Source: Maribellus sp. YY47 (GTDB lineage Bacteria > Bacteroidota > Bacteroidia > Bacteroidales > Prolixibacteraceae). Taken from it: a stretch of 64,000 nt of DNA. The notes under the pieces are model-generated. The model had not been told where the DNA came from and searched no databases. It saw only the letters and a list, made by a program, of their open reading frames with translations. The position numbers and the translations under genes were made by a program. The stretch's first letter is position 1. Every line of letters begins with the position of its first letter. The stretch spans positions 124,001 to 188,000 of the forward strand of contig NZ_JALGYW010000006.1 of NCBI RefSeq assembly GCF_023111095.1, in the 5' to 3' direction. Of the stretch, positions 1-64,000 are shown one piece after another.

Positions 1-1
1 C

Positions 2-76
2 CGCAATGGAATGACCCAGTTCGAGGGAGTAAAAGAATGTTTCGACTACCTTAACAAGGCCAAATTTGTGAAATAA
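2..76 (+). CDS. C-terminal end of an unidentified protein (partial)
   Basis: An open frame enters from the left edge and ends at the TAA at 74-76, giving 24 residues that end in FDYLNKAKFVK. It is followed after 24 bases by a clear intrinsic terminator, which supports it as the true 3' end of a gene. The tail is too short to assign to a family, so no function is offered. The next gene starts 140 bases further on and is much richer in A+T. Confidence 0.6.
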   Translation, partial: RNGMTQFEGVKECFDYLNKAKFVK

Positions 77-100
77 GAAATTTGAATCAAATGATAAAAG

Positions 101-129
101 AACGGGTGCAGTTTTGCATCCGTTTTTTG
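101..129 (+). terminator. Rho-independent terminator after the partial left-edge gene
   Basis: The arm AACGG(G)TGCA at 101-110 and its complement TGCA(T)CCGTT at 115-124 enclose a GTTT loop and run into a T tract at 123-128. It lies 25 bases after the stop at 76. Confidence 0.8.
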
Positions 130-216
130 TGCCGGGTATTTTCCATTAACATTTATTTATATTGCTTTTTAGGTCCTTTTGTTTTGAAGTAATTTGAATT
201 ATAAACTATATGCTTT

Positions 217-1167
217 ATGAAGAATATATTGAATTTTAAAATATTTCTTTTAAAGAATAATTTAATACTTGTCATAATTAGTATATTATTAACGACAAGT
301 TGTTCCATTAAAAAGAATTGCAGTCATTCTTCGAGAATAAACAATGAAGAAACTATTTTATTGCACCAACCTGGTGCGAGTATTGTTTATCCAATATCCG
401 GGAGCATTTTTAATTCCATCGATCCTCGGGACATTGCAAATACTCATGGTTTTACATTATCGGTACGGTCTGACGGAGAACGTATAATTACGCAAAAAAC
501 TTTTGAATTAATTTCTAGTGGGGGGGCGATTGCTTTGGAAAGCGGAGTCGTGTCATCCAACACCAGATACTTGAAATCGTGGAATTATTACATAAATGAT
601 AAACTTATGCCATATTATTCACGTACTCTTGCAACTACATTAATGCCTCAAGCAATTGATGAAGTAAAATTCGTCAAAAATGATTCTTTAAAAATGGTGT
701 ACGTTTCTGATGCAAAATTATCAGATAAAATTGACCAAGGTGTCTCTGCTATAAAAATTTATACTCGAAATTTCATTCCCAATGAAATTTCTAATAACTC
801 AATTATTTATACAATTAACAATACTGTGATTACACAGAAAATATTTGAAGCTCTTAATCCGGTTTTCATTAAGACATTACAACGCAGTACGAATAAAAAA
901 GATTTAGCCTCCTATGAAAAAAAAGGACTAAAAGAGGTTGTTAAGATAGAACTTTTCACACTAAAAGAGGCATTATCTATCTTTACAGCAGATGGAGGAA
1001 ATACAGCTTTACTGGTTGATAATATCGAATTACCACTTGATACAAAGGAAATGTTAAAAAAAGATTTTTTTAAAGAAATCAAGTATATTTCCGCTGGGGA
1101 TGAAGGAGCCAGCATTTATGAACAAAAACATCCAGGCAAAAAGCATTTTATACTTATCTCATTATAA
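217..1167 (+). CDS. Lipoprotein with three degenerate TonB-plug-like repeats
   Basis: The 316-residue product starts with a hydrophobic signal (residues 15-29) ending in the lipobox LTTSC, so it is predicted to be lipid-anchored. I recognise no named family. Three successive stretches (about 115-172, 200-255 and 265-316) each read as a short strand plus turn (YINDK, YTINN, LLVDN), a helix-like stretch ending in a predicted I-x-x-I/L step, and a C-terminal strand rich in I/V (SAIKIYT, VVKIELFT, HFILISL). This is the order of elements in a TonB-dependent receptor plug or SusC plug (V-DG ... I-x-S-I-x-V-K-D ... GVVLITTK). That reading is inference from pattern only. The gene is markedly AT-rich compared with neighbours and stands alone between two terminators, which could indicate transfer. 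There is no receptor barrel here; a peptidase M56/TonB-associated or regulatory role is possible but not shown. Confidence 0.75.
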   Translation: MKNILNFKIFLLKNNLILVIISILLTTSCSIKKNCSHSSRINNEETILLHQPGASIVYPISGSIFNSIDPRDIANTHGFTLSVRSDGERIITQKTFELISSGGAIALESGVVSSNTRYLKSWNYYINDKLMPYYSRTLATTLMPQAIDEVKFVKNDSLKMVYVSDAKLSDKIDQGVSAIKIYTRNFIPNEISNNSIIYTINNTVITQKIFEALNPVFIKTLQRSTNKKDLASYEKKGLKEVVKIELFTLKEALSIFTADGGNTALLVDNIELPLDTKEMLKKDFFKEIKYISAGDEGASIYEQKHPGKKHFILISL

Positions 1168-1281
1168 GTAAATATGCAGTAGATTTCCTTTTAACCGTGA
1201 ACCCAAATTAATATGAATTAAAAAACAAGCCGATGTTAAGGATCTTTCTGGGAAGCTTTGCAAATAATTAGTTCTCAGGAA

Positions 1282-1322
1282 AAAGGGTGCATTGATTTGA
1301 TCAGATGCACCCTTTGTTTTTT
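1282..1322 (+). terminator. Bidirectional intrinsic terminator
   Basis: A perfect 11-bp stem (1282-1292 with 1305-1315) has T-rich flanks on both sides (TTTGTTTTTTGA on plus, TTTTTCCT on minus). It can therefore end both the lipoprotein gene from the left and the copper ATPase operon from the right. Confidence 0.85.
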
Positions 1323-1329
1323 GATTCAT

Positions 1330-1701
1330 TTAATGCTTGTGTTCTTCTTTCGCATCTTTGGCTTTTTCAGCCTTTCTGTCGTAGTGACAACATCCGGGAA
1401 GTTTTTCGTAAACTTCGTTAGCGGCCTTGTAATGCGGCGTATCGTGACCAACCTTTGCAACAGCCTTTTCAATTTTGTCGGTATTTGCTTTTGTGTCGTC
1501 AAAAGTTACTTCCAGCATTTTGGTCTCTTTGTTCCAATCGGCTTTTGTAACTCCTTCAACGGCGCTGGCTGCTTTCTCGATGCGTTTCTCACACATTCCG
1601 CAGTTTCCGTACACTTTGAATTTTTCCGTTTTATTTCCTGCAAAAACGGTAACAGCACCCATCATAAACAGGGCAACTAAACTTAAAACTTTTGTTTTCA
1701 T
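1330..1701 (-). CDS. Periplasmic heavy-metal-associated (HMA) domain protein
   Basis: The 123-residue product has a signal peptide (MKTKVLSLVALFMMGAVTVFA) followed by an HMA-type beta-alpha-beta fold with the metal motif GNCGMCEKR (Cys-x-x-Cys) at the usual end of strand 1. The C-terminal tail adds CC and ends in HKH, giving extra possible ligands. It would bind Cu(I) or a similar soft metal in the periplasm; MerP and CopZ-type proteins share the fold. It is the last gene of the copper ATPase operon, 53 bases after that stop codon, and ends at the bidirectional terminator. The assignment to copper rather than mercury rests on context, since no merA or merT is present. Confidence 0.85.
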   Translation of the reverse strand: MKTKVLSLVALFMMGAVTVFAGNKTEKFKVYGNCGMCEKRIEKAASAVEGVTKADWNKETKMLEVTFDDTKANTDKIEKAVAKVGHDTPHYKAANEVYEKLPGCCHYDRKAEKAKDAKEEHKH

Positions 1702-1754
1702 TTTTTAAAATTTTAATGGTTAATAAATCAATTTTTTAAAATGTATCTCAATAA

Positions 1755-4208
1755 TTATGTTTTTCGTAATCGAAGCGCATTTGAAATCACCGATACAGAG
1801 CTAAAACTCATGGCTGCCGCAGCAATTAATGGGCTGAGTAAAACACCAAAAAACGGGAATAAAATACCGGCTGCAACAGGTACTCCCAATGCATTGTAAA
1901 CAAATGCAAAAAACAGGTTTTCTTTAATGTTTCGCATAACTTTATGACTAAGTTCACGAGCCCTCATTATGCCATTTAAGTCTCCTTTTATCAATGTAAT
2001 TTCGGCACTTTGCATGGCAATGTCGGTGCCGGTGCCCATGGCAATTCCAATGTTGGCCTGCATAAGTGCCGGCGCATCGTTTATGCCGTCACCTGCCATG
2101 GCAACAATGTGTCCTTTTTCCTGAAGTTCTTTTACTTTCTTGTATTTGTCTTCAGGTAAGCAATCAGCCTCAAAACCGTCGAGGTGTAACTCCTCTGCCA
2201 CGGTTTTTGCAGTGTACCTGTTGTCTCCGGTAAGCATGTAAACTTTAATGCCCATTTTTTGCAAAGAATGAATCGCTTTAGCTGAAGAACTTTTGATGGA
2301 GTCGGCCACGCTTATCAAACCTTCGACCCTGTTTTCAACTAAAAGATACATCACCGTTTGCCCGGTTGATTGCCAGTTTTTTGCAACTTCGGTTACGGTT
2401 TCATCAGTAGTTACGCCAAAATCTTCCAATAAGCGATGGTTACCCAATCCCACTTTCTTTTTTTGGTAAATTGCCTGGACTCCCTTCCCGGTAAGCGATT
2501 CGAATTTTTCCAGTTTTTCAGGATGAATATTCTTTGCTTTGGCCCCATCCACGATAGCGTCAGCGATGGGATGTTCGCTGTTTGCATCAATAGATGCAGC
2601 AAGCCGAAGCACTTCTTTGTCAGTCATTTTTCCAAGCGACCGGTAATTTCTTAATGAAGGTTTTCCTTCAGTGATGGTGCCGGTTTTATCGATAATAAGT
2701 ACATCCACCTTGTTCATTTCCTCAATAGCACGTGCATCTTTTACAAGTACTCCGGATTGCGCCATTCGGCCGGAACCCACCATAATTGACATAGGCGTGG
2801 CTAGTCCCAATGCACAAGGGCAGGCAACAATCAGCACCGCAATGGCATTTACAAAAGCATAAACATAAGCTGGTTCAGGCCCCCAGATGGCCCAAACAAC
2901 AAACGTGATAAGAGCCACGCTAACAACAATCTGAACAAAATATCTGGCGACTATATCGGCCAGTTTTTGAATGGGAGCTCTTGAACGACCCGCTTCGTTG
3001 ACCATTTCCACAATTTGCGAAAGTAAGGTATCAGCACCCACTTTTTCCGCTTTCATTTCAAACGCGGTTTTCCCGTTAATGGTTCCGCCGGTTACTTTGC
3101 TGCCCTCCGATTTGTCGGCCGGAATGGGTTCTCCGGTAATCATGCTTTCGTCGATTACGGCGTTTCCTTCGGTTATGGTTCCGTCGACCGGTACTTTCTC
3201 ACCGGGTTTTACCTTCAGAATATCGTCAACCTGTACTTCTTCAAGGGGGATCTCTACCTCTTCGCCGTTGCGGATTACCCGTGCTACGGGTGGCACCAAA
3301 CCAAGCAATGCTTTAATGGCCGAATTGGTTTTGCTGTGTGCGCGTAATTCCATTACCTGCCCAAGCAATACAAGGGTTAAGATGACGGCTGCTGCTTCAA
3401 AATATACATGGACATTTCCATGGATATCTTTAAATTGTGCCGGGAAAACCCCCGGAATTAGAATCGCCAGTACGCTGAAAATGTAAGCGGCTCCCACACC
3501 GATGGAAATCAGTGTCCACATATTTGGATTGCGTAGCTGAATAGAGCTCCAGCCTCGTTTGAAAAAATCCCAACCGGCGTATAAAACGACAGGTGTGGCC
3601 AAGATAAATTCTATCCAGTTCCAGACTTTTGTGGATGCGAGCTCGTATAATCGTAAAAAAGGAAACATTTCTGACATGGCGATAATAAAAACGGGAACAC
3701 TAAAGGCGACAGCCAGCCAGAATTTACGAGCCATTTTTTTGTAGGCTTTTTCTTCGTCGCTTAATTTTTCACCTTTTTCCGGAACCAGATCCATCCCGCA
3801 TTTGGGGCAATTTCCCGGATGATCCTGCTTTATCTCAGGATGCATGGGGCAGGTATAAATTGTTTTGTTCTGGTTAACTGGTTTTTGAGTTTCAACTTTT
3901 TTCAAATCCATGCCACAAACCGGGCAGTTTCCGGGTTCATCGTACATTTTGTCACCTTCACATCGCATTGGGCAGTAATACTTGCCTTTCCCGTTCGATG
4001 ATGTTACTTTTTCATGTTTATGTTCTTCGTGGTGATGAGGATGATTGTACAAATTACCGGCCCGGTGCTTATCCTGTTTTTTCTTTCCTTCTTTTTTCTG
4101 AGGAACGAGGTGCATGTTACACACCGGGCAATCACCCGGCTGGTCGTATCTTTTATCGCCTTCGCAGTGCATCGGGCAGGTATATTTCTTTACTTTTTCC
4201 ATATTCAT
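1755..4208 (-). CDS. copA: Copper-translocating P1B-type ATPase with three CPMH metal-binding modules
   Basis: The 817-residue P-type ATPase should export Cu(I) from the cytoplasm at the cost of ATP. The N-terminus holds three heavy-metal-binding modules of the YxCPMH...PGxCPxCxMxL type at residues 9-36, 77-104 and 118-143, with a His-rich linker (NHPHHHEEHKH) after the first. No classical GMTCxxC HMA domain is present. The core has TGEP in the actuator, the membrane motif CPCALG, the phosphorylation motif DKTGT, the HP motif of P1B pumps, TGDN and GDGINDAP. The YN in TM7 and the Met/Ser pair in TM8 match Cu(I) pumps (subgroup 1B-1). An alternative start two codons downstream is equally good. 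It follows the SHOCT gene by 19 bases. Ag(I) is a likely second substrate. Confidence 0.95.
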   Translation of the reverse strand: MNMEKVKKYTCPMHCEGDKRYDQPGDCPVCNMHLVPQKKEGKKKQDKHRAGNLYNHPHHHEEHKHEKVTSSNGKGKYYCPMRCEGDKMYDEPGNCPVCGMDLKKVETQKPVNQNKTIYTCPMHPEIKQDHPGNCPKCGMDLVPEKGEKLSDEEKAYKKMARKFWLAVAFSVPVFIIAMSEMFPFLRLYELASTKVWNWIEFILATPVVLYAGWDFFKRGWSSIQLRNPNMWTLISIGVGAAYIFSVLAILIPGVFPAQFKDIHGNVHVYFEAAAVILTLVLLGQVMELRAHSKTNSAIKALLGLVPPVARVIRNGEEVEIPLEEVQVDDILKVKPGEKVPVDGTITEGNAVIDESMITGEPIPADKSEGSKVTGGTINGKTAFEMKAEKVGADTLLSQIVEMVNEAGRSRAPIQKLADIVARYFVQIVVSVALITFVVWAIWGPEPAYVYAFVNAIAVLIVACPCALGLATPMSIMVGSGRMAQSGVLVKDARAIEEMNKVDVLIIDKTGTITEGKPSLRNYRSLGKMTDKEVLRLAASIDANSEHPIADAIVDGAKAKNIHPEKLEKFESLTGKGVQAIYQKKKVGLGNHRLLEDFGVTTDETVTEVAKNWQSTGQTVMYLLVENRVEGLISVADSIKSSSAKAIHSLQKMGIKVYMLTGDNRYTAKTVAEELHLDGFEADCLPEDKYKKVKELQEKGHIVAMAGDGINDAPALMQANIGIAMGTGTDIAMQSAEITLIKGDLNGIMRARELSHKVMRNIKENLFFAFVYNALGVPVAAGILFPFFGVLLSPLIAAAAMSFSSVSVISNALRLRKT

Positions 4209-4227
4209 GTTTTTCTTTCTCTATGGA

Positions 4228-4464
4228 TTAATGTGAAAGAACGCTTTTCTTTTCTTCGAACTCATCTTTGTTGATCTCGCCCCTTGCATAGCGCTCTTTT
4301 AAAATGTCGAGAGCCGATTTTCTTTCTGTTGGAACTGAGTTGCCTGAATTGATACTTTTGATGACCGCCCAGATAATAATTACCAGAATTACCAGACCAG
4401 CCAACCAGCCAAAACCCATTCCCCAACTCATTCCATTCATTCCTGTTCCAATCATTCCGTACAT
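4228..4464 (-). CDS. Small SHOCT-domain membrane protein
   Basis: The 78-residue product has a Met/Gly-rich N-terminus (MYGMIGTGMNGMSWGMGFG), one hydrophobic segment (about 20-36) and a C-terminal SHOCT domain, seen as ALDILKERYARGEINKDEFEEKK. SHOCT modules are short oligomerisation-type motifs often found at the end of small membrane proteins. The four methionines near the membrane face could bind Cu(I), but that is only inference. It is the first gene after the operator-like region at 4496-4551 and is the only gene in the island with a strong Shine-Dalgarno sequence. It lies 19 bases before the copper ATPase, so the two are presumably co-transcribed. Confidence 0.85.
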   Translation of the reverse strand: MYGMIGTGMNGMSWGMGFGWLAGLVILVIIIWAVIKSINSGNSVPTERKSALDILKERYARGEINKDEFEEKKSVLSH

Positions 4465-4470
4465 GATGTG

Positions 4471-4480
4471 TCTCCTTTCT
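4471..4480 (-). promoter_or_regulatory. Strong Shine-Dalgarno sequence of the SHOCT gene
   Basis: The minus strand reads AGAAAGGAGA, with seven bases between AGGAG and the ATG at 4464. Most genes in this window lack such a site, as expected for Bacteroidota, so its presence here stands out and fixes the start. Confidence 0.7.
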
Positions 4481-4495
4481 AAATTTTTACTACTG

Positions 4496-4551
4496 TAAAG
4501 TTACAATGCCGGCCTCCCAAATGTGTTACATCTTTTTTAAAATGATTTACA
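4496..4551 (-). promoter_or_regulatory. Operator-like direct repeat and -7 box upstream of SHOCT-copA
   Basis: On the minus strand the 12-mers TGTAAATCATTT (4551-4540) and TGTAACACATTT (4530-4519) match at 10 of 12 positions and are exactly 21 bp apart, the two-turn spacing typical of AraC-family half-sites. A TAACTTTA box (4503-4496), one base from the Bacteroidota TAnnTTTG consensus, follows. No good -33 TTTG element is seen, in keeping with activator dependence. The adjacent HMA-AraC gene (4562-5122) is the obvious candidate regulator; binding is inference. Confidence 0.6.
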
Positions 4552-4561
4552 CTATTTTAAG

Positions 4562-5122
4562 TCATACGTCGTCGATTGAATTGCGTTTTTTTTCTCCAAG
4601 TTTTTTGAAATATGAAGGTGTAAAACCGGTCACTTTTTTAAACTGGCCCGACAAATGTGCCACGCTGCTGTAGCCCATTTCCCAGGCAATTTCACTCAAG
4701 GTTTTCTCGTCGTATACCAGCAGTTCTTTCACCCGTTCAATTTTCAGATGAATAAGGTACTTTTCAATTGTGGTGCCTTCTACCGACGAGAACAATGAAC
4801 TCAGGTAAGGGTAATCGAGATTCAATTTTCCAACCAGGTAATCCGAGAAATTCAACTTTTTTTCTTCGTTGTGTTGATACACATATTCGATTGAAATGGT
4901 CTTTATTTTTTCGATTAACCGGCTTTTGGCATCATTGATGATCTCAAAACCAACTGTTTTTAGCCGGGTATTGATCTTTTCCATTTTTCCCGGAACCAGT
5001 TCACTTTTTAGCGTCACAGTTCCGAGTTGCATGTTTTCTGTCTGGATACCGGCTTCTTTAAAAATCTGCGAAACCACCATGATACAGCGGTTGCAAACCA
5101 TATTCTTAATGTTGATTTTCAT
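4562..5122 (-). CDS. HMA-AraC fusion transcriptional regulator (copper-sensor candidate, copy 1)
   Basis: The 186-residue product has an N-terminal ferredoxin-like HMA module (about 1-65) with the metal motif NMVCNRC at 7-13, in place of the usual cupin of AraC proteins. The C-terminal two-helix-turn-helix AraC domain (about 85-178) carries the conserved LSEIAWEMGYSSVAHLSGQFKK and the closing TGFTPSYFK. The likely function is a one-component sensor that binds Cu(I) through the CxxC and activates the neighbouring export genes. That role is inferred from the fusion and from the position between the cus-type and copA-type units. It lies just downstream of an intrinsic hairpin (5184-5230) and 97 bases before the SHOCT gene. 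A paralogue with the same layout is at 14146-14721. Confidence 0.85.
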   Translation of the reverse strand: MKINIKNMVCNRCIMVVSQIFKEAGIQTENMQLGTVTLKSELVPGKMEKINTRLKTVGFEIINDAKSRLIEKIKTISIEYVYQHNEEKKLNFSDYLVGKLNLDYPYLSSLFSSVEGTTIEKYLIHLKIERVKELLVYDEKTLSEIAWEMGYSSVAHLSGQFKKVTGFTPSYFKKLGEKKRNSIDDV

Positions 5123-5183
5123 GGATCATTCTTTTTCATTTTAACGACAGCGATGCATGTACGTTTTTATCGTGTCAAAAACA

Positions 5184-5230
5184 GAAGGCCAAAGTTTCTT
5201 CCCTTCAACCAACATCCTGCTTTGGCCTTC
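5184..5230 (-). terminator. Hairpin between the cus-type operon and the AraC-copA unit
   Basis: GAAGGCCAAAG at 5184-5194 and CTTTGGCCTTC at 5220-5230 are perfect 11-bp complements around a 25-base loop. Read on the minus strand the stem is followed by CTGTTTTTGA, a short T tract. It lies 15 bases after the stop of the small Cys protein, so it is probably a terminator or attenuator of the CusCBA unit. Confidence 0.65.
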
Positions 5231-5244
5231 GGAATTTCTTTCAT

Positions 5245-5445
5245 TTAGCTTTCTTCCTCCAGACAGTTGGCGATGTCTTGAATTCCGCAACCAGCGCGGG
5301 AACCGTCTTGGTTTAAATTTCCCTCATCAAAGGAACAGGCATGCCCGGTAAAAGAAGCGCCTTTATCAAAGAGCATTTTTATTCCCAGAGCCAGCATTAC
5401 GATAGCAACCAGGATTACCGTTACAATAAGTGTTTTAATAATCAT
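5245..5445 (-). CDS. Small single-pass membrane protein with three conserved-looking cysteines
   Basis: The 66-residue product consists of one transmembrane segment (about 3-23) and a short tail with cysteines at 37, 53 and 61, arranged as HACSFDE...LNQDGSRAGCG...ANC. The layout resembles small Cys-containing proteins such as NqrM (DUF539), which help metal or cofactor insertion, but the match is not strong enough to name. It lies 8 bases downstream of the cus-type adaptor and just before the terminator, so it is the last gene of that operon. A role in holding or handing over Cu(I) at the inner membrane is possible. Confidence 0.65.
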   Translation of the reverse strand: MIIKTLIVTVILVAIVMLALGIKMLFDKGASFTGHACSFDEGNLNQDGSRAGCGIQDIANCLEEES

Positions 5446-5453
5446 GATCTTTT

Positions 5454-7232
5454 TTATTTAATGGTATCCTTGTTTTCCCCGCAATTCAGCATCATGTCTC
5501 CGAAATAGGGATTTCGGATTTCCTCGGTTTCGCTAATCCAGTAGGCGCCTTTATCCTCCAGTGCCATTGGGCAGTACTGGTAATAGGCAGTGTCGTTGCT
5601 CAAGCCAAACATCTTCAGGCTTTGGTAAAACGCATTGCTGAAATATGAAAATGCAGACCGTTGTTTTTCAATGTCGCTTTCTGTACTGATATTTTCTACA
5701 GAGTTGTTCAGTGTTTTTAGCTGGTTCATCCAGGCCATGTGCGCATCGCCTTTCAGTAATTCCATATCAACCGATTTTAGGGATTCTTCTACCTTTTTTG
5801 CTTCTGAACTTACTTTCCCCGGATCGGATTCAACAAAAGCGTTTTTCATTTTCAGGTACGCATTCAGAACTTCTGTAAGCTGGCTTTTAAATTTTGGATC
5901 CGTTTCAACTGCTTTGACTTCACGACTCTGGCTTTCACTCATATCCATTCCACCATGATTATGCCCGGTTGAACCGGCGCCACCCTCGGGATTCATCATA
6001 CTGGGTTTCCCGGCGAGTTGTGCTGCTGCATCGATACTGAAAGTTCCGTGAACAGCAATCTCTTCTCCTTTCTGCAAACCGTTCTCAACAACATAGCTTT
6101 CACCCAATGCAGGTCCAAGTTCTACCTCGCGCATCTTGAAATACACGCCCTGGTCGTTTGTCGATTTTACATACACCAGCGAACGTTTGCCGGTCCACAT
6201 CACCGCTGTTTTGGGTATCACCACAGCGTCGGTTTGAGGCAGTTTGGCCTCCACTTTCCCCGACACAAACATTTCCGGTTTCAGCTTTAATCCGGGGTTG
6301 GATTTTACAATTCGAGCCTTGGCAACACGGGTTTTCGGATTGATGACAGGATCGAGGTAATCGATGGTTCCGTCAAACGTTTCGCCCGGAAGCGATTCAA
6401 CCGTAAACGATACTTTATCACCTTTTTTAACCCAGGACATTTCCGATTCATACACATCAAAAAGGATCCACACTTTTGACAGATCGGCAATTTCGTAGAT
6501 GGCTTGTCCTTTCCGAATATAGTCGCCTGTATTTACCATCTTTTTAGTTACATAACCCGAAACATCGGCTCTTACATCGAATGTTTCCTGTGCTTTCCCC
6601 GAAGCCAGAATTTGCTCAATCTGTTCATTACTTAATTTCCAGTTTCTGAGTTTTTCCTTGGCGGCTTCGAAAAGCTGAGCCTGTGTAGCTTTTATTTTTT
6701 GTGCTTCCAGCAACTCTTCCTGCGCAGTAACCAAATCGGGTGAATACACAGAAGCGATCACCTGTCCTTTTTTCACGTAATCGCCGGTAAAATTCACCAT
6801 CAACTCTTCAATCCTGCCCGGAATGTGCGACGACTGCGAAAAAACCAGGCGTTCATCTTCCTGAACTTTGCCATCGAGCCTGATAATTTTTACAGGTTCT
6901 GCTGATCCGACAACAGCTGTTTGAATGTTGGCCAGTTGCATGGCTGTGGCCGACATGCTGATCGCTGAAGGATCGGTTTCTCCGTGTTGTTCGTCTTCCA
7001 GAGGAATTAAATCCATACCGCACAACGGGCAGTCGCCGGGTTCGTTTTGCCTGATCTGCGGGTGCATGGAGCAAGTCCAGATAGTTTCTCCGGCTGCCTC
7101 CTCGTGGGCGTGTTCATGCTGGTGTTCGTCGGTGGTTTTGGCTTCTGAGCCTCCAAATATTAACCAGCCCAGTAGCAAGCCGGTTGCCAGCGTGGCCAGA
7201 ATGATGACGATTGTTTTTTTATTTGTGTTCAT
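5454..7232 (-). CDS. cusB: CusB-like periplasmic adaptor with CPMH module and DUF3347 tail
   Basis: The 592-residue membrane-fusion protein has an N-terminal anchor (about 7-27), a His-rich stretch, a heavy-metal-binding module WTCSMHPQI...GDCPLCGMDL (about 52-80), the usual barrel-sandwich and beta-barrel adaptor core, and a C-terminal DUF3347 domain (about 450-585) with YCPMAL...GAYWIS...NPYFG..ML.CG. The adaptor links the inner-membrane pump to the outer-membrane channel and can present metal to it. The metal module shares its motif with those of the copper ATPase, which supports copper as substrate. It follows the channel gene by 2 bases. Confidence 0.93.
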   Translation of the reverse strand: MNTNKKTIVIILATLATGLLLGWLIFGGSEAKTTDEHQHEHAHEEAAGETIWTCSMHPQIRQNEPGDCPLCGMDLIPLEDEQHGETDPSAISMSATAMQLANIQTAVVGSAEPVKIIRLDGKVQEDERLVFSQSSHIPGRIEELMVNFTGDYVKKGQVIASVYSPDLVTAQEELLEAQKIKATQAQLFEAAKEKLRNWKLSNEQIEQILASGKAQETFDVRADVSGYVTKKMVNTGDYIRKGQAIYEIADLSKVWILFDVYESEMSWVKKGDKVSFTVESLPGETFDGTIDYLDPVINPKTRVAKARIVKSNPGLKLKPEMFVSGKVEAKLPQTDAVVIPKTAVMWTGKRSLVYVKSTNDQGVYFKMREVELGPALGESYVVENGLQKGEEIAVHGTFSIDAAAQLAGKPSMMNPEGGAGSTGHNHGGMDMSESQSREVKAVETDPKFKSQLTEVLNAYLKMKNAFVESDPGKVSSEAKKVEESLKSVDMELLKGDAHMAWMNQLKTLNNSVENISTESDIEKQRSAFSYFSNAFYQSLKMFGLSNDTAYYQYCPMALEDKGAYWISETEEIRNPYFGDMMLNCGENKDTIK

Positions 7233-7234
7233 CG

Positions 7235-8467
7235 TTAATATGTTTTTGCGGTGATGTAATTTAATTTTGCCAAAGCTGTCTGGTATTGAGTTTCTGCCAT
7301 GGCTTTCATTTTCTCGTATTTCAGTAGTTGCTGTTGCATGCGCAGCACTTCCTCAAAGTCTTTGCCTGAGTTGGAATAGGCGCTGAACAAGAGATTCAGC
7401 GTTTGCCCGGTTTCCAGCATTTGCTGATTGTACAGATTGATCAACTCTTTTTGTTGTTCAATCTGAAACCAGGTCATTTCGTAATCTGAAGTGAGCGAGT
7501 TGATGGTTTCCTTTTTCTGATACGAGTAACTTTCCTGCATCAGTTGTGCTTCTTTTGCAGCAGCATTGTACTTTTTGCGGAAGATTGGAATACTAACCGA
7601 AATCATCGGCATGAGAATGTTTTTACCATTATCCGCCATTTCCATATCGGTTCGTTTTCCTACGATGGCATAATCAAGCCCGACTCCCAGTTTGGGAAGT
7701 CCTTCGCGTTCTGCCGCGGTTTCAGAAGCTTCGCTGGCTTTCACTTTTAAATCCAGAGCATTAAGCATCGGATTGTTGGCCAGCAACGAATCTTTTCTGA
7801 AATTTTCGGGAATGGCTTCCATTGCCAGCGAGTCTGTTACGATCACCGTTTCACTTTCGTCCCTGTTCAGCAAATTATTGAAAGCTGTAAGCAGCGGTTT
7901 TTCTTTCTTTTCGAGAATGACGAGGTTGGTTTGGGCATCTTTCAACATGATATCTGCCCGCAACACATCTGTCATTGGCGAAACGCCGTTTTTAAACTTG
8001 GTGTTGGCAATGGTTTTATACGATTGAAGAATGTCGATATTTTCCTGCTCAATCTTTTTCATCCGGTTCAACTCATACAAGGGATAATACGAAGCAGCAA
8101 CATCGAAGTACAAGCGGTTCCGGGCATCCACAAACGACTGGTATTTTGCCTGTGCCATTAGTGAAGCGGCATCCGCTTTGGCTTCCAGCGTACCAAACCA
8201 TGGGAACATCTGGGTAAGTGAGAATTTGGCGCGTTGTGGTCCTACGCGTGTTTCCACCGGCGATACAAAGTAGCCAAACGAAAAGGTGGGATCGGGCAAA
8301 GAGCTTACCTGCGGAACCTTTTGCAGGGCCGCTTCAAAGTCCTTGTATTTGGCTTGCAGCCCGGGGTTATTGGCAGCAGCCATTTCAAGGTAGCTGTTCA
8401 GTGTCTGTGCCTGGACAGCGCCAATCGCTGATGCGAACAGGATTATTAGTGTGATTATCTTCTTCAT
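7235..8467 (-). CDS. cusC: TolC-family outer-membrane channel of the cus-type pump
   Basis: The 410-residue product has a signal peptide (MKKIITLIILFASAIGAVQAQ) and the repeated coiled-coil/beta layout of outer-membrane efflux proteins, including two related halves with ...NNPGLQAKYKDFE... and ...NNPMLNALDLKVKAS... openings. It should form the trimeric exit duct for the CusA-like pump. Its start overlaps the pump's stop by 4 bases (ATGA), and the adaptor follows by 2 bases, so translation is tightly coupled. Confidence 0.9.
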   Translation of the reverse strand: MKKIITLIILFASAIGAVQAQTLNSYLEMAAANNPGLQAKYKDFEAALQKVPQVSSLPDPTFSFGYFVSPVETRVGPQRAKFSLTQMFPWFGTLEAKADAASLMAQAKYQSFVDARNRLYFDVAASYYPLYELNRMKKIEQENIDILQSYKTIANTKFKNGVSPMTDVLRADIMLKDAQTNLVILEKKEKPLLTAFNNLLNRDESETVIVTDSLAMEAIPENFRKDSLLANNPMLNALDLKVKASEASETAAEREGLPKLGVGLDYAIVGKRTDMEMADNGKNILMPMISVSIPIFRKKYNAAAKEAQLMQESYSYQKKETINSLTSDYEMTWFQIEQQKELINLYNQQMLETGQTLNLLFSAYSNSGKDFEEVLRMQQQLLKYEKMKAMAETQYQTALAKLNYITAKTY

Positions 8468-11400
8468 GACTGACTCTTTTTAAGTTTTCGTTCTTCACGA
8501 TAGCTGTACAGCACCGGCACAATGAAATAAGTAATAGCGGCAAAAATCATCCCTCCAAAGGCCGGGATAGCCATCGGAATCATAATGTCGGCACCGCGGC
8601 CTGTTGAAGTTAAAATTGGCAGTAAGGCAATAATTGTCGTGGCAGAAGTCATTACCGCGGGTTTAATCCTTCGTTGCCCGGCCTCCACTACCGCTGCCCT
8701 GATTCCTTTCCTGGTGTCGGGGCGGTTTCTGGTAAAGCTTTGGTCGAGGTAAGTCCCCATCAGCACGCCGTCGTCGGTGGCAATACCAAACAATGCGATA
8801 AATCCCACCCATACGGCCACACTCAGGTTGATGGTGTGCATCTGGAACAATTCGCGCATATTGGTTCCCAGGATGGAGAAATTAACGAACCATTCCTGTC
8901 CATAGAGCCAAAGCATCATAAAACCACCACTGAAGGCCATGGCAATTCCGGTGAATATCATCAGCGAAGTAGTGACTGATTTGAACTGGAAATAGAGAAT
9001 CAGGAAAACGATGGCCAGCACCAGCGGTACGATAATCGACAGCCGTTTTTCGGCGCGTACCTGGTTTTCGTAGCTTCCTGAAAACTTGTAGCTCACACCG
9101 GCCGGAACAGTCAGTTCCCCGGAATCGATTTTTGACTGGATCACATTCTGGGCATCGTTGACCACGGTAACTTCCGAAAAGCCTTCGCTTTTATCAAAAA
9201 GAACATAGCCTACAAGAAAGGTCTCTTCGCTTTTGATGGCTTGCGGCCCGCGCTGGTATTCGAAATTTACCAGCTGACTCAACGGAATTTGTGCACCGGT
9301 TGGCGTTTGCATCAGAATTTTTCCGAGCGCTTCGGGGTCGTCGCGTAACTCGCGTGGGTAGCGTACCCTTACCGGGAAACGTTCGCGTCCTTCCACGGTT
9401 GATGTGATTTTCATGCCACCCACAGCGGTTTCTATCGTTTGCTGCACATCTTCCACATTCAATCCGTAGCGCGAGATTTTATCCCGGTCAATATTGAACA
9501 GAAGATAAGGTTTACCCACAATCCGGTCGGCAAAAACGGCTTGTGCTTTTACCGAGGGAACGGTTTTGAGTATCTCTTCCAGCTTTATCCCAAAGTCTTC
9601 GATGGTTTGCAAATCGGGCCCGTACACTTTAATTCCCATGGGGGCGCGCATCCCGGTTTGCAACATCACCAAACGTGTTTCAATGGGCTGTAGTTTCGGA
9701 GCCGAGGTAACGCCCGGAATTTTGGAAACACGTACTATCTCGTCCCAAATATCGTCGGGCGATTGAATGTTTTCACGCCAGTTGCGGAAATAATTTCCAT
9801 GTTCGTCGGGAATTAGATCCTCTTGCAAAATACCCTGTTCCAGTGCTTCCTGGTTCGAAAGTTTGTCTCCGGAAGTCAGGATGAAACGCCCTTCATGGTC
9901 GGTTTTGAAGCGCACGCGGTGCCCGCGTTCATTGAGCATATACTCCGGTTTGTAATTGATCACATTTTCATACATGGAAATGGGAGCCGGGTCAAGTGCC
10001 GATTCCACGCGGCCAAGCTTGCCGACGGTGAGTTCAACTTCGGGGATATTTGAAATGAGCATGTCGAGCTGACCTAAAACTTCACGGTTATAAGCAATGC
10101 CCGAATGTGGCATTGAAGTTGGCATCAGCAGGAAACTTCCTTCACCAAGTGACGGCATAAATTCTTTACCTATTCCCGGAAATTCATGTGTTAAATTGGA
10201 CCAGACACTGGTAGTCCGGATGTTCCATCCAAGTTTGTCAAAACCACGGGCGGCAAATCCAAAAAGATTACTAAAGCCCATCCAGATGGTTACTCCCAGG
10301 ATAATAAGAAAGGTTGGGATGGAAAGAAATGCAACTTTGTGGTCGAGACACCAGCTCAGTATTTTCTTGTAGAAATATTCAAGCAATGAAAAGGCCCCCA
10401 GGATAATGGCCAGCAGTATGGCCACAAACACTACATTCATCACCAGGCTTTTTGTTGGGCCGAGGGGCAGCCAGTACCTTGCCAGAAGCCAGGTTACCCC
10501 GATCAGTACAATAACTATTTCAATATACTCCAGGAGCCAGTTCCCGGCTTTTTGAATGCGATACGACAGGCTCTTGTTTCCCGGCTCCTGTTTTTTGTCG
10601 CTTGCTTGTTCCCGTTTGAATTGTTTGGCTGTTCCTGCTATTCCAAACGCAAGTATCATCATTCCGCCCCAAACATGTCCCATAGTTAGTAGAATTATGC
10701 CAAGCGGGATGAGGATGATGTTCACCCATTTCCGGATAATTTTACTGTTAATGCGCGCTCCAAAGAACCAGTGTGCCAGCGTCGGCATAATAAACAGCGA
10801 AACAATCAGTGCTGCAATCAGTGCAAAGGTTTTGGTAAAGGCCAGCGGTATAAATAGTTTTCCCTCAGCGGCCTGCATGGTAAATACCGGGATAAAACTG
10901 ACAATGGTAGTCGAAACGGCCGTCAGGATAGCAGAACTTACTTCAGTCGAACCGTTGTAGATGGTGGTTATAAGTTTTTGTCCGGGGGGTGCTTCTTTGG
11001 TATGTTTTATTATGTTCTCCGAAAGAATCACCCCGAGATCGACCATGGTCCCGATGGCGATAGCGATACCTGAAAGCGCTACAATGTTGGCATCAACGTT
11101 AAAATAACGCATGGCAATAAACACCATTAAAACGGCTATTGGCAGCAAGCTCGAAATAAGCAGGGATGCCCTGAGGTTGTATACCATAATAATCACCACC
11201 AGGATGACAATCAGCACTTCGAGAGAGAGTGCTTCTTCAAGCGTTCCCAGAGTTTCGTAGATCAAACCCGATCGGTCATAAAAGGGTACAATCGTGAGCT
11301 GGCTTTCCACTCCGTCAGGTAGTACTTTTGATGGTAGACCCGTTGCTATTTCAGTAATTTTTTCTTTTACATTGTTGATGACTTCAAGCGGATTTGCACC

Positions 11401-12327
11401 ATAGCGGGCCACCACCACGCCTCCAACCACTTCGGCGCCGTCTTTATCAAGCGCACCACGCCGGGTAGCCGGGCCAAGACTAACCACTCCAACATCTTTG
11501 ACGCGGATCGGAACGTTATCCTGAACTGCCACCACCGCTTTTTCAATGTCGTCCACATTTTTTACATAGCCTAGTCCGCGAACAAGGTATTCAGCCTGGT
11601 TGATCTCAATGGTTTTGGCTCCCACATCGCGGTTCGATTTTTGCACCGCCTGCATTACCTTGTGCAGCGGAATATTATAGGCTTTCATGGCATCGGGATT
11701 CACATCTATCTGGTATTCCTGTACAAAACCTCCAATCGAAGCTACTTCGGAAACACCTTCTGCCGAATTCAGCGCATACTTTACAAAAAAGTCCTGCACG
11801 GTGCGAATCTCGTGCAAATCCCAGCCTCCGGTAGGATTACCGTTTTTATCCCGGCCTTCAATGGTATACCAGTAAACCTGGCCAAGTGCGGTTGCATCGG
11901 GGCCAAGTGCCGGCTGAACTCCTTCGGGCAACAATCCGGATGGCAGCGAATTCAGCTTTTCGAGTATGCGGGAACGCGACCAGTAAAATTCCACATCTTC
12001 TTTAAAAATGACGTAAATGCTGGAAAATCCGAAAATGGAAGAACTGCGGATCGATTTTACGCCCGGAATGCCTAACAGGTAAGTAGTCATAGGATAGGAT
12101 ATTTGGTCTTCTATATCCTGCGGCGAACGCCCCGGCCATTGTGTAAATACAATTTGCTGGTTCTCGCCAATATCCGGAATCGCGTCGACCGGAACCGGGT
12201 CCTTGGGCAATATTTTAGTGTCCCAGCCAAACGGTGACGTAATAATCCCCCAGCTAACCAGGAGGGTTAAAACCAGCATGGTAACCAGTTTGTTTTCCAG
12301 AAAAAAAAGTATGATTTTATTGAGCAT
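8464..12327 (-). CDS. cusA: CusA-like heavy-metal RND efflux pump, enlarged form
   Basis: The 1287-residue inner-membrane RND pump should export Cu(I)/Ag(I) from the periplasm or cytoplasm using proton flow. The family is usually about 1040 residues. The extra length sits in two inserts: about 525-650, a hydrophobic block with several added membrane segments and a charged loop, and roughly 800-870, a soluble insert in the porter region. The TM4 relay region (GTMVDLGVILSEN) is present. The substrate region reads RLVMLQTGMRAPMGIKV, close to the CusA type rather than the CzcA type; the Met in RLVML corresponds to the first residue of the CusA methionine triad, while the other two positions appear to be Leu and Thr (from memory of the E. 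coli protein). Confidence 0.92.
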   Translation of the reverse strand: MLNKIILFFLENKLVTMLVLTLLVSWGIITSPFGWDTKILPKDPVPVDAIPDIGENQQIVFTQWPGRSPQDIEDQISYPMTTYLLGIPGVKSIRSSSIFGFSSIYVIFKEDVEFYWSRSRILEKLNSLPSGLLPEGVQPALGPDATALGQVYWYTIEGRDKNGNPTGGWDLHEIRTVQDFFVKYALNSAEGVSEVASIGGFVQEYQIDVNPDAMKAYNIPLHKVMQAVQKSNRDVGAKTIEINQAEYLVRGLGYVKNVDDIEKAVVAVQDNVPIRVKDVGVVSLGPATRRGALDKDGAEVVGGVVVARYGANPLEVINNVKEKITEIATGLPSKVLPDGVESQLTIVPFYDRSGLIYETLGTLEEALSLEVLIVILVVIIMVYNLRASLLISSLLPIAVLMVFIAMRYFNVDANIVALSGIAIAIGTMVDLGVILSENIIKHTKEAPPGQKLITTIYNGSTEVSSAILTAVSTTIVSFIPVFTMQAAEGKLFIPLAFTKTFALIAALIVSLFIMPTLAHWFFGARINSKIIRKWVNIILIPLGIILLTMGHVWGGMMILAFGIAGTAKQFKREQASDKKQEPGNKSLSYRIQKAGNWLLEYIEIVIVLIGVTWLLARYWLPLGPTKSLVMNVVFVAILLAIILGAFSLLEYFYKKILSWCLDHKVAFLSIPTFLIILGVTIWMGFSNLFGFAARGFDKLGWNIRTTSVWSNLTHEFPGIGKEFMPSLGEGSFLLMPTSMPHSGIAYNREVLGQLDMLISNIPEVELTVGKLGRVESALDPAPISMYENVINYKPEYMLNERGHRVRFKTDHEGRFILTSGDKLSNQEALEQGILQEDLIPDEHGNYFRNWRENIQSPDDIWDEIVRVSKIPGVTSAPKLQPIETRLVMLQTGMRAPMGIKVYGPDLQTIEDFGIKLEEILKTVPSVKAQAVFADRIVGKPYLLFNIDRDKISRYGLNVEDVQQTIETAVGGMKITSTVEGRERFPVRVRYPRELRDDPEALGKILMQTPTGAQIPLSQLVNFEYQRGPQAIKSEETFLVGYVLFDKSEGFSEVTVVNDAQNVIQSKIDSGELTVPAGVSYKFSGSYENQVRAEKRLSIIVPLVLAIVFLILYFQFKSVTTSLMIFTGIAMAFSGGFMMLWLYGQEWFVNFSILGTNMRELFQMHTINLSVAVWVGFIALFGIATDDGVLMGTYLDQSFTRNRPDTRKGIRAAVVEAGQRRIKPAVMTSATTIIALLPILTSTGRGADIMIPMAIPAFGGMIFAAITYFIVPVLYSYREERKLKKSQS

Positions 12328-12405
12328 ATCTTTTATCTATGAGATTAATACAATAAAGAATCAGGACCTGGTAATTACAAGATCCAATCACTTATCATAA
12401 TAATT

Positions 12406-12780
12406 TCATAAACGATATACTTGTTGTTCTGCAAGCCTTTCCATCACGGTGAGCGGCGGTGGTGAATGATCGGCAAAGGTGTTTTCTTCTTCCTGTTCTG
12501 AAGGAAACAAAGATGCTGCCTGCCAGAGTTGCTGGCTCAGTAAATGAATTTCGGCACTTAACGGAACTGAAAAAACAGCCGGAGTGGAAAAATCATCTTT
12601 TACCTGGTAGAAATGATTTTCGTTGTTGCAGCAGCCGCCGTTATCACAACAGGAAGCTGCTTTATGGAACATCGAAACGGACACTAACTGACCTCTACAA
12701 TAATGTTTCGACACCATTAACCCCACGGTAGATACCAGGAGTAATATGGCAAAAACAATATGTAAGACCTTTTTTATCAT
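12406..12780 (-). CDS. HYC_CC_PP family small protein
   Basis: The 124-residue product has an N-terminal hydrophobic segment and three landmarks in the right order: SKHYC, a double-cysteine cluster (SCCDNGGCC) and HSPPPL. These define the HYC_CC_PP family of Bacteroidota, whose function is unknown. The Cys/His content and the position directly upstream of the CusA-like pump (78 bases) suggest periplasmic handling of copper. That role is inference. Confidence 0.8.
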   Translation of the reverse strand: MIKKVLHIVFAILLLVSTVGLMVSKHYCRGQLVSVSMFHKAASCCDNGGCCNNENHFYQVKDDFSTPAVFSVPLSAEIHLLSQQLWQAASLFPSEQEEENTFADHSPPPLTVMERLAEQQVYRL

Positions 12781-12839
12781 TCTTTTATAAAAACAGTTGT
12801 TCCCCGGTAAATGTTTACTTTGGTTTACGGGCGATGAAG

Positions 12840-13049
12840 TTACAGTTTTTTAGCCTGATAACCAGCATTTTTAAAATCCGAGATCAAAGCGTCGATATCC
12901 GCGCCTTCCGATGAAAGGGTGAGCAGCTTATCCGGATGCTCCAAATCAATCTTGTAGTCAATAATTCCTTTGTCCCTTTTAAGAAGTGGTTCCACCTTCA
13001 TTACGCAATGTTTGCAACTCAAGTTGGTTTTTATCTTTATCAGTTCCAT
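12840..13049 (-). CDS. HMA-domain copper chaperone (CopZ-like)
   Basis: The 69-residue cytoplasmic protein consists of a single HMA domain with the metal motif LSCKHCVMKVEP (CxxC). It should carry Cu(I) to the exporters or to the regulators. The frame is open further upstream, but the ATG at 13049 starts right at the first beta strand (MELIKIKTN) and lies 17 bases after a TACCTTTG box, so the longer start is unlikely. It is the first gene of the cus-type operon. The spacing of 59 bases to the HYC_CC_PP gene contains another AAATG-TTTAC-like sequence (12809-12818). Confidence 0.85.
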   Translation of the reverse strand: MELIKIKTNLSCKHCVMKVEPLLKRDKGIIDYKIDLEHPDKLLTLSSEGADIDALISDFKNAGYQAKKL

Positions 13050-13065
13050 GGTTTTCAATTTTAAA

Positions 13066-13121
13066 CAAAGGTAAGCCGGATGACCCGGTAAGTTTTTATA
13101 CAATTTTTGAAAATGCTTACA
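13066..13121 (-). promoter_or_regulatory. Operator-like element and promoter of the cus-type operon
   Basis: On the minus strand a perfect TAnnTTTG box, TACCTTTG, lies at 13073-13066. At 13121 begins TGTAAGCATTTT, preceded by AAAATAC, which matches the copA-unit element (AAAATAG TGTAAATCATTTT) apart from one missing base. The distance from the first base of TGTAA to the first base of the -7 box is 48 bp in both places. A second TGTA half-site follows 19 bp downstream of the first. No -33 TTTG at a normal distance is seen, which again suggests activator dependence. Confidence 0.6.
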
Positions 13122-13293
13122 GTATTTTGGGCGAAAGTGTGGTTGTGTCCAATGGGCTGAAATGAAGGACTGTATTTGTTGCTGACCCCGAAATTAATTC
13201 TCTTTAACAGTATGTTTTAGCAAATAGAATTTAGTATTTTCGACAACATAACTTGTCATCATTAAATTGGAGTTATTCCTAAAAACCATCCTT

Positions 13294-14103
13294 ATGAAAA
13301 GATTATTCACTTGCATACTTTGTATTCTATTAACGATTGTCGGGATTAATTCCAGCGGTGCCAACGGGAAATCGTCGAAAAAGCATCCGAAAAAATCAGG
13401 TGTTGAATTGTTTAACGGGAAGAACTTAAGCGGCTGGTATACCTTTTTAAAAGACCGGGGTAAAAATAATGATCCGAAACAGGTATTTACGGTTGAAGAT
13501 GGTGTGATTCGGATTTCGGGTGAAGAATGGGGATGTATTACCACCGAGAAGGAGTATGAAAACTACAAGATATTGGTGGAATTCAAATGGGGCGAAACGA
13601 ATCATCCGCCGCGGCAGGAGAAAGCACGCGACAGCGGTTTGCTCGTACATTCTGTTGGAGAAGACGGCGCTTATAGCGGCATTTGGATGCGTTCCATCGA
13701 GTGTCAGATGATTGAAGGCGGAACCGGCGATTTTATTGTTGTCGGCGATGGTTCCGACAATTTCAGCATCACTTCAACGGTTGCAGCGGAAAAACAAGGC
13801 AACTCGTTTGTTTTTAAGCCCGATGGACAAGAAGAAACCATCAACGGAGGCCGCATCAATTGGTTGCAACGTGACCCGGAATGGAAAGATGAACTTAATT
13901 TCCGGGGAAAAAACGATGTGGAAAATCCACGGGGTGAGTGGAACACCATGGAATGTATTGCGGATGGTGACGAATTAACTGTTTTTTTGAATGGAAAACT
14001 GGTGAACCGGGCCACGAATGTAAAACCGTCAAAAGGGAAAATTCAGATTCAATCCGAAAGTGCCGAATTATTTATCCGTAAAGTAGAACTCACACATTTA
14101 TAG
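13294..14103 (+). CDS. DUF1080 (3-keto-disaccharide hydrolase-type) secreted protein
   Basis: The 269-residue product has a signal peptide (MKRLFTCILCILLTIVGINSSGA) and a single DUF1080/PF06439 jelly-roll domain, recognised by LFNGKNLSGWYTF near the start, WGCITTEKEYENYKILVEFKWG, DSGLLVH and the closing GKIQIQSESAELFIRKVEL. Family members act on or bind glycans and include 3-keto-glucoside hydrolases. The preceding in-frame ATG at 13267 would spoil the signal peptide, so the start at 13294 is preferred. The gene interrupts the metal island on the opposite strand and has no obvious link to copper. Confidence 0.88.
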   Translation: MKRLFTCILCILLTIVGINSSGANGKSSKKHPKKSGVELFNGKNLSGWYTFLKDRGKNNDPKQVFTVEDGVIRISGEEWGCITTEKEYENYKILVEFKWGETNHPPRQEKARDSGLLVHSVGEDGAYSGIWMRSIECQMIEGGTGDFIVVGDGSDNFSITSTVAAEKQGNSFVFKPDGQEETINGGRINWLQRDPEWKDELNFRGKNDVENPRGEWNTMECIADGDELTVFLNGKLVNRATNVKPSKGKIQIQSESAELFIRKVELTHL

Positions 14104-14145
14104 TTAATAATATCTGAGTTGAAATCGGTTTCTACGGTGATCAAA

Positions 14146-14721
14146 CTAAACATTCCCAACCTGATCCAATGGATTGCGATTCTTGTCTTTGAGGTTTTTG
14201 TATTGCCCGGGTGTCATTCCCGTTTCTTTTTTGAATTGCGATGACAGATGCGCGGCACTGCTGTAACCTGTTTTAAAGGCAATCTCACTGGATGTAAGTT
14301 CGCCGTACGACAACAACTCTTTTACACGTTCAATCTTCTGAAGAATGGCAAATTTTTCGATGGTGATCCCTTCGGAAGCCGAAAACAGGTGACTGAGAGA
14401 AGAGTAATCGGCCCCGATTTCGCGAACCAGGTATTCCGATAGGTTCAGGTTTTGTACCGGATCTTTTTCCGAATAATGGACCCACTGAACAATGGCCGCT
14501 TTTATCTGCTCAACGGTCTGGCTTTTTTTGTCCTGAAGCAGTTCAAAGCCTTTTGCTGTTAAGGCTTCCGACAGCTGCAACGTTTGAATTTCCGAAGGCG
14601 TCGGGTCGATTTCGACTTCTCCCAGTTTGATCGACAGTACCTTGAACCCTTGTTCTTTCAATACACTCCTGACTGTTTCAATACAGCGCTGACAAACCAT
14701 ATTTTTAATGTGCAGAATCAT
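14146..14721 (-). CDS. HMA-AraC fusion transcriptional regulator (copy 2)
   Basis: The 191-residue product has the same layout as the regulator at 4562-5122. The N-terminal HMA-like module carries NMVCQRC at 7-13, the linker carries the shared SEYLV.E....Y..LS.LFS..EG pattern, and the C-terminal AraC domain has SSEIAFKTGYSSAAHLSSQFKK and TGMTPGQYK. The two proteins are clear paralogues, more alike in the DNA-binding half than in the sensor half. It converges on the DUF1080 gene and lies downstream of the CoA-disulfide reductase gene. The region before its start has a direct repeat ATTCACAA (minus strand, 14806-14799 and 14789-14782, 17 bp apart) that might be an operator. Its target is not known. 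Confidence 0.83.
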   Translation of the reverse strand: MILHIKNMVCQRCIETVRSVLKEQGFKVLSIKLGEVEIDPTPSEIQTLQLSEALTAKGFELLQDKKSQTVEQIKAAIVQWVHYSEKDPVQNLNLSEYLVREIGADYSSLSHLFSASEGITIEKFAILQKIERVKELLSYGELTSSEIAFKTGYSSAAHLSSQFKKETGMTPGQYKNLKDKNRNPLDQVGNV

Positions 14722-14832
14722 TCAATAAAATTGCTATCAAGCATCTAAATTAACAATTCAAATGCGAAATTGATTGAAATGTTGTGAATACGGATTTTTT
14801 GTGAATTAGAGCTTAACAAGATGCTGAAAAAT

Positions 14833-14870
14833 AAAAGAGCCGATCTGTCATCGACGGACCGGCCCTTTTG
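14833..14870 (-). terminator. Terminator after the CoA-disulfide reductase gene
   Basis: An imperfect stem pairs AAAAG/CTTTT, GCCG/CGGC and GTC/GAC and is followed on the minus strand by TTTTATTTTTC. It lies 24 bases after the stop codon at 14894. Confidence 0.7.
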
Positions 14871-14893
14871 AATATGTATGTAATCTAATTGGA

Positions 14894-16897
14894 TCAGTAT
14901 CTAGCCATCATGGCAGAAATGCCACCTCCGTTGGTGACGTTTGAAAATCCGCGGCTCATCAACACCTGTTGAGCGTAGGCCGAGCGGGCGCCTGAAGCAC
15001 AGTAAACTATAATTTCACGTTCCGAATTATCGCCCAAATCGCATTTGCCCTGCATCAGGTCATCCAGCGGAATGTTAATGGCATCGGGGAAAGCACCACT
15101 TCGGAATTCTCCCGGTGTACGCACGTCGATCACCAACCTTTTCAGTTCCTGGGCGCTGATATTCTTGTTGGTTTCCGTTTCTTCCATCACTTTTTCGCCA
15201 ATGCTTTTTTTCCCGATTGGCAATGGAAGCATGTTAATATTCCGGAATCCAACTGCTGCTGCATGACGTTGCAACGATGTATTTCCTCCCGAAATATTCA
15301 TTACCTCTTTACAGCCTGCTCCAATGAGTGTGCGTACAGCCTGATGGCCTTTTTTCCCGGTTTCGTCGTAAACCAGAATGGCAATATGTTTTGGAATTCT
15401 GTCGAGATTGGGTTGCAGCATTTCGAGCGGCAAATGATGAGCGCCGTTCATTTTGCTTTTCTGGTGGGCAAATACATCGCGGATATCCAGAACAATGATC
15501 TGTTCTTTTGTTTCGATGTAATCATCAATATCCGATACAAGAATGCTGGGACCGTACCCCGACATTTTGTTTTCTGCCGCGTAAGCGGCCATGTTCATGG
15601 CATCGTTTGCTGTGCCGATGGGTGGCGAATAGGCAAAGTCGATATCCGCCAGGTCGCTAACGGTAAGTTGAGTGGCACAGGCTGTGGCAATCACATCCAA
15701 ACGTTTGTCGGCACCTTTGTAACCTGCAGTTTGACCGCCCAGTACAACGCCGGTTTTTTTATCGAAAATCAGCATGACACTCACGGTTTCAGCTCCCGGA
15801 TAATACGAAGTGTGATGTTCTTTATGCACCACAACCGCATCGGCATCGATACCGGCGGCACGGGCCTGTTTGAGTGAAAGACCAGTGCTTCCTGCAACTG
15901 CATCAAAAACACGAACCACCGAAGTTCCGATCGAACCTTTGTAGCTGTGATTTCCTCCCAGCGCGTTTTCTGCGGCAATTCTTCCTTGGCGGTTAGCCGG
16001 GCCTGCCAACGGAATGCGTACTTTTTTGCCGTTTACACGGTGTTCAATTTCCACCATATCGCCTGCGGCAAAAATATCAGGATCAGAAGTTTGCAGTTTA
16101 TCGTTTACCAGCAAACCTCCGGCTTCGCCAATTGCAAGTCCGGCATCTTTTGCCAGTTGCAAAGTTGGACGAACACCCACAGAAAGCAGCACCATGTCGG
16201 CTTCCAGCGTTTTACCGTTGTCCAGTTCAACAGAATTGGCGTTTATTTTAATAACCGCAGTTTCGGTGTGTATCCCCACGCCAAAAGCATGTAATTCGCG
16301 GGTGATAAATCCTGCAGTTTCGGCTTCCATGAGTGGCATTACATGTTGCATTTTTTCAACCACATGTACTTTCAGCCCTCTTTTAACGAGCGCTTCCACC
16401 ATTTCGAGACCGATAAATCCGCCACCAACAACTACCGCTGTTTTTGGGTCGTTGTTTTTCAGGTGGTTATCGATTTTGTCCATGTCTTCCAATGTCCACA
16501 AACTGAAAACATGGTCAGCAACTGCTCCGGGTACGTCGGGTTGAATCGGGCGTCCTCCCTGTGCAAGGATCAGTTTGGTATATTCAAAAGTTCTTTTCTG
16601 TCCGTTTTCGCTGTTGAGCGTAAGAACCTGTTTATTTTCTTTGTCGATGGCTTCCACCACCGTGTTGATGTGTACTTCCACCTGGTATTGTTCGTTAAAA
16701 CTCTCAGGGCTTTGGAGAATCAACTTTGAGCGGCTGTCGATATCGCCGGCGATATAGTAAGGGAGACCACAGTTGGCAAAAGAAATGTCGGGCCCTGCTT
16801 CGAGCATGGTAATGTGTGCATCGGGCGATAAGCGGCGTGCTTTGGCTGCTGCTGTTGCACCTGCCGCTACACCTCCAATGATCAATATTTTTTCCAT
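14894..16897 (-). CDS. CoA-disulfide / persulfide reductase with two rhodanese domains
   Basis: The 667-residue flavoprotein (counted from the ATG at 16897, which begins MEKILIIGGVAAG) has an FAD/NAD(P)H disulfide-reductase core (about 1-445) with the single active-site cysteine at position 43 in SFANCGLPYY, as in CoA-disulfide reductases. Two rhodanese domains follow. The first (about 455-550) has Asp in place of the catalytic Cys (VYDETGKKG) and is probably inactive; the second (about 575-667) has the intact loop YCASGARS. Such proteins (CoADR-RHD, NADH-dependent persulfide reductase) reduce CoA-disulfides, CoA-persulfide or polysulfide. A role in thiol repair under copper stress would fit the location but is inference. 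The longer open frame to 16939 adds an unlikely leader. Confidence 0.9.
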   Translation of the reverse strand: MEKILIIGGVAAGATAAAKARRLSPDAHITMLEAGPDISFANCGLPYYIAGDIDSRSKLILQSPESFNEQYQVEVHINTVVEAIDKENKQVLTLNSENGQKRTFEYTKLILAQGGRPIQPDVPGAVADHVFSLWTLEDMDKIDNHLKNNDPKTAVVVGGGFIGLEMVEALVKRGLKVHVVEKMQHVMPLMEAETAGFITRELHAFGVGIHTETAVIKINANSVELDNGKTLEADMVLLSVGVRPTLQLAKDAGLAIGEAGGLLVNDKLQTSDPDIFAAGDMVEIEHRVNGKKVRIPLAGPANRQGRIAAENALGGNHSYKGSIGTSVVRVFDAVAGSTGLSLKQARAAGIDADAVVVHKEHHTSYYPGAETVSVMLIFDKKTGVVLGGQTAGYKGADKRLDVIATACATQLTVSDLADIDFAYSPPIGTANDAMNMAAYAAENKMSGYGPSILVSDIDDYIETKEQIIVLDIRDVFAHQKSKMNGAHHLPLEMLQPNLDRIPKHIAILVYDETGKKGHQAVRTLIGAGCKEVMNISGGNTSLQRHAAAVGFRNINMLPLPIGKKSIGEKVMEETETNKNISAQELKRLVIDVRTPGEFRSGAFPDAINIPLDDLMQGKCDLGDNSEREIIVYCASGARSAYAQQVLMSRGFSNVTNGGGISAMMARY

Positions 16898-17282
16898 TTT
16901 CCTATTTATTGTTGGTTTAATGACTTTATCAATATGCATACATCTAGATAATTCGATGCGAAAATAATTAAGTTTTCAAATGTAGGATTCATTTCGCTAT
17001 CAATGTTAATTTAATGTTGATCAAATGATGTTTAAAGCGCTTTTTAATATTCGTAAAGTGAACATTAGTTCGGCTCATTTTCAATAAAAATACTTTTTAC
17101 TCTTAAAAATGAATTTCCGGCACAAGTATTTTTAAAATGGTGTGTCAAAAACTACGAGTGATTATAAAATAGTCAATAAGAGAACGAAGAAAATACTGAA
17201 ATGAGTTGCAGATATTTTAATAACCAAATAGTTACAATTTACAATTACTATACATAACTTTACTAAAAACAAAATTCTAACC
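16898..17282. other. AT-rich divergent promoter region between reductase and czc-type operon
   Basis: This 385-base spacer has no convincing ORF. Near its right end is TAACTTTA (17255-17262), one base from the TAnnTTTG box, 20 bases before the ATG of the TolC gene, with TTACAATTTACAATTAC just upstream. On the minus strand TATTTTCG is the only comparable box near the reductase start. Nothing else is evident. Confidence 0.5.
17255..17262 (+). promoter_or_regulatory. -7 box of the czc-type operon
   Basis: TAACTTTA is identical to the box before the SHOCT-copA unit and one base from the Bacteroidota consensus. It gives a predicted leader of about 14 bases. No clear -33 element is seen. Confidence 0.4.
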
Positions 17283-18524
17283 ATGCATATCCGGGATTTG
17301 ATTTTGATCCTGTTCGCTTTCTTATTTTTTCAGAGCTCCGGACAGGAAAACTTGCTAACCATTGAACAAGCCGTAGAATCGGCTTACAACCGTAACACCG
17401 AATTGCAACAAATGCGGGCGCAGTTACGGCAGAAAGAGAACCAGTGGAGGACAGAAACCGGCGTTTCTGCTCCCGAAATCAGCTACTTCAAGGAGGGAAT
17501 CAGCTCGGGGCCGGGCGATGCCTTTGATGAACAACGTATTACGATCTCGCAGGAATTTGATTTTCCGCTGACGACTTCTTACCGCTTAAAAGCTTTATCG
17601 CAGGAGGTAAAAGCGATTGACTTAAAGGTAAAAGCCAGGGAAAATGAAATAAAGGCGGAGGTAAAAAGTAAGTATGTGGAAGTTTTGTATGCTTTGTATC
17701 TTCAGCGATCGAGGCAAAACCAGGTAAAGCTGGCGGAAGAACTTTACAATGCTGTTTATACGAAGTTTGAAATGGGAATGGGAAATGGAATTGATCTGGC
17801 CAATGCTGAACTCCGGCTCGAACAATCAAAAAACGATCTCGATCAAACAGAGTGGGTACTGCACCAGGCGCGCTATGGTTTGTTTTACGCCATGGGCTTG
17901 CCGGTGGATGATCAGAAATACAGTATCCAGTTTTCAGATACTTTACGTGCCGATGATATCGAAATATCCCAGATTTTAACGCTTTCGGTGCAGGAAAGTC
18001 AGCCCGCTTTTCTGGCATCGCAACACGAACTGGAAGCCTCCGGTTTTTATATAAAAGAAGCCAAAAGCAATATTTTGCCTGACATTCGCCTGAATTTATA
18101 CACGCAGGATTACGGCACCGGTTATGATTTTAAAGGTTTTGAAGTGGGTTTGAAAATCCCGATCTGGTATCCGTTCGATCAGAAGGGAAAGATAAAAATA
18201 GCTTTGGACAAACAGGAAGAAATCCAGTGGAAACAACAGGAAATCAGGCTCGATACCAAAAAACAGATCGAATACGCCTGGCACAATTATTCGGTCAGCC
18301 AGTCGATCATAAAAAGATATAATACTACGATGAAAGAGAAAGCTGAACATTTGCGCAGCCTTTCTCTGAAAGCCTATCAACTGGGTGAAGTTGACCTGCT
18401 GAATCTGCTGAATGCCCAGCAAACCTATCTCATGAGCGAAGAGAGGTATCTGATTGCCCTGCGCGACTATTACCTGCAACTTGTAGCGCTCGAAAAATTT
18501 CTTGACCGCGACTTAGTCTATTAA
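17283..18524 (+). CDS. TolC-family outer-membrane channel (CzcC-like)
   Basis: The 413-residue product has a signal peptide (ending FFQSSGQ) and the two-fold coiled-coil layout of outer-membrane efflux proteins, with LTIEQAVESAYNRNTELQQ at the start and LSLKAYQLGEVDLLNLLNAQ late in the protein, a typical feature of metal-efflux channels. It is the first gene of a three-gene RND operon; the adaptor follows after 29 bases. It is distinct in sequence from the channel at 7235-8467. Confidence 0.88.
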   Translation: MHIRDLILILFAFLFFQSSGQENLLTIEQAVESAYNRNTELQQMRAQLRQKENQWRTETGVSAPEISYFKEGISSGPGDAFDEQRITISQEFDFPLTTSYRLKALSQEVKAIDLKVKARENEIKAEVKSKYVEVLYALYLQRSRQNQVKLAEELYNAVYTKFEMGMGNGIDLANAELRLEQSKNDLDQTEWVLHQARYGLFYAMGLPVDDQKYSIQFSDTLRADDIEISQILTLSVQESQPAFLASQHELEASGFYIKEAKSNILPDIRLNLYTQDYGTGYDFKGFEVGLKIPIWYPFDQKGKIKIALDKQEEIQWKQQEIRLDTKKQIEYAWHNYSVSQSIIKRYNTTMKEKAEHLRSLSLKAYQLGEVDLLNLLNAQQTYLMSEERYLIALRDYYLQLVALEKFLDRDLVY

Positions 18525-18553
18525 TCTGAAAACAAGCGTAAAACACATAAAAC

Positions 18554-19753
18554 ATGAAGAATACTTTATCCCTGGCAGTTTTAGTAGGATTGACCGCAAT
18601 GTTGTTTTCCTGCGGATCGGGGAAACCAACGGATCAATCAGAAAAAAAGGAACAAACTGAGCTTCCGCCCTCGTTGAAAACTGAAAAGGAAGGAAGCGTG
18701 AAGATGGTTCAGTTAAATGAAAAGGAACAGAACGAGTTAAAAATCCAAACGCAGAAAGTGACCAACAATTTTATCGATTACACGGTTACTGCGCCCGGTG
18801 TTGTATTTCCTGCACCCAATCACGGAAGTATTATCAGCACTCCAATTAACGGACAAATCAGCAAAGTGAACAAATTTGAAGGAGCGTGGGTGAAAAAAGG
18901 AGAGGTGCTGTTTGAAATACAAAGCCTTGAATTTGGCACCTTGGTTTCGGAATATTTACAGGCTTATGCTGAAGAACGTTTTCAGACCAACCGCCTGAAA
19001 AGAGTGAAACAACTGGTGGAAGAAACGATATCATCAACCAGTGAGCTGGAACGCGCGACCGCAGAGTACGATCGTGCGTCGGCCAGTTCGCGTGCCGCTT
19101 ATTCACGCTTAAGGGCTGTGGGTGTGGCCGATCCGGAAATCAAATCCTTCACTGACGGTGAAAATATCGATCCGGTACTAAAAATTCATTCGCCCATTGA
19201 CGGAATTATCGAAAAGAATTTTGTGGAACTGGGACAGTCGGTAAATGCGCTGGAGAACCTGTCACGGGTGCTGGATACAAGGGATGTGTTGATTCGCGCT
19301 TATCTTTCGCCGGATGATGCGCGGCTAATCAATACCGGCGATTCGGTGATGGTTTCAAAGCGTGAAAAAGAAGAGAATATTTTATCTGCGACGGTAACCT
19401 CAGTCAATCCCGGGCTCGATGAAGATACCCGTTCGGTGATTGCAAACATTCTGGTGCCGGCTCGCGACGGGTGGCCAAAACCCGGTGAAAACGTGCGGCT
19501 TTCGATTGCCACTTCAACCAAAAAGGAAATAATTGCACTTCCGGTGCAGGCGCTTACCTACGACGGAAACAACCCGGTGGTTTTTGTGAAAAAAGGAAAT
19601 GGAATCTACGAAAAGCGTTTTATCGGTGTTTCCGAAATTCGTGATCAGTATGTTTTTGTGGATAATGGACTCAGCAATGGTGAAGAAGTGGCTGTGTCGA
19701 ATGTATTCAGTCTGAAAGCGCTTTCCCGTTTCGATATTATCGCTGAAGAATAA
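18554..19753 (+). CDS. RND periplasmic adaptor lipoprotein (CzcB-like)
   Basis: The 399-residue product carries a lipoprotein signal with lipobox LFSC at about 17-20. The core has the paired lipoyl-like half motifs (ISTPINGQISKVNKFEGAWVKKGEVLFEIQ split over 95-125, and IHSPIDGIIEKNFVELG), a helical hairpin and the adaptor beta-barrel. It should connect the CzcA-like pump to the channel. Unlike the cus-type adaptor it has no CPMH module and no DUF3347 tail, which supports a different metal. It ends 18 bases before the pump. Confidence 0.9.
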   Translation: MKNTLSLAVLVGLTAMLFSCGSGKPTDQSEKKEQTELPPSLKTEKEGSVKMVQLNEKEQNELKIQTQKVTNNFIDYTVTAPGVVFPAPNHGSIISTPINGQISKVNKFEGAWVKKGEVLFEIQSLEFGTLVSEYLQAYAEERFQTNRLKRVKQLVEETISSTSELERATAEYDRASASSRAAYSRLRAVGVADPEIKSFTDGENIDPVLKIHSPIDGIIEKNFVELGQSVNALENLSRVLDTRDVLIRAYLSPDDARLINTGDSVMVSKREKEENILSATVTSVNPGLDEDTRSVIANILVPARDGWPKPGENVRLSIATSTKKEIIALPVQALTYDGNNPVVFVKKGNGIYEKRFIGVSEIRDQYVFVDNGLSNGEEVAVSNVFSLKALSRFDIIAEE

Positions 19754-19771
19754 TCAAGAAAGGAAAAAATC

Positions 19772-22700
19772 ATGTTAAAAGAAATCATAACTTTTAGTGT
19801 CCGGCAGAAGTTTGTAGCCCTTTCGTTGGTTATTCTGATGGCTGTTGCCGGCTATTTTTCGCTGATTCAGTTACCCATCAACTCTCTTCCGGATGTTACT
19901 CCGGTGCAGGTGCTTGTCATCACCAAAGCCGGAAGATATTCGCCTTACGATGTGGAGAAACTGGTGAGTTACCCGATTGAAACGGCGGTGAATGGCTTAC
20001 CCGATGTGGCAGAAGTTCGTTCCATTTCTCAGTTTGGACTATCGGCTGTAACCGTGGAGTTCGAAGAAAAAACGGATATTTATTTTGCCCGCCAAATGGT
20101 AAGCCAGCGTTTGCAATCGATTACCGACGAGCTACCTCCCGATGTTTCCAGCCCGCAGCTGGGGCCAATTACCACGGCTTTGGGGGAAATTTACCAGTAT
20201 GTGGTCAGCGGTGAAAATTACTCGCTGACCGAATTACGTGAAATTCAGGACTGGCTGATCGCTCCCCAGTTGAAAGTGGTAAAGGGTGTTACCGAAATCA
20301 ACTCTTTTGGAGGTTTTGTAAAACAATACAATGTGGTTGTTCAACCCGGGCGTTTGCGCATGTTTGGCATTGGTATTTCGGAGGTGATCACTGCCATTTC
20401 GACCAACAACAGTGTTTCGGGCGGGAATTACCTCGAACACAACGGCGAGCAGTTTATCATTCGTGGAGTGGGGCAGATCAACAAAGTAGCTGACCTTGAA
20501 AATATTGTGGTTACCAACATCGACAATAAACCCGTTTTTATCAAGGATGTGGCTTCAGTTGAAATTGGTACGCAGATCAGACAGGGCGGTGTTACGCAGG
20601 ACGGAAAGAGAGAAGTGGTAACCGGGATTGTGATGATGTTGCGGGGTGGCAACGGAAGAAACGTAATTGCCGATATCGAAGATAAAATCGACAACATCAA
20701 CCAAAACCTGCCGGAAGGCGTGAGTATCAAAAAGTTTTACGACCAGTCGGATCTGATCAGCCGGACAACAGCCACCATTTCAACCAACCTGGTAGAAGGA
20801 GGTTTTTTGGTAATTGTGGTGTTGTTGCTTTTGCTGGGCGAAATTTCAGGTGCCCTGATTGTGGCGATGGTAATCCCGTTTTCCATGTTGTTTGCCTTTA
20901 TCGGGATGCGCGAGTTTGGTCTGGCAGCCAACCTGATGAGTTTGGGTGCGATCGACTTTGGGATGGTGGTTGACGGTTCGGTGGTAATGGTCGAAAACAT
21001 TGTTCACGGTCTTCAAAAAGATAAGAGCAAAAACAAAGATGAAATTATACGAACATCGGCACAGCAAGTGGTGCGGCCGATCTTTTTTGGTGTGTTGATC
21101 ATTTTGATGGTGTATGTTCCAATCATGACTTTTAGCGGAATGGAGGGCATCATGTTCCGCCCGATGGCGATCACTGTGGCAGCTGCAGTGTTGGGATCAT
21201 TACTGCTTGCGCTCATTTTTGTGCCGGCCATCGCTGCCATCGTTTTCCGAAAAGGCGTGAAAGTACGGAAGAATCATCTGATTAACTTTTTACGACCGAG
21301 GTACATCAGTTCGCTCACAAAATACATGGATCGCAAATGGTTTGTGGTTTCAATGGCTGGGATACTTTTTACAGCATCAGTATTTTTGATGACACGGCTT
21401 GGAAGTGAATTTATTCCGGAGCTGGATGAAGGTTCCATTTTGATAGAACAGGTGAGGATGCCTTCGGTAACGCTCGATGAATCGATTGAAAATGCCAACT
21501 GGCTGGGTGGAAAACTGGTTCAGAATATACCCGAAATACAAACCGTGGTGCCCAAAACCGGGCGTTCGGATTTGGCCAACGACTGGATGGGCGTTCACCA
21601 GACGGATGTGTGGGTGATTCTTAAACCAACCGAAGAATGGCGAAAAGGCCTCACAAAAGAAGATATTATTGCAGAAATTGAACCTTATCTGCAAACCGAG
21701 CCCGGACTGGTTTACAACTTCACACAGCCCATTGCCATGCGTGTGGATGAGCTGACAAGTGGAGTAAAATCGGACCTTGCAGTGAAAATCTACGGCGAAG
21801 ATCTGGACGTTCTGGCGAAGATCGGAGAAAATATATCTGCACTTCTTCCGCAATTGAACGGGACGGATAATTTTTATGTAGAGCAAACTGTTGGACAGCC
21901 CTATATTACGATTGAAATCGACCGCGAAGCAGTTGCCTCGTTTGGATTAAATGTGGACAATGTTCAGCAGGTGATCGAGGCTGGAATCGGCGGACAGGAA
22001 GTGGGGCAGGTTTACGAAGGACAGCGCCGCTTTGGAATTGTGGTTCGTTATCCGGAAGATGTGCGCGACCAGTTGCATAAAATTCAGGAGGTGCCGGTGC
22101 ATTTGTCCAATGGCGGATATGTTCCGTTAAAAAGGGTAGCAAAAATAGTGTTGCAGGAAGGCCCGCGCGAAATTCAACGTGAAAACGGCTGGAGGCGTCT
22201 GATTGTCGGAATCAACATCAAAGAAATCGACCTGGGGAGCTACGTTGCCAGTCTTGAAAATGAGATCAGGGAAAAAGCAGAAATCCCTGCGGGTTATTTT
22301 ATTGATTATGGCGGTACTTTTGAGAATCAGCGCCGGGCAATGCGGCATTTGCTGCTGGTGGTCCCGCTCTCCATTTTCATCATTATTGGCTTGTTGTACC
22401 TCAACTTTGGCAAAATGAAATACGCCATTCTTATTTTGCTGAACCTGCCATTCGCCTTATCCGGAGGAATCTTCCTGTTGTGGGTGAGGGGAATGTATCT
22501 GTCAGTTTCGGCAAGTATTGGTTTTGTAGCCTTGTTTGGGGTGGCGGTGCTCAATGGTATTGTGTTGATCGATCATATTAACGAATTGCGAAAGGAGCGA
22601 ACGGGAAATCTGAAGCAACTGATTGTGGATGGCTCTGCCGACCGCTTGCGACCGGTTCTGATGACCGCACTGGTAGCCAGTCTTGGTTTTATACCGATGG

Positions 22701-22870
22701 CGTTTAACACCGGCCCCGGATCGGAAGTGCAGCGCCCACTGGCAACGGTTGTGATTGGCGGCTTGGTAACTTCAACCTTGTTAACACTGATGGTTTTGCC
22801 CATTATTTACCATTGGTTGGAAAAACGTTCAAATAAACCTGAAATACAAACAGAAGAACCCGAAAGCTGA
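19772..22870 (+). CDS. CzcA-like heavy-metal RND efflux pump
   Basis: The 1032-residue RND transporter is of normal length for the heavy-metal (HME) family. The membrane relay region reads GAIDFGMVVDGSVVMVEN, with the acidic residues expected of CzcA-type pumps. The porter domain carries FTQPIAMRVDELTSGVKSD, the CzcA-type pattern, where CusA-type pumps have a Met-containing RxxMLxTG. Export of divalent ions (Co, Zn, Cd or Ni) is therefore likelier than Cu(I). It is the last gene of the operon and ends in a good terminator. The exact metal cannot be told from sequence. Confidence 0.92.
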   Translation: MLKEIITFSVRQKFVALSLVILMAVAGYFSLIQLPINSLPDVTPVQVLVITKAGRYSPYDVEKLVSYPIETAVNGLPDVAEVRSISQFGLSAVTVEFEEKTDIYFARQMVSQRLQSITDELPPDVSSPQLGPITTALGEIYQYVVSGENYSLTELREIQDWLIAPQLKVVKGVTEINSFGGFVKQYNVVVQPGRLRMFGIGISEVITAISTNNSVSGGNYLEHNGEQFIIRGVGQINKVADLENIVVTNIDNKPVFIKDVASVEIGTQIRQGGVTQDGKREVVTGIVMMLRGGNGRNVIADIEDKIDNINQNLPEGVSIKKFYDQSDLISRTTATISTNLVEGGFLVIVVLLLLLGEISGALIVAMVIPFSMLFAFIGMREFGLAANLMSLGAIDFGMVVDGSVVMVENIVHGLQKDKSKNKDEIIRTSAQQVVRPIFFGVLIILMVYVPIMTFSGMEGIMFRPMAITVAAAVLGSLLLALIFVPAIAAIVFRKGVKVRKNHLINFLRPRYISSLTKYMDRKWFVVSMAGILFTASVFLMTRLGSEFIPELDEGSILIEQVRMPSVTLDESIENANWLGGKLVQNIPEIQTVVPKTGRSDLANDWMGVHQTDVWVILKPTEEWRKGLTKEDIIAEIEPYLQTEPGLVYNFTQPIAMRVDELTSGVKSDLAVKIYGEDLDVLAKIGENISALLPQLNGTDNFYVEQTVGQPYITIEIDREAVASFGLNVDNVQQVIEAGIGGQEVGQVYEGQRRFGIVVRYPEDVRDQLHKIQEVPVHLSNGGYVPLKRVAKIVLQEGPREIQRENGWRRLIVGINIKEIDLGSYVASLENEIREKAEIPAGYFIDYGGTFENQRRAMRHLLLVVPLSIFIIIGLLYLNFGKMKYAILILLNLPFALSGGIFLLWVRGMYLSVSASIGFVALFGVAVLNGIVLIDHINELRKERTGNLKQLIVDGSADRLRPVLMTALVASLGFIPMAFNTGPGSEVQRPLATVVIGGLVTSTLLTLMVLPIIYHWLEKRSNKPEIQTEEPES

Positions 22871-22890
22871 GCTTGGTTTTAGTAAAAAGA

Positions 22891-22926
22891 AAAGGATGCT
22901 CTCTGAATGGAAAGCATCCTTTTTTA
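22891..22926 (+). terminator. Intrinsic terminator of the czc-type operon
   Basis: AAAGGATGCT (22891-22900) pairs perfectly with AGCATCCTTT (22913-22922), followed by TTTT. The A-rich left flank lets it also act for the S9 peptidase gene on the other strand. Confidence 0.85.
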
Positions 22927-22949
22927 TGTAGGTTAAGATCGATGAAAAG

Positions 22950-25511
22950 TTATTCTGATCTTGTTTTGCTGGGCGTCATTTTAGTCTCGCGCCGCATTTC
23001 AAAAATATCGGTACTGATGGAGTAATCGCCTATAAGATGTTTGCAGAAATAGTCAGCCTTTAGCCAGAAAAAGTATTCGGTGTAGTCGCCAAATCCGTGT
23101 CGCTGGCCGGGCATCAGAAAAATGTCGAAACGTTTTTTTGCTTTCATCAAGGCATTGGCCATTCTGATGGTGTTTCCGGGATGAACATTGTTGTCCATGT
23201 CTCCGGTCACTAAAAGCAATTTCCCTTTCAGGTTTTTGGCCAGTTCCGAGTTCTTTTCAATATCATAAATAAATTTCGATTCACCATCGTCGTTTATTTC
23301 TTCGGTTACACCGTGATGTTTTTCACTCCACCAGCGGTTGTAGATGTTATTCTCATGGTTTCCGGCGGAAGAAACGGCAACTTTATAAAAATCGGGATAT
23401 TGTAAAAGTGCGGCTGTTGACATAAAACCTCCACCCGAGTGGCCCGAGATTCCCACCTTTTCAATATCGATGTATTTGTGTTGGTCGGCCAGTTGTTCCA
23501 GTACATATTTTTTGTCGGCCAGACCATAGTCGCGCAAATCGTTGTAACCGTAGTTGTGGTACCATTTTGATCGGCTCGGATGTCCGCCTCGGTTCCCAAG
23601 AGTTACGATAACAAAACCCAACTGTGCAAAACGATCGGTTCTGTCCATTCTTGCCGAGAACGATGTATTTACCGCTTCGGTTTGCGGGCCCGGGTAAACG
23701 TATTCCAGAACCGGGTAAAGTTTGGTCGAATCAAAATCGAAAGGTTTGTACATTACGCCGTAAATATCCGTAATTCCATCGGCAGCTTTGGCTTTGAAAA
23801 TCTCAGGAAATTTGTACCCTGCAGCAAAAAGATTGCTCAGATCAGCGGTTTCAAGCTGCATGACCAGTTTTCCCTGGTTGTCTCTGATTTCTGAAACGGG
23901 AGTTGTATTTACTCTCGAAAAGTTATTGATGAAGTAACGGTAAGAATCGCTCATTTCGGCACTGTGGTTGAAATCACCGGGATTGAGCAGCGTTAATCCA
24001 GAACCGTCGAAGTTTACTTTATACAAATGCTCGTAGTAAGGATTCTCGTCTTTTTCGTGCGCATTGGCTGTAAAATAAAGCACCCTGTTTTTTTCATCCA
24101 CTTTCAGAATTTGGTTGCAATGCCAAGGACCCGAAGTAATCTGATTCTTCAGGTTTCCTTCACCATCGTACAAATAAAAATGGGCCCAACCATCGCGTTC
24201 CGACCAGTGAATAAATTCATTCCCGTTATTAATCAGGTAAGGATCCTGAATTTCAACGTAGGTGTTTAGCCGTTCCTCAACAAGAGTTTTGATCTCACCG
24301 CTTTGTGCATCGGCAACACAAACATCGATTTTGTGTAAATCGCGGCTGGTGCGGGTGAAATATATTTTATCCGAGGACTCTGAAAGCCATCTGCCTGGGA
24401 CGTATTCTTTTAAGCGTTCTTTATTGCTTAAGTTCGCGCGGCAAATGTTTATGGTTTGGTCGGCAAAAGCTGAAACATCAATTTGTTTGCCTTCTTTTTT
24501 AAGCATGTCGAAAACCCATAATTCGGCTTGCGGGGCTTCTTTTTCGCCCGGCATCTGGTATTTATAGGTTTCCAAATCGGGGCGGGGCTGGTTCAAAACG
24601 TTGATCACCCAGAGAGCTTTTACTTTACGGCTGTCGTTACGTTCCAGTGCAAATTTTTTCGAATCGGGAGACCATAAAACATACGCTCCCCTGCGTTTCT
24701 CACTTTCTTTTTTGATGGTTTCCTCATCGTCGTTTTCTTTCGGAGTATAACCACCTCCGAATGCATAATTGTTTTCACCGTCGGTGGTGAGTTGGTGCTC
24801 AACAATAGTAGAGTCTTTTTTGTCTTCCTCTTCTTTCAGCGCTTTCAAGAAATTTTCCTTGTCCATCCAGTAAAGGTTGTAGTCGCGCGCAAAAACAACA
24901 AACGAACTGTCGGGCGAAATGGATGCCCACGATGGATGATCTTTTTTCTCTTTCCAATCTTCCTGTTCGTACAATTCGCCACTTGTAATATTGTATTCAA
25001 AATGAAAAACCTTCTTTTTAGGCTTTTCCTTTTTGGGCTTTTCTGCGGCTTCTGTTTTTGTTGAATCTTGTGTTACCAACGTATCTGCTGCTATTTCTTC
25101 TGTTTCCTCGAACTGAGTGCTTGTAACGTCAAATTGGAAAACAGTGTCATTTTTTTTGAATTTTGGTTTTATGGGTGGCAGATGTTGTGCATCGTAAGGA
25201 TCCTTGGTTATTCGGGTTAACATGGCAGCCATTTTAACGTTGTCCAAAAGGGCTGTTTTGGTTTTTTTGTCGAAATCAACCAAATAGAAAAATTCGCCTT
25301 TCGATGTTTTATAGGAATACCAGAATTTATCTCCGGTTTCCAGCCAATTGGGATTTACAGAAGTGCTAAAAACCATTCGGTTTATTTTTTCGGGGGAGAA
25401 GCGTTCAGCCAAACGATAATTGGCTGTGGTAATTGGTTCGTTTTGAGCAACCGCCTTACCGGTTACCAGCAAGATTGCGATTAAGAAAACAAGTAGATTT
25501 TTTCCGTGCAT
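22950..25511 (-). CDS. S9 family (DPP IV-like) serine peptidase
   Basis: The 853-residue exported peptidase has a signal peptide (ending GKAVAQ), an N-terminal beta-propeller domain (about 45-560) and a C-terminal alpha/beta-hydrolase domain. The nucleophile motif is GISGHSGGGF; the acid and base are in LLVTGDMDNNVHP and GQRHGFGDY. It should remove dipeptides from peptide N-termini in the periplasm. An unusual charged insert, rich in Glu, Thr and Lys (about 128-172, with KPKKEKPKKK), interrupts the first propeller blades. It appears monocistronic; the 1.1-kb region upstream carries no other gene. Confidence 0.93.
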   Translation of the reverse strand: MHGKNLLVFLIAILLVTGKAVAQNEPITTANYRLAERFSPEKINRMVFSTSVNPNWLETGDKFWYSYKTSKGEFFYLVDFDKKTKTALLDNVKMAAMLTRITKDPYDAQHLPPIKPKFKKNDTVFQFDVTSTQFEETEEIAADTLVTQDSTKTEAAEKPKKEKPKKKVFHFEYNITSGELYEQEDWKEKKDHPSWASISPDSSFVVFARDYNLYWMDKENFLKALKEEEDKKDSTIVEHQLTTDGENNYAFGGGYTPKENDDEETIKKESEKRRGAYVLWSPDSKKFALERNDSRKVKALWVINVLNQPRPDLETYKYQMPGEKEAPQAELWVFDMLKKEGKQIDVSAFADQTINICRANLSNKERLKEYVPGRWLSESSDKIYFTRTSRDLHKIDVCVADAQSGEIKTLVEERLNTYVEIQDPYLINNGNEFIHWSERDGWAHFYLYDGEGNLKNQITSGPWHCNQILKVDEKNRVLYFTANAHEKDENPYYEHLYKVNFDGSGLTLLNPGDFNHSAEMSDSYRYFINNFSRVNTTPVSEIRDNQGKLVMQLETADLSNLFAAGYKFPEIFKAKAADGITDIYGVMYKPFDFDSTKLYPVLEYVYPGPQTEAVNTSFSARMDRTDRFAQLGFVIVTLGNRGGHPSRSKWYHNYGYNDLRDYGLADKKYVLEQLADQHKYIDIEKVGISGHSGGGFMSTAALLQYPDFYKVAVSSAGNHENNIYNRWWSEKHHGVTEEINDDGESKFIYDIEKNSELAKNLKGKLLLVTGDMDNNVHPGNTIRMANALMKAKKRFDIFLMPGQRHGFGDYTEYFFWLKADYFCKHLIGDYSISTDIFEMRRETKMTPSKTRSE

Positions 25512-26654
25512 TATTCTGATTTTAAATTGAGTATTCCAATTGTTTGTTTTAATGGTCCGTCAGCTGACGGATGTAACTCGTCCCGAGCACTCGAAACTCG
25601 TTTTATCTGAAGCGAGGCAAAATAAAAAATTAAATCAAAGCGAAAGCTTTCAAAGATCAGTAATTGTGGTTTGGAATCAGGGACGTAGAGATCTTTACCC
25701 ACAAGTTGCCGGGTGTTATTGAAGGTCTCTGGATGTATGAAGGAAAGTAAAAATACATATAAAACGAAAGTTTTGTGAAGTAATGTCTATGGCTGGGATT
25801 AGAAAAGGAAAGAAATTCTGCAAAAATGTCTTCGAGATTACATGTTAATTGACTAAACCCTGTAGAATAATTGTTTTCAGGTAGTCATTGATTTGGGTGT
25901 TGAGTTAATCCAAAAACTCTTTTTTTATCAGGTTCTGCCCTTGTCAGCAACTTGGATTTAGTTAATGCGATTATTGTGAGGGGATTTGGACGATTTGAAG
26001 GTTTTCTTTTCAGGCTGTTTCTGAAACTGAAATAGCAAGAACGGATAAATAAAAAACAACTTCTCAGAAGTAAATGGGGGAATGGTAGGAGTGAAATTTC
26101 GATTTTATTTCAAATCCATGAAATGGGTGGGGTTCATTTTTAGTGATTATGCTTGATTTGATCGTTGGGGGTGAATTTCTTTAGAAGTGTAGGCTAAGAA
26201 GTAGCAAAAGTAGTTGAATCGGAGCAAATGTCGCTGCTTGATGTTTTCTTTTGTTTGCTTTGATATTTATTTTGTTTGTTTTTTGATATTTATTTTCTGT
26301 TTTGTTTGTTTTTGTTTGTTTTTTATTTAATCTTAGCGAATAATTAATAATCTAAACTTAACAATAATGAAAGCGAACTTTAATCTCCCTGTAATATTAA
26401 TGATCGACTTTTGAGCTCTCAAATTTAGTAGAGCCAAAATTCGCAACAATAATGAAAAAAATCTTCTCTATCTCTTTATCCATATTTGATAAGAAAGAAA
26501 TCTGATCTGAATAAGAAAAGGTTATTTAAACTTTTAATCCAGAAGCAAGGATTGCTAAGCTGGTTATTCGGCTTTATGGTAGTATAAAGTAGTCAAAGCT
26601 CAACAAGCGAAATTTTAGTAATCAATAAAATATTAATTTTTACAATTCATAGTT
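25512..26654. other. 1.1-kb non-coding region upstream of the Sus-type locus
   Basis: No convincing gene is present. It contains a 16-bp perfect palindrome TCCGTCAGCTGACGGA (25556-25571), a T-rich low-complexity stretch (26240-26330) with a 23-bp-period repeat of TTTGATATTTATTTT (26259 and 26282) and TTTGTTTG runs, and two tiny ATG frames (26367-26414, MKANFNLPVILMIDF; 26452-26505, MKKIFSISLSIFDKKEI). The tiny frames could be leader peptides or chance. The size suggests a long 5' regulatory region for the uptake operon. Confidence 0.6.
26259..26330. repeat. T-rich direct repeats in the Sus-locus leader
   Basis: TTTGATATTTATTTT occurs at 26259-26273 and 26282-26296, followed by TTTGTTTGTTTTTGTTTG. 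The strand bias (almost no A/C on plus) is extreme. It is a low-complexity tract, possibly containing several TTTG -33 elements. Confidence 0.6.
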
Positions 26655-28007
26655 ATGAAGGTGTTAATTTTTTATCGAAAGAAAATGTTGTCGTACATTG
26701 TTTCGACTTCTATTCTCCTCCTTTTATTGCTATCGTGTAATGATGATTCGGAAAGTCCTTCCGGAGAGCCGCACGACCCATCGAAACCTATTGTAGTGAC
26801 CACTTTCTCTCCAACTGAAGGTGGCGCTAAGGATAAGATTTTATTAGATGGCGCGAACTTTGGCACTGATGCCAGCAAGATTGAGGTGTATTTCAACTTA
26901 AAGAAAGCTGCTGTGATTTCGTCCAGCGGAAATCGAATTTATGCCATTGTGCCTCGTCTTCCGGGTGATAAGCCCGTAGTCAAAGTCGTAATAGGTGAAA
27001 ATTCTGCCACTTACGATTCTACATTTTTGTATACGCCTCAGGCTCAGGTTACCACTGTTACCGGAAATGGCAATGCAGATTTTCTGGAGGGAACACTTGA
27101 TCAGGCTCATGTATATGGAAAATATCTTGATCTGGATGCTGAGGGCAATCTGTTTATGTCACAGCGTGATGGCGGTTCTTTTGGGATAGCGCGGATCAGT
27201 GAAAAGGAAAATATCGTTACTCCTTTGATTATGGTTACAAACACTGCTGACCGTGTTTTGTATGCCAATGGTCTCACTGTAGATCGTAAAACCGGTATTC
27301 TGACTGCGTCTCACGAATCAGTACCGGAGGTGTTTTTCTCTTTTGACCCGAGGGAAGCCTGGAACCCACGTCAGCGAAATGCCAAGTTTTCAGAGTCGGA
27401 CTATGCTTCTATTGTTTGGAATGACCGCTATGCAAACTTTATTACGTTCTGTCCTTATGACAATATGCTCTACACCCGGTTTCGGGATGGCAAGATTGCC
27501 AGGATCGATCCGGATACCTATGACGCGGAGATTGTACATCAAGGCCCTTACGGATCGCAATACGGGCAGGGAATAAACCCGTTAAAACCGTGGGAGCTCT
27601 ATATTACCTTGCATTCCAATGCCAGTCCGGTTGAATTCAGACAGGGGATTATGATGCTTGATCTTCGTGATATGGATAGTGGATTTAAACGTCTGAATGC
27701 TCCGGGCGGAAGTGGATTTCGCGACGGTCCTGTGGAAGACGCTTTGTTTAACTATCCAAAAGACATCAAGTTTGATAATGATGGAAACATGTTTATTGCT
27801 GATTATGGAAACCATTGCATTCGCATGCTCTCGGCTGATGGTATTGTCTCTACGGTGGCCGGCCAGCCCGGAACATCCGGTTACAAAGATGGTGGTCCGG
27901 TAGAATCACTGTTTAAAAATCCCTGGGGTGTCGCAGTCAATGAGCTGGGAGAGATTTACATTGCTGATTGGGGAAATGCAAGGATTCGCAAATTAGTAAT
28001 CGAATAA
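26655..28007 (+). CDS. TIG/NHL-repeat surface lipoprotein of the Sus-type locus
   Basis: The 450-residue product has a lipoprotein signal with lipobox LLSC (about 25-28), an IPT/TIG immunoglobulin-like domain (about 45-130, FSPTEGGAKDKILLDGANFG) and a C-terminal beta-propeller with NHL repeats (FNYPKDIKFDNDGNMFIADYG and the next copy FKNPWGVAVNELGEIYIADWG). NHL/TIG lipoproteins accompany many SusC/SusD pairs and probably bind glycan on the cell surface. An internal ATG at 26685 (MLSYIVST) would give a more typical signal. The SusC gene starts 7 bases after the stop. Confidence 0.87.
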   Translation: MKVLIFYRKKMLSYIVSTSILLLLLLSCNDDSESPSGEPHDPSKPIVVTTFSPTEGGAKDKILLDGANFGTDASKIEVYFNLKKAAVISSSGNRIYAIVPRLPGDKPVVKVVIGENSATYDSTFLYTPQAQVTTVTGNGNADFLEGTLDQAHVYGKYLDLDAEGNLFMSQRDGGSFGIARISEKENIVTPLIMVTNTADRVLYANGLTVDRKTGILTASHESVPEVFFSFDPREAWNPRQRNAKFSESDYASIVWNDRYANFITFCPYDNMLYTRFRDGKIARIDPDTYDAEIVHQGPYGSQYGQGINPLKPWELYITLHSNASPVEFRQGIMMLDLRDMDSGFKRLNAPGGSGFRDGPVEDALFNYPKDIKFDNDGNMFIADYGNHCIRMLSADGIVSTVAGQPGTSGYKDGGPVESLFKNPWGVAVNELGEIYIADWGNARIRKLVIE

Positions 28008-28014
28008 TTAACCT

Positions 28015-31000
28015 ATGTATAAAATGAAGATCATTCGCATTATGTGCCTGTTGCTGTTATGTTTGACGCATATGGCTACTTTCGCACAGCAAAAAGAAGA
28101 ACTAAAGATCGCTGGAAAGGTGGTCGACGAACAAGGTGAGCCGCTTCCCGGTGTAACCGTATATGTAAAAGACAGGCCCACTGCAGGGACTTACACCAAT
28201 GCTGACGGGGAGTTTACGATAAACGTATTGTATGGTGACCGTTTGGTATTCACTTTCGTAGGTTACGAGCCAATTGAACATGTTTCAGTGAAGTCTGTCG
28301 ATAATCTGCAGATACAATTTGCCCAAAAGGGGGTAGCACTGGACGAGTTCGTTGTGGTTGGCCTCGGAGCAAAGGAACGAAAAATCAGTTCAGTAGGTGC
28401 GATTTCTACAATAGACGTCAAAGAATTACAGGTACCTGCCAGATCTGTTGCCAACTTGCTTGGTGGTCGTGCCGCGGGGATTATCTCTTTGCAAACGAGC
28501 GGAGAGCCGGGAAAGAATATTTCAGAATTTTGGGTACGTGGTATCGGTACATTTGGAGCCAATAGTAGTGCTCTGGTTCTCATCGATGGTTTAGAAGGTG
28601 ACCTGAATACGATCGACCCGGCAGATATTGAGAGTTTTTCAATCCTGAAAGACGCATCGGCTACTGCTGTTTATGGGGTTAGAGGGGCAAACGGCGTAGT
28701 GTTGGTTAATACCAAAAAAGGTCTCGTGGATAAGACCCAAATTACGGTCAGAGCCAATTCTACCTTATCTCTTATCAATCGCTTGCCCAACTATCTGGAT
28801 GCCTACGAATATGCACAATTGGCCAATGAAGCCAATATTATTCGTGGTCAAGCACCTTTATATAACGAAACCGAGATGGGGATTATCCGGGATGGTTTGG
28901 ATCCGGATATGTATCCCAATGTAAACTGGCAGGATGAGATACTGAATAAAAGCTTTTGGTCTCACAGTATTTATGTTAGTGGCCGAGGTGGTAGTGAAGT
29001 TGCCAAATATTTTCTGAGTTTGGGGGCAAACAGCGAAACAGCTGCTTACAAAGTGGAAAAAAACAGTCCGTATGCTTCAAACGTAGGGTATAATACTTAT
29101 AATTATAGAGTCAACCTAGATCTTAACCTGACTGAGACCACAGGCGTCTACGTGGGGTCAGATGGTTTCTTTTCGCAGTTGAATCAGCCGGGGGTTGCAA
29201 ATACAGAGTATATTTGGAATGCGCAGGCTCGCCTTACCCCGTTGACTATCCCTACTGTATATTCAAATGGTTTGTATCCCGGAATTGGTGCAGGTTCGCA
29301 ATCTTCACCTTATGTAATGATTAACCAGACTGGACAGGCTTCTGATCAGGTATTTAAAGGGAAAGCTACCCTCGCTTTAAATCAGGATCTCGCTTTTATA
29401 ACTAAAGGTTTAAAATTCAGGATACAGGGAGCTTACGATATTCATAGTTTCTTCAAAGAACGCAGAAGGATCCAACCGGCGCTATACGAAGCTACCGGGA
29501 GGAGTTATGACGGTACTCTCATTATGATTGAGCGTGTACAGGAACAACAAGCATCGTACAGCAGATCGACTTCGCAGTATCGCAAGTATCACCTTGAGGC
29601 AACTTTAAATTATGACAAGGTATTTAAAGAGGACCACCGTACTTCTGCCTTGGTATATTATTACCTTAGTGACGCCAAAGATACAGAAGATGCGACCAGT
29701 AACCTGGAAGCCATCCCACTTCGCTATCAGGGCGTTTCCAGTCGGTTTACCTATGGATACAAGGATACTTATCTGTTGGACGTTAACTTTGGTTACACCG
29801 GATCTGAAAACTTCCAACCTGGAAGACAATATGGATTTTTCCCTTCTCTGGCTCTGGGTTGGGTGCCAACAAATTATGAGTTTGTTAAAAAGGCGGCTCC
29901 ATGGCTGGATTTCTTTAAAATCAGAGCCTCCTACGGTACAGTAGGTAACGACCGAATTACCAGTATCCGTTTCCCGTATTTAACTAAAGTGAACGAAGGT
30001 ACAGGAACCATCTGGGGCGTACCAGGTATCGAAACGATCGGTGAAACCCGTATCGGAGCAGATAACCTCGCATGGGAGAGAGCAATCAAGTCTAACTTAG
30101 GGTTTGAGGGTAAACTTTTCGATAATAAAGTAGATTTTGTTTTTGAAATGTTTAAAGACCAGCGAAATGGGATTTTCCAACAGAGGGTGCAGGTTCCTGA
30201 ATATGTGGGAGTGATTTCTAATCCATATGCTAACGTTGGGCGAATGAAGAGTACAGGTGCTGACGGTAATATTAGCTATACAACTGAGATTACACCCAAA
30301 TTTGGTATTACGTTACGGGGTAATTTCACGTATTCCAAAAACACTGTGCAGAATTGGGAACAGGCTTATTTGGAATATCCCTATCTGGAGTATAATGGAT
30401 TTCCTTACGGTTCCATACGAGGATATCAGGCTATCGGGCTCTTTAAAGATGAAGACGATGTGAAATACAGTCCTCAACAGACTTTTGGAACGGTTATGCC
30501 CGGAGATATCAAGTATAAGGATGTAAATGGTGACGGGGTTATAAATACTATGGATAAAGTGCCATTGACCCACAGTAACTATCCGTTAACAATGTTTGGT
30601 TTTGGTGGTGAGTTCCGCTACAAAAACCTAACACTTGGTGTGTTATTTAAGGGAACCGGAAAAACTTCCTTCTTCTACGTGGGGCAAAATACAACTGTGA
30701 ACGGTGTGTCAGAAACAAACGGAATGGGTTATATGCCCTTCTTCCAGGGGAATGAGGGAAATGTGCTCACTTTGGCTGCCGATCCTAAAAACCGATGGAT
30801 TCCGATGGATTACGCCCTCGAGCATGGTATAGATCCGGCTTTAGCTGAAAACCCGAATGCCCGTTTCCCGCGTTTGCAATATGGAAATAATGCCAACAAC
30901 AGTCAGTTGTCTACCTTTTGGCAGGGAGATTCACGTTATTTGCGATTGCAGGAAGTAACATTGAATTACCGGGTTGATTCCAGTTTCCTGAAGCGTTTAG

Positions 31001-31149
31001 GCGTGTCTTCAATGGATGTACAGCTTGTAGGTACCAACCTTTACATATGGGATAAGGTGAAGATCTTTGATCCGGAACAAGCCGTTTGGAATGGACGAAA
31101 GTATCCGATTCCTCAGACCTATGCGGTGCAAGTCTATTTTAACTTATAG
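28015..31149 (+). CDS. SusC/RagA-type TonB-dependent outer-membrane transporter
   Basis: The 1044-residue product has a signal peptide (ending ATFAQ), a carboxypeptidase-regulatory-like domain (about 30-110, KVVDEQGEPLPGVTVYVKD), a plug with VRGIGTFGANSSALVLIDG and SILKDASATAVYGVRGANG, and a large beta-barrel ending in a typical C-terminal strand (YAVQVYFNL). It takes up an oligomer, usually a glycan or peptide, together with SusD, powered by TonB. The substrate is not evident as no glycosidase is linked. The second ATG at 28024 is also possible. Confidence 0.95.
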   Translation: MYKMKIIRIMCLLLLCLTHMATFAQQKEELKIAGKVVDEQGEPLPGVTVYVKDRPTAGTYTNADGEFTINVLYGDRLVFTFVGYEPIEHVSVKSVDNLQIQFAQKGVALDEFVVVGLGAKERKISSVGAISTIDVKELQVPARSVANLLGGRAAGIISLQTSGEPGKNISEFWVRGIGTFGANSSALVLIDGLEGDLNTIDPADIESFSILKDASATAVYGVRGANGVVLVNTKKGLVDKTQITVRANSTLSLINRLPNYLDAYEYAQLANEANIIRGQAPLYNETEMGIIRDGLDPDMYPNVNWQDEILNKSFWSHSIYVSGRGGSEVAKYFLSLGANSETAAYKVEKNSPYASNVGYNTYNYRVNLDLNLTETTGVYVGSDGFFSQLNQPGVANTEYIWNAQARLTPLTIPTVYSNGLYPGIGAGSQSSPYVMINQTGQASDQVFKGKATLALNQDLAFITKGLKFRIQGAYDIHSFFKERRRIQPALYEATGRSYDGTLIMIERVQEQQASYSRSTSQYRKYHLEATLNYDKVFKEDHRTSALVYYYLSDAKDTEDATSNLEAIPLRYQGVSSRFTYGYKDTYLLDVNFGYTGSENFQPGRQYGFFPSLALGWVPTNYEFVKKAAPWLDFFKIRASYGTVGNDRITSIRFPYLTKVNEGTGTIWGVPGIETIGETRIGADNLAWERAIKSNLGFEGKLFDNKVDFVFEMFKDQRNGIFQQRVQVPEYVGVISNPYANVGRMKSTGADGNISYTTEITPKFGITLRGNFTYSKNTVQNWEQAYLEYPYLEYNGFPYGSIRGYQAIGLFKDEDDVKYSPQQTFGTVMPGDIKYKDVNGDGVINTMDKVPLTHSNYPLTMFGFGGEFRYKNLTLGVLFKGTGKTSFFYVGQNTTVNGVSETNGMGYMPFFQGNEGNVLTLAADPKNRWIPMDYALEHGIDPALAENPNARFPRLQYGNNANNSQLSTFWQGDSRYLRLQEVTLNYRVDSSFLKRLGVSSMDVQLVGTNLYIWDKVKIFDPEQAVWNGRKYPIPQTYAVQVYFNL

Positions 31150-31171
31150 TAATACACTAATATTTAATGAG

Positions 31172-33232
31172 ATGAAATCATTTGTAATTATAAAAAGAAT
31201 AACTATAGCGTCTGTTGTAGGCTTGATCTGTGCGATGACGACATCATGTAAGGATTATCTGAATATCGATGATTACTTTGACGATGAATTCAACATTGAT
31301 TCAGCATTTGTAAACGCGCGGTATATGGAAGCATACATGTGGGGTGCGGCAGACATGTTCCCGGACGAAGCTCAAACCGTCAGGTATGGATATACGCCGG
31401 GGCCTATGGCCGCTGATGAAGCATTCAACGGATTAACGGGTGGCGGTTCAAGCAACGTTTATTACGGGATGGATTTTGCTACCGGAAGGATCACTCCTGA
31501 CTTTTTTGGAGATTCCTCTCCCAATCTTAATCAATGGGGCAAGTATTATAAAATCATTCGTAAAACGAACAATATTCTACAAAATCTCGACGTACCCAAA
31601 GATTTAACTACAGCTGACAGGCTTCGAATCGAAGGCTATACTCGTTTTATTCGTGCCTATGCATATTACAGTCTCCTAGTGGATTATGGTCCTCCGATTA
31701 TTCTGGGCGATGAAGTTGTTAATACCAACGAATCGCTTGAATATTATGATCGTCCGAGAGCAACGTATGACGAAGCGATGGAATATGTTTGTGAAGAATT
31801 TGAAAAAGCAGCCGAATTAATGCCCAAAGAAGTAGGTATTCTGGATTTTGGACGTCCTACAAAAGGTGCTGCCTATGGTTTGATTGCCCGGTTAAGATTG
31901 ATCCATGCCAGTCCATTGTTTAACGGAGGTTCGGTGGCCAGTTCATATTTCGGTAACTGGAAACGTTCTACAGACAATGTGTTCTATGTTTCTCAGGAAT
32001 ATGACGAAAGCAGATGGGCACTTGCTGCAGCAGCAGCGAAAAGGGTTATGGATCTTGGTTTGTATCAGCTGTATACCGTGAAAGCAGACGTGAATACACC
32101 TGCACTTCCCGAAGGTGTAGTTTCTGATCCGAACTTCTATGGTAGCTATCCGAATGGTGCCGCTGGCATCGATGCCTTCCGTTCTTATTCTGATATCTTT
32201 ACCGGTGAAGCGGTAGCTGCTATCAATAAAGAATTGATATGGGGTAGAAACACTTCATACATAAATGATTATATCAATCAAGGTGCCTTTCCTCCCTCTC
32301 TTGGTGGATGGGGGCGTTTTTGTGTGACCCAAAAAGTAGTTGATGCCTACCTGATGGAAGATGGTCGTACCAAAGATGAAGCGCGTGGAGATACCTATTT
32401 TGAAGCAGTTGGCGACCTCCCGGCAGGTGGTACGTTTGACGACCTGTTTACCGAACAACCTAAATCTTTCTCTGGTTATCCTATGAATGCAGGCGTGTTT
32501 AAAATGTATGCCAATCGCGAAATGCGGTTTTATGCATCGGTCGGTTTCAATGAAGCCATTTGGCAGGCTTTGTCGAGTACTACTGTTAATATGCACACTG
32601 CCAAATACTATTATCAGGATGAAGATGGTCGGGGTGGTGTGACCGCAACCTCACCTAACTATCCGATAACCGGTTATGTGATCAAGAAATATGATCACCC
32701 TTATGATGCGATTAGTGGTACAGGAGCCCGCCGTATTCCGAAAGCATATCCGATCATCCGGTATGCAGAGATTTTGTTGTCGTATGCTGAGGCAGTTAAT
32801 AATTTGACTAGTAGTCATACTGTTCAGCTTGGCGATCAGCAATATACAATCAGCAGAGATATCGAAGAAATTAAAAACTCCTTTAACCTTGTACGTTACC
32901 GTGCCGGACTACCTGGCTTGTCGGCCAATCAATTGAATAATCCGACTGATGTACAGCAAGCGATTGAGCGGGAACGCATGGTTGAGTTTTTATATGAGAA
33001 CAGACGTTTTTATGATGTGCGTCGCTGGGGTATCTATGAAGAGTCAGAACGGGAACCTATTCGGGGCATGAATCCGGATGGTGCTGACCGGGAAAGTTAC
33101 TACAGACGTACCATTCCGGCTACTTCGTCCTATCTTACTCGTGCGGTTGACAAGAAGTTGGTTTGGGTGCCGCTTCCTCGCACTGAGTTGCGCCGGTTGC
33201 CTTCGCTGGATCAGAATCCGGGTTACAATTAA
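31172..33232 (+). CDS. SusD/RagB-type surface nutrient-binding lipoprotein
   Basis: The 686-residue product (from the ATG at 31172, which opens the lipoprotein signal MKSFVIIKRITIASVVGL with lipobox TTSC) has the SusD helical TPR fold (LRIEGYTRFIRAYAYYSLLVDYGP, YGLIARLRLIHASPLFNGG) and the C-terminal ERMVEFLYENRRFYDVRRWG motif. It closes as a lid on the SusC barrel and binds ligand. The open frame extends back to 31067 inside susC, but that start would hide the signal. It lies 22 bases after SusC. Confidence 0.95.
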   Translation: MKSFVIIKRITIASVVGLICAMTTSCKDYLNIDDYFDDEFNIDSAFVNARYMEAYMWGAADMFPDEAQTVRYGYTPGPMAADEAFNGLTGGGSSNVYYGMDFATGRITPDFFGDSSPNLNQWGKYYKIIRKTNNILQNLDVPKDLTTADRLRIEGYTRFIRAYAYYSLLVDYGPPIILGDEVVNTNESLEYYDRPRATYDEAMEYVCEEFEKAAELMPKEVGILDFGRPTKGAAYGLIARLRLIHASPLFNGGSVASSYFGNWKRSTDNVFYVSQEYDESRWALAAAAAKRVMDLGLYQLYTVKADVNTPALPEGVVSDPNFYGSYPNGAAGIDAFRSYSDIFTGEAVAAINKELIWGRNTSYINDYINQGAFPPSLGGWGRFCVTQKVVDAYLMEDGRTKDEARGDTYFEAVGDLPAGGTFDDLFTEQPKSFSGYPMNAGVFKMYANREMRFYASVGFNEAIWQALSSTTVNMHTAKYYYQDEDGRGGVTATSPNYPITGYVIKKYDHPYDAISGTGARRIPKAYPIIRYAEILLSYAEAVNNLTSSHTVQLGDQQYTISRDIEEIKNSFNLVRYRAGLPGLSANQLNNPTDVQQAIERERMVEFLYENRRFYDVRRWGIYEESEREPIRGMNPDGADRESYYRRTIPATSSYLTRAVDKKLVWVPLPRTELRRLPSLDQNPGYN

Positions 33233-33265
33233 GATTATGCAGAACAAGTAGGAAAAACGACACAA

Positions 33266-34165
33266 ATGAAACAAAGATTAATATTAATAATAGCCTTGCT
33301 GGGAGCGCTGGTGGCATGTAATGACGACGCGATCTTTGAAAAGGAAATGTATAAAAATGTAGTTGCTTTGATTAGTAGCGATTACTATAATACTTTTGAG
33401 GAAGTGGTGAAATTGACCAATGAAGAGGTGATTATTGGCTATGTAGCAGCCTCTGTTGGGGGGACCGATGCTCCTGCTCAGGACATGGTAATCGGTCTGG
33501 AAGAAGATTCTACGCAGTTGGGTTTGTATAACTACTCGCTTTATGATGCCGATTCAACATTGTATGCCAAACCATTGCCGAAAGATAAATATGAGATTGT
33601 TGAATACAAAATCACGATTAAAGCAGGTGAGCGTTCGGGCAAAACAATGGTGCGATTGCGCCCGGATGGATTGTCGCCTGATTCAACCTATTTTCTTAGT
33701 TTGAGGGCTACCGATATTTCAGGAGTGGAACTAAATCCAGAGAAGAGTACCATTCTGTATCAGGTTTTATTGGAGAACGATTATGCGTCTCAGGCAGAAA
33801 ACTCCCTGTACACCATGACCGGAATGGTTAATGGAATGGTAACAGCAGCTAATAAAGAGCTCTTCCCTCTTTCGTACAATAGTGTGCGGATGGTTGCCGG
33901 GAATGAGACTTTTGTATCTGCTGTTGACAAAATAAAAGAGTCTTCGATTATTCTGGAGGTAGCAGAAGACAATAGTGTTACGATCAAACCTTATGGTTCA
34001 ATTCAGGTAAATCAGTTGGATGGTGATGATAAATATCCAAATGTATTTATGGTTGAAGATTATTTTGGCCAGAAAACCAATGTATTTTTATTGTCATATG
34101 AGTATACTATTGGCAATACTACCAAGGTGATGCAAGAACGCGTTGAAATGCAAATCAGGAATTAG
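33266..34165 (+). CDS. DUF1735-like surface lipoprotein of the Sus-type locus
   Basis: The 299-residue product has a short lipoprotein signal with lipobox VAC (LLGALVACND) and an immunoglobulin-like N-terminal half with features of the DUF1735/BT_3987-like domain (LPKDKYEIVEYKITIKAGE and RPDGLSPDSTYFLSLRA). Such proteins follow SusD in many loci and are thought to bind glycan on the surface. The second half is not recognised. It is the last gene of the locus, 33 bases after SusD, and is followed by a terminator at 34217. Confidence 0.75.
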   Translation: MKQRLILIIALLGALVACNDDAIFEKEMYKNVVALISSDYYNTFEEVVKLTNEEVIIGYVAASVGGTDAPAQDMVIGLEEDSTQLGLYNYSLYDADSTLYAKPLPKDKYEIVEYKITIKAGERSGKTMVRLRPDGLSPDSTYFLSLRATDISGVELNPEKSTILYQVLLENDYASQAENSLYTMTGMVNGMVTAANKELFPLSYNSVRMVAGNETFVSAVDKIKESSIILEVAEDNSVTIKPYGSIQVNQLDGDDKYPNVFMVEDYFGQKTNVFLLSYEYTIGNTTKVMQERVEMQIRN

Positions 34166-34216
34166 TGATTTAGTTTGTAGTTACACAGAGTTTAGTTATT
34201 TCTGAGTAATATTTAC

Positions 34217-34266
34217 ACATCGCATCTTATGCTGATTATCCATCTGCATAGGTGCGATGTTTGTTT
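34217..34266 (+). terminator. Terminator of the Sus-type locus
   Basis: ACATCGCA (34217-34224) pairs with TGCGATGT (34253-34260) and an inner ATGC/GCAT pair (34229-34232, 34246-34249) extends it; TTGTTTA follows. Confidence 0.7.
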
Positions 34267-34452
34267 ATGGAAAACTGCAGGTAAATTGGTGTGTGGGAAT
34301 GTCGAAGGTGATGAGTGCCTAAAAATGTTGGATACCTTTTTGTCGCAGAAACAACTTAGGGGAATAATGGTTACTGTGGTGCTACCGGTGATGGCCAGTC
34401 TGCAAAATATACTCGGGAAAGAGAAAAAGGTGTAAAGTGAAAATTGCAGAAA

Positions 34453-34881
34453 TTAGCTCACCAGGTCGTCGAGTCTTACCTGTTTGTCGATAAGGTCTTG
34501 CAGCGTGGTTGCTTTAAGGTATTCAATAATTTGGTTATTGAGTTGTCCCCAGAATCCTTTTGAAGCGCATCGGTCGTCGCGTTTGCAGGAATGTTGGTGC
34601 GACAGGCAGTCGACTACGCAAACACCGGGTTCAAAAGCATTGTGAATGTCGTTGATCGTAATTTCAGAAGGCCTGCGTGTAAGAATGTAACCGCTTTTTC
34701 GTCCGGAAGCCTTGGTGACAAGTCCGGCAACTTTTAAAGCAGTTATTATGTGGTCAAGGTATTTATAAGGAAGATTTTGGTTCTCAGCAATTTCTTTTTG
34801 ATAAATACCATTTTCACATTCGTTCATAGCTATTTCAAGAATAGCACGAACACCATACCTGGTTTTTGTACTGAATTTCAA
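34453..34881 (-). CDS. Rrf2-family transcriptional regulator, Fe-S type
   Basis: The 142-residue product has the Rrf2 winged helix (MKFSTKTRYGVRAILEIA, then QKEIAENQNLPYKYLDHIITALKVAGLV) and a C-terminal half with cysteines in CVVDCLSHQHSCKRDDRC, the kind of cluster that ligates a [2Fe-2S] centre in IscR- and NsrR-like members. It should sense redox state, NO or Fe-S supply. It is the last gene of the YceI-porin-YceI operon, 21 bases after the YceI stop, so it may regulate that operon. Confidence 0.9.
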   Translation of the reverse strand: MKFSTKTRYGVRAILEIAMNECENGIYQKEIAENQNLPYKYLDHIITALKVAGLVTKASGRKSGYILTRRPSEITINDIHNAFEPGVCVVDCLSHQHSCKRDDRCASKGFWGQLNNQIIEYLKATTLQDLIDKQVRLDDLVS

Positions 34882-34902
34882 AGTGGTTAGTTGAAAATTT
34901 TC

Positions 34903-35481
34903 CTAAAGATAGCTAAAAGAAAAAGTAATGAAAACCTCGTTGTCTACTTTTACTGCGCCAAGTATTTTTTGTGGCGGATCAATATCAAAAGTGGATAACA
35001 ATACTTCAAGACTACCTTTTAAAACCGTTCCTGAAGTTTCGCAATAAATTACATCGCACGGAATTAGGTAATCGTGCGTTTTCCCTGCAATGGTAATCTT
35101 CGTGTCCAGCAGTGTACTGCCCGATTCTTCGTCAAAATCTTCCGAATTGTAGGCTTCAATGTTTATCTTAATATCGGGATACTGATCTGCATTCAGCATC
35201 TTGTAAAAATCGTTGAGCATTAACTTGTTCGGTCCCGAAAAATCGCGTATCGGGATGCGAATGGATTGCGAGAGTTTATTTTCCCCGTTGTCGTGGTTTC
35301 TTTTGGTGAAGTTGGGATTCTTATTGACGAATTCAAATTTATTGATGTTCGACGAGCCTTGAATAAGCACATAGCTTTTGCATTCCTCCGGATTCGTTTT
35401 ATTCTTGTCGTGTGCTGATAATTGAAGAACCGCGAAACAGAGCAGCAACAAAAAATAATATTTTGGACTAAAAATATGCAA
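34903..35481 (-). CDS. YceI-like protein 1
   Basis: The product has a hydrophobic signal (YYFLLLLCFAVLQLSAH) and a YceI-type lipocalin-like barrel, recognised by TKITIAGKTHDYLIP and the closing FDIDPPQKILGAVKVDNEVF. YceI proteins bind amphiphilic or isoprenoid-type ligands in the periplasm. No ATG opens the frame. A TTG at 35481 gives a normal signal peptide and is chosen; another TTG at 35529 lies inside a perfect hairpin and would add 16 residues of charged leader. It shares the IDPP..LGA(L/V)K closing motif with the second YceI protein at 36775-37365. Confidence 0.8.
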   Translation of the reverse strand: MHIFSPKYYFLLLLCFAVLQLSAHDKNKTNPEECKSYVLIQGSSNINKFEFVNKNPNFTKRNHDNGENKLSQSIRIPIRDFSGPNKLMLNDFYKMLNADQYPDIKINIEAYNSEDFDEESGSTLLDTKITIAGKTHDYLIPCDVIYCETSGTVLKGSLEVLLSTFDIDPPQKILGAVKVDNEVFITFSFSYL

Positions 35482-35505
35482 GTGTCGAATTTGCTTTTTA
35501 AAGAA

Positions 35506-35531
35506 GATTGTCCGGCGAAAGCCGGACAATC
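35506..35531 (-). promoter_or_regulatory. Perfect 11-bp hairpin between porin and YceI genes
   Basis: GATTGTCCGGC (35506-35516) and GCCGGACAATC (35521-35531) are perfect complements around a 4-base loop. On the minus strand it lies 21 bases after the porin stop and is followed by TTCTTT, too T-poor for a full terminator. It may be a partial terminator or a processing/stabilising structure that keeps porin levels above those of the downstream genes. Confidence 0.6.
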
Positions 35532-35551
35532 AGTTTACTTCGTTCAATTCA

Positions 35552-36718
35552 TTAGAATGAAATAGCAGCTTCAAGAACTACTCCATTGAATTTTCCTCCA
35601 TCAATCGCTCCATGAGCCGGTCCATCGTATTTTTGATTAACGTAGTCGAGTTTAACCAATACATTGTTGGTCATAAACCAGCCACCACCAAAATTGGTGC
35701 GGTTTACTTTCGACCCGTCGTTGTTGTCAACGTGGTTGTAACGGGTTCCCAGGTAGAAACTTCCCAGGCGGTACAGCGCTTGTACAGCAGTTTGTGTAAA
35801 ATGCTGGTCAGCGTCGTTGCGTACACCTTTCATGTTTTCATAGATTCCGAATACTTCAAGTCCGTGGAATTGAACAAAAACGTTAGCCATGTAGCTGTTC
35901 ATTTCTGATTGACCACTGTTTGGATCCCAGCGGCCTGAGCGGAAGTTGTCGCCTTCGGCAGCAGCTGTTTGCATTACGTTGTAGTAACGGGCACCTGCAC
36001 GGTCGCCGGCCCACAGGTACGATCCGCTGTGTCCTTCGCCTACATGGTAGCCTGACAATGTTGCTCTTACTCTAAGATCTTCGTTAATGTTTTTGTCGTA
36101 ACCCACTTTCCAGTTAAATACCAGGTCGTCTCCAAGGTCTCCGCCACGGCCATAGTTCATACGTCCGTTGTTGGCGCCTACCAAGGCAAGGAATCCTTTG
36201 TCGCGGAACATCACTTCCAGTCCGGGATTGGCTGTATAGGCATCCATCACCCAGTTTCCAACAAAAGGGTTGTTAAGTACACTGGCATTGTTGCTGCGGA
36301 AATAGTGAGCATCGCCATAATCCGGCATCATAACCCCTGCTTTGATCGTAAGGTATTTCATGATGTTGTTGGCGGCCGGCAAAAACGGCATGTTGTCGAT
36401 AATCAGATAACCTCCTTCTACCCACGCCTCGTTGTGGTGACGTGAAGAAAGGTAAGTGTTCATGTACAATTGAATACCGGGAGCTAAATCTGTTGTAATG
36501 CTTAAATTGGCAGTAGGCAGATTGAAGTTATTTTTTAAATCAATAAGCTCAACATCTGCTTCATGATCTAACATTTGCAACTGAAGGGCAAAGTCAGCTC
36601 CAACCTTAACTTTCACATCTTTAAAAGTGCTTGGATCAAGCTTGGCTTGCTCGAATTGCTGCCCAAAAGAGATCATGCTAACAAATGCAGCGGTGATTAA
36701 AACAATAAATCTTTTCAT
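35552..36718 (-). CDS. Outer-membrane beta-barrel (porin-like) protein
   Basis: The 388-residue product has a signal peptide (MKRFIVLITAAFVSMISFGQ) and alternating hydrophobic/aromatic strands throughout (TIKAGVMMPDYGDAHYF, LGTRYNHVDNNDG, LVKLDYVNQKYD) ending in a strand with C-terminal Phe (GVVLEAAISF), the usual outer-membrane targeting sign. It looks like a phosphate-selective-type or general porin of about 16 strands; the family is not certain. It lies between two YceI genes, 22 bases before the hairpin region. Confidence 0.8.
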   Translation of the reverse strand: MKRFIVLITAAFVSMISFGQQFEQAKLDPSTFKDVKVKVGADFALQLQMLDHEADVELIDLKNNFNLPTANLSITTDLAPGIQLYMNTYLSSRHHNEAWVEGGYLIIDNMPFLPAANNIMKYLTIKAGVMMPDYGDAHYFRSNNASVLNNPFVGNWVMDAYTANPGLEVMFRDKGFLALVGANNGRMNYGRGGDLGDDLVFNWKVGYDKNINEDLRVRATLSGYHVGEGHSGSYLWAGDRAGARYYNVMQTAAAEGDNFRSGRWDPNSGQSEMNSYMANVFVQFHGLEVFGIYENMKGVRNDADQHFTQTAVQALYRLGSFYLGTRYNHVDNNDGSKVNRTNFGGGWFMTNNVLVKLDYVNQKYDGPAHGAIDGGKFNGVVLEAAISF

Positions 36719-36774
36719 TTTAAAATAGAATTAGATGTTCTTACTTGTTTATTGTGCTGATCAATCAGCTATTT

Positions 36775-37365
36775 TTATTTTTTAGTGAGTACGATGCTGT
36801 ATGCAATTTCAATGTCGTCGCCGGTTTTCAGGGCGCCCATCATTGCTGTTGGAGGATCGATTTTGAAATCGCTCATTTTTAACGGCACTTTACCCTCGAT
36901 TTTGATGGTCGAACCATTTTCGGAAACAAGCTTGAAGGGCAGTGAAACTGCTTTTGTTTGGCCGGCTATGGTTAACTGGCCTTTTACGGCAGACTCAGTT
37001 CCGTTCGCTACATTTACTGCATCGGCAACTTTAAAAGTGATTTGCGGATGGTCGTCTCCTTCGAGGGCCTTGTAGATTTTTCCGGTCATGATTCTGTTGT
37101 CGCTTTCAATGTTTTTCACCTCACAGATCACATTTACACCCGAAACTGCTGCGTTGCTGTTGTCGTCCAAGGCAATCGACACGTCGCACTTAAATTCGTC
37201 AACTTCTACGGTCCAGTCGTGTACCGAAGAGGTACCTAAAATGGTGATTTTGCTGGCGTCTTTCGCCAATTGATAAGTTGTCTGTCCTGAAACAGTGGCC
37301 TGAATGGATAATAGCAGTAAGCTAACAATCAGGCTTTTAAAAGTAATTTTTTTCATTGTTTTCAT
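36775..37365 (-). CDS. YceI-like protein 2
   Basis: The product (about 196 residues from the ATG at 37365; a second ATG is at 37356) has a signal peptide ending TVSGQ and a complete YceI domain: ILGTSSVHDWTVEV, GQLTIAGQTKAVSLPF and FKIDPPTAMMGALKTGDD. The periplasmic lipocalin-like fold binds a lipid-like ligand. It is the first gene of the YceI-porin-YceI-Rrf2 operon. The frame is open to 37440 but the added residues are not signal-like at the start. Confidence 0.9.
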   Translation of the reverse strand: MKTMKKITFKSLIVSLLLLSIQATVSGQTTYQLAKDASKITILGTSSVHDWTVEVDEFKCDVSIALDDNSNAAVSGVNVICEVKNIESDNRIMTGKIYKALEGDDHPQITFKVADAVNVANGTESAVKGQLTIAGQTKAVSLPFKLVSENGSTIKIEGKVPLKMSDFKIDPPTAMMGALKTGDDIEIAYSIVLTKK

Positions 37366-37598
37366 TATTCCTATTAATCCTATTGAAATGGTAGGACAAA
37401 GAAGGAGTGATTTTGGAATTGAAAACCTGAGAAAAATCATGAATCTGTGTAGTTTAAATAAACATAATCAGTCTTATTACAGTTTTGGAGGAAGAAAAAT
37501 ATTGTTTTCGATAATCTGTTTTTTCCTGGAAAACAAATTATTGCGGAGGAACATTTTGAAATTAAATTCGTTTACTCTATCCAGATAACACTGGGAAA

Positions 37599-38315
37599 AT
37601 GAAGAGGAAAAATTTCGTTATTTATATTCATTGTGTTACCATTTTCTTAACAATGAGCGTTTCGGGGCAGGATAATAGCTACAACAGAGAACGTTACAAA
37701 ATGATAAAAACGCAGTTGCAGTCTCGGGGGATTACCGATAATAAAGTTTTAAATGCTTTTAGGATTGTTCCCCGCCACGAATTTGTTCTGCCTGAGTATC
37801 TCCGCTATGCCTATACCGATCAGCCTTTGCCGATTGATGAGGGGCAAACCATTTCGCAACCGTTTATTGTAGCCTACATGACCGATGCTCTTCAGTTAAA
37901 AAAATCGGACCGGGTGTTGGAGGTCGGCACCGGTTCGGGATACCAGGCAGCTATTCTGGCCCAACTTTGCGATTCGGTATTTACGGTGGAAATTTTTGAA
38001 TCGCTTGAAACGAAAGCCAGCAAAATTTTTAAGGAGTTGAAATACCATAATATTGTTTGTAAAGTTGGCGACGGGTACCTGGGGTGGAAAGAAAAAGCGC
38101 CCTTTGATGCCATTATCGTTACCTGTGCCCCAAGCCATATTCCAAAACCGCTTCAGGACCAACTGGCCGATGGTGGCAGAATGATTATTCCGGTGGGGGA
38201 AGGGCAGGTTCAGCACCTTATTTTAATGCAGAAACAAAATGGAAAAAAAGGTCAGAAAAGCGTGTTGCCGGTTCGCTTTGTTCCCATGCTCGATGATGAA
38301 GGCCTAAAATACTAA
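37599..38315 (+). CDS. pcm: Protein-L-isoaspartate O-methyltransferase with apparent signal peptide
   Basis: The 238-residue product is a PIMT, which methylates isoaspartate in damaged proteins using S-adenosylmethionine. Visible landmarks are the SAM loop LEVGTGSGYQAAILAQL, the substrate-side QPLPIDEGQTISQPFIVA, and VTCAPSHIPKPL. Unusually the first 24 residues (MKRKNFVIYIHCVTIF..., ending SVSGQ) look like a cleavable signal peptide, which would place a SAM-dependent enzyme outside the cytoplasm. A shorter cytosolic start at a later Met (MIKTQLQSRG) is possible and would keep the whole catalytic domain. Confidence 0.92.
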   Translation: MKRKNFVIYIHCVTIFLTMSVSGQDNSYNRERYKMIKTQLQSRGITDNKVLNAFRIVPRHEFVLPEYLRYAYTDQPLPIDEGQTISQPFIVAYMTDALQLKKSDRVLEVGTGSGYQAAILAQLCDSVFTVEIFESLETKASKIFKELKYHNIVCKVGDGYLGWKEKAPFDAIIVTCAPSHIPKPLQDQLADGGRMIIPVGEGQVQHLILMQKQNGKKGQKSVLPVRFVPMLDDEGLKY

Positions 38316-38504
38316 AGAAGAAAAATATGTCTTTTGTTTTTCATCCTGCCGGCTTCTTCTGACAACAAAGTGGTCGGTTGTGGTTTTCTCCAGCTCGAAA
38401 TTAAGATTTTGTAAAAAGACTCTAAATTGCGGGATCCACAAGTATCTGCTTTTTATTAATCGGAGATTTGTACTACTTTCGTCAGGTTATTTAGAACAGA
38501 AAGC

Positions 38505-40907
38505 ATGTGGATTAAGCTATCCCGGGTCATCCTTAGAAATAGGATTTTGCTACTCTCAATACTGGCGGTTATCACCGTCTTTTTTGGATATCATGCACGT
38601 AAAGTGGAAATGTCGTACGAGTATGCATCGTTGCTTCCGAAAAAGGACCCGGCCTATGAAGATTATCAGAAATTTGTAAAGGTTTTTGGAGAAGAAGGAA
38701 ATCTGATCATTGTGGGAATCCAGGATTCCAGTTTTTTTCGTCTCGATCATTTTAACCGTTGGAGGAGGTTATCGAACGAACTTTCGAAAGTCGAAGGTGT
38801 CGAAAATCTGCTCTCGGTTACCAATACCTATAACCTGGTTGCCAACCGCGAAGAAAAAAAGTTTGAAGTGGTTCAGACTTTTCCTGACACCATTGCATCG
38901 CAGGCAGAGCTCAACCGGTATGTCGAAAAATTTCATGAACTGCCCTTTTACCGAAAGCTGGTTTATAACGATGACACCAACGCTTACATTCTTGCCATTA
39001 CGGTAAATAAAGATAAAATGGCAACCAAGGAGCGCGAAGATCTGGTTCGGAGTATTCAGGCGGTGTGCCATGCTTTTGAACAGGACGAAAATGTAAAGCT
39101 CCATTACTCGGGGCTGCCCTATATTCGGGTAGTCAACTCGGTAAAGATCAGAGGCGAGTTGTACATGTTTAGTGCACTGGCTTTGGCCATCTGTATTGTT
39201 GTGCTGTTTTTGTTTTTCCGATCGTTTAAAGCGGTTTTTGTACCGGTACTTATAGTAATTACCGGCGTAATTTGGGCCATGGGAATGTTGTCGCTCTTTG
39301 GCTATAAGATCACGCTGCTCTCGGGGATGATTCCTCCGCTTTTGATAGTAATCGGTATCCCGAACAGTATTTACATGCTGAACAAGTTTCACCACGAGTT
39401 TGTGAGTCATGGAAATAAGGTAAAGGCCCTGCAACGGGTGATCATAAAAATTGGGAATGCAACTTTTCTGACCAACCTAACCACCGCTTCGGGCTTTGCC
39501 ACTTTTGTGATTGTAAAGAGCGATCTTTTGCGTCAGTTTGGAATTATTGCATCGTTGAATATATTGGCGCTGTTCATTCTTTCGCTGTTGTTGATTCCGA
39601 TTATTTTCAGTTTTATCGGTCCGCCTTCTCCGCGTCACTTAGGTCACCTCGACAACAAAAAGGTCAACTGGATCATCGAAGGTTTGATTCGTCTTACGCA
39701 ACGTTACCGCAGGCTGGTTTATCTTTTTACGCTGGGTATTGTGGCGGTTGGTATTTTGGGAATTTCGCTGATAAAAAGCTCGGGCTACATGGTCGAAGAC
39801 ATTCCCAAAGACGACCCTGTTTACATCGACCTGAAATTTTTCGAAGAGAACTTTAACGGCTTGATGCCTCTTGAAATTATGGTCGATACCAAACGTCCGC
39901 AGGGCGTAATGCAGCTTAGTACTTTCGAAAAAATCGATGAACTTGAACATCGTTTAGCCGAATATCCCGAATTATCGGCATCTACCTCGTTGCTGAACCT
40001 GCTGAAATTCTCGAAGCAGGCTTTTTATAACGGAAACGAAAGGTATTACAGCATCCCGAATAACCGGGAAAAGAACTTTATTTTGCAGTATGCGCAAACG
40101 GGCGAAGATAACGCCAATATGCTGCATTCGTTCATGGACAGCACCCGTCAGTCTACGCGTATCAGTATTCGTGTAAAAGATGTGGGCACCAAACGAATGG
40201 AACAGCTTTATGCCGATTTTATGCAGGAAATCGATTCGATTTTCCCGTCCGATAAATACGATGTAACTGTAACCGGATCAAGCATTACCTCGTTCCGGGG
40301 AACACAATATTTACTAAAAAACCTGGTTTCAAGTCTGGGGCTGGCCATCTTACTGATTTCAACCTTTATGGCCATCATGTTCTCGTCGTGGAGGATGGTA
40401 ATCATGTCGCTGACACCAAACGTTATTCCACTGATATTTACCGCAGCAGTGATGGGTTTCATCGGTATTCCCATAAAAGCTTCCACCATACTGGTGTTTA
40501 GTATTGCCTTTGGTATATCGGTCGACAATACGATCCACTTTCTGGCAAAATACAGGCAGGAGTTGAATCTTACCAACTGGGATATCAGCAAGTCGGTAGA
40601 ACTGGCGCTGAAAGAAACCGGGGTAAGCATGCTTTACACGTCGGTGGTATTGTTTTTTGGATTTGGAATTTTTAGTATTTCAAATTTTGGAGGAACACAG
40701 GCCATGGGAATTCTGGTGTCGTTAACGCTTTTGGTAGCCGTTACTTCCAACCTTATTCTGTTGCCTTCGTTACTTACCGGACTGGAACGAATTACCACCA
40801 CTGAAGCTTTCAAGGAACCTTTGCTGCATATTTACGACGAGGAGGAAGACATTGAACTAGATGAGCTCGAAATCGTTTCTGATGAAGAACTTAAAATAGG
40901 TAGCTGA
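38505..40907 (+). CDS. MMPL/RND-family exporter
   Basis: The 800-residue membrane protein has the two-fold RND layout of MMPL-type transporters: an N-terminal segment, a first periplasmic loop, a five-helix bundle (with GIPNSIYMLNKFHHE), a second loop, and a second bundle with FSIAFGISVDNTIHFLAKYRQE and a GxxxD relay. These proteins export lipids or hydrophobic compounds; hopanoid transporter HpnN is of this type. The stop codon overlaps the start of the polyprenyl synthase gene by one base, which suggests coupled translation. The substrate is not known. Confidence 0.9.
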   Translation: MWIKLSRVILRNRILLLSILAVITVFFGYHARKVEMSYEYASLLPKKDPAYEDYQKFVKVFGEEGNLIIVGIQDSSFFRLDHFNRWRRLSNELSKVEGVENLLSVTNTYNLVANREEKKFEVVQTFPDTIASQAELNRYVEKFHELPFYRKLVYNDDTNAYILAITVNKDKMATKEREDLVRSIQAVCHAFEQDENVKLHYSGLPYIRVVNSVKIRGELYMFSALALAICIVVLFLFFRSFKAVFVPVLIVITGVIWAMGMLSLFGYKITLLSGMIPPLLIVIGIPNSIYMLNKFHHEFVSHGNKVKALQRVIIKIGNATFLTNLTTASGFATFVIVKSDLLRQFGIIASLNILALFILSLLLIPIIFSFIGPPSPRHLGHLDNKKVNWIIEGLIRLTQRYRRLVYLFTLGIVAVGILGISLIKSSGYMVEDIPKDDPVYIDLKFFEENFNGLMPLEIMVDTKRPQGVMQLSTFEKIDELEHRLAEYPELSASTSLLNLLKFSKQAFYNGNERYYSIPNNREKNFILQYAQTGEDNANMLHSFMDSTRQSTRISIRVKDVGTKRMEQLYADFMQEIDSIFPSDKYDVTVTGSSITSFRGTQYLLKNLVSSLGLAILLISTFMAIMFSSWRMVIMSLTPNVIPLIFTAAVMGFIGIPIKASTILVFSIAFGISVDNTIHFLAKYRQELNLTNWDISKSVELALKETGVSMLYTSVVLFFGFGIFSISNFGGTQAMGILVSLTLLVAVTSNLILLPSLLTGLERITTTEAFKEPLLHIYDEEEDIELDELEIVSDEELKIGS

Positions 40908-41890
40908 TGTATTCTGTAGAAGAATTGCAAAAGATAGTGAGCGAAGCAGTGGCTTTACGCTCGAAACAATTGCTTGATAAGAAACCGGTTGAACTCTACC
41001 GGCCCATTCATTATTCGCTGGAGATGGGAGGAAAGCGACTGCGCCCGGTGTTGGTCTTACTTGCCTATAATCTTTTCGATGAGGAGATTGAAAAAGCGGT
41101 ACCCGCAGCGCTTGCCATCGAGGTATTTCACAATTTTACACTGCTTCACGACGATATTATGGATAAGGCCGATGTTCGGAGAAACCGGCCAACCGTTCAT
41201 GTAAAATTCAGCGAAAACCACGCTATCCTTTCCGGAGATGCCATGGCTTTTGAAGCGTATAAATACCTGCTCGAAAGTTCTGCACGACGCCTCCCCGAAG
41301 CCATGAAACTGTTTACCGATACCGCTATTGAAGTTTGCGAAGGACAGCAATACGACATGGATTTTGAGAACCGGCCGGACGTAAAAGAGGAGGAGTACCT
41401 CAACATGATCCGTCTGAAAACAGCCGTTTTGCTGGCATGCAGTTTAAAATCGGGGGCAATCCTTGCTGATAGTCCAAAGGCTGCGGCAGATCAGCTCTAT
41501 GAATTTGGGATCAATCTTGGTCTCGCTTTTCAATTACAGGACGATTTACTGGATACTTTTGGCGATCAGGAAACCTTTGGGAAAAAGATCGGCGGCGATA
41601 TTCTGGCCAACAAAAAAACACTGCTACTCATTAACGCATTGGAGCATGCCAATCCGGAACAGCGCGCATTGTTGATGGAATGGATCGGGAAAGAAGATTT
41701 TATTCCGGAACAAAAAATACAGGCTGTGACCCAGATTTATCGTGAGATCGGGGTAAAAGAAATGGCAGAAAGGAAAGTAGACGATTATTTTAACCGGGCA
41801 ATACGGATCCTCGGCGAATTGGAGCTGGAAGATGTTGTAAAACAGCCTTTGAGGGGCTTGGCCGAGAAAATGCTGACACGTAAAAACTGA
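40907..41890 (+). CDS. Polyprenyl (isoprenyl) diphosphate synthase
   Basis: The 327-residue trans-prenyltransferase condenses isopentenyl diphosphate with an allylic diphosphate. The first aspartate-rich motif is LLHDDIMDKADVRRNRPT and the second LQDDLLDTFGD. The residues before the first motif, which set product length, are small to medium (EVFHNFTLLHDD), so chain length cannot be fixed; geranylgeranyl/farnesyl to octaprenyl are possible. It overlaps the MMPL exporter gene by one base. Confidence 0.93.
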   Translation: MYSVEELQKIVSEAVALRSKQLLDKKPVELYRPIHYSLEMGGKRLRPVLVLLAYNLFDEEIEKAVPAALAIEVFHNFTLLHDDIMDKADVRRNRPTVHVKFSENHAILSGDAMAFEAYKYLLESSARRLPEAMKLFTDTAIEVCEGQQYDMDFENRPDVKEEEYLNMIRLKTAVLLACSLKSGAILADSPKAAADQLYEFGINLGLAFQLQDDLLDTFGDQETFGKKIGGDILANKKTLLLINALEHANPEQRALLMEWIGKEDFIPEQKIQAVTQIYREIGVKEMAERKVDDYFNRAIRILGELELEDVVKQPLRGLAEKMLTRKN

Positions 41891-41936
41891 TACGGGTTTA
41901 GTGTTGGAAACGATTTTTCTTAAAAAGAAAAAGGCG

Positions 41937-41966
41937 TTGGATAAAACTAAAACAATGCTAAATTTG
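41937..41966 (+). promoter_or_regulatory. Bacteroidota-type promoter of atpDC
   Basis: TTG at 41937-41939 and a perfect TAnnTTTG box, TAAATTTG (41959-41966), are separated by 19 bases, the expected spacing. Transcription would start near 41973, leaving a leader of about 50 bases before atpD. Confidence 0.65.
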
Positions 41967-41990
41967 TTAGCGTTTAAGTTTTTTTGATAA

Positions 41991-43529
<1,539 letters not shown>

Positions 43530-43546
43530 TTCAGAAAAGAAAAACC

Positions 43547-43789
43547 ATGTACCTTGAAATTATTACACCCGATAAAAAAGTTTTTGAAGGAGAAGTAAAA
43601 CTGATCCAGCTTCCCGGAAGTAAAGGGACGTTTGAGATCCTGAAAAACCATGCTCCGATTATTTCCACACTGGGAAAAGGAACGATCCGGATTCAGGAGG
43701 AAAACAATACTGAACATAGTTTTGAAGTGAGCGGAGGTGTAATCGAAAACAAAGCCAACAAGATCATCGTATTGGTGGAATCGGTTTGA
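43547..43789 (+). CDS. atpC: F1F0-ATP synthase subunit epsilon, short form
   Basis: The 80-residue product covers only the N-terminal beta-sandwich domain (MYLEIITPDKKVFEGEVKLIQLPGSKGTF...NHAPIISTLGKG). The C-terminal helical hairpin, which inhibits ATP hydrolysis in E. coli (about 139 residues), is absent. Short forms are usual in Bacteroidota. It ends in a strong terminator 21 bases later. Confidence 0.95.
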   Translation: MYLEIITPDKKVFEGEVKLIQLPGSKGTFEILKNHAPIISTLGKGTIRIQEENNTEHSFEVSGGVIENKANKIIVLVESV

Positions 43790-43810
43790 AATAAATAGCT
43801 GAATGATATA

Positions 43811-43838
43811 CCCCGCAGAGTTTTCTGCGGGGATTTTT
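43811..43838 (+). terminator. Terminator of atpDC
   Basis: The 9-bp perfect stem CCCCGCAGA/TCTGCGGGG around GTTT is followed by ATTTTTATTTTT. Confidence 0.9.
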
Positions 43839-43871
43839 ATTTTTAGGCCATTAGAATCCGATAGATTGAGA

Positions 43872-43879
43872 TATCTTTG
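43872..43879 (+). promoter_or_regulatory. -7 box of the heptosyltransferase gene
   Basis: TATCTTTG is a perfect TAnnTTTG box 35 bases before the ATG at 43915. The -33 region has only a T-rich tract. Confidence 0.45.
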
Positions 43880-43914
43880 AATGCATTGGACGAAAGGAAA
43901 GCAAAGCTGTTTTT

Positions 43915-44901
43915 ATGAAGATAAAATTCCTGGTTATACGTTTTAGTTCCCTTGGCGATATCGTTTTGACTTCGCCGGTTGTGCGGGGACTTAAACAACA
44001 GGTGGATGATTCGGAAATCCATTTTGTAACCAAGGAAAAAAATGCCGGACTGGTAACTTCCAACCCATACATCGACAAAGTACATTTATTGGGTGAAAAC
44101 ATCAACGACCTGATTTCTGATTTGGAGCGTGAAAACTTTGATTACATCATCGACCTTCATCAGAATTTCCGCAGCAATAGGATAAAACGAACCTTAAAAG
44201 TACCTTCATTCACGGTAGATAAGCTTAATTTTCAGAAATGGCTGATGGTTAAGTTCAAAATCAACCGGCTGCCTCATCAACATATTGTGGAACGCTACCT
44301 GGCCACAACTTCGGTTTTCGATGTGAAAGACGATGGCGAAGGCCTGGATTTTTTTATTCCTGCAGAAGAGGCTTTCAACCCGAAGGAACTTCCGGAGATG
44401 TTCAGAAGCGGATATGTAGCTTTTGTAATTGCCGGAACTTTTGCCACCAAGAAACTTCCGGTAGCCAAGATTGTGGAAATTTGCCGGAACACTTCCTATC
44501 CCGTAATTCTTTTGGGTGGAAAGCCCGAAATGGAAGCTGGAGAGCAGGTGCTGGCACAGTCGAAGGGGAATGTGTTAAACTATGCCGGAAAGATCACCTT
44601 AAACCAGTCGGCTTCGCTGGTGCGCGAAGCCAACCTTGTTTTATCGAACGATACGGGTTTGATGCACATCGCTGCGGCTTTTAAAAAGAAAATCCTTTCG
44701 TTTTGGGGAAATACCATCTCTGAATTCGGGATGGTGCCTTATCGCACAAACAATGCATCGCTGCAATTGGAAGTAAAGGATTTAAAATGCCGCCCCTGCT
44801 CAAAATTGGGGTATCAGAGATGTCCTAAAAAGCATTTCAAATGCATGAATGATATCGATACAAGTCTGGCGGTTCGGTGGATACAAGAAAATTTTAACTA
44901 G
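43915..44901 (+). CDS. Glycosyltransferase family 9 (ADP-heptose:LPS heptosyltransferase-like)
   Basis: The 328-residue GT-B enzyme has the family start IKFLVIRFSSLGDIVLTSPVVRGLK and the nucleotide-side signature NLVLSNDTGLMHIAAAFKKKILSFWG. It should add heptose (or a related sugar) to the lipopolysaccharide core on the cytoplasmic face of the inner membrane. A Cys-containing C-terminal stretch (KCRPCSKLGYQRCPKKHFKCM) is common in this branch. It is monocistronic between the atpDC terminator and the GH95 gene. Confidence 0.92.
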   Translation: MKIKFLVIRFSSLGDIVLTSPVVRGLKQQVDDSEIHFVTKEKNAGLVTSNPYIDKVHLLGENINDLISDLERENFDYIIDLHQNFRSNRIKRTLKVPSFTVDKLNFQKWLMVKFKINRLPHQHIVERYLATTSVFDVKDDGEGLDFFIPAEEAFNPKELPEMFRSGYVAFVIAGTFATKKLPVAKIVEICRNTSYPVILLGGKPEMEAGEQVLAQSKGNVLNYAGKITLNQSASLVREANLVLSNDTGLMHIAAAFKKKILSFWGNTISEFGMVPYRTNNASLQLEVKDLKCRPCSKLGYQRCPKKHFKCMNDIDTSLAVRWIQENFN

Positions 44902-45014
44902 AAAACCTGCTCCGCATTCTCTGCTAGATCTGGTTTACGCAGAAAGTTCATCGATCAGGACAACGAAAAATGCCGGATTCAGGAAAAGAAACAAATCTCA
45001 AGATATTTTATTTG

Positions 45015-45022
45015 TAAGTTTG
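45015..45022 (+). promoter_or_regulatory. -7 box of the GH95 gene
   Basis: TAAGTTTG fits TAnnTTTG exactly and lies 28 bases before the ATG at 45051. No -33 TTTG at normal spacing is seen. Confidence 0.4.
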
Positions 45023-45050
45023 GTAGCTACTAAATACTAAACTTAAAACA

Positions 45051-47441
45051 ATGAAGACCGGAATCTACCTTTTTACAATCTTTCTACTTGTGCCATTCTT
45101 TTCATGTACCGTCTATACGGCACCTGAAAAAGAACTGGATCCTTCGCGGGTTCTTTGGTACGATAACCCGGCAGAAAGCTGGACCGAAGCGCTTCCGATC
45201 GGAAACGGGCGTTTGGGTGCCATGATCTACGGAAAAACCGGGAATGAAATCATCCAGTTTAACGAAGAGACGTTGTGGACGGGCCAGCCACACGATTACG
45301 CGCACAAAGATGCTTACAAAGTGCTCGACAAATTACGACAGTTGCTTTGGGAAGGGAAGCAGAACGAAGCGCATCAACTCGGTAACGAAGCTTTTATGTC
45401 GGAGCCGCTGGGGCAACTTTCCTACCAGCCTTTTGGTGAGATTTTACTTGCTTTTCCGGAACACGAAAATGCTGCCAAATTTAAAAGGAAACTGGATTTG
45501 GAAGATGCTGTTTCAACAGTAACCTACGATCTGGACGAAGTCAACTACAAACGTGAGATTTTTGCCTCAAGTCCGGAACAGGCGATTGTGGTAAGATTGT
45601 CAGCTTCCAAAAGAGGGAAACTCCATTTCACTGCAGGCCTTGGTTGTCCGCACGATGATTTTACGGTTTCGGTGAAAGGCGATCAGGTAATTTTGCAGGG
45701 AAAGGTAAATAATTATCCGGCGCAAAACGTAAGACCCGGCAGTCCTTACCCCGAAAGCAAGCTGACTTTTGAAGCCCGCCTGAAAATCGTTAACGAAGGG
45801 GGCGGCCTGGTTGAAGAAGACGGAAAAATAAGGGTGACCAACGCCAATGCGGTAACACTTTACCTGGTGGGAGCGACGAGTTTTGTCAATTATAACGATA
45901 TCAGCGGCGATCCGACTGAACGTTGTGAAAACTACCTGGCGGGTCTGGAGGGGAAATCATACGAGCAGATCAGGCAAAATCATATTGCCGATTATCAAGA
46001 ATATTTTAAGCGAGTCAACATTGATCTTGGAAAGTCCGAAATATCTTCACGTCCTACCAAAGAACGTTTGGCAACTTTTAAGCAAGATGAAGATCCCAGC
46101 CTGGTGGCCTTGTTGTATCAGTACGGCCGTTATTTACTGATTTCTTCTTCGCGTCCCGGGACACAACCTGCCAACTTGCAGGGCATCTGGAACGACAAGT
46201 TGGAAGCACCATGGGATAGCAAATACACCATCAACATAAATACCGAGATGAACTACTGGCCGGCTGAAATCACTAATCTTTCGGAGTTGGCGGATCCGTT
46301 GATCAAGATGGTGCAGGATTTGGCAGTTACCGGGCAAAATGTTGCAAAAGAGCATTACAACGAAAAGGGCTGGGTAACGCATCACAACACCGATATCTGG
46401 CGGGGAGCAGCGCCCATCAACAATGCCAATCACGGAATCTGGCCGACGGGCGGTGCCTGGTTGAGTCAGCATTTATGGTGGCATTATCAGTTTAATGGCG
46501 ACAAAGAATACCTAAAGGGAACGGTTTACCCGGTTTTGAAAGAGGCGTCACGTTTTTTTGCGGCTTACCTGGTTCCCGATCCCAAACATCCCGAGTGGCT
46601 GATCAGTGGTCCGAGTAACAGTCCTGAAAATGGCGGACTGGTGATGGGACCAACCATGGATCACCAGATTATTCGCAACCTTTTTGCCAATACAATCGAA
46701 GCCGCCGAGATTTTGGGTGTGGACGATGATTGGGTTGCGGAACTAAAATCAAAAAGAGAAAAAATTGCACCCAATCAGATTGGGCAATACGGCCAGTTGC
46801 AGGAGTGGCTCGAAGATAAAGATGATCCCAATAACCAGCACCGGCATGTTTCACATTTGTGGGGCCTGCATCCCGGGAATGAAATTCATCCTTTAACAAC
46901 ACCCGAACTGGCTGAGGCTTGCAAAACAACGCTGGCCCAACGGGGTGATGGAGGAACCGGATGGTCTCGCGCCTGGAAGATCAACTTTTGGGCGCGTTTG
47001 CTCGATGGCGATCATTCATTTTTATTACTGAAAAACCTGATGGTGCCATCCGTGAATCCCGAAAACGGCAAAGACGAGGGTGGTTTGTATGCCAATCTTT
47101 TTGATGCTCACCCGCCGTTTCAGATCGACGGAAACTTTGGCGCTACTTCCGGAATTACCGAGATGCTGCTGCAATCGCATTTGAGGGATTCAAAAGGGAT
47201 TTATTTTCAGGATATTCTTCCGGCTTTGCCTTCGGCGATTTCCAGCGGAAAAATTAGCGGGATAAAAGGCCGCGGCGGCTTTGAATTGTCCATCGAGTGG
47301 GAAAACAATGAGTTAGTAAAGGTGGAAATAAAATCGCTTATCGGAAATCCGTTGAATGTGCGCTATAAAGGTGTGACCGTTACAACGCCGACAGAAAAAG
47401 GAGAAATATATACTTTTGCAAAGGACGTATTTAAAGGTTAA
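45051..47441 (+). CDS. GH95-family glycoside hydrolase (alpha-L-fucosidase type), lipoprotein
   Basis: The 796-residue enzyme has a lipoprotein-type signal (lipobox FFSC) and the GH95 N-terminal domain start LWYDNPAESWTEALPIGNGRLGAMI. The catalytic (alpha/alpha)6 barrel shows ININTEMNYWPAE, with the two Asn that activate water in the characterised fucosidase AfcA, GPTMDHQIIRNLF, and QIDGNFGATSGITEMLLQS, with the partner Asp. GH95 acts by inversion on alpha-1,2-L-fucosyl, and in some members galactosyl, linkages. It is not next to a SusC/SusD pair. Confidence 0.93.
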   Translation: MKTGIYLFTIFLLVPFFSCTVYTAPEKELDPSRVLWYDNPAESWTEALPIGNGRLGAMIYGKTGNEIIQFNEETLWTGQPHDYAHKDAYKVLDKLRQLLWEGKQNEAHQLGNEAFMSEPLGQLSYQPFGEILLAFPEHENAAKFKRKLDLEDAVSTVTYDLDEVNYKREIFASSPEQAIVVRLSASKRGKLHFTAGLGCPHDDFTVSVKGDQVILQGKVNNYPAQNVRPGSPYPESKLTFEARLKIVNEGGGLVEEDGKIRVTNANAVTLYLVGATSFVNYNDISGDPTERCENYLAGLEGKSYEQIRQNHIADYQEYFKRVNIDLGKSEISSRPTKERLATFKQDEDPSLVALLYQYGRYLLISSSRPGTQPANLQGIWNDKLEAPWDSKYTININTEMNYWPAEITNLSELADPLIKMVQDLAVTGQNVAKEHYNEKGWVTHHNTDIWRGAAPINNANHGIWPTGGAWLSQHLWWHYQFNGDKEYLKGTVYPVLKEASRFFAAYLVPDPKHPEWLISGPSNSPENGGLVMGPTMDHQIIRNLFANTIEAAEILGVDDDWVAELKSKREKIAPNQIGQYGQLQEWLEDKDDPNNQHRHVSHLWGLHPGNEIHPLTTPELAEACKTTLAQRGDGGTGWSRAWKINFWARLLDGDHSFLLLKNLMVPSVNPENGKDEGGLYANLFDAHPPFQIDGNFGATSGITEMLLQSHLRDSKGIYFQDILPALPSAISSGKISGIKGRGGFELSIEWENNELVKVEIKSLIGNPLNVRYKGVTVTTPTEKGEIYTFAKDVFKG

Positions 47442-47524
47442 TCAAAAGAATTCCCCTGATTTCACCGGAGATGTTCCGGAGATCCGGACAGAGGGGTAAA
47501 AGTAAAAACAGAAAACGAAGTAAA

Positions 47525-48628
47525 ATGAGGATTGGAGGAAAACATTATCATACGATCTGGGTAAAGGAAAACGATGCCACAATCGTTCAGGTGATTGATC
47601 AGCGGAAGTTGCCCTTTGAGTTTGAGGTAATGGATTTGACGACAGTGGAAGAAACTTTTTTTGCCATTCGAGAGATGGTAGTGCGGGGTGCGCCGCTTAT
47701 TGGGGTAACCGCTGCTTACGGAATGTACCTGGCGCTGCTCGAATTTAACGGGGGTAATCTCGAACGGCACCTTTTGGAAAAGGCTGCGTACCTGAAATCT
47801 TCTCGCCCCACTGCGGTTAACCTCGCTTTTGCGGTAGATGAAATGCTGGATTTTATCCTGCAGTACAAAACAGATGCTGATTTGGTTCAGATGACACTGG
47901 AGAAAGCTCATCAGTTCAAGCAAGCTGAAATTGATTTTGGGGATAAAATTGGCGAAGCAGGTCTGAAACTTATAGAAAAGATATATGCCGAAAAGCAAGG
48001 AACGGTCAATATTTTGACGCACTGCAATGCCGGATGGCTGGCCTGTATCGATTGGGGAACTGCCACCGCGCCGATCTACAAAGCACACCTAAAAGGAATT
48101 CCGGTGCATGTTTGGGTGGATGAAACCCGGCCACGAAACCAGGGCGCACGGCTCACTGCTTTTGAGCTGGGGGAAGAAGGTGTTCCGCATACAGTGATTC
48201 CCGACAACACCGGGGGGCATTTGATGCAGCATGGTATGGTAGACATGGTAATTGTTGGGAGCGACCGGACAACCGTTGCAGGGGATGTGGCCAATAAAAT
48301 AGGCACTTACCTAAAAGCACTGGCGGCAAATGACAATGGCGTTCCTTTTTACGCAGCACTTCCGTCATCAACTTTCGACTGGGAGATGGAAGATGGGATA
48401 CGTGAAATTCCAATTGAACAACGGGCGGGTGAAGAAGTAGCCGAAATTGACGGTTGGAACGGACAAGCGGTGCAAAGTGTGCGTTTAATCCCCGAAAAAA
48501 GCCAGGTTGCCAATTATGGTTTTGATGTGACCCCGGCCCGGCTGGTAAGCGGATTAATCACCGAGCGCGGCGTGTGTGAAGCCAACAAACAAAGTATTTT
48601 AAATCTTTTTCCTGAATACAAAAAATGA
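47525..48628 (+). CDS. mtnA: S-methyl-5-thioribose-1-phosphate isomerase
   Basis: The 367-residue enzyme interconverts methylthioribose-1-phosphate and methylthioribulose-1-phosphate in methionine salvage. The eIF2B-like fold shows MVVRGAPLIGVTAAYG, the catalytic Cys in LTHCNAGWLA, and VGSDRTTVAGDVANKIGTY with the catalytic Asp. The ATG at 47525 starts just before the domain (MRIGGKHYHTIW); the longer frame from 47471 adds a basic leader that is unlikely. It overlaps mtnP by 4 bases. Confidence 0.96.
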   Translation: MRIGGKHYHTIWVKENDATIVQVIDQRKLPFEFEVMDLTTVEETFFAIREMVVRGAPLIGVTAAYGMYLALLEFNGGNLERHLLEKAAYLKSSRPTAVNLAFAVDEMLDFILQYKTDADLVQMTLEKAHQFKQAEIDFGDKIGEAGLKLIEKIYAEKQGTVNILTHCNAGWLACIDWGTATAPIYKAHLKGIPVHVWVDETRPRNQGARLTAFELGEEGVPHTVIPDNTGGHLMQHGMVDMVIVGSDRTTVAGDVANKIGTYLKALAANDNGVPFYAALPSSTFDWEMEDGIREIPIEQRAGEEVAEIDGWNGQAVQSVRLIPEKSQVANYGFDVTPARLVSGLITERGVCEANKQSILNLFPEYKK

Positions 48629-49374
48629 CAAAAATTGCAATAATCGGAGGCTCTGGTTTGGAAGATCCGGCCATCCTTCAGAATCCAATAGAAGTAGAAA
48701 TGGAAACCCCCTATGGGAAACCGTCGTCGGCGTTTAAATGTGGAAAAATCGGTGGTACTGAAGTGGCGATTTTGTCGCGTCACGGGCGCGATCATTCGAT
48801 TCCGCCAACGCAGGTGAACAACCGCGCCAATATATGGGCGATCAAAGAGTTGGGGTGCACACATATAATCGTTACCACGGCTTGCGGTAGTTTGCGAGAA
48901 GAAATTGGCAGAGGCGACATTGTAATTCTTGATCAGTTTATCGATTTTACCCGGCACCGCGGAATTACTTTTCACGAGAGCTTTGAGAACGGGGATTTAA
49001 ACCATACGCCCATGGCCGATCCTTTTGATGGTTCGTTGCGTAACAGTCTGATCGAAAAAGCCGCGGAGCTAAAATTGCCTTTTCATCCGCAGGGAACGGT
49101 AATAACCATTGAAGGGCCACGGTTTTCGACACGGGCCGAATCAAAGATGTTTCGTAGCTGGGGAGCCGATGTGATCAATATGTCGGTAGCGCCCGAATGT
49201 ATCCTGGCCAACGAAATTGGAATTCCGTATGCCGCAGTTGCACTCAGTACCGACTACGATTGCTGGAAAACCGATGAGGCGCCGGTTACCTGGGAAGAGG
49301 TTTTAAAGGTATTTAACCGGAATGTTGAGAATGTTATTGGCTTACTGGTAAAAACAATTTCTTCTTTTTCCTGA
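48625..49374 (+). CDS. mtnP: S-methyl-5'-thioadenosine phosphorylase
   Basis: The 249-residue phosphorylase cleaves methylthioadenosine to adenine and methylthioribose-1-phosphate, the step before MtnA. It shows IIGGSGLED, SRHGRDHSIPPTQVNNRANIWAIK split over 50-75, INMSVAPE and the hallmark TDYDCWK near the end, which distinguishes MTA phosphorylases from inosine/guanosine phosphorylases. The start ATGA overlaps the mtnA stop. Other methionine-salvage genes (mtnBCDE) are not in the window. Confidence 0.95.
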   Translation: MTKIAIIGGSGLEDPAILQNPIEVEMETPYGKPSSAFKCGKIGGTEVAILSRHGRDHSIPPTQVNNRANIWAIKELGCTHIIVTTACGSLREEIGRGDIVILDQFIDFTRHRGITFHESFENGDLNHTPMADPFDGSLRNSLIEKAAELKLPFHPQGTVITIEGPRFSTRAESKMFRSWGADVINMSVAPECILANEIGIPYAAVALSTDYDCWKTDEAPVTWEEVLKVFNRNVENVIGLLVKTISSFS

Positions 49375-49575
49375 AGTAAAAGATCACTTTAAAAACAGGT
49401 TATAATGATGTGTTTTGGCATGGCATTTGTAAAATATCAAACAAATGCTTCAAAGCCATGAAAGCATATCGTTCTTAACCGTTCAGTTAGTACTATTATA
49501 AGTTAAACCAAGCTGCTTGGTTTGGCTGTCAAGTTTCCGGCGGCATCCTTTTTCAGATGCCGCTTTTTTTGTGTT
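49375..49575 (+). ncRNA. Possible small RNA with three hairpins downstream of mtnP
   Basis: After the mtnP stop the spacer holds a structured stretch: an ATGGC/GCCAT plus CATTTG/CAAATG hairpin (49420-49459), a perfect AAACCAAG-CTG-CTTGGTTT hairpin (49505-49523) and an intrinsic terminator (49540-49570). A TATAAT-like sequence lies at 49401-49406. This could be a long 3' UTR of mtnAP or an independent sRNA; no known RNA family is recognised. Confidence 0.3.
49540..49572 (+). terminator. Intrinsic terminator downstream of mtnP
   Basis: GCGGCATC (49540-49547) pairs perfectly with GATGCCGC (49556-49563), followed by seven T. Confidence 0.88.
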
Positions 49576-49905
49576 CAAAAGCAAAGAAACACGCCCAAAG
49601 GAATTGATTTATGAGTAGGAACACAATTATTCATTCTCACATTGATTTGACTTATACCTTCATTTCGCAAGCTGAATCCAACAGCACGCAGATAACGCAG
49701 ATTTACGCAGAAAATACTTTCACCCATTTGGGTGAAATAAAATTTGCGGTAATCGGCGCAATCAGCGTGAAATAAAAAGTACTTGCGGAATGAAGGTAGT
49801 AATCAAAAGCAAAATGCAGGGCTTTTCTGACCATGCTCAGAGAATGTGGGGTTCTAAGTTGAACTAAAAAGCGCTAACAGAAATCCCCGTCAGCGCTTTT
49901 TGTGC
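49576..49905. other. Non-coding spacer holding the MITE-like palindrome
   Basis: No gene is seen. Apart from the inverted-repeat element at 49656-49797, the right end has CGCTAACAGAAATCCC...GTCAGCG, a weak stem just after the dodecin stop that could serve as its terminator (49872-49898). Confidence 0.5.
49656..49797. repeat. 142-bp MITE-like imperfect palindrome
   Basis: The outer ends ACCTTCATTTCGCAAG (49656-49671) and CTTGCGGAATGAAGGT (49782-49797) are inverted repeats matching at 15 of 16 bases. Inside, CACGCAGATAACGCAG-like (left) and CGGCGCAATCAGCGTG-like (right) arms also pair imperfectly, and the centre is a perfect 9-bp hairpin TTTCACCCA-TT-TGGGTGAAA (49718-49737). The whole can fold into one long hairpin with arms of about 70 bases. 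It has no ORF. Confidence 0.7.
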
Positions 49906-50115
49906 TTAGCCCTCGTATTTAAACGAAACTTTCATTTTTACCCGGTAGAACTCAATCACACCGTCTTTCAGGTGCATGTCCATTTCACACACTTCGGCAA
50001 CTCTCAGGTCGCGCAGTGATTTCGATGCAAGGCTGATAGCATTCTGTGCAGCTTTTTCCCACGATTCGGGACTGCTTCCTACCAGTTCAATGACTTTGTA
50101 AACGCTGTCTGGCAT
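49906..50115 (-). CDS. Dodecin (flavin-storage protein)
   Basis: The 69-residue product fits dodecin over its whole length: VYKVIELVGSSPESWEKAAQNAI with the flavin-stacking Trp, SLRDLRVAEV and the closing YRVKMKVSFKYEG. Twelve copies form a hollow cage that binds riboflavin or FMN and protects against free flavin. It seems to be a single-gene unit. Confidence 0.95.
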   Translation of the reverse strand: MPDSVYKVIELVGSSPESWEKAAQNAISLASKSLRDLRVAEVCEMDMHLKDGVIEFYRVKMKVSFKYEG

Positions 50116-50488
50116 AGCTTCTCGTTTTATTGGTTAATAATGAAGTAATTGAAAGTGCGTTCTTTTACGAGGATTTTACGGAATTGTTAGGAGAAACTAA
50201 GCGGGATTGGGAATGAAGGTTTAAAATCGAGCCGGGTTTGTCCCGAATTTCCCGACGGAATTATTGCATCCCGTGAAATGATTTCAGACTCTTCATCCCT
50301 GGCTTTTTCACGGGTACATCGTTTGCCATGAACCCTGAATGTATCTCTTTTTAGCTGAAACGGCAGCTTTCTCCCATCCCTGAAAAGATTCACTTTTCAG
50401 GTGTGAAAAATCACGTGCCACATCAAAACGAGGGCAAGTATAGTTTTCCTTCAAATACTTTTTTTGAATGAAAGTGAAGGTTCTTTTC
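50116..50488. other. Spacer between dodecin and the HU/SPOR gene
   Basis: No credible gene. A 9-bp inverted repeat CCCGTGAAA/TTTCACGGG (50270-50278 and 50306-50314) is the only structure seen; it might be a terminator-like hairpin for the HU/SPOR gene, though without a T tract on either strand. Confidence 0.4.
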
Positions 50489-51667
50489 CTATTTTTCCAA
50501 CACCCAAACTCCTGAATTCGGATTGGTTGCTGTGTATTCGTCCCGGGCTTTCAAAGCTTCTCTTTCCGTATTGTAGCGGCCAATCCCAACAATATAATAG
50601 GTTCCGTATTTGCCCAAATGGAAGGGTTGATATCCGTCGTCTTTTAGTTGTTGCAAATAGGTTTCCGCATTTTCCTCTTCCTTGAAACTTCCACCGACCA
50701 GGAAAAATCCGGTAGTATCAGTAAGCGCTGTTTTTTCAGCTTTAGTTTCGGGAACGGTAAGACTGTCGTTTGCCGTCGAAATGGTGCTGTCGGCCTGGAT
50801 CGAATCAGTGATAATGGCAGGAGCCTCTTCCTGAACAGTGGTTTCAACCGGCGGAGTGCTTGTAGCCGGCACGGCAGGTTGCTTTTCTTTCATAAAAAGA
50901 AAAACAGCTACCCCGATCAAGGGAATTAGTATCAGCAAAAGCCACCACGAGCCTCCTTTGCGTTTTTCTTTTGCTGGCTCCGAAGTTACAACAGGAGCAG
51001 GCTCGGGAATCTTTTCCTCTTGCGTCTCCACTGTTTCTTCCTGCTCTGCTTCAATCACCGGCGCTATTTCTTCCTGAATCTCTTCGTTTTCCGATTCTGT
51101 TTCCTCGGTTTCTGCAGGTTCTTCTTCCTGAATTTCTTCTGTTTCAGGCTCTGATGTAACTGCTGGAATTATCTCTGGCTCCACTTCCGGTTCGTTTGTT
51201 TGTTCCGGTTCCGAAGCAACTTCTCCTATTTCCTCAACCGGTTCCGTTTCTTCTGTTTCGTGGAGCGAAGTGCTTTCCAGGCCATAAGATTCAAGCGAAT
51301 GTTGCTGATCTTCCTCCGAAATAAAAACCAGTTCGCCTTTTTCGTTGGTTGAAAAAGTTCCGATTCCTTCGAGTTTTACTTTTTCCCCCTTATCCAGTTG
51401 ATACAACCAGTTATCGCGTTCTTTTTCGATTTTTTGCAAGGCTTCGAAATGCGAATCGCGCGTATTTTCGGCCAGGTGTCCTACCAAAAGCCCGTCGTTG
51501 TTGCGGATTTGGGCATTGAAGATCAGGCGGGTAGAGGGGGGTTTTATTTCGTCACTGTCTTCGCTGATTTCAGCGGGTTGGTACTCCTGAATAAACGCGC
51601 CAAAACCCGGGACGATCACCATCTCGTTGTCCAGCAAAAGTTGTTGTATAAACTTGTGTAACTTCAC
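50489..51667 (-). CDS. HU-CCDC81 / SPOR-domain membrane protein
   Basis: The 392-residue product has an N-terminal HU-like domain of the bacterial CCDC81 type (about 1-125, KFIQQLLLDNEMVIVPGFGAFI), a long Glu/Pro/Thr-rich linker (about 130-235), one membrane segment (about 243-261, WWLLLILIPLIGVAVFLFM), a second low-complexity linker and a C-terminal SPOR domain (about 315-392, FFLVGGSFKEEENAETYLQQL). SPOR binds denuded peptidoglycan at the division site. The HU-like half sits in the cytoplasm, so the protein may tie chromosome or cytoplasmic structures to septal wall; that is inference. Confidence 0.92.
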   Translation of the reverse strand: MKLHKFIQQLLLDNEMVIVPGFGAFIQEYQPAEISEDSDEIKPPSTRLIFNAQIRNNDGLLVGHLAENTRDSHFEALQKIEKERDNWLYQLDKGEKVKLEGIGTFSTNEKGELVFISEEDQQHSLESYGLESTSLHETEETEPVEEIGEVASEPEQTNEPEVEPEIIPAVTSEPETEEIQEEEPAETEETESENEEIQEEIAPVIEAEQEETVETQEEKIPEPAPVVTSEPAKEKRKGGSWWLLLILIPLIGVAVFLFMKEKQPAVPATSTPPVETTVQEEAPAIITDSIQADSTISTANDSLTVPETKAEKTALTDTTGFFLVGGSFKEEENAETYLQQLKDDGYQPFHLGKYGTYYIVGIGRYNTEREALKARDEYTATNPNSGVWVLEK

Positions 51668-51769
51668 GGTTGATAATTTTTCAGGCGTAAAATTAATAAA
51701 ATCATTGGTACCGTCTTTTTATCTTTTTCAGGTTAAATTTTATCCTGTGCATTTATTCCCTTCTTTTAT

Positions 51770-51803
51770 TTTGATCGTGTAAAAGCATGTTTTTGTACTT
51801 TTG
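51770..51803 (+). promoter_or_regulatory. Promoter of galE
   Basis: TTTG (51770-51773) and the perfect -7 box TACTTTTG (51796-51803) are 22 bases apart, slightly long. The ATG follows 22 bases after the box. Confidence 0.55.
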
Positions 51804-51825
51804 AAGTTCAAAACCAAAAAGCATT

Positions 51826-52854
51826 ATGGCAGATAAAATTTTAGTGACCGGCGGAACCGGTTATATTGGTTCGCACACGGTGGTTGAACTGCAGGCATCG
51901 GGCTACGAGGTGGTAGTGGTGGATAACCTTTCCAATTCAAGCATCGATGTACTGGATAACATTGAAAAAATCTCGGGTATCCGGCCTGATTTCGAACAGT
52001 TCGACCTGGCGGATGGAGCAAAAACCGACGACTTTTTTAACCGCAACAAAAATATTGCAGCCATTATTCATTTTGCGGCATCGAAAGCCGTGGGCGAATC
52101 GGTGGAAAAACCTTTGCTGTATTACCGCAACAACCTGGTTTCGCTGATGAACCTGCTCGATTGCCAGATAAAATACGATGTGCCAAACATTGTTTTCTCT
52201 TCATCGTGTACGGTTTACGGTCAGCCCGATGTGCTTCCGGTGACTGAAAAAACGCCGCGAAAAGATGCCGAATCTCCTTACGGAAATACCAAACGTGTTA
52301 ACGAAGATATTCTGAACGATACCATTCATGCCAATCCGCAGTTGAAAGGTATTGCGCTTCGGTATTTTAACCCGATAGGTGCACATCCGAGCGCGTTGAT
52401 TGGTGAACTGCCCCTGGGTGTTCCGCAAAACCTGGTGCCTTTTATTACGCAAACGGCTGCCGGGTTACGCGACGAATTGAAAGTTTTTGGCGACGACTAT
52501 GATACCGTTGACGGATCGGCTGTTCGCGATTACATTAATGTGGTTGACCTGGCCAAAGCGCACGTGGTGGCAATTAACCGCTTGCTGCAAGGGAAAAACA
52601 AAGCCAATTACGAGATTTTTAACCTGGGAACAGGCACCGGACTTTCGGTGTTGGAAGTAGTTACCGGTTTTGAAAAAGCAACCGGCGTAAAACTCAACTA
52701 TAAAATCGTAGGCCGCCGTGCAGGCGACATCGAAAAAATATGGGCCGATACCACTTATGCCAACGAAGAGCTGGGGTGGAAAGCCGAAAAAGGAACCGAA
52801 GAAACATTGCTTTCGGCCTGGAACTGGGAGAAACGCGTTCGCGGAATTAAATAA
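51826..52854 (+). CDS. galE: UDP-glucose 4-epimerase
   Basis: The 342-residue short-chain dehydrogenase-type epimerase interconverts UDP-glucose and UDP-galactose. It has the Rossmann motif VTGGTGYIGSHTV, the catalytic Ser in SSSCTVYG and the YxxxK in SPYGNTKRV. The long form of the C-terminal domain and RDYINVVDLAKAH are typical of GalE. It is monocistronic, ending in a terminator. Confidence 0.95.
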   Translation: MADKILVTGGTGYIGSHTVVELQASGYEVVVVDNLSNSSIDVLDNIEKISGIRPDFEQFDLADGAKTDDFFNRNKNIAAIIHFAASKAVGESVEKPLLYYRNNLVSLMNLLDCQIKYDVPNIVFSSSCTVYGQPDVLPVTEKTPRKDAESPYGNTKRVNEDILNDTIHANPQLKGIALRYFNPIGAHPSALIGELPLGVPQNLVPFITQTAAGLRDELKVFGDDYDTVDGSAVRDYINVVDLAKAHVVAINRLLQGKNKANYEIFNLGTGTGLSVLEVVTGFEKATGVKLNYKIVGRRAGDIEKIWADTTYANEELGWKAEKGTEETLLSAWNWEKRVRGIK

Positions 52855-52877
52855 TTCTTCGGAGCCCGAATAAAGGG

Positions 52878-52928
52878 AAGAGGAAGGTGCGTGCTGTTTC
52901 AGCATTCTCCTTCCTCTTTGTGTTTTTA
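52878..52928 (+). terminator. Terminator of galE
   Basis: AAGAGGAAGG (52878-52887) pairs with CCTTCCTCTT (52909-52918), with an inner GCTG/CAGC hairpin; TGTGTTTTT follows. Confidence 0.75.
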
Positions 52929-53053
52929 TACCTTTAGTTGGATTGACGCGAAATGACGTTGGTTTGGTAAATAGACGAGCAGAAAAGTGTTTGTGTGATT
53001 CAGTAAGTTATCCGAAATAAAACGATTGTCAGCTGTTTTCCGGTCAATTCTCC

Positions 53054-53061
53054 TATTTTTG
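53054..53061 (+). promoter_or_regulatory. -7 box of the original rfbB promoter
   Basis: TATTTTTG fits TAnnTTTG and lies 18 bases before the first copy of the rfbB start codon (53080). In the present arrangement it drives the GIY-YIG gene first, and full-length rfbB only by read-through. Confidence 0.5.
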
Positions 53062-53079
53062 TTTTAAAATCAGACACAG

Positions 53080-53120
53080 ATGAAAAAAACAATATTGGTT
53101 ACAGGTGGTGCAGGATTTAT
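53080..53120 (+). repeat. 41-bp direct repeat, left copy
   Basis: Identical at all 41 positions to 53444-53484. The two copies are separated by 323 bases that hold the GIY-YIG gene. The bases just outside the copies differ, so the repeat is sharply delimited. Confidence 0.95.
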
Positions 53121-53127
53121 CCTGTGA
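53080..53127 (+). pseudogene. rfbB: Orphan 5' end of rfbB (first copy of the 41-bp duplication)
   Basis: The first 41 bases (53080-53120) are identical to the start of intact rfbB (53444-53484) and encode MKKTILVTGGAGFI. Immediately after the duplicated segment the frame changes to Leu and TGA (53125-53127), so only 15 codons remain. This is the old 5' end, left attached to the original promoter after the GIY-YIG segment entered. Confidence 0.85.
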
Positions 53128-53404
53128 AATAATGGCAAATTTAAAGGATACATATTATTGGGTTTACGTACTTCAAAGTAAAAAAGACGGTAAAAAGTAT
53201 ACCGGGTATACTCAAAATTTGCCATTAAGATTTGAGGCTCATCAAAAAGGTAAAGTTCCGTCCACCAAGCATAGGCGACCTTTTGAGTTGATTTATTTTG
53301 AAGGATGTTTAAACAAAGAGGATGCTCTGAAACGTGAAAAATACTTGAAATCATATTATGGAAAAATGTATTTGGGCAACCGCCTCAAATCTTATTTCAC
53401 TGGA
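53120..53404. mobile_element. GIY-YIG element bounded by 13-bp inverted repeats, inserted in rfbB
   Basis: TCCTGTGAAATAA at 53120-53132 and the complement of TCCAGTGAAATAA at 53392-53404 are inverted repeats matching at 12 of 13 bases. They enclose nearly the entire GIY-YIG gene: the left repeat includes the first base of its start codon and the right one codes for its SYFTG end. The segment plus a 39-base tail (53405-53443) separates the two perfect 41-bp copies of the rfbB 5' end. This looks like an insertion that duplicated its target and so preserved a working rfbB. The mechanism is inference. Confidence 0.6.
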
Positions 53405-53419
53405 CAAGTGGTCGAATAG
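53132..53419 (+). CDS. Small GIY-YIG (URI-type) endonuclease-like protein
   Basis: The 95-residue product is a single GIY-YIG domain: YWVYVLQSKKDGKKYTGYT (the GIY and YIG strands, here YVY and YTG), the catalytic Arg in NLPLRFEAHQKG, and the acidic residue in DALKREKYLKS. The domain cuts DNA with a single metal ion. Proteins of this size are common in Bacteroidota as stand-alone genes of unknown function. The ATG at 53132 overlaps the left inverted repeat; a further upstream ATG at 53105 lies within the duplicated rfbB sequence and is probably not used. Its location between two copies of the rfbB start suggests that it is, or was, mobile. Confidence 0.88.
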   Translation: MANLKDTYYWVYVLQSKKDGKKYTGYTQNLPLRFEAHQKGKVPSTKHRRPFELIYFEGCLNKEDALKREKYLKSYYGKMYLGNRLKSYFTGQVVE

Positions 53420-53443
53420 AAATACTCTAATAAAATGAAAAGC

Positions 53444-53484
53444 ATGAAAAAAACAATATTGGTTACAGGTGGTGCAGGATTTAT
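53444..53484 (+). repeat. 41-bp direct repeat, right copy (start of intact rfbB)
   Basis: The second copy is the in-place beginning of rfbB, running on into ATTGGCTCGCACG. Confidence 0.95.
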
Positions 53485-54499
53485 TGGCTCGCACGTGGTT
53501 CGTTTACTGGTAAACAAGTACCCCGAATATAAGATTGTCAACCTCGATAAACTAACGTATGCCGGGAATTTGGCTAACCTGAAAGACATAGAAAACCAGC
53601 CCAATTACGAATTTGTAAAGGGCGATATTGTGGATGCTGATTTTATACAGAAGTTGTTTGAAGAAAAGCAGTTCGATGGTGTGATTCACCTGGCTGCCGA
53701 ATCACATGTAGATCGCTCGATTTCAAACCCCACCGAGTTTGTGTATACCAATGTAATCGGTACGGTTAACCTGCTGAATGCGGCGAAATTTATCTGGAAG
53801 GATAATTTGGAAGCAAAGCTTTTCTATCATATTTCTACCGACGAAGTTTACGGATCGCTGGGCGACGAAGGTATGTTTACCGAAGAAACGCGTTACGATC
53901 CGCACAGTCCGTACTCGGCTTCAAAAGCCAGTTCCGATCATTTTGTGCGGGCTTACTGCGATACCTTTGGGCTACCGACCGTGATTTCAAACTGCTCGAA
54001 CAACTATGGTTCGTACCAGTTTCCCGAAAAACTGATTCCGCTTTTTATTCACAACATTAAAAACAACAAACCGCTGCCGGTTTATGGTAAAGGCGAAAAC
54101 ATTCGCGACTGGCTGTGGGTGGTGGACCATGCACGGGCTATTGATGTGATTTTCCACCAGGGAGTAATTGGCGAAACCTATAATATTGGTGGTTTTAACG
54201 AATGGACCAACATCGACCTGATCCGCGTGATGTGCCGGAAGATGGATGAAAAACTGGGGCGTCCGGCGGGTGAATCAGAAAAGCTGATTACGTTTGTGAA
54301 AGACCGTGCCGGGCACGATCTGCGCTATGCGATCGATGCCACAAAAATTAAAAACGAACTGGGCTGGGAACCTTCGCTTCAGTTTGAAGAAGGCATTGAA
54401 CTGACCATTGAATGGTACCTCGAAAACACCGAATGGCTGGAGAATGTGACCTCGGGCGACTATCAGAAATACTACGAAGAACAATACGCGAAACGATAG
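53444..54499 (+). CDS. rfbB: dTDP-glucose 4,6-dehydratase
   Basis: The 351-residue enzyme makes dTDP-4-keto-6-deoxyglucose for rhamnose and related surface sugars. It has the Rossmann motif VTGGAGFIGSHVV, the catalytic STDEVYGSLGD and the Tyr-x-x-x-Lys in SPYSASKASSD, plus FPEKLIPLFIHN and RDWLWVVDHARA. The ancestral start is taken as 53444, since the duplicated copy shows that the gene began with MKKTILVTG; an ATG at 53435 supplied by the inserted sequence would add MKS. The upstream GIY-YIG insertion separates it from its old promoter. Confidence 0.95.
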   Translation: MKKTILVTGGAGFIGSHVVRLLVNKYPEYKIVNLDKLTYAGNLANLKDIENQPNYEFVKGDIVDADFIQKLFEEKQFDGVIHLAAESHVDRSISNPTEFVYTNVIGTVNLLNAAKFIWKDNLEAKLFYHISTDEVYGSLGDEGMFTEETRYDPHSPYSASKASSDHFVRAYCDTFGLPTVISNCSNNYGSYQFPEKLIPLFIHNIKNNKPLPVYGKGENIRDWLWVVDHARAIDVIFHQGVIGETYNIGGFNEWTNIDLIRVMCRKMDEKLGRPAGESEKLITFVKDRAGHDLRYAIDATKIKNELGWEPSLQFEEGIELTIEWYLENTEWLENVTSGDYQKYYEEQYAKR

Positions 54500-54787
54500 C
54501 CGCGCTGTTGTTTTTTTCGAATAAGAAGGAACTAGGATGAGGAGTTCATTCTGCCAAATTTCACGCAAAGCACGCGAAGTTGTTTTTAAGAACGCAAAAT
54601 CAAATATTGACAATCAATAATCTGCGAGCTTTGCGCTTCCTTTGCGTCTTTGCGGGAACTCGATTTTGTCAAATCTTGAGATACGATCTTTTATGGTTGA
54701 TTCGATAAAATTCAGGGTATAACTTTCAGGAACAGAAATTTATACTATCTTTGCGCCACATTTTTCAAAAACAAATAAAGTAGAGTT
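54500..54787. other. Spacer with CGCAAAG-type inverted repeat
   Basis: No gene. It holds CACGCAAAGCACGCGAAG...AACGCAAAATC (54553-54601) facing GCTTTGCGCTTCCTTTGCGTCTTTGCGG (54629-54656), an imperfect palindrome with a small central ATTGA-CAA-TCAAT hairpin. It resembles the dispersed CGCAAAG sequences also seen at 58855-58872. Confidence 0.5.
54746..54753 (+). promoter_or_regulatory. -7 box of rpsP
   Basis: TATCTTTG is a perfect TAnnTTTG box, 34 bases before the ATG at 54788. The -33 region is weak (CTTTC). Confidence 0.5.
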
Positions 54788-55351
54788 ATGCCAGTAAAAA
54801 TGAGACTCGCGCGACACGGTCGCAAACGCTACGCATACTACCACATTGTAGTAGCCGATAGCAGGGCGCCACGAGATGGCAGGTATATTGAGCGGATTGG
54901 CACGTATAATCCGAATTCTAATCCTGCTACTATTGATCTCGATTTTGACAAAGCCTATGATTGGCTGGTTAAAGGCGCACAACCTACCGACACCGTTAAG
55001 GCTATTTTGTCTTACAAAGGTGTGTTGTACAAAAAACACCTGATGGGTGGAGTGAAAAAAGGAGCTTTTGATCAAGCAGAAGCTGAAAAACGTTTGGACA
55101 AATGGATGGCAGAAAAAGATGCCAAAATCCAGGCTAAAGTTGATCGTTTAGAAGGCGAAGTTGTTTCAGCCGCTAGAAAACAATTGGAGGCTGAAGTTAA
55201 GATCAAAGAAGACAGAGCTGCTGCTATTGCTGCTAAAAATGCAGAACTGGCCGCTGAAGCTCAAGCTGCTGCTGCCCAGGCAGAAGCAGAAGAAGCTCCT
55301 GAAACTGAAGCACCTGAAGCTTCAGCAGAAGAACAAGGTGCGGAATCTTAA
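54788..55351 (+). CDS. rpsP: 30S ribosomal protein S16 with long Ala/Glu tail
   Basis: The 187-residue product has the S16 domain in the first 80 or so residues ([38 protein letters not shown] split around residue 20, then GTYNPN and [14 protein letters not shown]). The rest is a helical, then Ala/Glu-rich extension ([20 protein letters not shown]), usual in Bacteroidota and absent from the 82-residue E. coli protein. It ends in a strong terminator; rimM lies 400 bases downstream, not in the same close unit. Confidence 0.96.
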
Positions 55352-55374
55352 GAAAGACTCACATCTTATGATAG

Positions 55375-55410
55375 AAAGCCATCCGTCAACTGACAGATGG
55401 CTTTTTTTCT
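55375..55410 (+). terminator. Terminator of rpsP
   Basis: AAAGCCATC (55375-55383) pairs with GATGGCTTT (55396-55404), with an inner GTC/GAC pair; T tract follows to 55409. Confidence 0.88.
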
Positions 55411-55427
55411 GAAAGTCAATTTTTAAA

Positions 55428-55501
55428 AATGTCCAATTCTCAATGTAAAATATCCAACAAAATCCGGAAAATTGGATATTGGGAATTCTACATTGGATAT
55501 T
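55428..55501. repeat. Imperfect inverted repeat of ATATCCAAT words
   Basis: The arms 55428-55457 and 55472-55501 pair well at both ends (9 of 10 and 9 of 9 bases) but poorly in the middle. TTGGATATT also occurs as a direct repeat at 55472 and 55493. Possibly a decayed MITE-like hairpin. Confidence 0.4.
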
Positions 55502-55739
55502 CTGGATAAGAGTAACCATTTTCACTTTCATTTCTGTTGGTGATTCCCCTGAATCATGATTGTTTTGTTGGATTAAACGGAAATACTCCTTTTAACTTTG
55601 TGTGTCTTTGTGAATTCTCTGTGGTTCTTTGTGTAGTCTTCTTCTGATGTATAATGAGCAAAGTACTTCAAAGAAAGGAAAGAGTACCTCAAAGTTTTTC
55701 TTCACACGATCGCTCTGTTTATATTCAACACAATTTGTC

Positions 55740-55747
55740 TATTTTTG
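55740..55747 (+). promoter_or_regulatory. -7 box directly before rimM
   Basis: TATTTTTG fits TAnnTTTG and ends only 4 bases before the ATG at 55752. If used, transcription would begin at or within a base or two of the start codon, giving a leaderless mRNA. Confidence 0.4.
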
Positions 55748-55751
55748 AAGT

Positions 55752-56279
55752 ATGGAAACAATACCAAAAACCGATTGCGAAAAAATAGGATTCTTCCGCA
55801 AAACACATGGTGTACACGGCGAAGTAGTGCTCGAATTCGAAGAGCATTTTGAATATTCGGTGGAAGAGGCTGAACGTTTTTTTGTGGAACTGGACGGTTT
55901 GCTGGTACCGTTTTTTATTGCTGAAGATGGCTTGCGCTTTAAGTCGTCGAAATCGGCGATCGTAAAATTCGACGGGGTAGATACCGAAAAATACGCCAAA
56001 CGCCTGATTGGGGCTTCGGTGTACCTTTACCTGGATGAAATTGTGGATGAGCCGCTGGAAAACGAATCACTTCTAAAAGGCTTTGTTCTTTTTGATGAAG
56101 AAAAAGGGGAAATAGGAGAAATCGAACACGTTGACGATTATTCTGGAAATATAGTCCTGACCGTTCAGTATGGCAATGAAGAATTGTTGATTCCCTTTCA
56201 TCCCGAGTTTGTGGTGGAAATCGACGAAGAACAAAAACGCCTTACCCTGAAACTTCCGGAAGGATTAATTGAGGGTTAA
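55752..56279 (+). CDS. rimM: Ribosome maturation factor RimM
   Basis: The 175-residue product helps assemble the 30S subunit head by binding S19. The N-terminal domain starts GFFRKTHGVHGEVVLEFEE (cf. usual GrItkaHGlrGeV) and the C-terminal PRC-like barrel has VDDYSGNIVLTVQYG and LIPFHPEFVVEIDEEQKRL. It lies downstream of rpsP, as often in bacteria, but is separated by a terminator and repeats. Its 3' end overlaps the convergent thioesterase gene by 15 bases. Confidence 0.92.
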   Translation: METIPKTDCEKIGFFRKTHGVHGEVVLEFEEHFEYSVEEAERFFVELDGLLVPFFIAEDGLRFKSSKSAIVKFDGVDTEKYAKRLIGASVYLYLDEIVDEPLENESLLKGFVLFDEEKGEIGEIEHVDDYSGNIVLTVQYGNEELLIPFHPEFVVEIDEEQKRLTLKLPEGLIEG

Positions 56280-56687
56280 GCCCGGCTCGTAAGTTTCAAT
56301 CTTCGTTCTCCACTCATTTGGAATAAGCTCCGATTTCTTGTGTTGCATATGGTAGCATACCAAAACGGTTGTGCATAACGCGGTAGGTTCGGTACCCCCC
56401 GCTTTAAAGAGTTGCTGTGTCATTTCCAGGCTCTTTTCGCCCAGCGACGAAATATGCGTGCGTACTTCAATTTCATCTTTGAGGTAAATGGGTTCGATAT
56501 AATCCACTTTTACCGATGCAATTACCAGCCCCGTTTCTTCCCAGCTGATTAAGTTGCCCAATACGTGCTCAAAATAATTCAGCCGGGCCAGGTCAAAAAA
56601 TTCCTGGTATTTTCCGTTATATACGTGCCCCATCAGGTCCACATCATTAAAACGAAGCTGAATAGCAGTGGTATGTATATCGCTCAT
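56265..56687 (-). CDS. Acyl-CoA thioesterase (YbgC/4-hydroxybenzoyl-CoA thioesterase type)
   Basis: The 140-residue hot-dog protein has the family signature LRFNDVDLMGHVYNGKYQEFFD, with the catalytic Asp in the D-x-x-GHV-N motif, and VKVDYIEPIYLKDEIEV. It should hydrolyse acyl-CoA or acyl-ACP thioesters. It is convergent with rimM and the two coding ends overlap by 15 bases, with no terminator between. Confidence 0.9.
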   Translation of the reverse strand: MSDIHTTAIQLRFNDVDLMGHVYNGKYQEFFDLARLNYFEHVLGNLISWEETGLVIASVKVDYIEPIYLKDEIEVRTHISSLGEKSLEMTQQLFKAGGTEPTALCTTVLVCYHMQHKKSELIPNEWRTKIETYEPGLTLN

Positions 56688-56909
56688 ATTTGTACGTATT
56701 TAACACAACAGATCGGAAATGTTGCCCGATTAAAATCCCTTTATTTGAAAAGAAGGATTAAAATTGAACTTTTTTTTCGATGTAATGCAACTTTGTGCCT
56801 GTTTGTCCGTCATTAGTGAAGTAATATTTAAAAATCAGAAATAATCACAAAATGAGATGGGTCTCGTTGAATAGATGCCGGGACCAGTTTCATTTTTTAG
56901 TTGAATAAA

Positions 56910-56917
56910 TAACTTTA
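56910..56917 (+). promoter_or_regulatory. -7 box directly before the head-GIN gene
   Basis: TAACTTTA, the same variant box as before the copA unit and the czc-type operon, ends 5 bases before the ATG at 56923. With TTTC at 56888-56891 as a weak -33 (18-base spacing) it would give an almost leaderless mRNA. Confidence 0.35.
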
Positions 56918-56922
56918 TTGAT

Positions 56923-57627
56923 ATGAAAGCCAGAATTTTATTTTTTAGTCTGCTTGTTGCCGGACTATTTATTGCAAGTTCAGTAAAAGCTGAAGAGGAA
57001 ACCCGCGATGTATCATCGTTTTCAGAAATTTCACTTCGTATTTCAGGGAAACTTTACCTGAAACAGGGAGAAAAACAGAGTGTAAGAGTAATTGCCAAAG
57101 AATCGGTTTTGAAAGACCTTATTACCGAAGTAAAAGGAAATGAGCTGGTGATTCGTTTCCCGAATTCCAATTTGTTTCAACGTAATTTCAATCCCGGGAA
57201 AATAGAAATCTATGTTACTGTTCCTGATGTTAGTGCATTGTCAGTTTCAGGTTCAGGCGATATTATTGCTGAAAAACTGGAAGCCCGGATTTTGAATCTG
57301 TCGCTGAGTGGAAGTGGAGGAATTCAAATCGGTTCGCTGGAATCGAGCAAACTGAAAGGCAGCATTTCCGGTTCGGGAAATATTGAAGTAGGTAGCCGTA
57401 ACAAAGCTGATGAACTGAGCGTGACCATCTCTGGTTCAGGAAACTTCAACTCTGCAGGTTTTGAAGCCGAAGATATAAGTGTTACCATTGCCGGTTCCGG
57501 TAATTGCAATGTATTTTCGAACGGAACGATTAAAGCACGCATAGCCGGTTCGGGAAGTGTGTTTTACAAGGGAAATCCGAGTATCGATGCCTCCACTGCG
57601 GGTTCAGGAAAAGTAAAAGAAATGTAG
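56923..57627 (+). CDS. Head-GIN domain (DUF2807) exported protein
   Basis: The 234-residue product has a signal peptide (ending SVKA) and a right-handed beta-helix built of repeated SGSG/AGSG turns (VSGSGDIIAEKL, LSGSGGIQIGSL, ISGSGNIEVGS, ISGSGNFNSAGF, IAGSGNCNVFS, IAGSGSVFYKG, TAGSGKVKEM). This is the head-GIN/DUF2807 family of Bacteroidota, described as putative auto-transporter adhesin-like; its function is not established. It is monocistronic. Confidence 0.92.
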   Translation: MKARILFFSLLVAGLFIASSVKAEEETRDVSSFSEISLRISGKLYLKQGEKQSVRVIAKESVLKDLITEVKGNELVIRFPNSNLFQRNFNPGKIEIYVTVPDVSALSVSGSGDIIAEKLEARILNLSLSGSGGIQIGSLESSKLKGSISGSGNIEVGSRNKADELSVTISGSGNFNSAGFEAEDISVTIAGSGNCNVFSNGTIKARIAGSGSVFYKGNPSIDASTAGSGKVKEM

Positions 57628-57650
57628 CGTAAGCGTACATCATAATTTTC

Positions 57651-57684
57651 AAAAGCCATTGTAAGTTTTACGATGGCTTTTTTG
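57651..57684 (+). terminator. Terminator of the head-GIN gene
   Basis: AAAAGCCAT (57651-57659) pairs with ATGGCTTTT (57673-57681), with an inner GTA/TAC pair; further T follow. Confidence 0.85.
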
Positions 57685-57753
57685 TACAATAATTGACCAT
57701 AATGTCTTAAATTGCTAATCAATTGTTCTAACTGTTAACTTAATTTCAACAAC

Positions 57754-58194
57754 ATGGGATTTTTAAAAGAATTTAAGAGTTTTGCAATGAAAGGCAATGT
57801 GCTCGATTTGGCCGTTGCTGTAATTATCGGTGGTGCTTTTGGTAAGATCATCACCTCGTTTGTAAACGATGTTTTGATGCCGCCTATTGGATTGCTTCTG
57901 GGGAATACCGATTTCAGCGACCTTCGACTTGTTTTGAAAACAGGTAAAGAAGCTGTGATGAATGGCGATCAGTTAGTAAGTCCGGCCGTTGCCGAAGTAA
58001 CCATTAATTACGGTGTGTTTGTAAACACTGTGCTTGATTTTCTGATTGTTGCCTTCTCCATTTTCCTGGTGGTAAAGGCGTTTAACAAAATGAAAAAGAA
58101 AGAAGCAGCTGCTCCGCCTCCTGCTCCACCGGCACCATCGAAAGAGGAAGTATTGCTCACCGAGATCCGGGATATTTTAAAGGAAAAGAAATAA
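57754..58194 (+). CDS. mscL: Large-conductance mechanosensitive channel
   Basis: The 146-residue pentameric channel opens under osmotic downshock. It has the N-terminal [28 protein letters not shown] split over helix S1 and TM1 with the pore-lining Gly/Ala pattern, a periplasmic loop, TM2 ([21 protein letters not shown]) and a C-terminal coiled-coil with a Pro/Ala linker ([23 protein letters not shown]). It is of usual length and ends before a bidirectional terminator. Confidence 0.97.
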
Positions 58195-58215
58195 GCTTGT
58201 TTCAGCAATTTAAAG

Positions 58216-58256
58216 AAACTGCTTCTCCGTCATTCAATGGGAGGAGCAGTTTTTTT
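58216..58256 (+). terminator. Terminator between mscL and the convergent Sua5-type gene
   Basis: A 13-bp stem (58216-58228 with 58240-58252, one G-T pair) is followed by TTTTTTA on plus; the minus strand has TTTCTTTA, so it may serve both genes. Confidence 0.8.
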
Positions 58257-58818
58257 ATTTCCGGATAATCTCGATTTGTCCGCCCGGCCCGAGTTTGATA
58301 ATGCTCGAAGGTTTCGACGGAGTGCGGTCGTCTTGCCGGTATTCCACAATATAATCCACTGCATTTTTTATTTCTTCTGAAATCTCATCGAAGAAGGCAG
58401 GCGATTTTTCGCCGCTTATGTTGGCTGACGTAGAAACCAGCGGCCGGCGAAAACGTTGTAGCAACTGGCTTGTAAATGCTTCTTTGGTAAACCGTATCCC
58501 TATGCTGCCATCTGCTGCAATCAGGTTCGAAGCCAGGTTCTTTGCCTGCGGGTAAATCACCGTAAGCGGAGTGGTACTTATTTCCACCAGGTCCCAGGCT
58601 ACTTCCGGAACTTCGCTCACGTAGCGGTCGAGCAAGGCCGGATTTTCCATTAATACCAGCATGCTTTTCGAGTCTTCACGCTTTTTTAGTTCGTAAATGC
58701 GCTTCACCGCTTCCGGGTTGGTAGCATCGCAACCAATTCCCCAAATGGTATCGGTGGGGTAAAGAATGATTCCCCCGCTTTTTAATACCTCCAGTGCTTT
58801 TTTTATATCTTCCTGCAT
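58255..58818 (-). CDS. L-threonylcarbamoyladenylate synthase (YrdC/Sua5 type)
   Basis: The 187-residue YrdC-domain enzyme makes threonylcarbamoyl-AMP for the t6A modification of tRNA. It shows GGIILYPTDTIWGIGCDATN, KREDSKSMLVLM and the closing region PLVSTSANISGEKSPAFFDEI. It lacks the C-terminal Sua5 domain, so it is the short (TsaC-type) form. Confidence 0.93.
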   Translation of the reverse strand: MQEDIKKALEVLKSGGIILYPTDTIWGIGCDATNPEAVKRIYELKKREDSKSMLVLMENPALLDRYVSEVPEVAWDLVEISTTPLTVIYPQAKNLASNLIAADGSIGIRFTKEAFTSQLLQRFRRPLVSTSANISGEKSPAFFDEISEEIKNAVDYIVEYRQDDRTPSKPSSIIKLGPGGQIEIIRK

Positions 58819-58854
58819 CTTTCCCTTTTTTCAGAAAAACCTGTTTACTATTCT

Positions 58855-58872
58855 CACGCAAAGAACGCAAAA
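58855..58872. repeat. CACGCAAAGAACGCAAAA word, single arm
   Basis: This matches the arms of the CGCAAAG palindrome at 54553-54656 but has no facing arm here. It is a likely remnant of the same dispersed sequence. Confidence 0.35.
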
Positions 58873-58952
58873 ACTGTCATAAAGTTTGCCTGAGAATGAT
58901 CTGGTGAGTGCGATTTATTATTTAGTTGAAATGTATTTTGTGAAAATCTGAA

Positions 58953-60068
58953 TCAATTTTTATTCGCTATTTCAGTATATAAAGCCAGTAATTTCTTTGC
59001 ATGCTCTTTGGCCTGAAATTCATTTGCTCTCTTTTTCCCTTTTTCAATCAGATTTAGCCTGAAATCGGTATTATTCAATATTTCGTAAATCGAATTTCCC
59101 AGTTCTTTTATGTCACCTGGAGAACACAGTACAGCTGCATCTCCAGCTGTTTCGGGTAAACAGGAAACATTCGAGGTGATCACCGGGCATCCGCTGGCCA
59201 TGGCTTCGATCACGGGCAGGCCGAAACCTTCATATACCGAAATGTAAACCGATAACGTGGCAAGCTGATAAAAACCCGCCAGATCTTTTTCAGGAATATT
59301 TTTCAGGATGATTACGTTTTTCCGAAGGTTTTTCGCAGCCACGTATTTGTGAATGTCGTTGCAGTACGAGGTTGGATTGCCAATCATTACCAGCGGAATC
59401 TCCAGATTCTTTGCCTGTAGCGCCTTTAAAATGGAAAGCTGGTTTTTGCGTTCTTCGATGGTACCCACTGCCAGAATAAACTGATCGGGGAGGTGGTATT
59501 TTTCTTTTATTTTCCCGGTGTCAACTTTTTCAAAAAACAGCGGAGAAATCGCCTGGTGAATTACTTCTATTTTTTCGGGTGGTGTGCCGGTGTAATTCAC
59601 AATATCTGCTTTGGTTTGCTCACTTATGGCAATAATCTTTGTTGCCGCTTTGCAGGCATATTTTACCTTGTAGCGATAGAGTAGCCGGTCAAAAAACTTA
59701 TAGAACTCGGGGTAACGTATGAATACCAGATCGTGAATGGTAACCAGCGAAGGGATTGCGGTTTTGTGAATTCCGCGGGGTAACTCGTTGCTCAGTCCGT
59801 GGTATAAATCCACCTGACGTTCTTTCAGCTCGCCACTTATTTTAAAGTTTCTCCAATAAGCTTTCTTCAGTCCCGATAATTTTCGGGGCGGAGCCACAAT
59901 TTCATAAGCTTCCTGCTGTTCGAGCATGGCAATTTTTTCCTCGGGGGTGAAAAGCGTGTAGTGGTTTTCCGGGAAATATTTAATAAGACCGTTTAGGGTG
60001 TTCCGGCTGTAATTTCCCAATCCTGAGGTGTTTAAAAAGGCTCTTTTTGCGTCGTATCCTATTTTCAT
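58953..60068 (-). CDS. Glycosyltransferase family 4 (group 1)
   Basis: The 371-residue GT-B enzyme has GNYSRNTLNGLIKYFP near the start, the central VGTIEERKNQLSILKAL, and the E-x7-E nucleotide-binding motif in VYEGFGLPVIEAMASGCPVITS. It transfers a sugar from a nucleotide donor, probably mannose- or glucose-like, in exopolysaccharide or O-antigen synthesis. The donor and acceptor are not known. A terminator of the upstream lysA separates the two genes. Confidence 0.92.
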   Translation of the reverse strand: MKIGYDAKRAFLNTSGLGNYSRNTLNGLIKYFPENHYTLFTPEEKIAMLEQQEAYEIVAPPRKLSGLKKAYWRNFKISGELKERQVDLYHGLSNELPRGIHKTAIPSLVTIHDLVFIRYPEFYKFFDRLLYRYKVKYACKAATKIIAISEQTKADIVNYTGTPPEKIEVIHQAISPLFFEKVDTGKIKEKYHLPDQFILAVGTIEERKNQLSILKALQAKNLEIPLVMIGNPTSYCNDIHKYVAAKNLRKNVIILKNIPEKDLAGFYQLATLSVYISVYEGFGLPVIEAMASGCPVITSNVSCLPETAGDAAVLCSPGDIKELGNSIYEILNNTDFRLNLIEKGKKRANEFQAKEHAKKLLALYTEIANKN

Positions 60069-60095
60069 AACGTTTGATTGGCTCTGTCTAAAATA

Positions 60096-60127
60096 GCAAA
60101 AAAAAGGCCGGGTTAACTCCCGGCCTT
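60096..60127 (-). terminator. Terminator of lysA
   Basis: AAGGCCGGG (60104-60112) and CCCGGCCTT (60119-60127) form a perfect 9-bp stem around TTAACT; on the minus strand eight T follow. Confidence 0.9.
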
Positions 60128-60198
60128 CATGATTTATGCGAATAAAAATGCTATGTATTCAATAATCAGCTGAAATACTGGATCTTTGCTTTTGCCGA

Positions 60199-61461
60199 TT
60201 ATTTAAAATCTTTTACCCCGCTAAAATCCAGTGTGGCAAAATAATCTTCCAGCGTTTCTGCGCGGCGGATTTCAATCACGTCTCCGTTTTCGCGCAGCAG
60301 AAGCTCAGCCGAACGAAGTTTTCCGTTGTAGTTAAAGCCCATCGAATGTCCGTGAGCACCGGTATCGTGAATCACCACAATATCATCGGGATCAATCTCC
60401 GGTAACATCCGGTCGATGGCAAATTTGTCGTTGTTTTCGCACAGCGAGCCGGTAACGTCGTACTTGGTGGTGGCAGGTTCGTTTTCTTTCCCCATCACTG
60501 TAATATGGTGATAAGCTCCGTAAAGTGCCGGGCGCATCAGGTTGGCCATACAGGCATCAAGTCCTGCAAACGATTTGTATGTTTTTTTAATGTGGCGAAC
60601 TTTTGTAACCAGGTATCCGTAAGGTCCGGTAATAGCGCGGCCGAGCTCAAAGAATATCTTCAGCGGAGCCAGACCTTTGGCAACGATCATTTCGTCGTAC
60701 AGCTTTTTAATTCCATCGCTCACAAAATTCAGATCAACGGGTTGTTCTCCCGGTTTGTAGGGAATACCTACACCGCCGCCGAGGTTGGCAAATTCGATGC
60801 GAACACCGGTTTTCTCGTACACCTCATCGATCAGGTTAAAAAGAATTTCAGCGGTTTCAACAAAATATTTCGGATCGAGCTCGTTGGAAGCCACCATGGT
60901 ATGAATACCAAACCGTTCCACACCTTTTTCTTTCAAAATGCGGTAACCTTCGATGATCTGTTCGCGGGTAAAGCCATACTTGGCTTCTTCCGGATGACCG
61001 ATGATCAGGTTGCCCTGTTTCAGGCTTCCCGGGTTGTAACGCATACAAATGGTTTTGGGCAGCCCCACGTGTTTTTCGAGGTAGTCGATGTGCGAAATAT
61101 CATCGAGGTTGATAATAGCTCCCAGGTCTTCAGCCAGTTGAAATTCGTAGGCTGGCGTGTCGTTCGAAGTCAGTATGATTTCGTCGCCACTCATGCCAAC
61201 TTGTTTGGCCAGCTCCAATTCGGCAACTGAACTACAATCGATTCCAAAACCTTCTTCCCGCAAAATTTTCATGAGGTAAGGATTCGGTGCCGATTTAATC
61301 GCGTAATATTCCTTAAAACCTTCGTTCCACGAAAATGCCTTGTTAAAATATCGTGCGTTTTCCCTCATCGCCTTTTCATCGTAAATATGAAACGGAGTGG
61401 GGTGGTTGGCAATAATTGTTTCCAGTTGTTCTTTGCTGAATGGTAGCTTTTTCGCTGTCAT
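60199..61461 (-). CDS. lysA: Diaminopimelate decarboxylase-like PLP enzyme
   Basis: The 420-residue fold-III PLP enzyme converts meso-diaminopimelate to lysine. It has the Schiff-base Lys in EYYAIKSAPNPYLM, the Gly-rich phosphate site NLGGGVGIPY, the substrate-side ELGRAITGPYG and the partner-subunit Cys in SLCENNDKFA. The related carboxynorspermidine decarboxylases are the main alternative, but the sequence around SLCENNDK agrees with LysA. It appears monocistronic. Confidence 0.88.
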   Translation of the reverse strand: MTAKKLPFSKEQLETIIANHPTPFHIYDEKAMRENARYFNKAFSWNEGFKEYYAIKSAPNPYLMKILREEGFGIDCSSVAELELAKQVGMSGDEIILTSNDTPAYEFQLAEDLGAIINLDDISHIDYLEKHVGLPKTICMRYNPGSLKQGNLIIGHPEEAKYGFTREQIIEGYRILKEKGVERFGIHTMVASNELDPKYFVETAEILFNLIDEVYEKTGVRIEFANLGGGVGIPYKPGEQPVDLNFVSDGIKKLYDEMIVAKGLAPLKIFFELGRAITGPYGYLVTKVRHIKKTYKSFAGLDACMANLMRPALYGAYHHITVMGKENEPATTKYDVTGSLCENNDKFAIDRMLPEIDPDDIVVIHDTGAHGHSMGFNYNGKLRSAELLLRENGDVIEIRRAETLEDYFATLDFSGVKDFK

Positions 61462-61702
61462 AATGTATTTTCAGTTTTGAGCTTACAAAATTAAACTTTC
61501 TGACTGATTTTTATAGAATTGATCTAAATAATGCAATTTCGAATTAACCGGAAATTTACATATTCCGGAAGCTACGAGTTGAGAGCCACGAGCTTTGTGC
61601 TTTTTGATCGCCTAAATACCCCGGGAGGGACTTACGTAGACTAACTTTTTTCTTCAGACTTCAAGCTTATATCTTAAATCCCAAATGACCGGTGACCAAT
61701 GG

Positions 61703-63238
61703 CTAACTTTCTTCCACCAAACTCATGGCTGCGCGAATTCCGTCGGCAGCGCTGGAAACAATACCTCCCGCGTAACCGCTTCCTTCTCCAACCACATACA
61801 GATTTTCGAAACCTTCGCAAAGTCCGTTTTTTTCGCGAATCACCTGGATGGGTGAAGACGTTTTGCTTTCGAAACCCAGCAGGTTTCCCTGTTCAAAACC
61901 ACGCATCTTTCGGATAAAATCCTGCAATCCGGCCTGCATCGATTGAACCACGGGCGCGGGAAGCAGGTTCCAAAGTGGCGCCTGTACCAGCCCAAGCGGA
62001 TAGCTACTTTCCAGTTGGGTGGGTTTGCTTTTCTGATTCAGAAATGCTGCAATACTGCAAGCAGGAGCTGAGTAACCTCCAGCAAAATTGTAAAAAAGCT
62101 CTTCCAGTTTCTGCAGCTGGTCGAGGGCTTCAACGGGAGAAACCGTTTTCCCGGCGATTTCATCGGGATGGATGCCTGCCACGCAGGCTGCATTTGCAAA
62201 CATTCCGTTGCGTTTGTAATAGCTCATCCCGTTTACAATGTTGGTATTTTCGTAGGCTGCTGCCGGAACCACGGTTCCTCCCGGGCACATGCAAAACGAA
62301 AATACCTGGTGCGTTCCGTCGGCCGGAGAAGTGAGCCGGTACTCGGCGGCTTTTACTCCCGGAAGCACGGGTTTTCCCCATTGTGCAATGTTGATGATTT
62401 CCTGTTTGTGTTCCATGCGGCTGCCAATCGCAAAATTCTTGGTGCGGAAAGGAACTCCACGGCGAATCAGCATTTTATAGGTTTCGTATGCCGAGTGTCC
62501 CGGGGCAATAAAAACGGCATCGGCCTCCAGGTTCCCGGCAGAAGTGACGACCTCGCTTACTGTACCGTTGATGATTTTCAGGTCTTCCAGCTGTGTTTCG
62601 AAAAGCATGCGGCCTCCCAGTTCTTCAAAGTCATGTCGCAGGTTTTGAACGATTTTTCGCAGGTTGTCGGTACCCAGGTGCGGATGTGTCATGTAGATGA
62701 TCTCGGCAGGTGCTCCGGCTTTTACATAGCTTGAAAGAATAAAATGTTTCTCCTTGGAAATGTGCTTTGAACGCGAAGTCAGCTTTCCGTCCGAGAAAGT
62801 ACCGGCGCCGCCTTCGCCAAAAGCATAGTTGTTTTGGGTGTTGAAAATTCCGCTTCGTTCGAAATGCGAAATCGCTTCACCGCGCTTTTTAACGTCGGAG
62901 CCGCGTTCGATCAGTGTAACAGCAAAACCGGCTTTCTGCAAAACAAAGGCATTAAAAAAACCTGCCGGGCCACTGCCAACCACAACAATCTTTTTGTTTC
63001 GTTTTTTGAACGGAATCAGCAATTCTTCCTGGTCTGGAGAGTCGTCACCTTTTATGTGAGGTGAATTAACCAACACTCTTACCAGCCAGAAAATATTTTT
63101 TTTATTCCGGGCATCCAGACTTTTACTTTCTGTTTGAAAAGTAAAATCCCGAATGTTCAGTTGACGAGCTATTTGCTCTTTTAGTTGTTCTTCTGAGTAA
63201 TTAGTGGGTAGTTTTAAACTGATCGCCTTTGTTCCCAT
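61703..63238 (-). CDS. FAD-dependent dehydrogenase, COG2509 type
   Basis: The 511-residue flavoprotein has an N-terminal ferredoxin-like extension (about 1-80), the dinucleotide-binding motif VVVGSGPAGFFNAFVLQ, the ATG-like second site VFIAPGHSAYETY and a C-terminal flavin-closing motif YVVGEGSGYAGGIVSSAADG. COG2509 proteins are uncharacterised FAD/NAD(P)-dependent oxidoreductases. The ATG at 63238 begins MGTKAISLKLP at the first domain strand; the frame extends to 63289 without a better start. Confidence 0.9.
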   Translation of the reverse strand: MGTKAISLKLPTNYSEEQLKEQIARQLNIRDFTFQTESKSLDARNKKNIFWLVRVLVNSPHIKGDDSPDQEELLIPFKKRNKKIVVVGSGPAGFFNAFVLQKAGFAVTLIERGSDVKKRGEAISHFERSGIFNTQNNYAFGEGGAGTFSDGKLTSRSKHISKEKHFILSSYVKAGAPAEIIYMTHPHLGTDNLRKIVQNLRHDFEELGGRMLFETQLEDLKIINGTVSEVVTSAGNLEADAVFIAPGHSAYETYKMLIRRGVPFRTKNFAIGSRMEHKQEIINIAQWGKPVLPGVKAAEYRLTSPADGTHQVFSFCMCPGGTVVPAAAYENTNIVNGMSYYKRNGMFANAACVAGIHPDEIAGKTVSPVEALDQLQKLEELFYNFAGGYSAPACSIAAFLNQKSKPTQLESSYPLGLVQAPLWNLLPAPVVQSMQAGLQDFIRKMRGFEQGNLLGFESKTSSPIQVIREKNGLCEGFENLYVVGEGSGYAGGIVSSAADGIRAAMSLVEES

Positions 63239-63496
63239 ACCATATAATTTCGACTCAAAAGTAGGTATTCGACAGGTTATTTGGAACAATCCGGGAACTT
63301 CCTGTAAAATTTAATGTAACTGATTCAGGTTTCGTGCGTCTGTTCTTATGTGATGAGAATCAATCGAAATACCGAAAGCGGAAAACGATAATTCATTCAC
63401 CGGAGATAACGCTTCGTTCGTCGAATAATTAATGCTGATTTCAGGTGATTTCATCACTTTTAATGCAGAAAACAAAAAACAAAAGCAATTCAAGCC

Positions 63497-64000
63497 ATGA
63501 TTAGTCTTAAAAATGTTCACAAATCTTATGTTACCGGCAGCAATTCGCTTCATGTGCTGAAAGGTATCGATCTGGAAATTCAGAAAGGCGAGTTTGTTTC
63601 GATTATGGGCTCTTCGGGTTCGGGAAAATCGACCCTTTTGAATATTCTGGGAATTCTGGATAACTACGACGATGGTGCCTACTATCTGAATGGTTCGCTG
63701 GTGAAAGATATGTCGGAAAAAAAAGCTGCTCAGTTGCGGAACGAACTGGTTGGTTTTGTGTTCCAGTCATTCAATCTCATTTCCTTTAAAAATGCCATGG
63801 AAAATGTGGCGCTTCCGCTTTACTATCAGGGAGTGAACCGCAAAAAACGCAACAAAATTGCCTTGGAGTATCTCGATAAAGTAGGGCTTCTGGATTGGGC
63901 AGAACATTTGCCCAACGAAATGTCGGGTGGACAGAAACAACGTGTGGCTATAGCCCGCTCGCTGATTTCGCAGCCCAAAATCATTTTTGCAGATGAACCA
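63497..64000 (+). CDS. ABC transporter ATP-binding protein, MacB/LolD type (partial, cut by window end)
   Basis: The first 168 codons are present. They show the A-loop Tyr in HKSYVTG, Walker A MGSSGSGKSTLLN, the Q-loop VFQSFNLI, the signature MSGGQKQRVAIARSL and the start of Walker B IIFADEP. Members of this group work with a FtsX/MacB-type permease in export of peptides or in lipoprotein release. The permease should follow beyond the window. Confidence 0.93.
   Translation, partial: MISLKNVHKSYVTGSNSLHVLKGIDLEIQKGEFVSIMGSSGSGKSTLLNILGILDNYDDGAYYLNGSLVKDMSEKKAAQLRNELVGFVFQSFNLISFKNAMENVALPLYYQGVNRKKRNKIALEYLDKVGLLDWAEHLPNEMSGGQKQRVAIARSLISQPKIIFADEP

Follow-up and report, generated by a model that had tools for sequence, protein, structure and literature searches.

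Excerpts of PMC3630166 describe mORF cassettes of fungal mitochondria, in which an endonuclease gene is accompanied by a duplicated C-terminal part of the gene concerned, as in Allomyces atp6 and in Glomus atp6, atp9, cox2 and nad3. According to the same excerpts, the endonuclease of the Glomus atp9 mORF is of the GIY-YIG type, and the atp6 ends are 63.5% identical in DNA and 91% identical in protein (PMC3630166). Phage T4 carries the free-standing, site-specific GIY-YIG genes SegA to SegG, with SegB lying between tRNA genes (PMC2988022, excerpt). IStrons and group I introns are insertions that are rendered harmless to the host gene (PMC4227781, excerpt), and an excerpt of the 2006 paper on the superfamily states that prokaryotic Slx1 homologues had been predicted to act in DNA repair (PMC1564403).

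The locus studied here lies in a window of 64,000 nucleotides from Maribellus sp. YY47, in which a GIY-YIG gene sits at the start of rfbB. As in the mORFs described in the excerpts of PMC3630166, an endonuclease gene is inserted in a gene and the native end is displaced. Two pairs of related loci further resemble the mORFs in a gene end that is carried with the nuclease and fused to the host gene, and over the related loci the differences between the copies lean towards synonymous ones, much as the mORF ends are more alike in protein than in DNA. However, the mORFs of these excerpts involve a 3' end in mitochondria, whereas the window element involves a 5' end in a bacterial chromosome, and it further differs in its small nuclease (95 aa), its covarying inverted ends and its target, a motif common to many paralogous genes. 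With the T4 Seg genes it shares a stand-alone GIY-YIG gene, and SegB parallels the tRNA-linked lineages considered below (PMC2988022). The T4 enzymes, in contrast, lie between genes, and the excerpted review describes no portable gene end for them; the stem "duplicat" is missing from its text (PMC2988022). Unlike the IStrons and group I introns of the excerpted source, the inserted unit is almost entirely nuclease ORF and is harmless by virtue of a second gene head, with rfbB whole without splicing. Among the matches listed from titles and abstract beginnings of the open-licence literature, no paper described, for bacterial chromosomes, a GIY-YIG cassette accompanied by a copied gene end. Judged from its sequence, the window element appears to be a variant of the homing cassette, and cleavage is predicted.

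The rfbB locus and its empty counterparts

The window genome (5.04 Mb in 55 contigs) shares its genus with Draconibacterium orientale. A preliminary description of the window had reported that the first 41 bases of rfbB occur twice, with a 95-codon GIY-YIG gene between the copies, and both points were confirmed: 53080-53120 and 53444-53484 are an exact direct repeat, and the gene between them matches PF01541 (Table 1). In 300 Markov-shuffled copies of 52901-53700 the longest exact repeat averaged 9.9 and never exceeded 15; the actual sequence has one of 41, and the repeat thus exceeds chance. The left copy stops after 15 codons and the right copy is full length, also as described. The 13-bp inverted repeats of that description are real but slightly longer than it claimed, with 16-nt arms that are 88% complementary. 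These ends enclose the nuclease part alone in the window; the new leader and the restored head lie outside them. The upstream ORF is taken to be galE, as in the preliminary description.

Table 1. Coordinates of features at the rfbB locus, numbered from the first letter of the window
Feature	Position	Strand	Evidence
Putative galE, upstream neighbour	51826..52854	+	ORF; homologous gene at most 400 bp from rfbB in 19/29 relatives
Native rfbB leader, with -7 box-like TATTTTTG	53035..53079	+	44/45 identical to the uninterrupted-gene leader in L007 and in L008
Displaced native rfbB head (stub; 15 codons, then stop)	53080..53120	+	41/41 identical to 53444-53484; 40/41 in L007 and 39/41 in L008 empty sites
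Left inverted end (TTATCCTGTGAAATAA)	53117..53132	+	Similar end in homologues, CC(T/C)GTNAAAT
GIY-YIG nuclease gene, 95 aa	53132..53419	+	PF01541, 63.3 bits, E 2.6e-17
Right inverted end, overlapping the nuclease 3' coding end	53392..53407	+	Covaries with left end across homologues
New leader before the restored head	53408..53443	+	Missing from the empty sites of L007 and L008
Restored (second) rfbB head	53444..53484	+	Exact repeat; equals the right edge of the insertion relative to relatives
Intact rfbB (dTDP-glucose 4,6-dehydratase)	53444..54499	+	TIGR01181, 476 bits, cut-off 365

PF01541, a known homing family, was the sole domain found in the protein of the inserted unit, and no transposase was found there. 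The window nuclease has the columns that are invariant in an alignment of five subfamily members; these include Y12, Y23, G25, R33, E69 and N83, which we take to be catalytic. The closest solved sequences, PDB 1zg2 (E 4.8e-7) and 1ywl (E 0.0095), are of the UPF0213 or small single-domain GIY-YIG kind and are named merely as hypothetical proteins. The window nuclease lineage presumably belongs to the prokaryotic Slx1-homologue group.

The uninterrupted site was found in the two closest relatives, L007 and L008, which belong to the same genus and whose rfbB bodies are 89-98% identical to that of the window per full 100-bp segment. In both, the sequence equivalent to 53035-53120 continues straight into 53485 onward. 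Therefore, 53121-53484 is an insertion, and occupied and empty alleles of one site both exist. Because the native leader is the left one, the native head must be the left copy, which has been displaced, and the leader on the right is new. These empty sites bear out the earlier view of an inserted unit, made of one nuclease gene with inverted ends, that enters the 5' end of a gene, and rfbB is left whole, in keeping with the claim that the insertion is nearly harmless. Expression of rfbB is presumably by read-through across the cassette.

Among 36 same-genus relatives searched, 29 rfbB loci were obtained (one per genome); none of them matched the GIY-YIG segment, and galE lay at most 400 bp from rfbB in 19 of them. 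D. orientale (G006) bears related elements at its second rfbB (L036). The spacer between galE and rfbB also varies: about 105 bp of it (52930-53034) in the window correspond to only about 12 bp in L007 and L008. This difference is likely a deletion in L007 and L008, because L009 and L025 retain part of 52930-53034.

Recurrence at the glycine motif and the inverted ends

An alignment of five subfamily proteins, run against 84,980 species genomes, found 234 relatives, of which the best 80 were retained. Direct repeats across the nuclease gene reached a score of at least 18 in 27 of these 80, as against 5 of 480 mismatched flank pairs. Twenty of the best 80, together with the window and D. orientale L036, make up 22 epimerase loci in Bacteroidota and Balneolota; L185 is a repeat of L036 and was counted alongside it when motif sites and inverted ends were tabulated. 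At all 22, the element occupies the glycine motif (TGGAGFIG) of an NAD-dependent epimerase/dehydratase gene, at its TTY codon. A truncated head lies on the upstream side and, downstream, an intact head in an open frame that holds the whole motif (the downstream ORF of L161 is cut by the contig end). Fourteen of the 20 belong to the 27 repeat-scoring loci, and the other six have more diverged heads. Among the downstream genes scanned, nine matched epimerase/dehydratase models and one matched cysC; of the nine, only those of L168, L174 and L184 passed a model cut-off, that of dTDP-glucose dehydratase.

The point of entry is directly after ...GGxTTYA. The junction is imperfectly uniform, with a palindrome between stub and element in L156 and L162, one extra T in L169, and a stub that lacks two motif codons in L177. 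The palindrome of L156 and L162, ACCC(C/T)GTGTAATGGAGCTCAATTACA...GGGTGAA, stands between the stub and the left inverted end and has similar ends. In L036, L177 and L191 the stub is immediately preceded by what is left of an earlier element, showing that the restored site can be re-invaded. Two further members lie in the head of cysC, L037 and L038, the stub of the latter measuring just about 20 bp, and a broken copy of the element adjoins cysC in G036. The nuclease gene of L038 holds a REP-like palindrome at about 1844-1900 (CCCTGTGGAATAA...TTATTCCACAGGG), the ends of which resemble the element's own; this REP-like insertion is also found beside cysC in G036 (L041).

Inverted ends were expected by the preliminary description in other GIY-YIG genes, and both ends were recognised in 56 of 86 loci, the remaining 30 having no recognisable pair. 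At subfamily loci they follow TTYAC-CC(T/C)GTNAAAT ... ATTTN'AC(A/G)GGG. The variable positions N and N' can pair in 53 of these 56 loci, where 21.5 would be expected if they were independent; this set holds L036/L185 and L049/L234, and each of the two pairs is possibly one element (the proteins of L049 and L234 are identical, and the two may come from one genome). The right arm lies within coding sequence and the left arm mostly ahead of the start, suggesting that selection likely acts on the end pair as DNA or RNA.

Related elements that share these covarying ends, and have no head copy, split other genes, namely RAYT, IVP, AlbA and ORF6N genes. The two pieces of the split IVP gene cover positions 1-45 and 49-105 of the profile in L229, 4-65 and 67-105 in L209, and 1-45 and 48-106 in L203. 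L234 splits a gene for an SLFN_AlbA_2/RecG-C-like protein, and L195 splits an ORF6N protein gene of which the left piece alone was matched. The RAYT pieces of L206, L208 and L219 matched NCBIfam REP_Tyr_transpos (NF047646) below the cut-off, with one piece each, and gave no Pfam match when scanned. No match was obtained for the pieces of L199, the sole locus flanked on either side by long frames on the minus strand. Nuclease and left fragment share one reading direction in 20 of 20 labelled split-gene loci, a count that covers recognisable fragments only. In these members the inverted ends bound the whole unit and no copy adjoins the junctions, the listed repeats being farther off or belonging to another element. 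Because members with the same ends exist without a head copy, head copying is not inherent to the inverted ends.

Origin of the second head and rival explanations

The 41-bp copies of the window are identical, which is compatible with a local copy, and the origin of the second head was analysed over all epimerase loci. Differences between stub and head numbered 83 nonsynonymous and 92 synonymous over 21 loci, an observed N:S ratio of 0.90 as against a neutral 3.31 (L169 was skipped, L177 was not entered, and L157 and L166 supplied only 3 and 1 codons). The differences lean synonymous, and the freely decaying stub of a fresh duplicate would not be expected to yield that ratio. Within a single Galbibacter genome, L168 (in rfbB) and L169 (in a different epimerase gene) are 93% identical from nuclease through leader to head and 23% identical in their bodies; the stub of L169 reads MKILITGVAG, and its head is of the long L168 type. 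One nuclease-to-head unit thus stands on two unrelated bodies, and there the head came with the nuclease. L162 and L173 follow the same pattern with more divergence (84% from nuclease to head, 28% in the bodies). Both pairs have a carried gene end with the native end displaced.

We rejected the stronger proposal that the head tracks the nuclease everywhere. Over all 22 epimerase loci, the partial value for head similarity against nuclease similarity was 0.06, with 572 of 2,000 permutations as high, and that against body similarity was 0.23, with 25 of 2,000 as high; import is claimed here only for the pairs in which it is seen. In 10 of the 18 loci that could be tested, the head closest to the stub was its own. 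A local copy, gene conversion between stub and head, or homing among similar genes of closely related genomes would each account for this. The restored head of the window itself may be of foreign origin or a local copy.

We consider it probable that 53121-53484 is a mobile homing cassette, in which the stand-alone gene of a GIY-YIG nuclease and its inverted ends are combined with a short leader and a portable 5' end of the target gene. The nuclease lineage would recognise the DNA that encodes the glycine motif of NAD-dependent epimerase/dehydratase genes and would cut an empty gene at that site. Repair of the break would then draw on a donor copy as the source of nuclease, leader and head. The cassette would enter directly after the TTYA of the motif and displace the native head upstream, where it would remain behind the native promoter as a nonfunctional stub; the gene would survive because the cassette head continues in frame into the native body. 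A circular form that integrates at the same short homology would be an alternative route to the same product. Selection may account for the insertions observed, as those in epimerase genes are seen with a head and those in RAYT or IVP genes would need none.

The exact copies of the window, the presence of inverted ends, the stubs nearest to their own heads and the overall tendency of heads to follow bodies and not nucleases could also be read as the product of a transposon-like insertion, in which fill-in of staggered cuts makes a 41-bp target duplication and the head is always the recipient's own. We regard this as unlikely. In the near-identical cases the length of the duplication is not fixed (41 bp in the window, 66 in L162, 78 in L156), and it begins at the start codon or within about 15 bp of it whatever that length, which would be odd for a duplication set by the distance between cuts. 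The synonymous lean and the single Galbibacter head on two bodies also speak against it, as do the gene-splitting members that have the same ends and lack a copy adjoining their junctions. For these reasons, the proposal of the preliminary description that the element rebuilds the gene by duplicating its target does not stand as a general rule.

It is still less probable that a RAYT (Y1) transposase acts in trans to move a REP/IS200-like element whose passenger is the GIY-YIG gene, although the resemblance of the element ends to the REP-like palindrome inside the L038 nuclease gene, the similar palindromes beside the left end in L156 and L162, the gene-splitting insertions without a long duplication, the several members in RAYT genes and a putative RAYT gene upstream of the L036 elements would all fit such a mode of movement. 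It leaves unexplained why the target gene is linked to the nuclease lineage, why the epimerase motif is fixed, and why gene ends are copied in tRNA-linked lineages. A REP-like palindrome family in the window genome was considered as a source of the ends and rejected, as the exact pattern had no match in that genome. That a one-off local tandem duplication arose beside an unrelated nuclease gene, or that the assembly is in error, has the repeat itself in its favour and nothing more, and is hardly credible: the same anatomy recurs at 21 further loci, one of them in a chromosome labelled as complete (L036, the same as L185), and null rates in the mismatched-flank controls are low. The recurrence thus refutes it. 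The homing cassette remains our preferred reading.

Target choice and the wider GIY-YIG genes

A tree with few strong forks, built from 81 nucleases over 92 columns, included 20 of the 22 epimerase loci, L165 and L174 being too short; L185 was omitted. With the 39 unassigned rows treated as one label, target labels changed 14 times on this tree, as against a mean of 38 in shuffled labels (0 of 200 as low), and the labelled rows alone required 7 changes. Epimerase insertions accounted for 4 changes (shuffled 18.1), RAYT insertions for 1 (support 77) and IVP insertions for 4 (shuffled 7.8), and cysC showed no clustering on the tree (2 of 2 changes). The labels of L195, L203, L206, L208, L209, L219, L221, L229 and L234 come from scanned fragments; the remaining labels are recognisable fragments read by eye, which may favour the plus strand, and the target of L231 is presumably a DUF1016 gene. 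The clustering suggests that target choice is largely inherited with the nuclease, as with homing enzymes, and near copies add to it.

The window genome holds four small GIY-YIG genes and one further GIY-YIG domain in a 610-aa frame, presumably UvrC. Besides the gene at rfbB, one of the small genes (L003) follows tRNA-Asp, with the tRNA end and terminator copied (42/47); another (L004) follows tRNA-Val without a scored copy. A third (L001, 1270-2540) is placed within an array of about 212-bp repeats of REP-like units, and similar cases occur in a sample of the phylum. GIY-YIG matches were found in 36 of 37 genomes of the genus, some in tandem rows of up to six copies, spaced about 446 bp apart (G009:C4:3732274-3734708). 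A row of eight, about 364 bp apart, was seen at G113:C34:6991-9748.

In the genus survey, which drew on 60 chosen regions besides 30 automatic loci (not all listed places were used), 132 GIY-YIG frames were collected in 100 loci, and 114 were scored after 18 had been dropped for short flanks or as duplicates. Flanking direct repeats with a score of at least 20 were found around 72 of the 114; the corresponding counts were 23 of 684 for mismatched pairs and 3 of 61 for control ORFs. Neither of the outcomes that the preliminary description had named as fatal, an arrangement shared by all relatives or other GIY-YIG genes without ends or duplications, was observed. A tRNA was called within 300 bp of 43 of the 72 repeat-flanked genes and of 7 of the 42 others; all 50 lie on the strand of the nuclease, and 5 of these calls have no clear identity ("???" or "Stop"). 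The phylum sample, which consists of best matches and is not a random draw, gave scores of at least 20 in 20 of 28 (0 of 280 for comparison), and each of the 6 nearby tRNAs was co-oriented. Many of the flanking repeats in both surveys are dispersed REP-like repeats and not gene ends; because arrays and REP-like repeats inflate the counts, we rejected flanking repeats as proof by themselves.

Other GIY-YIG lineages adjoin tRNA genes and have part of the tRNA copied. By eye, the displaced tRNA fragments often bear a short palindrome (such as TCCCGA..TCGGGA, CCTGCCTGCCGGCAGGCAGG or CCGTCAGCTGACGG) in a stem or loop, as in L061, L084, L087, L097, L124, L003, L050, L074, L082, L076 and L080, the intact copy having been compared in some of them. 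The stop codon of the nuclease is a TAG within the 5' end of the restored tRNA in L061, L084 and L087 (tRNA-Arg) and in L064 (tRNA-Pro), so that nuclease and tRNA overlap. Carriage by phages or plasmids was considered and rejected: the subfamily is nearly absent from the phage, viral-contig and plasmid collections, which contained no close relatives, the matches being one viral contig at 46% identity and two plasmids and three phages below 60%, with query coverage short of 80% in all five of the latter.

The preliminary description had suggested that such an element may explain many of the stand-alone GIY-YIG genes of Bacteroidota, and the wide distribution of related arrangements agrees with this. 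We tentatively propose that these genes may represent a large, unrecognised class of nuclease-only mobile cassettes in bacterial chromosomes. Such cassettes would avoid harm by means of a portable gene end, either the 5' head of an epimerase or cysC gene or a 5' or 3' part of a tRNA; lineages without such an end would be confined to dispensable genes, and cassettes that move between paralogues would rewrite the N-termini of valued enzymes. The strict target point suggests small site-specific nucleases that would be worth testing, and the proposal would assign a role, open to testing, to a family of small nucleases that is very common but otherwise named by its domain alone. It would be a bacterial mirror image of the fungal mitochondrial strategy, in which a selfish nuclease carries a piece of the gene that it breaks. 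Epimerase N-termini and copies of tRNA parts would then be swappable by selfish DNA, which matters for annotation, for start-site calls and for gene trees.
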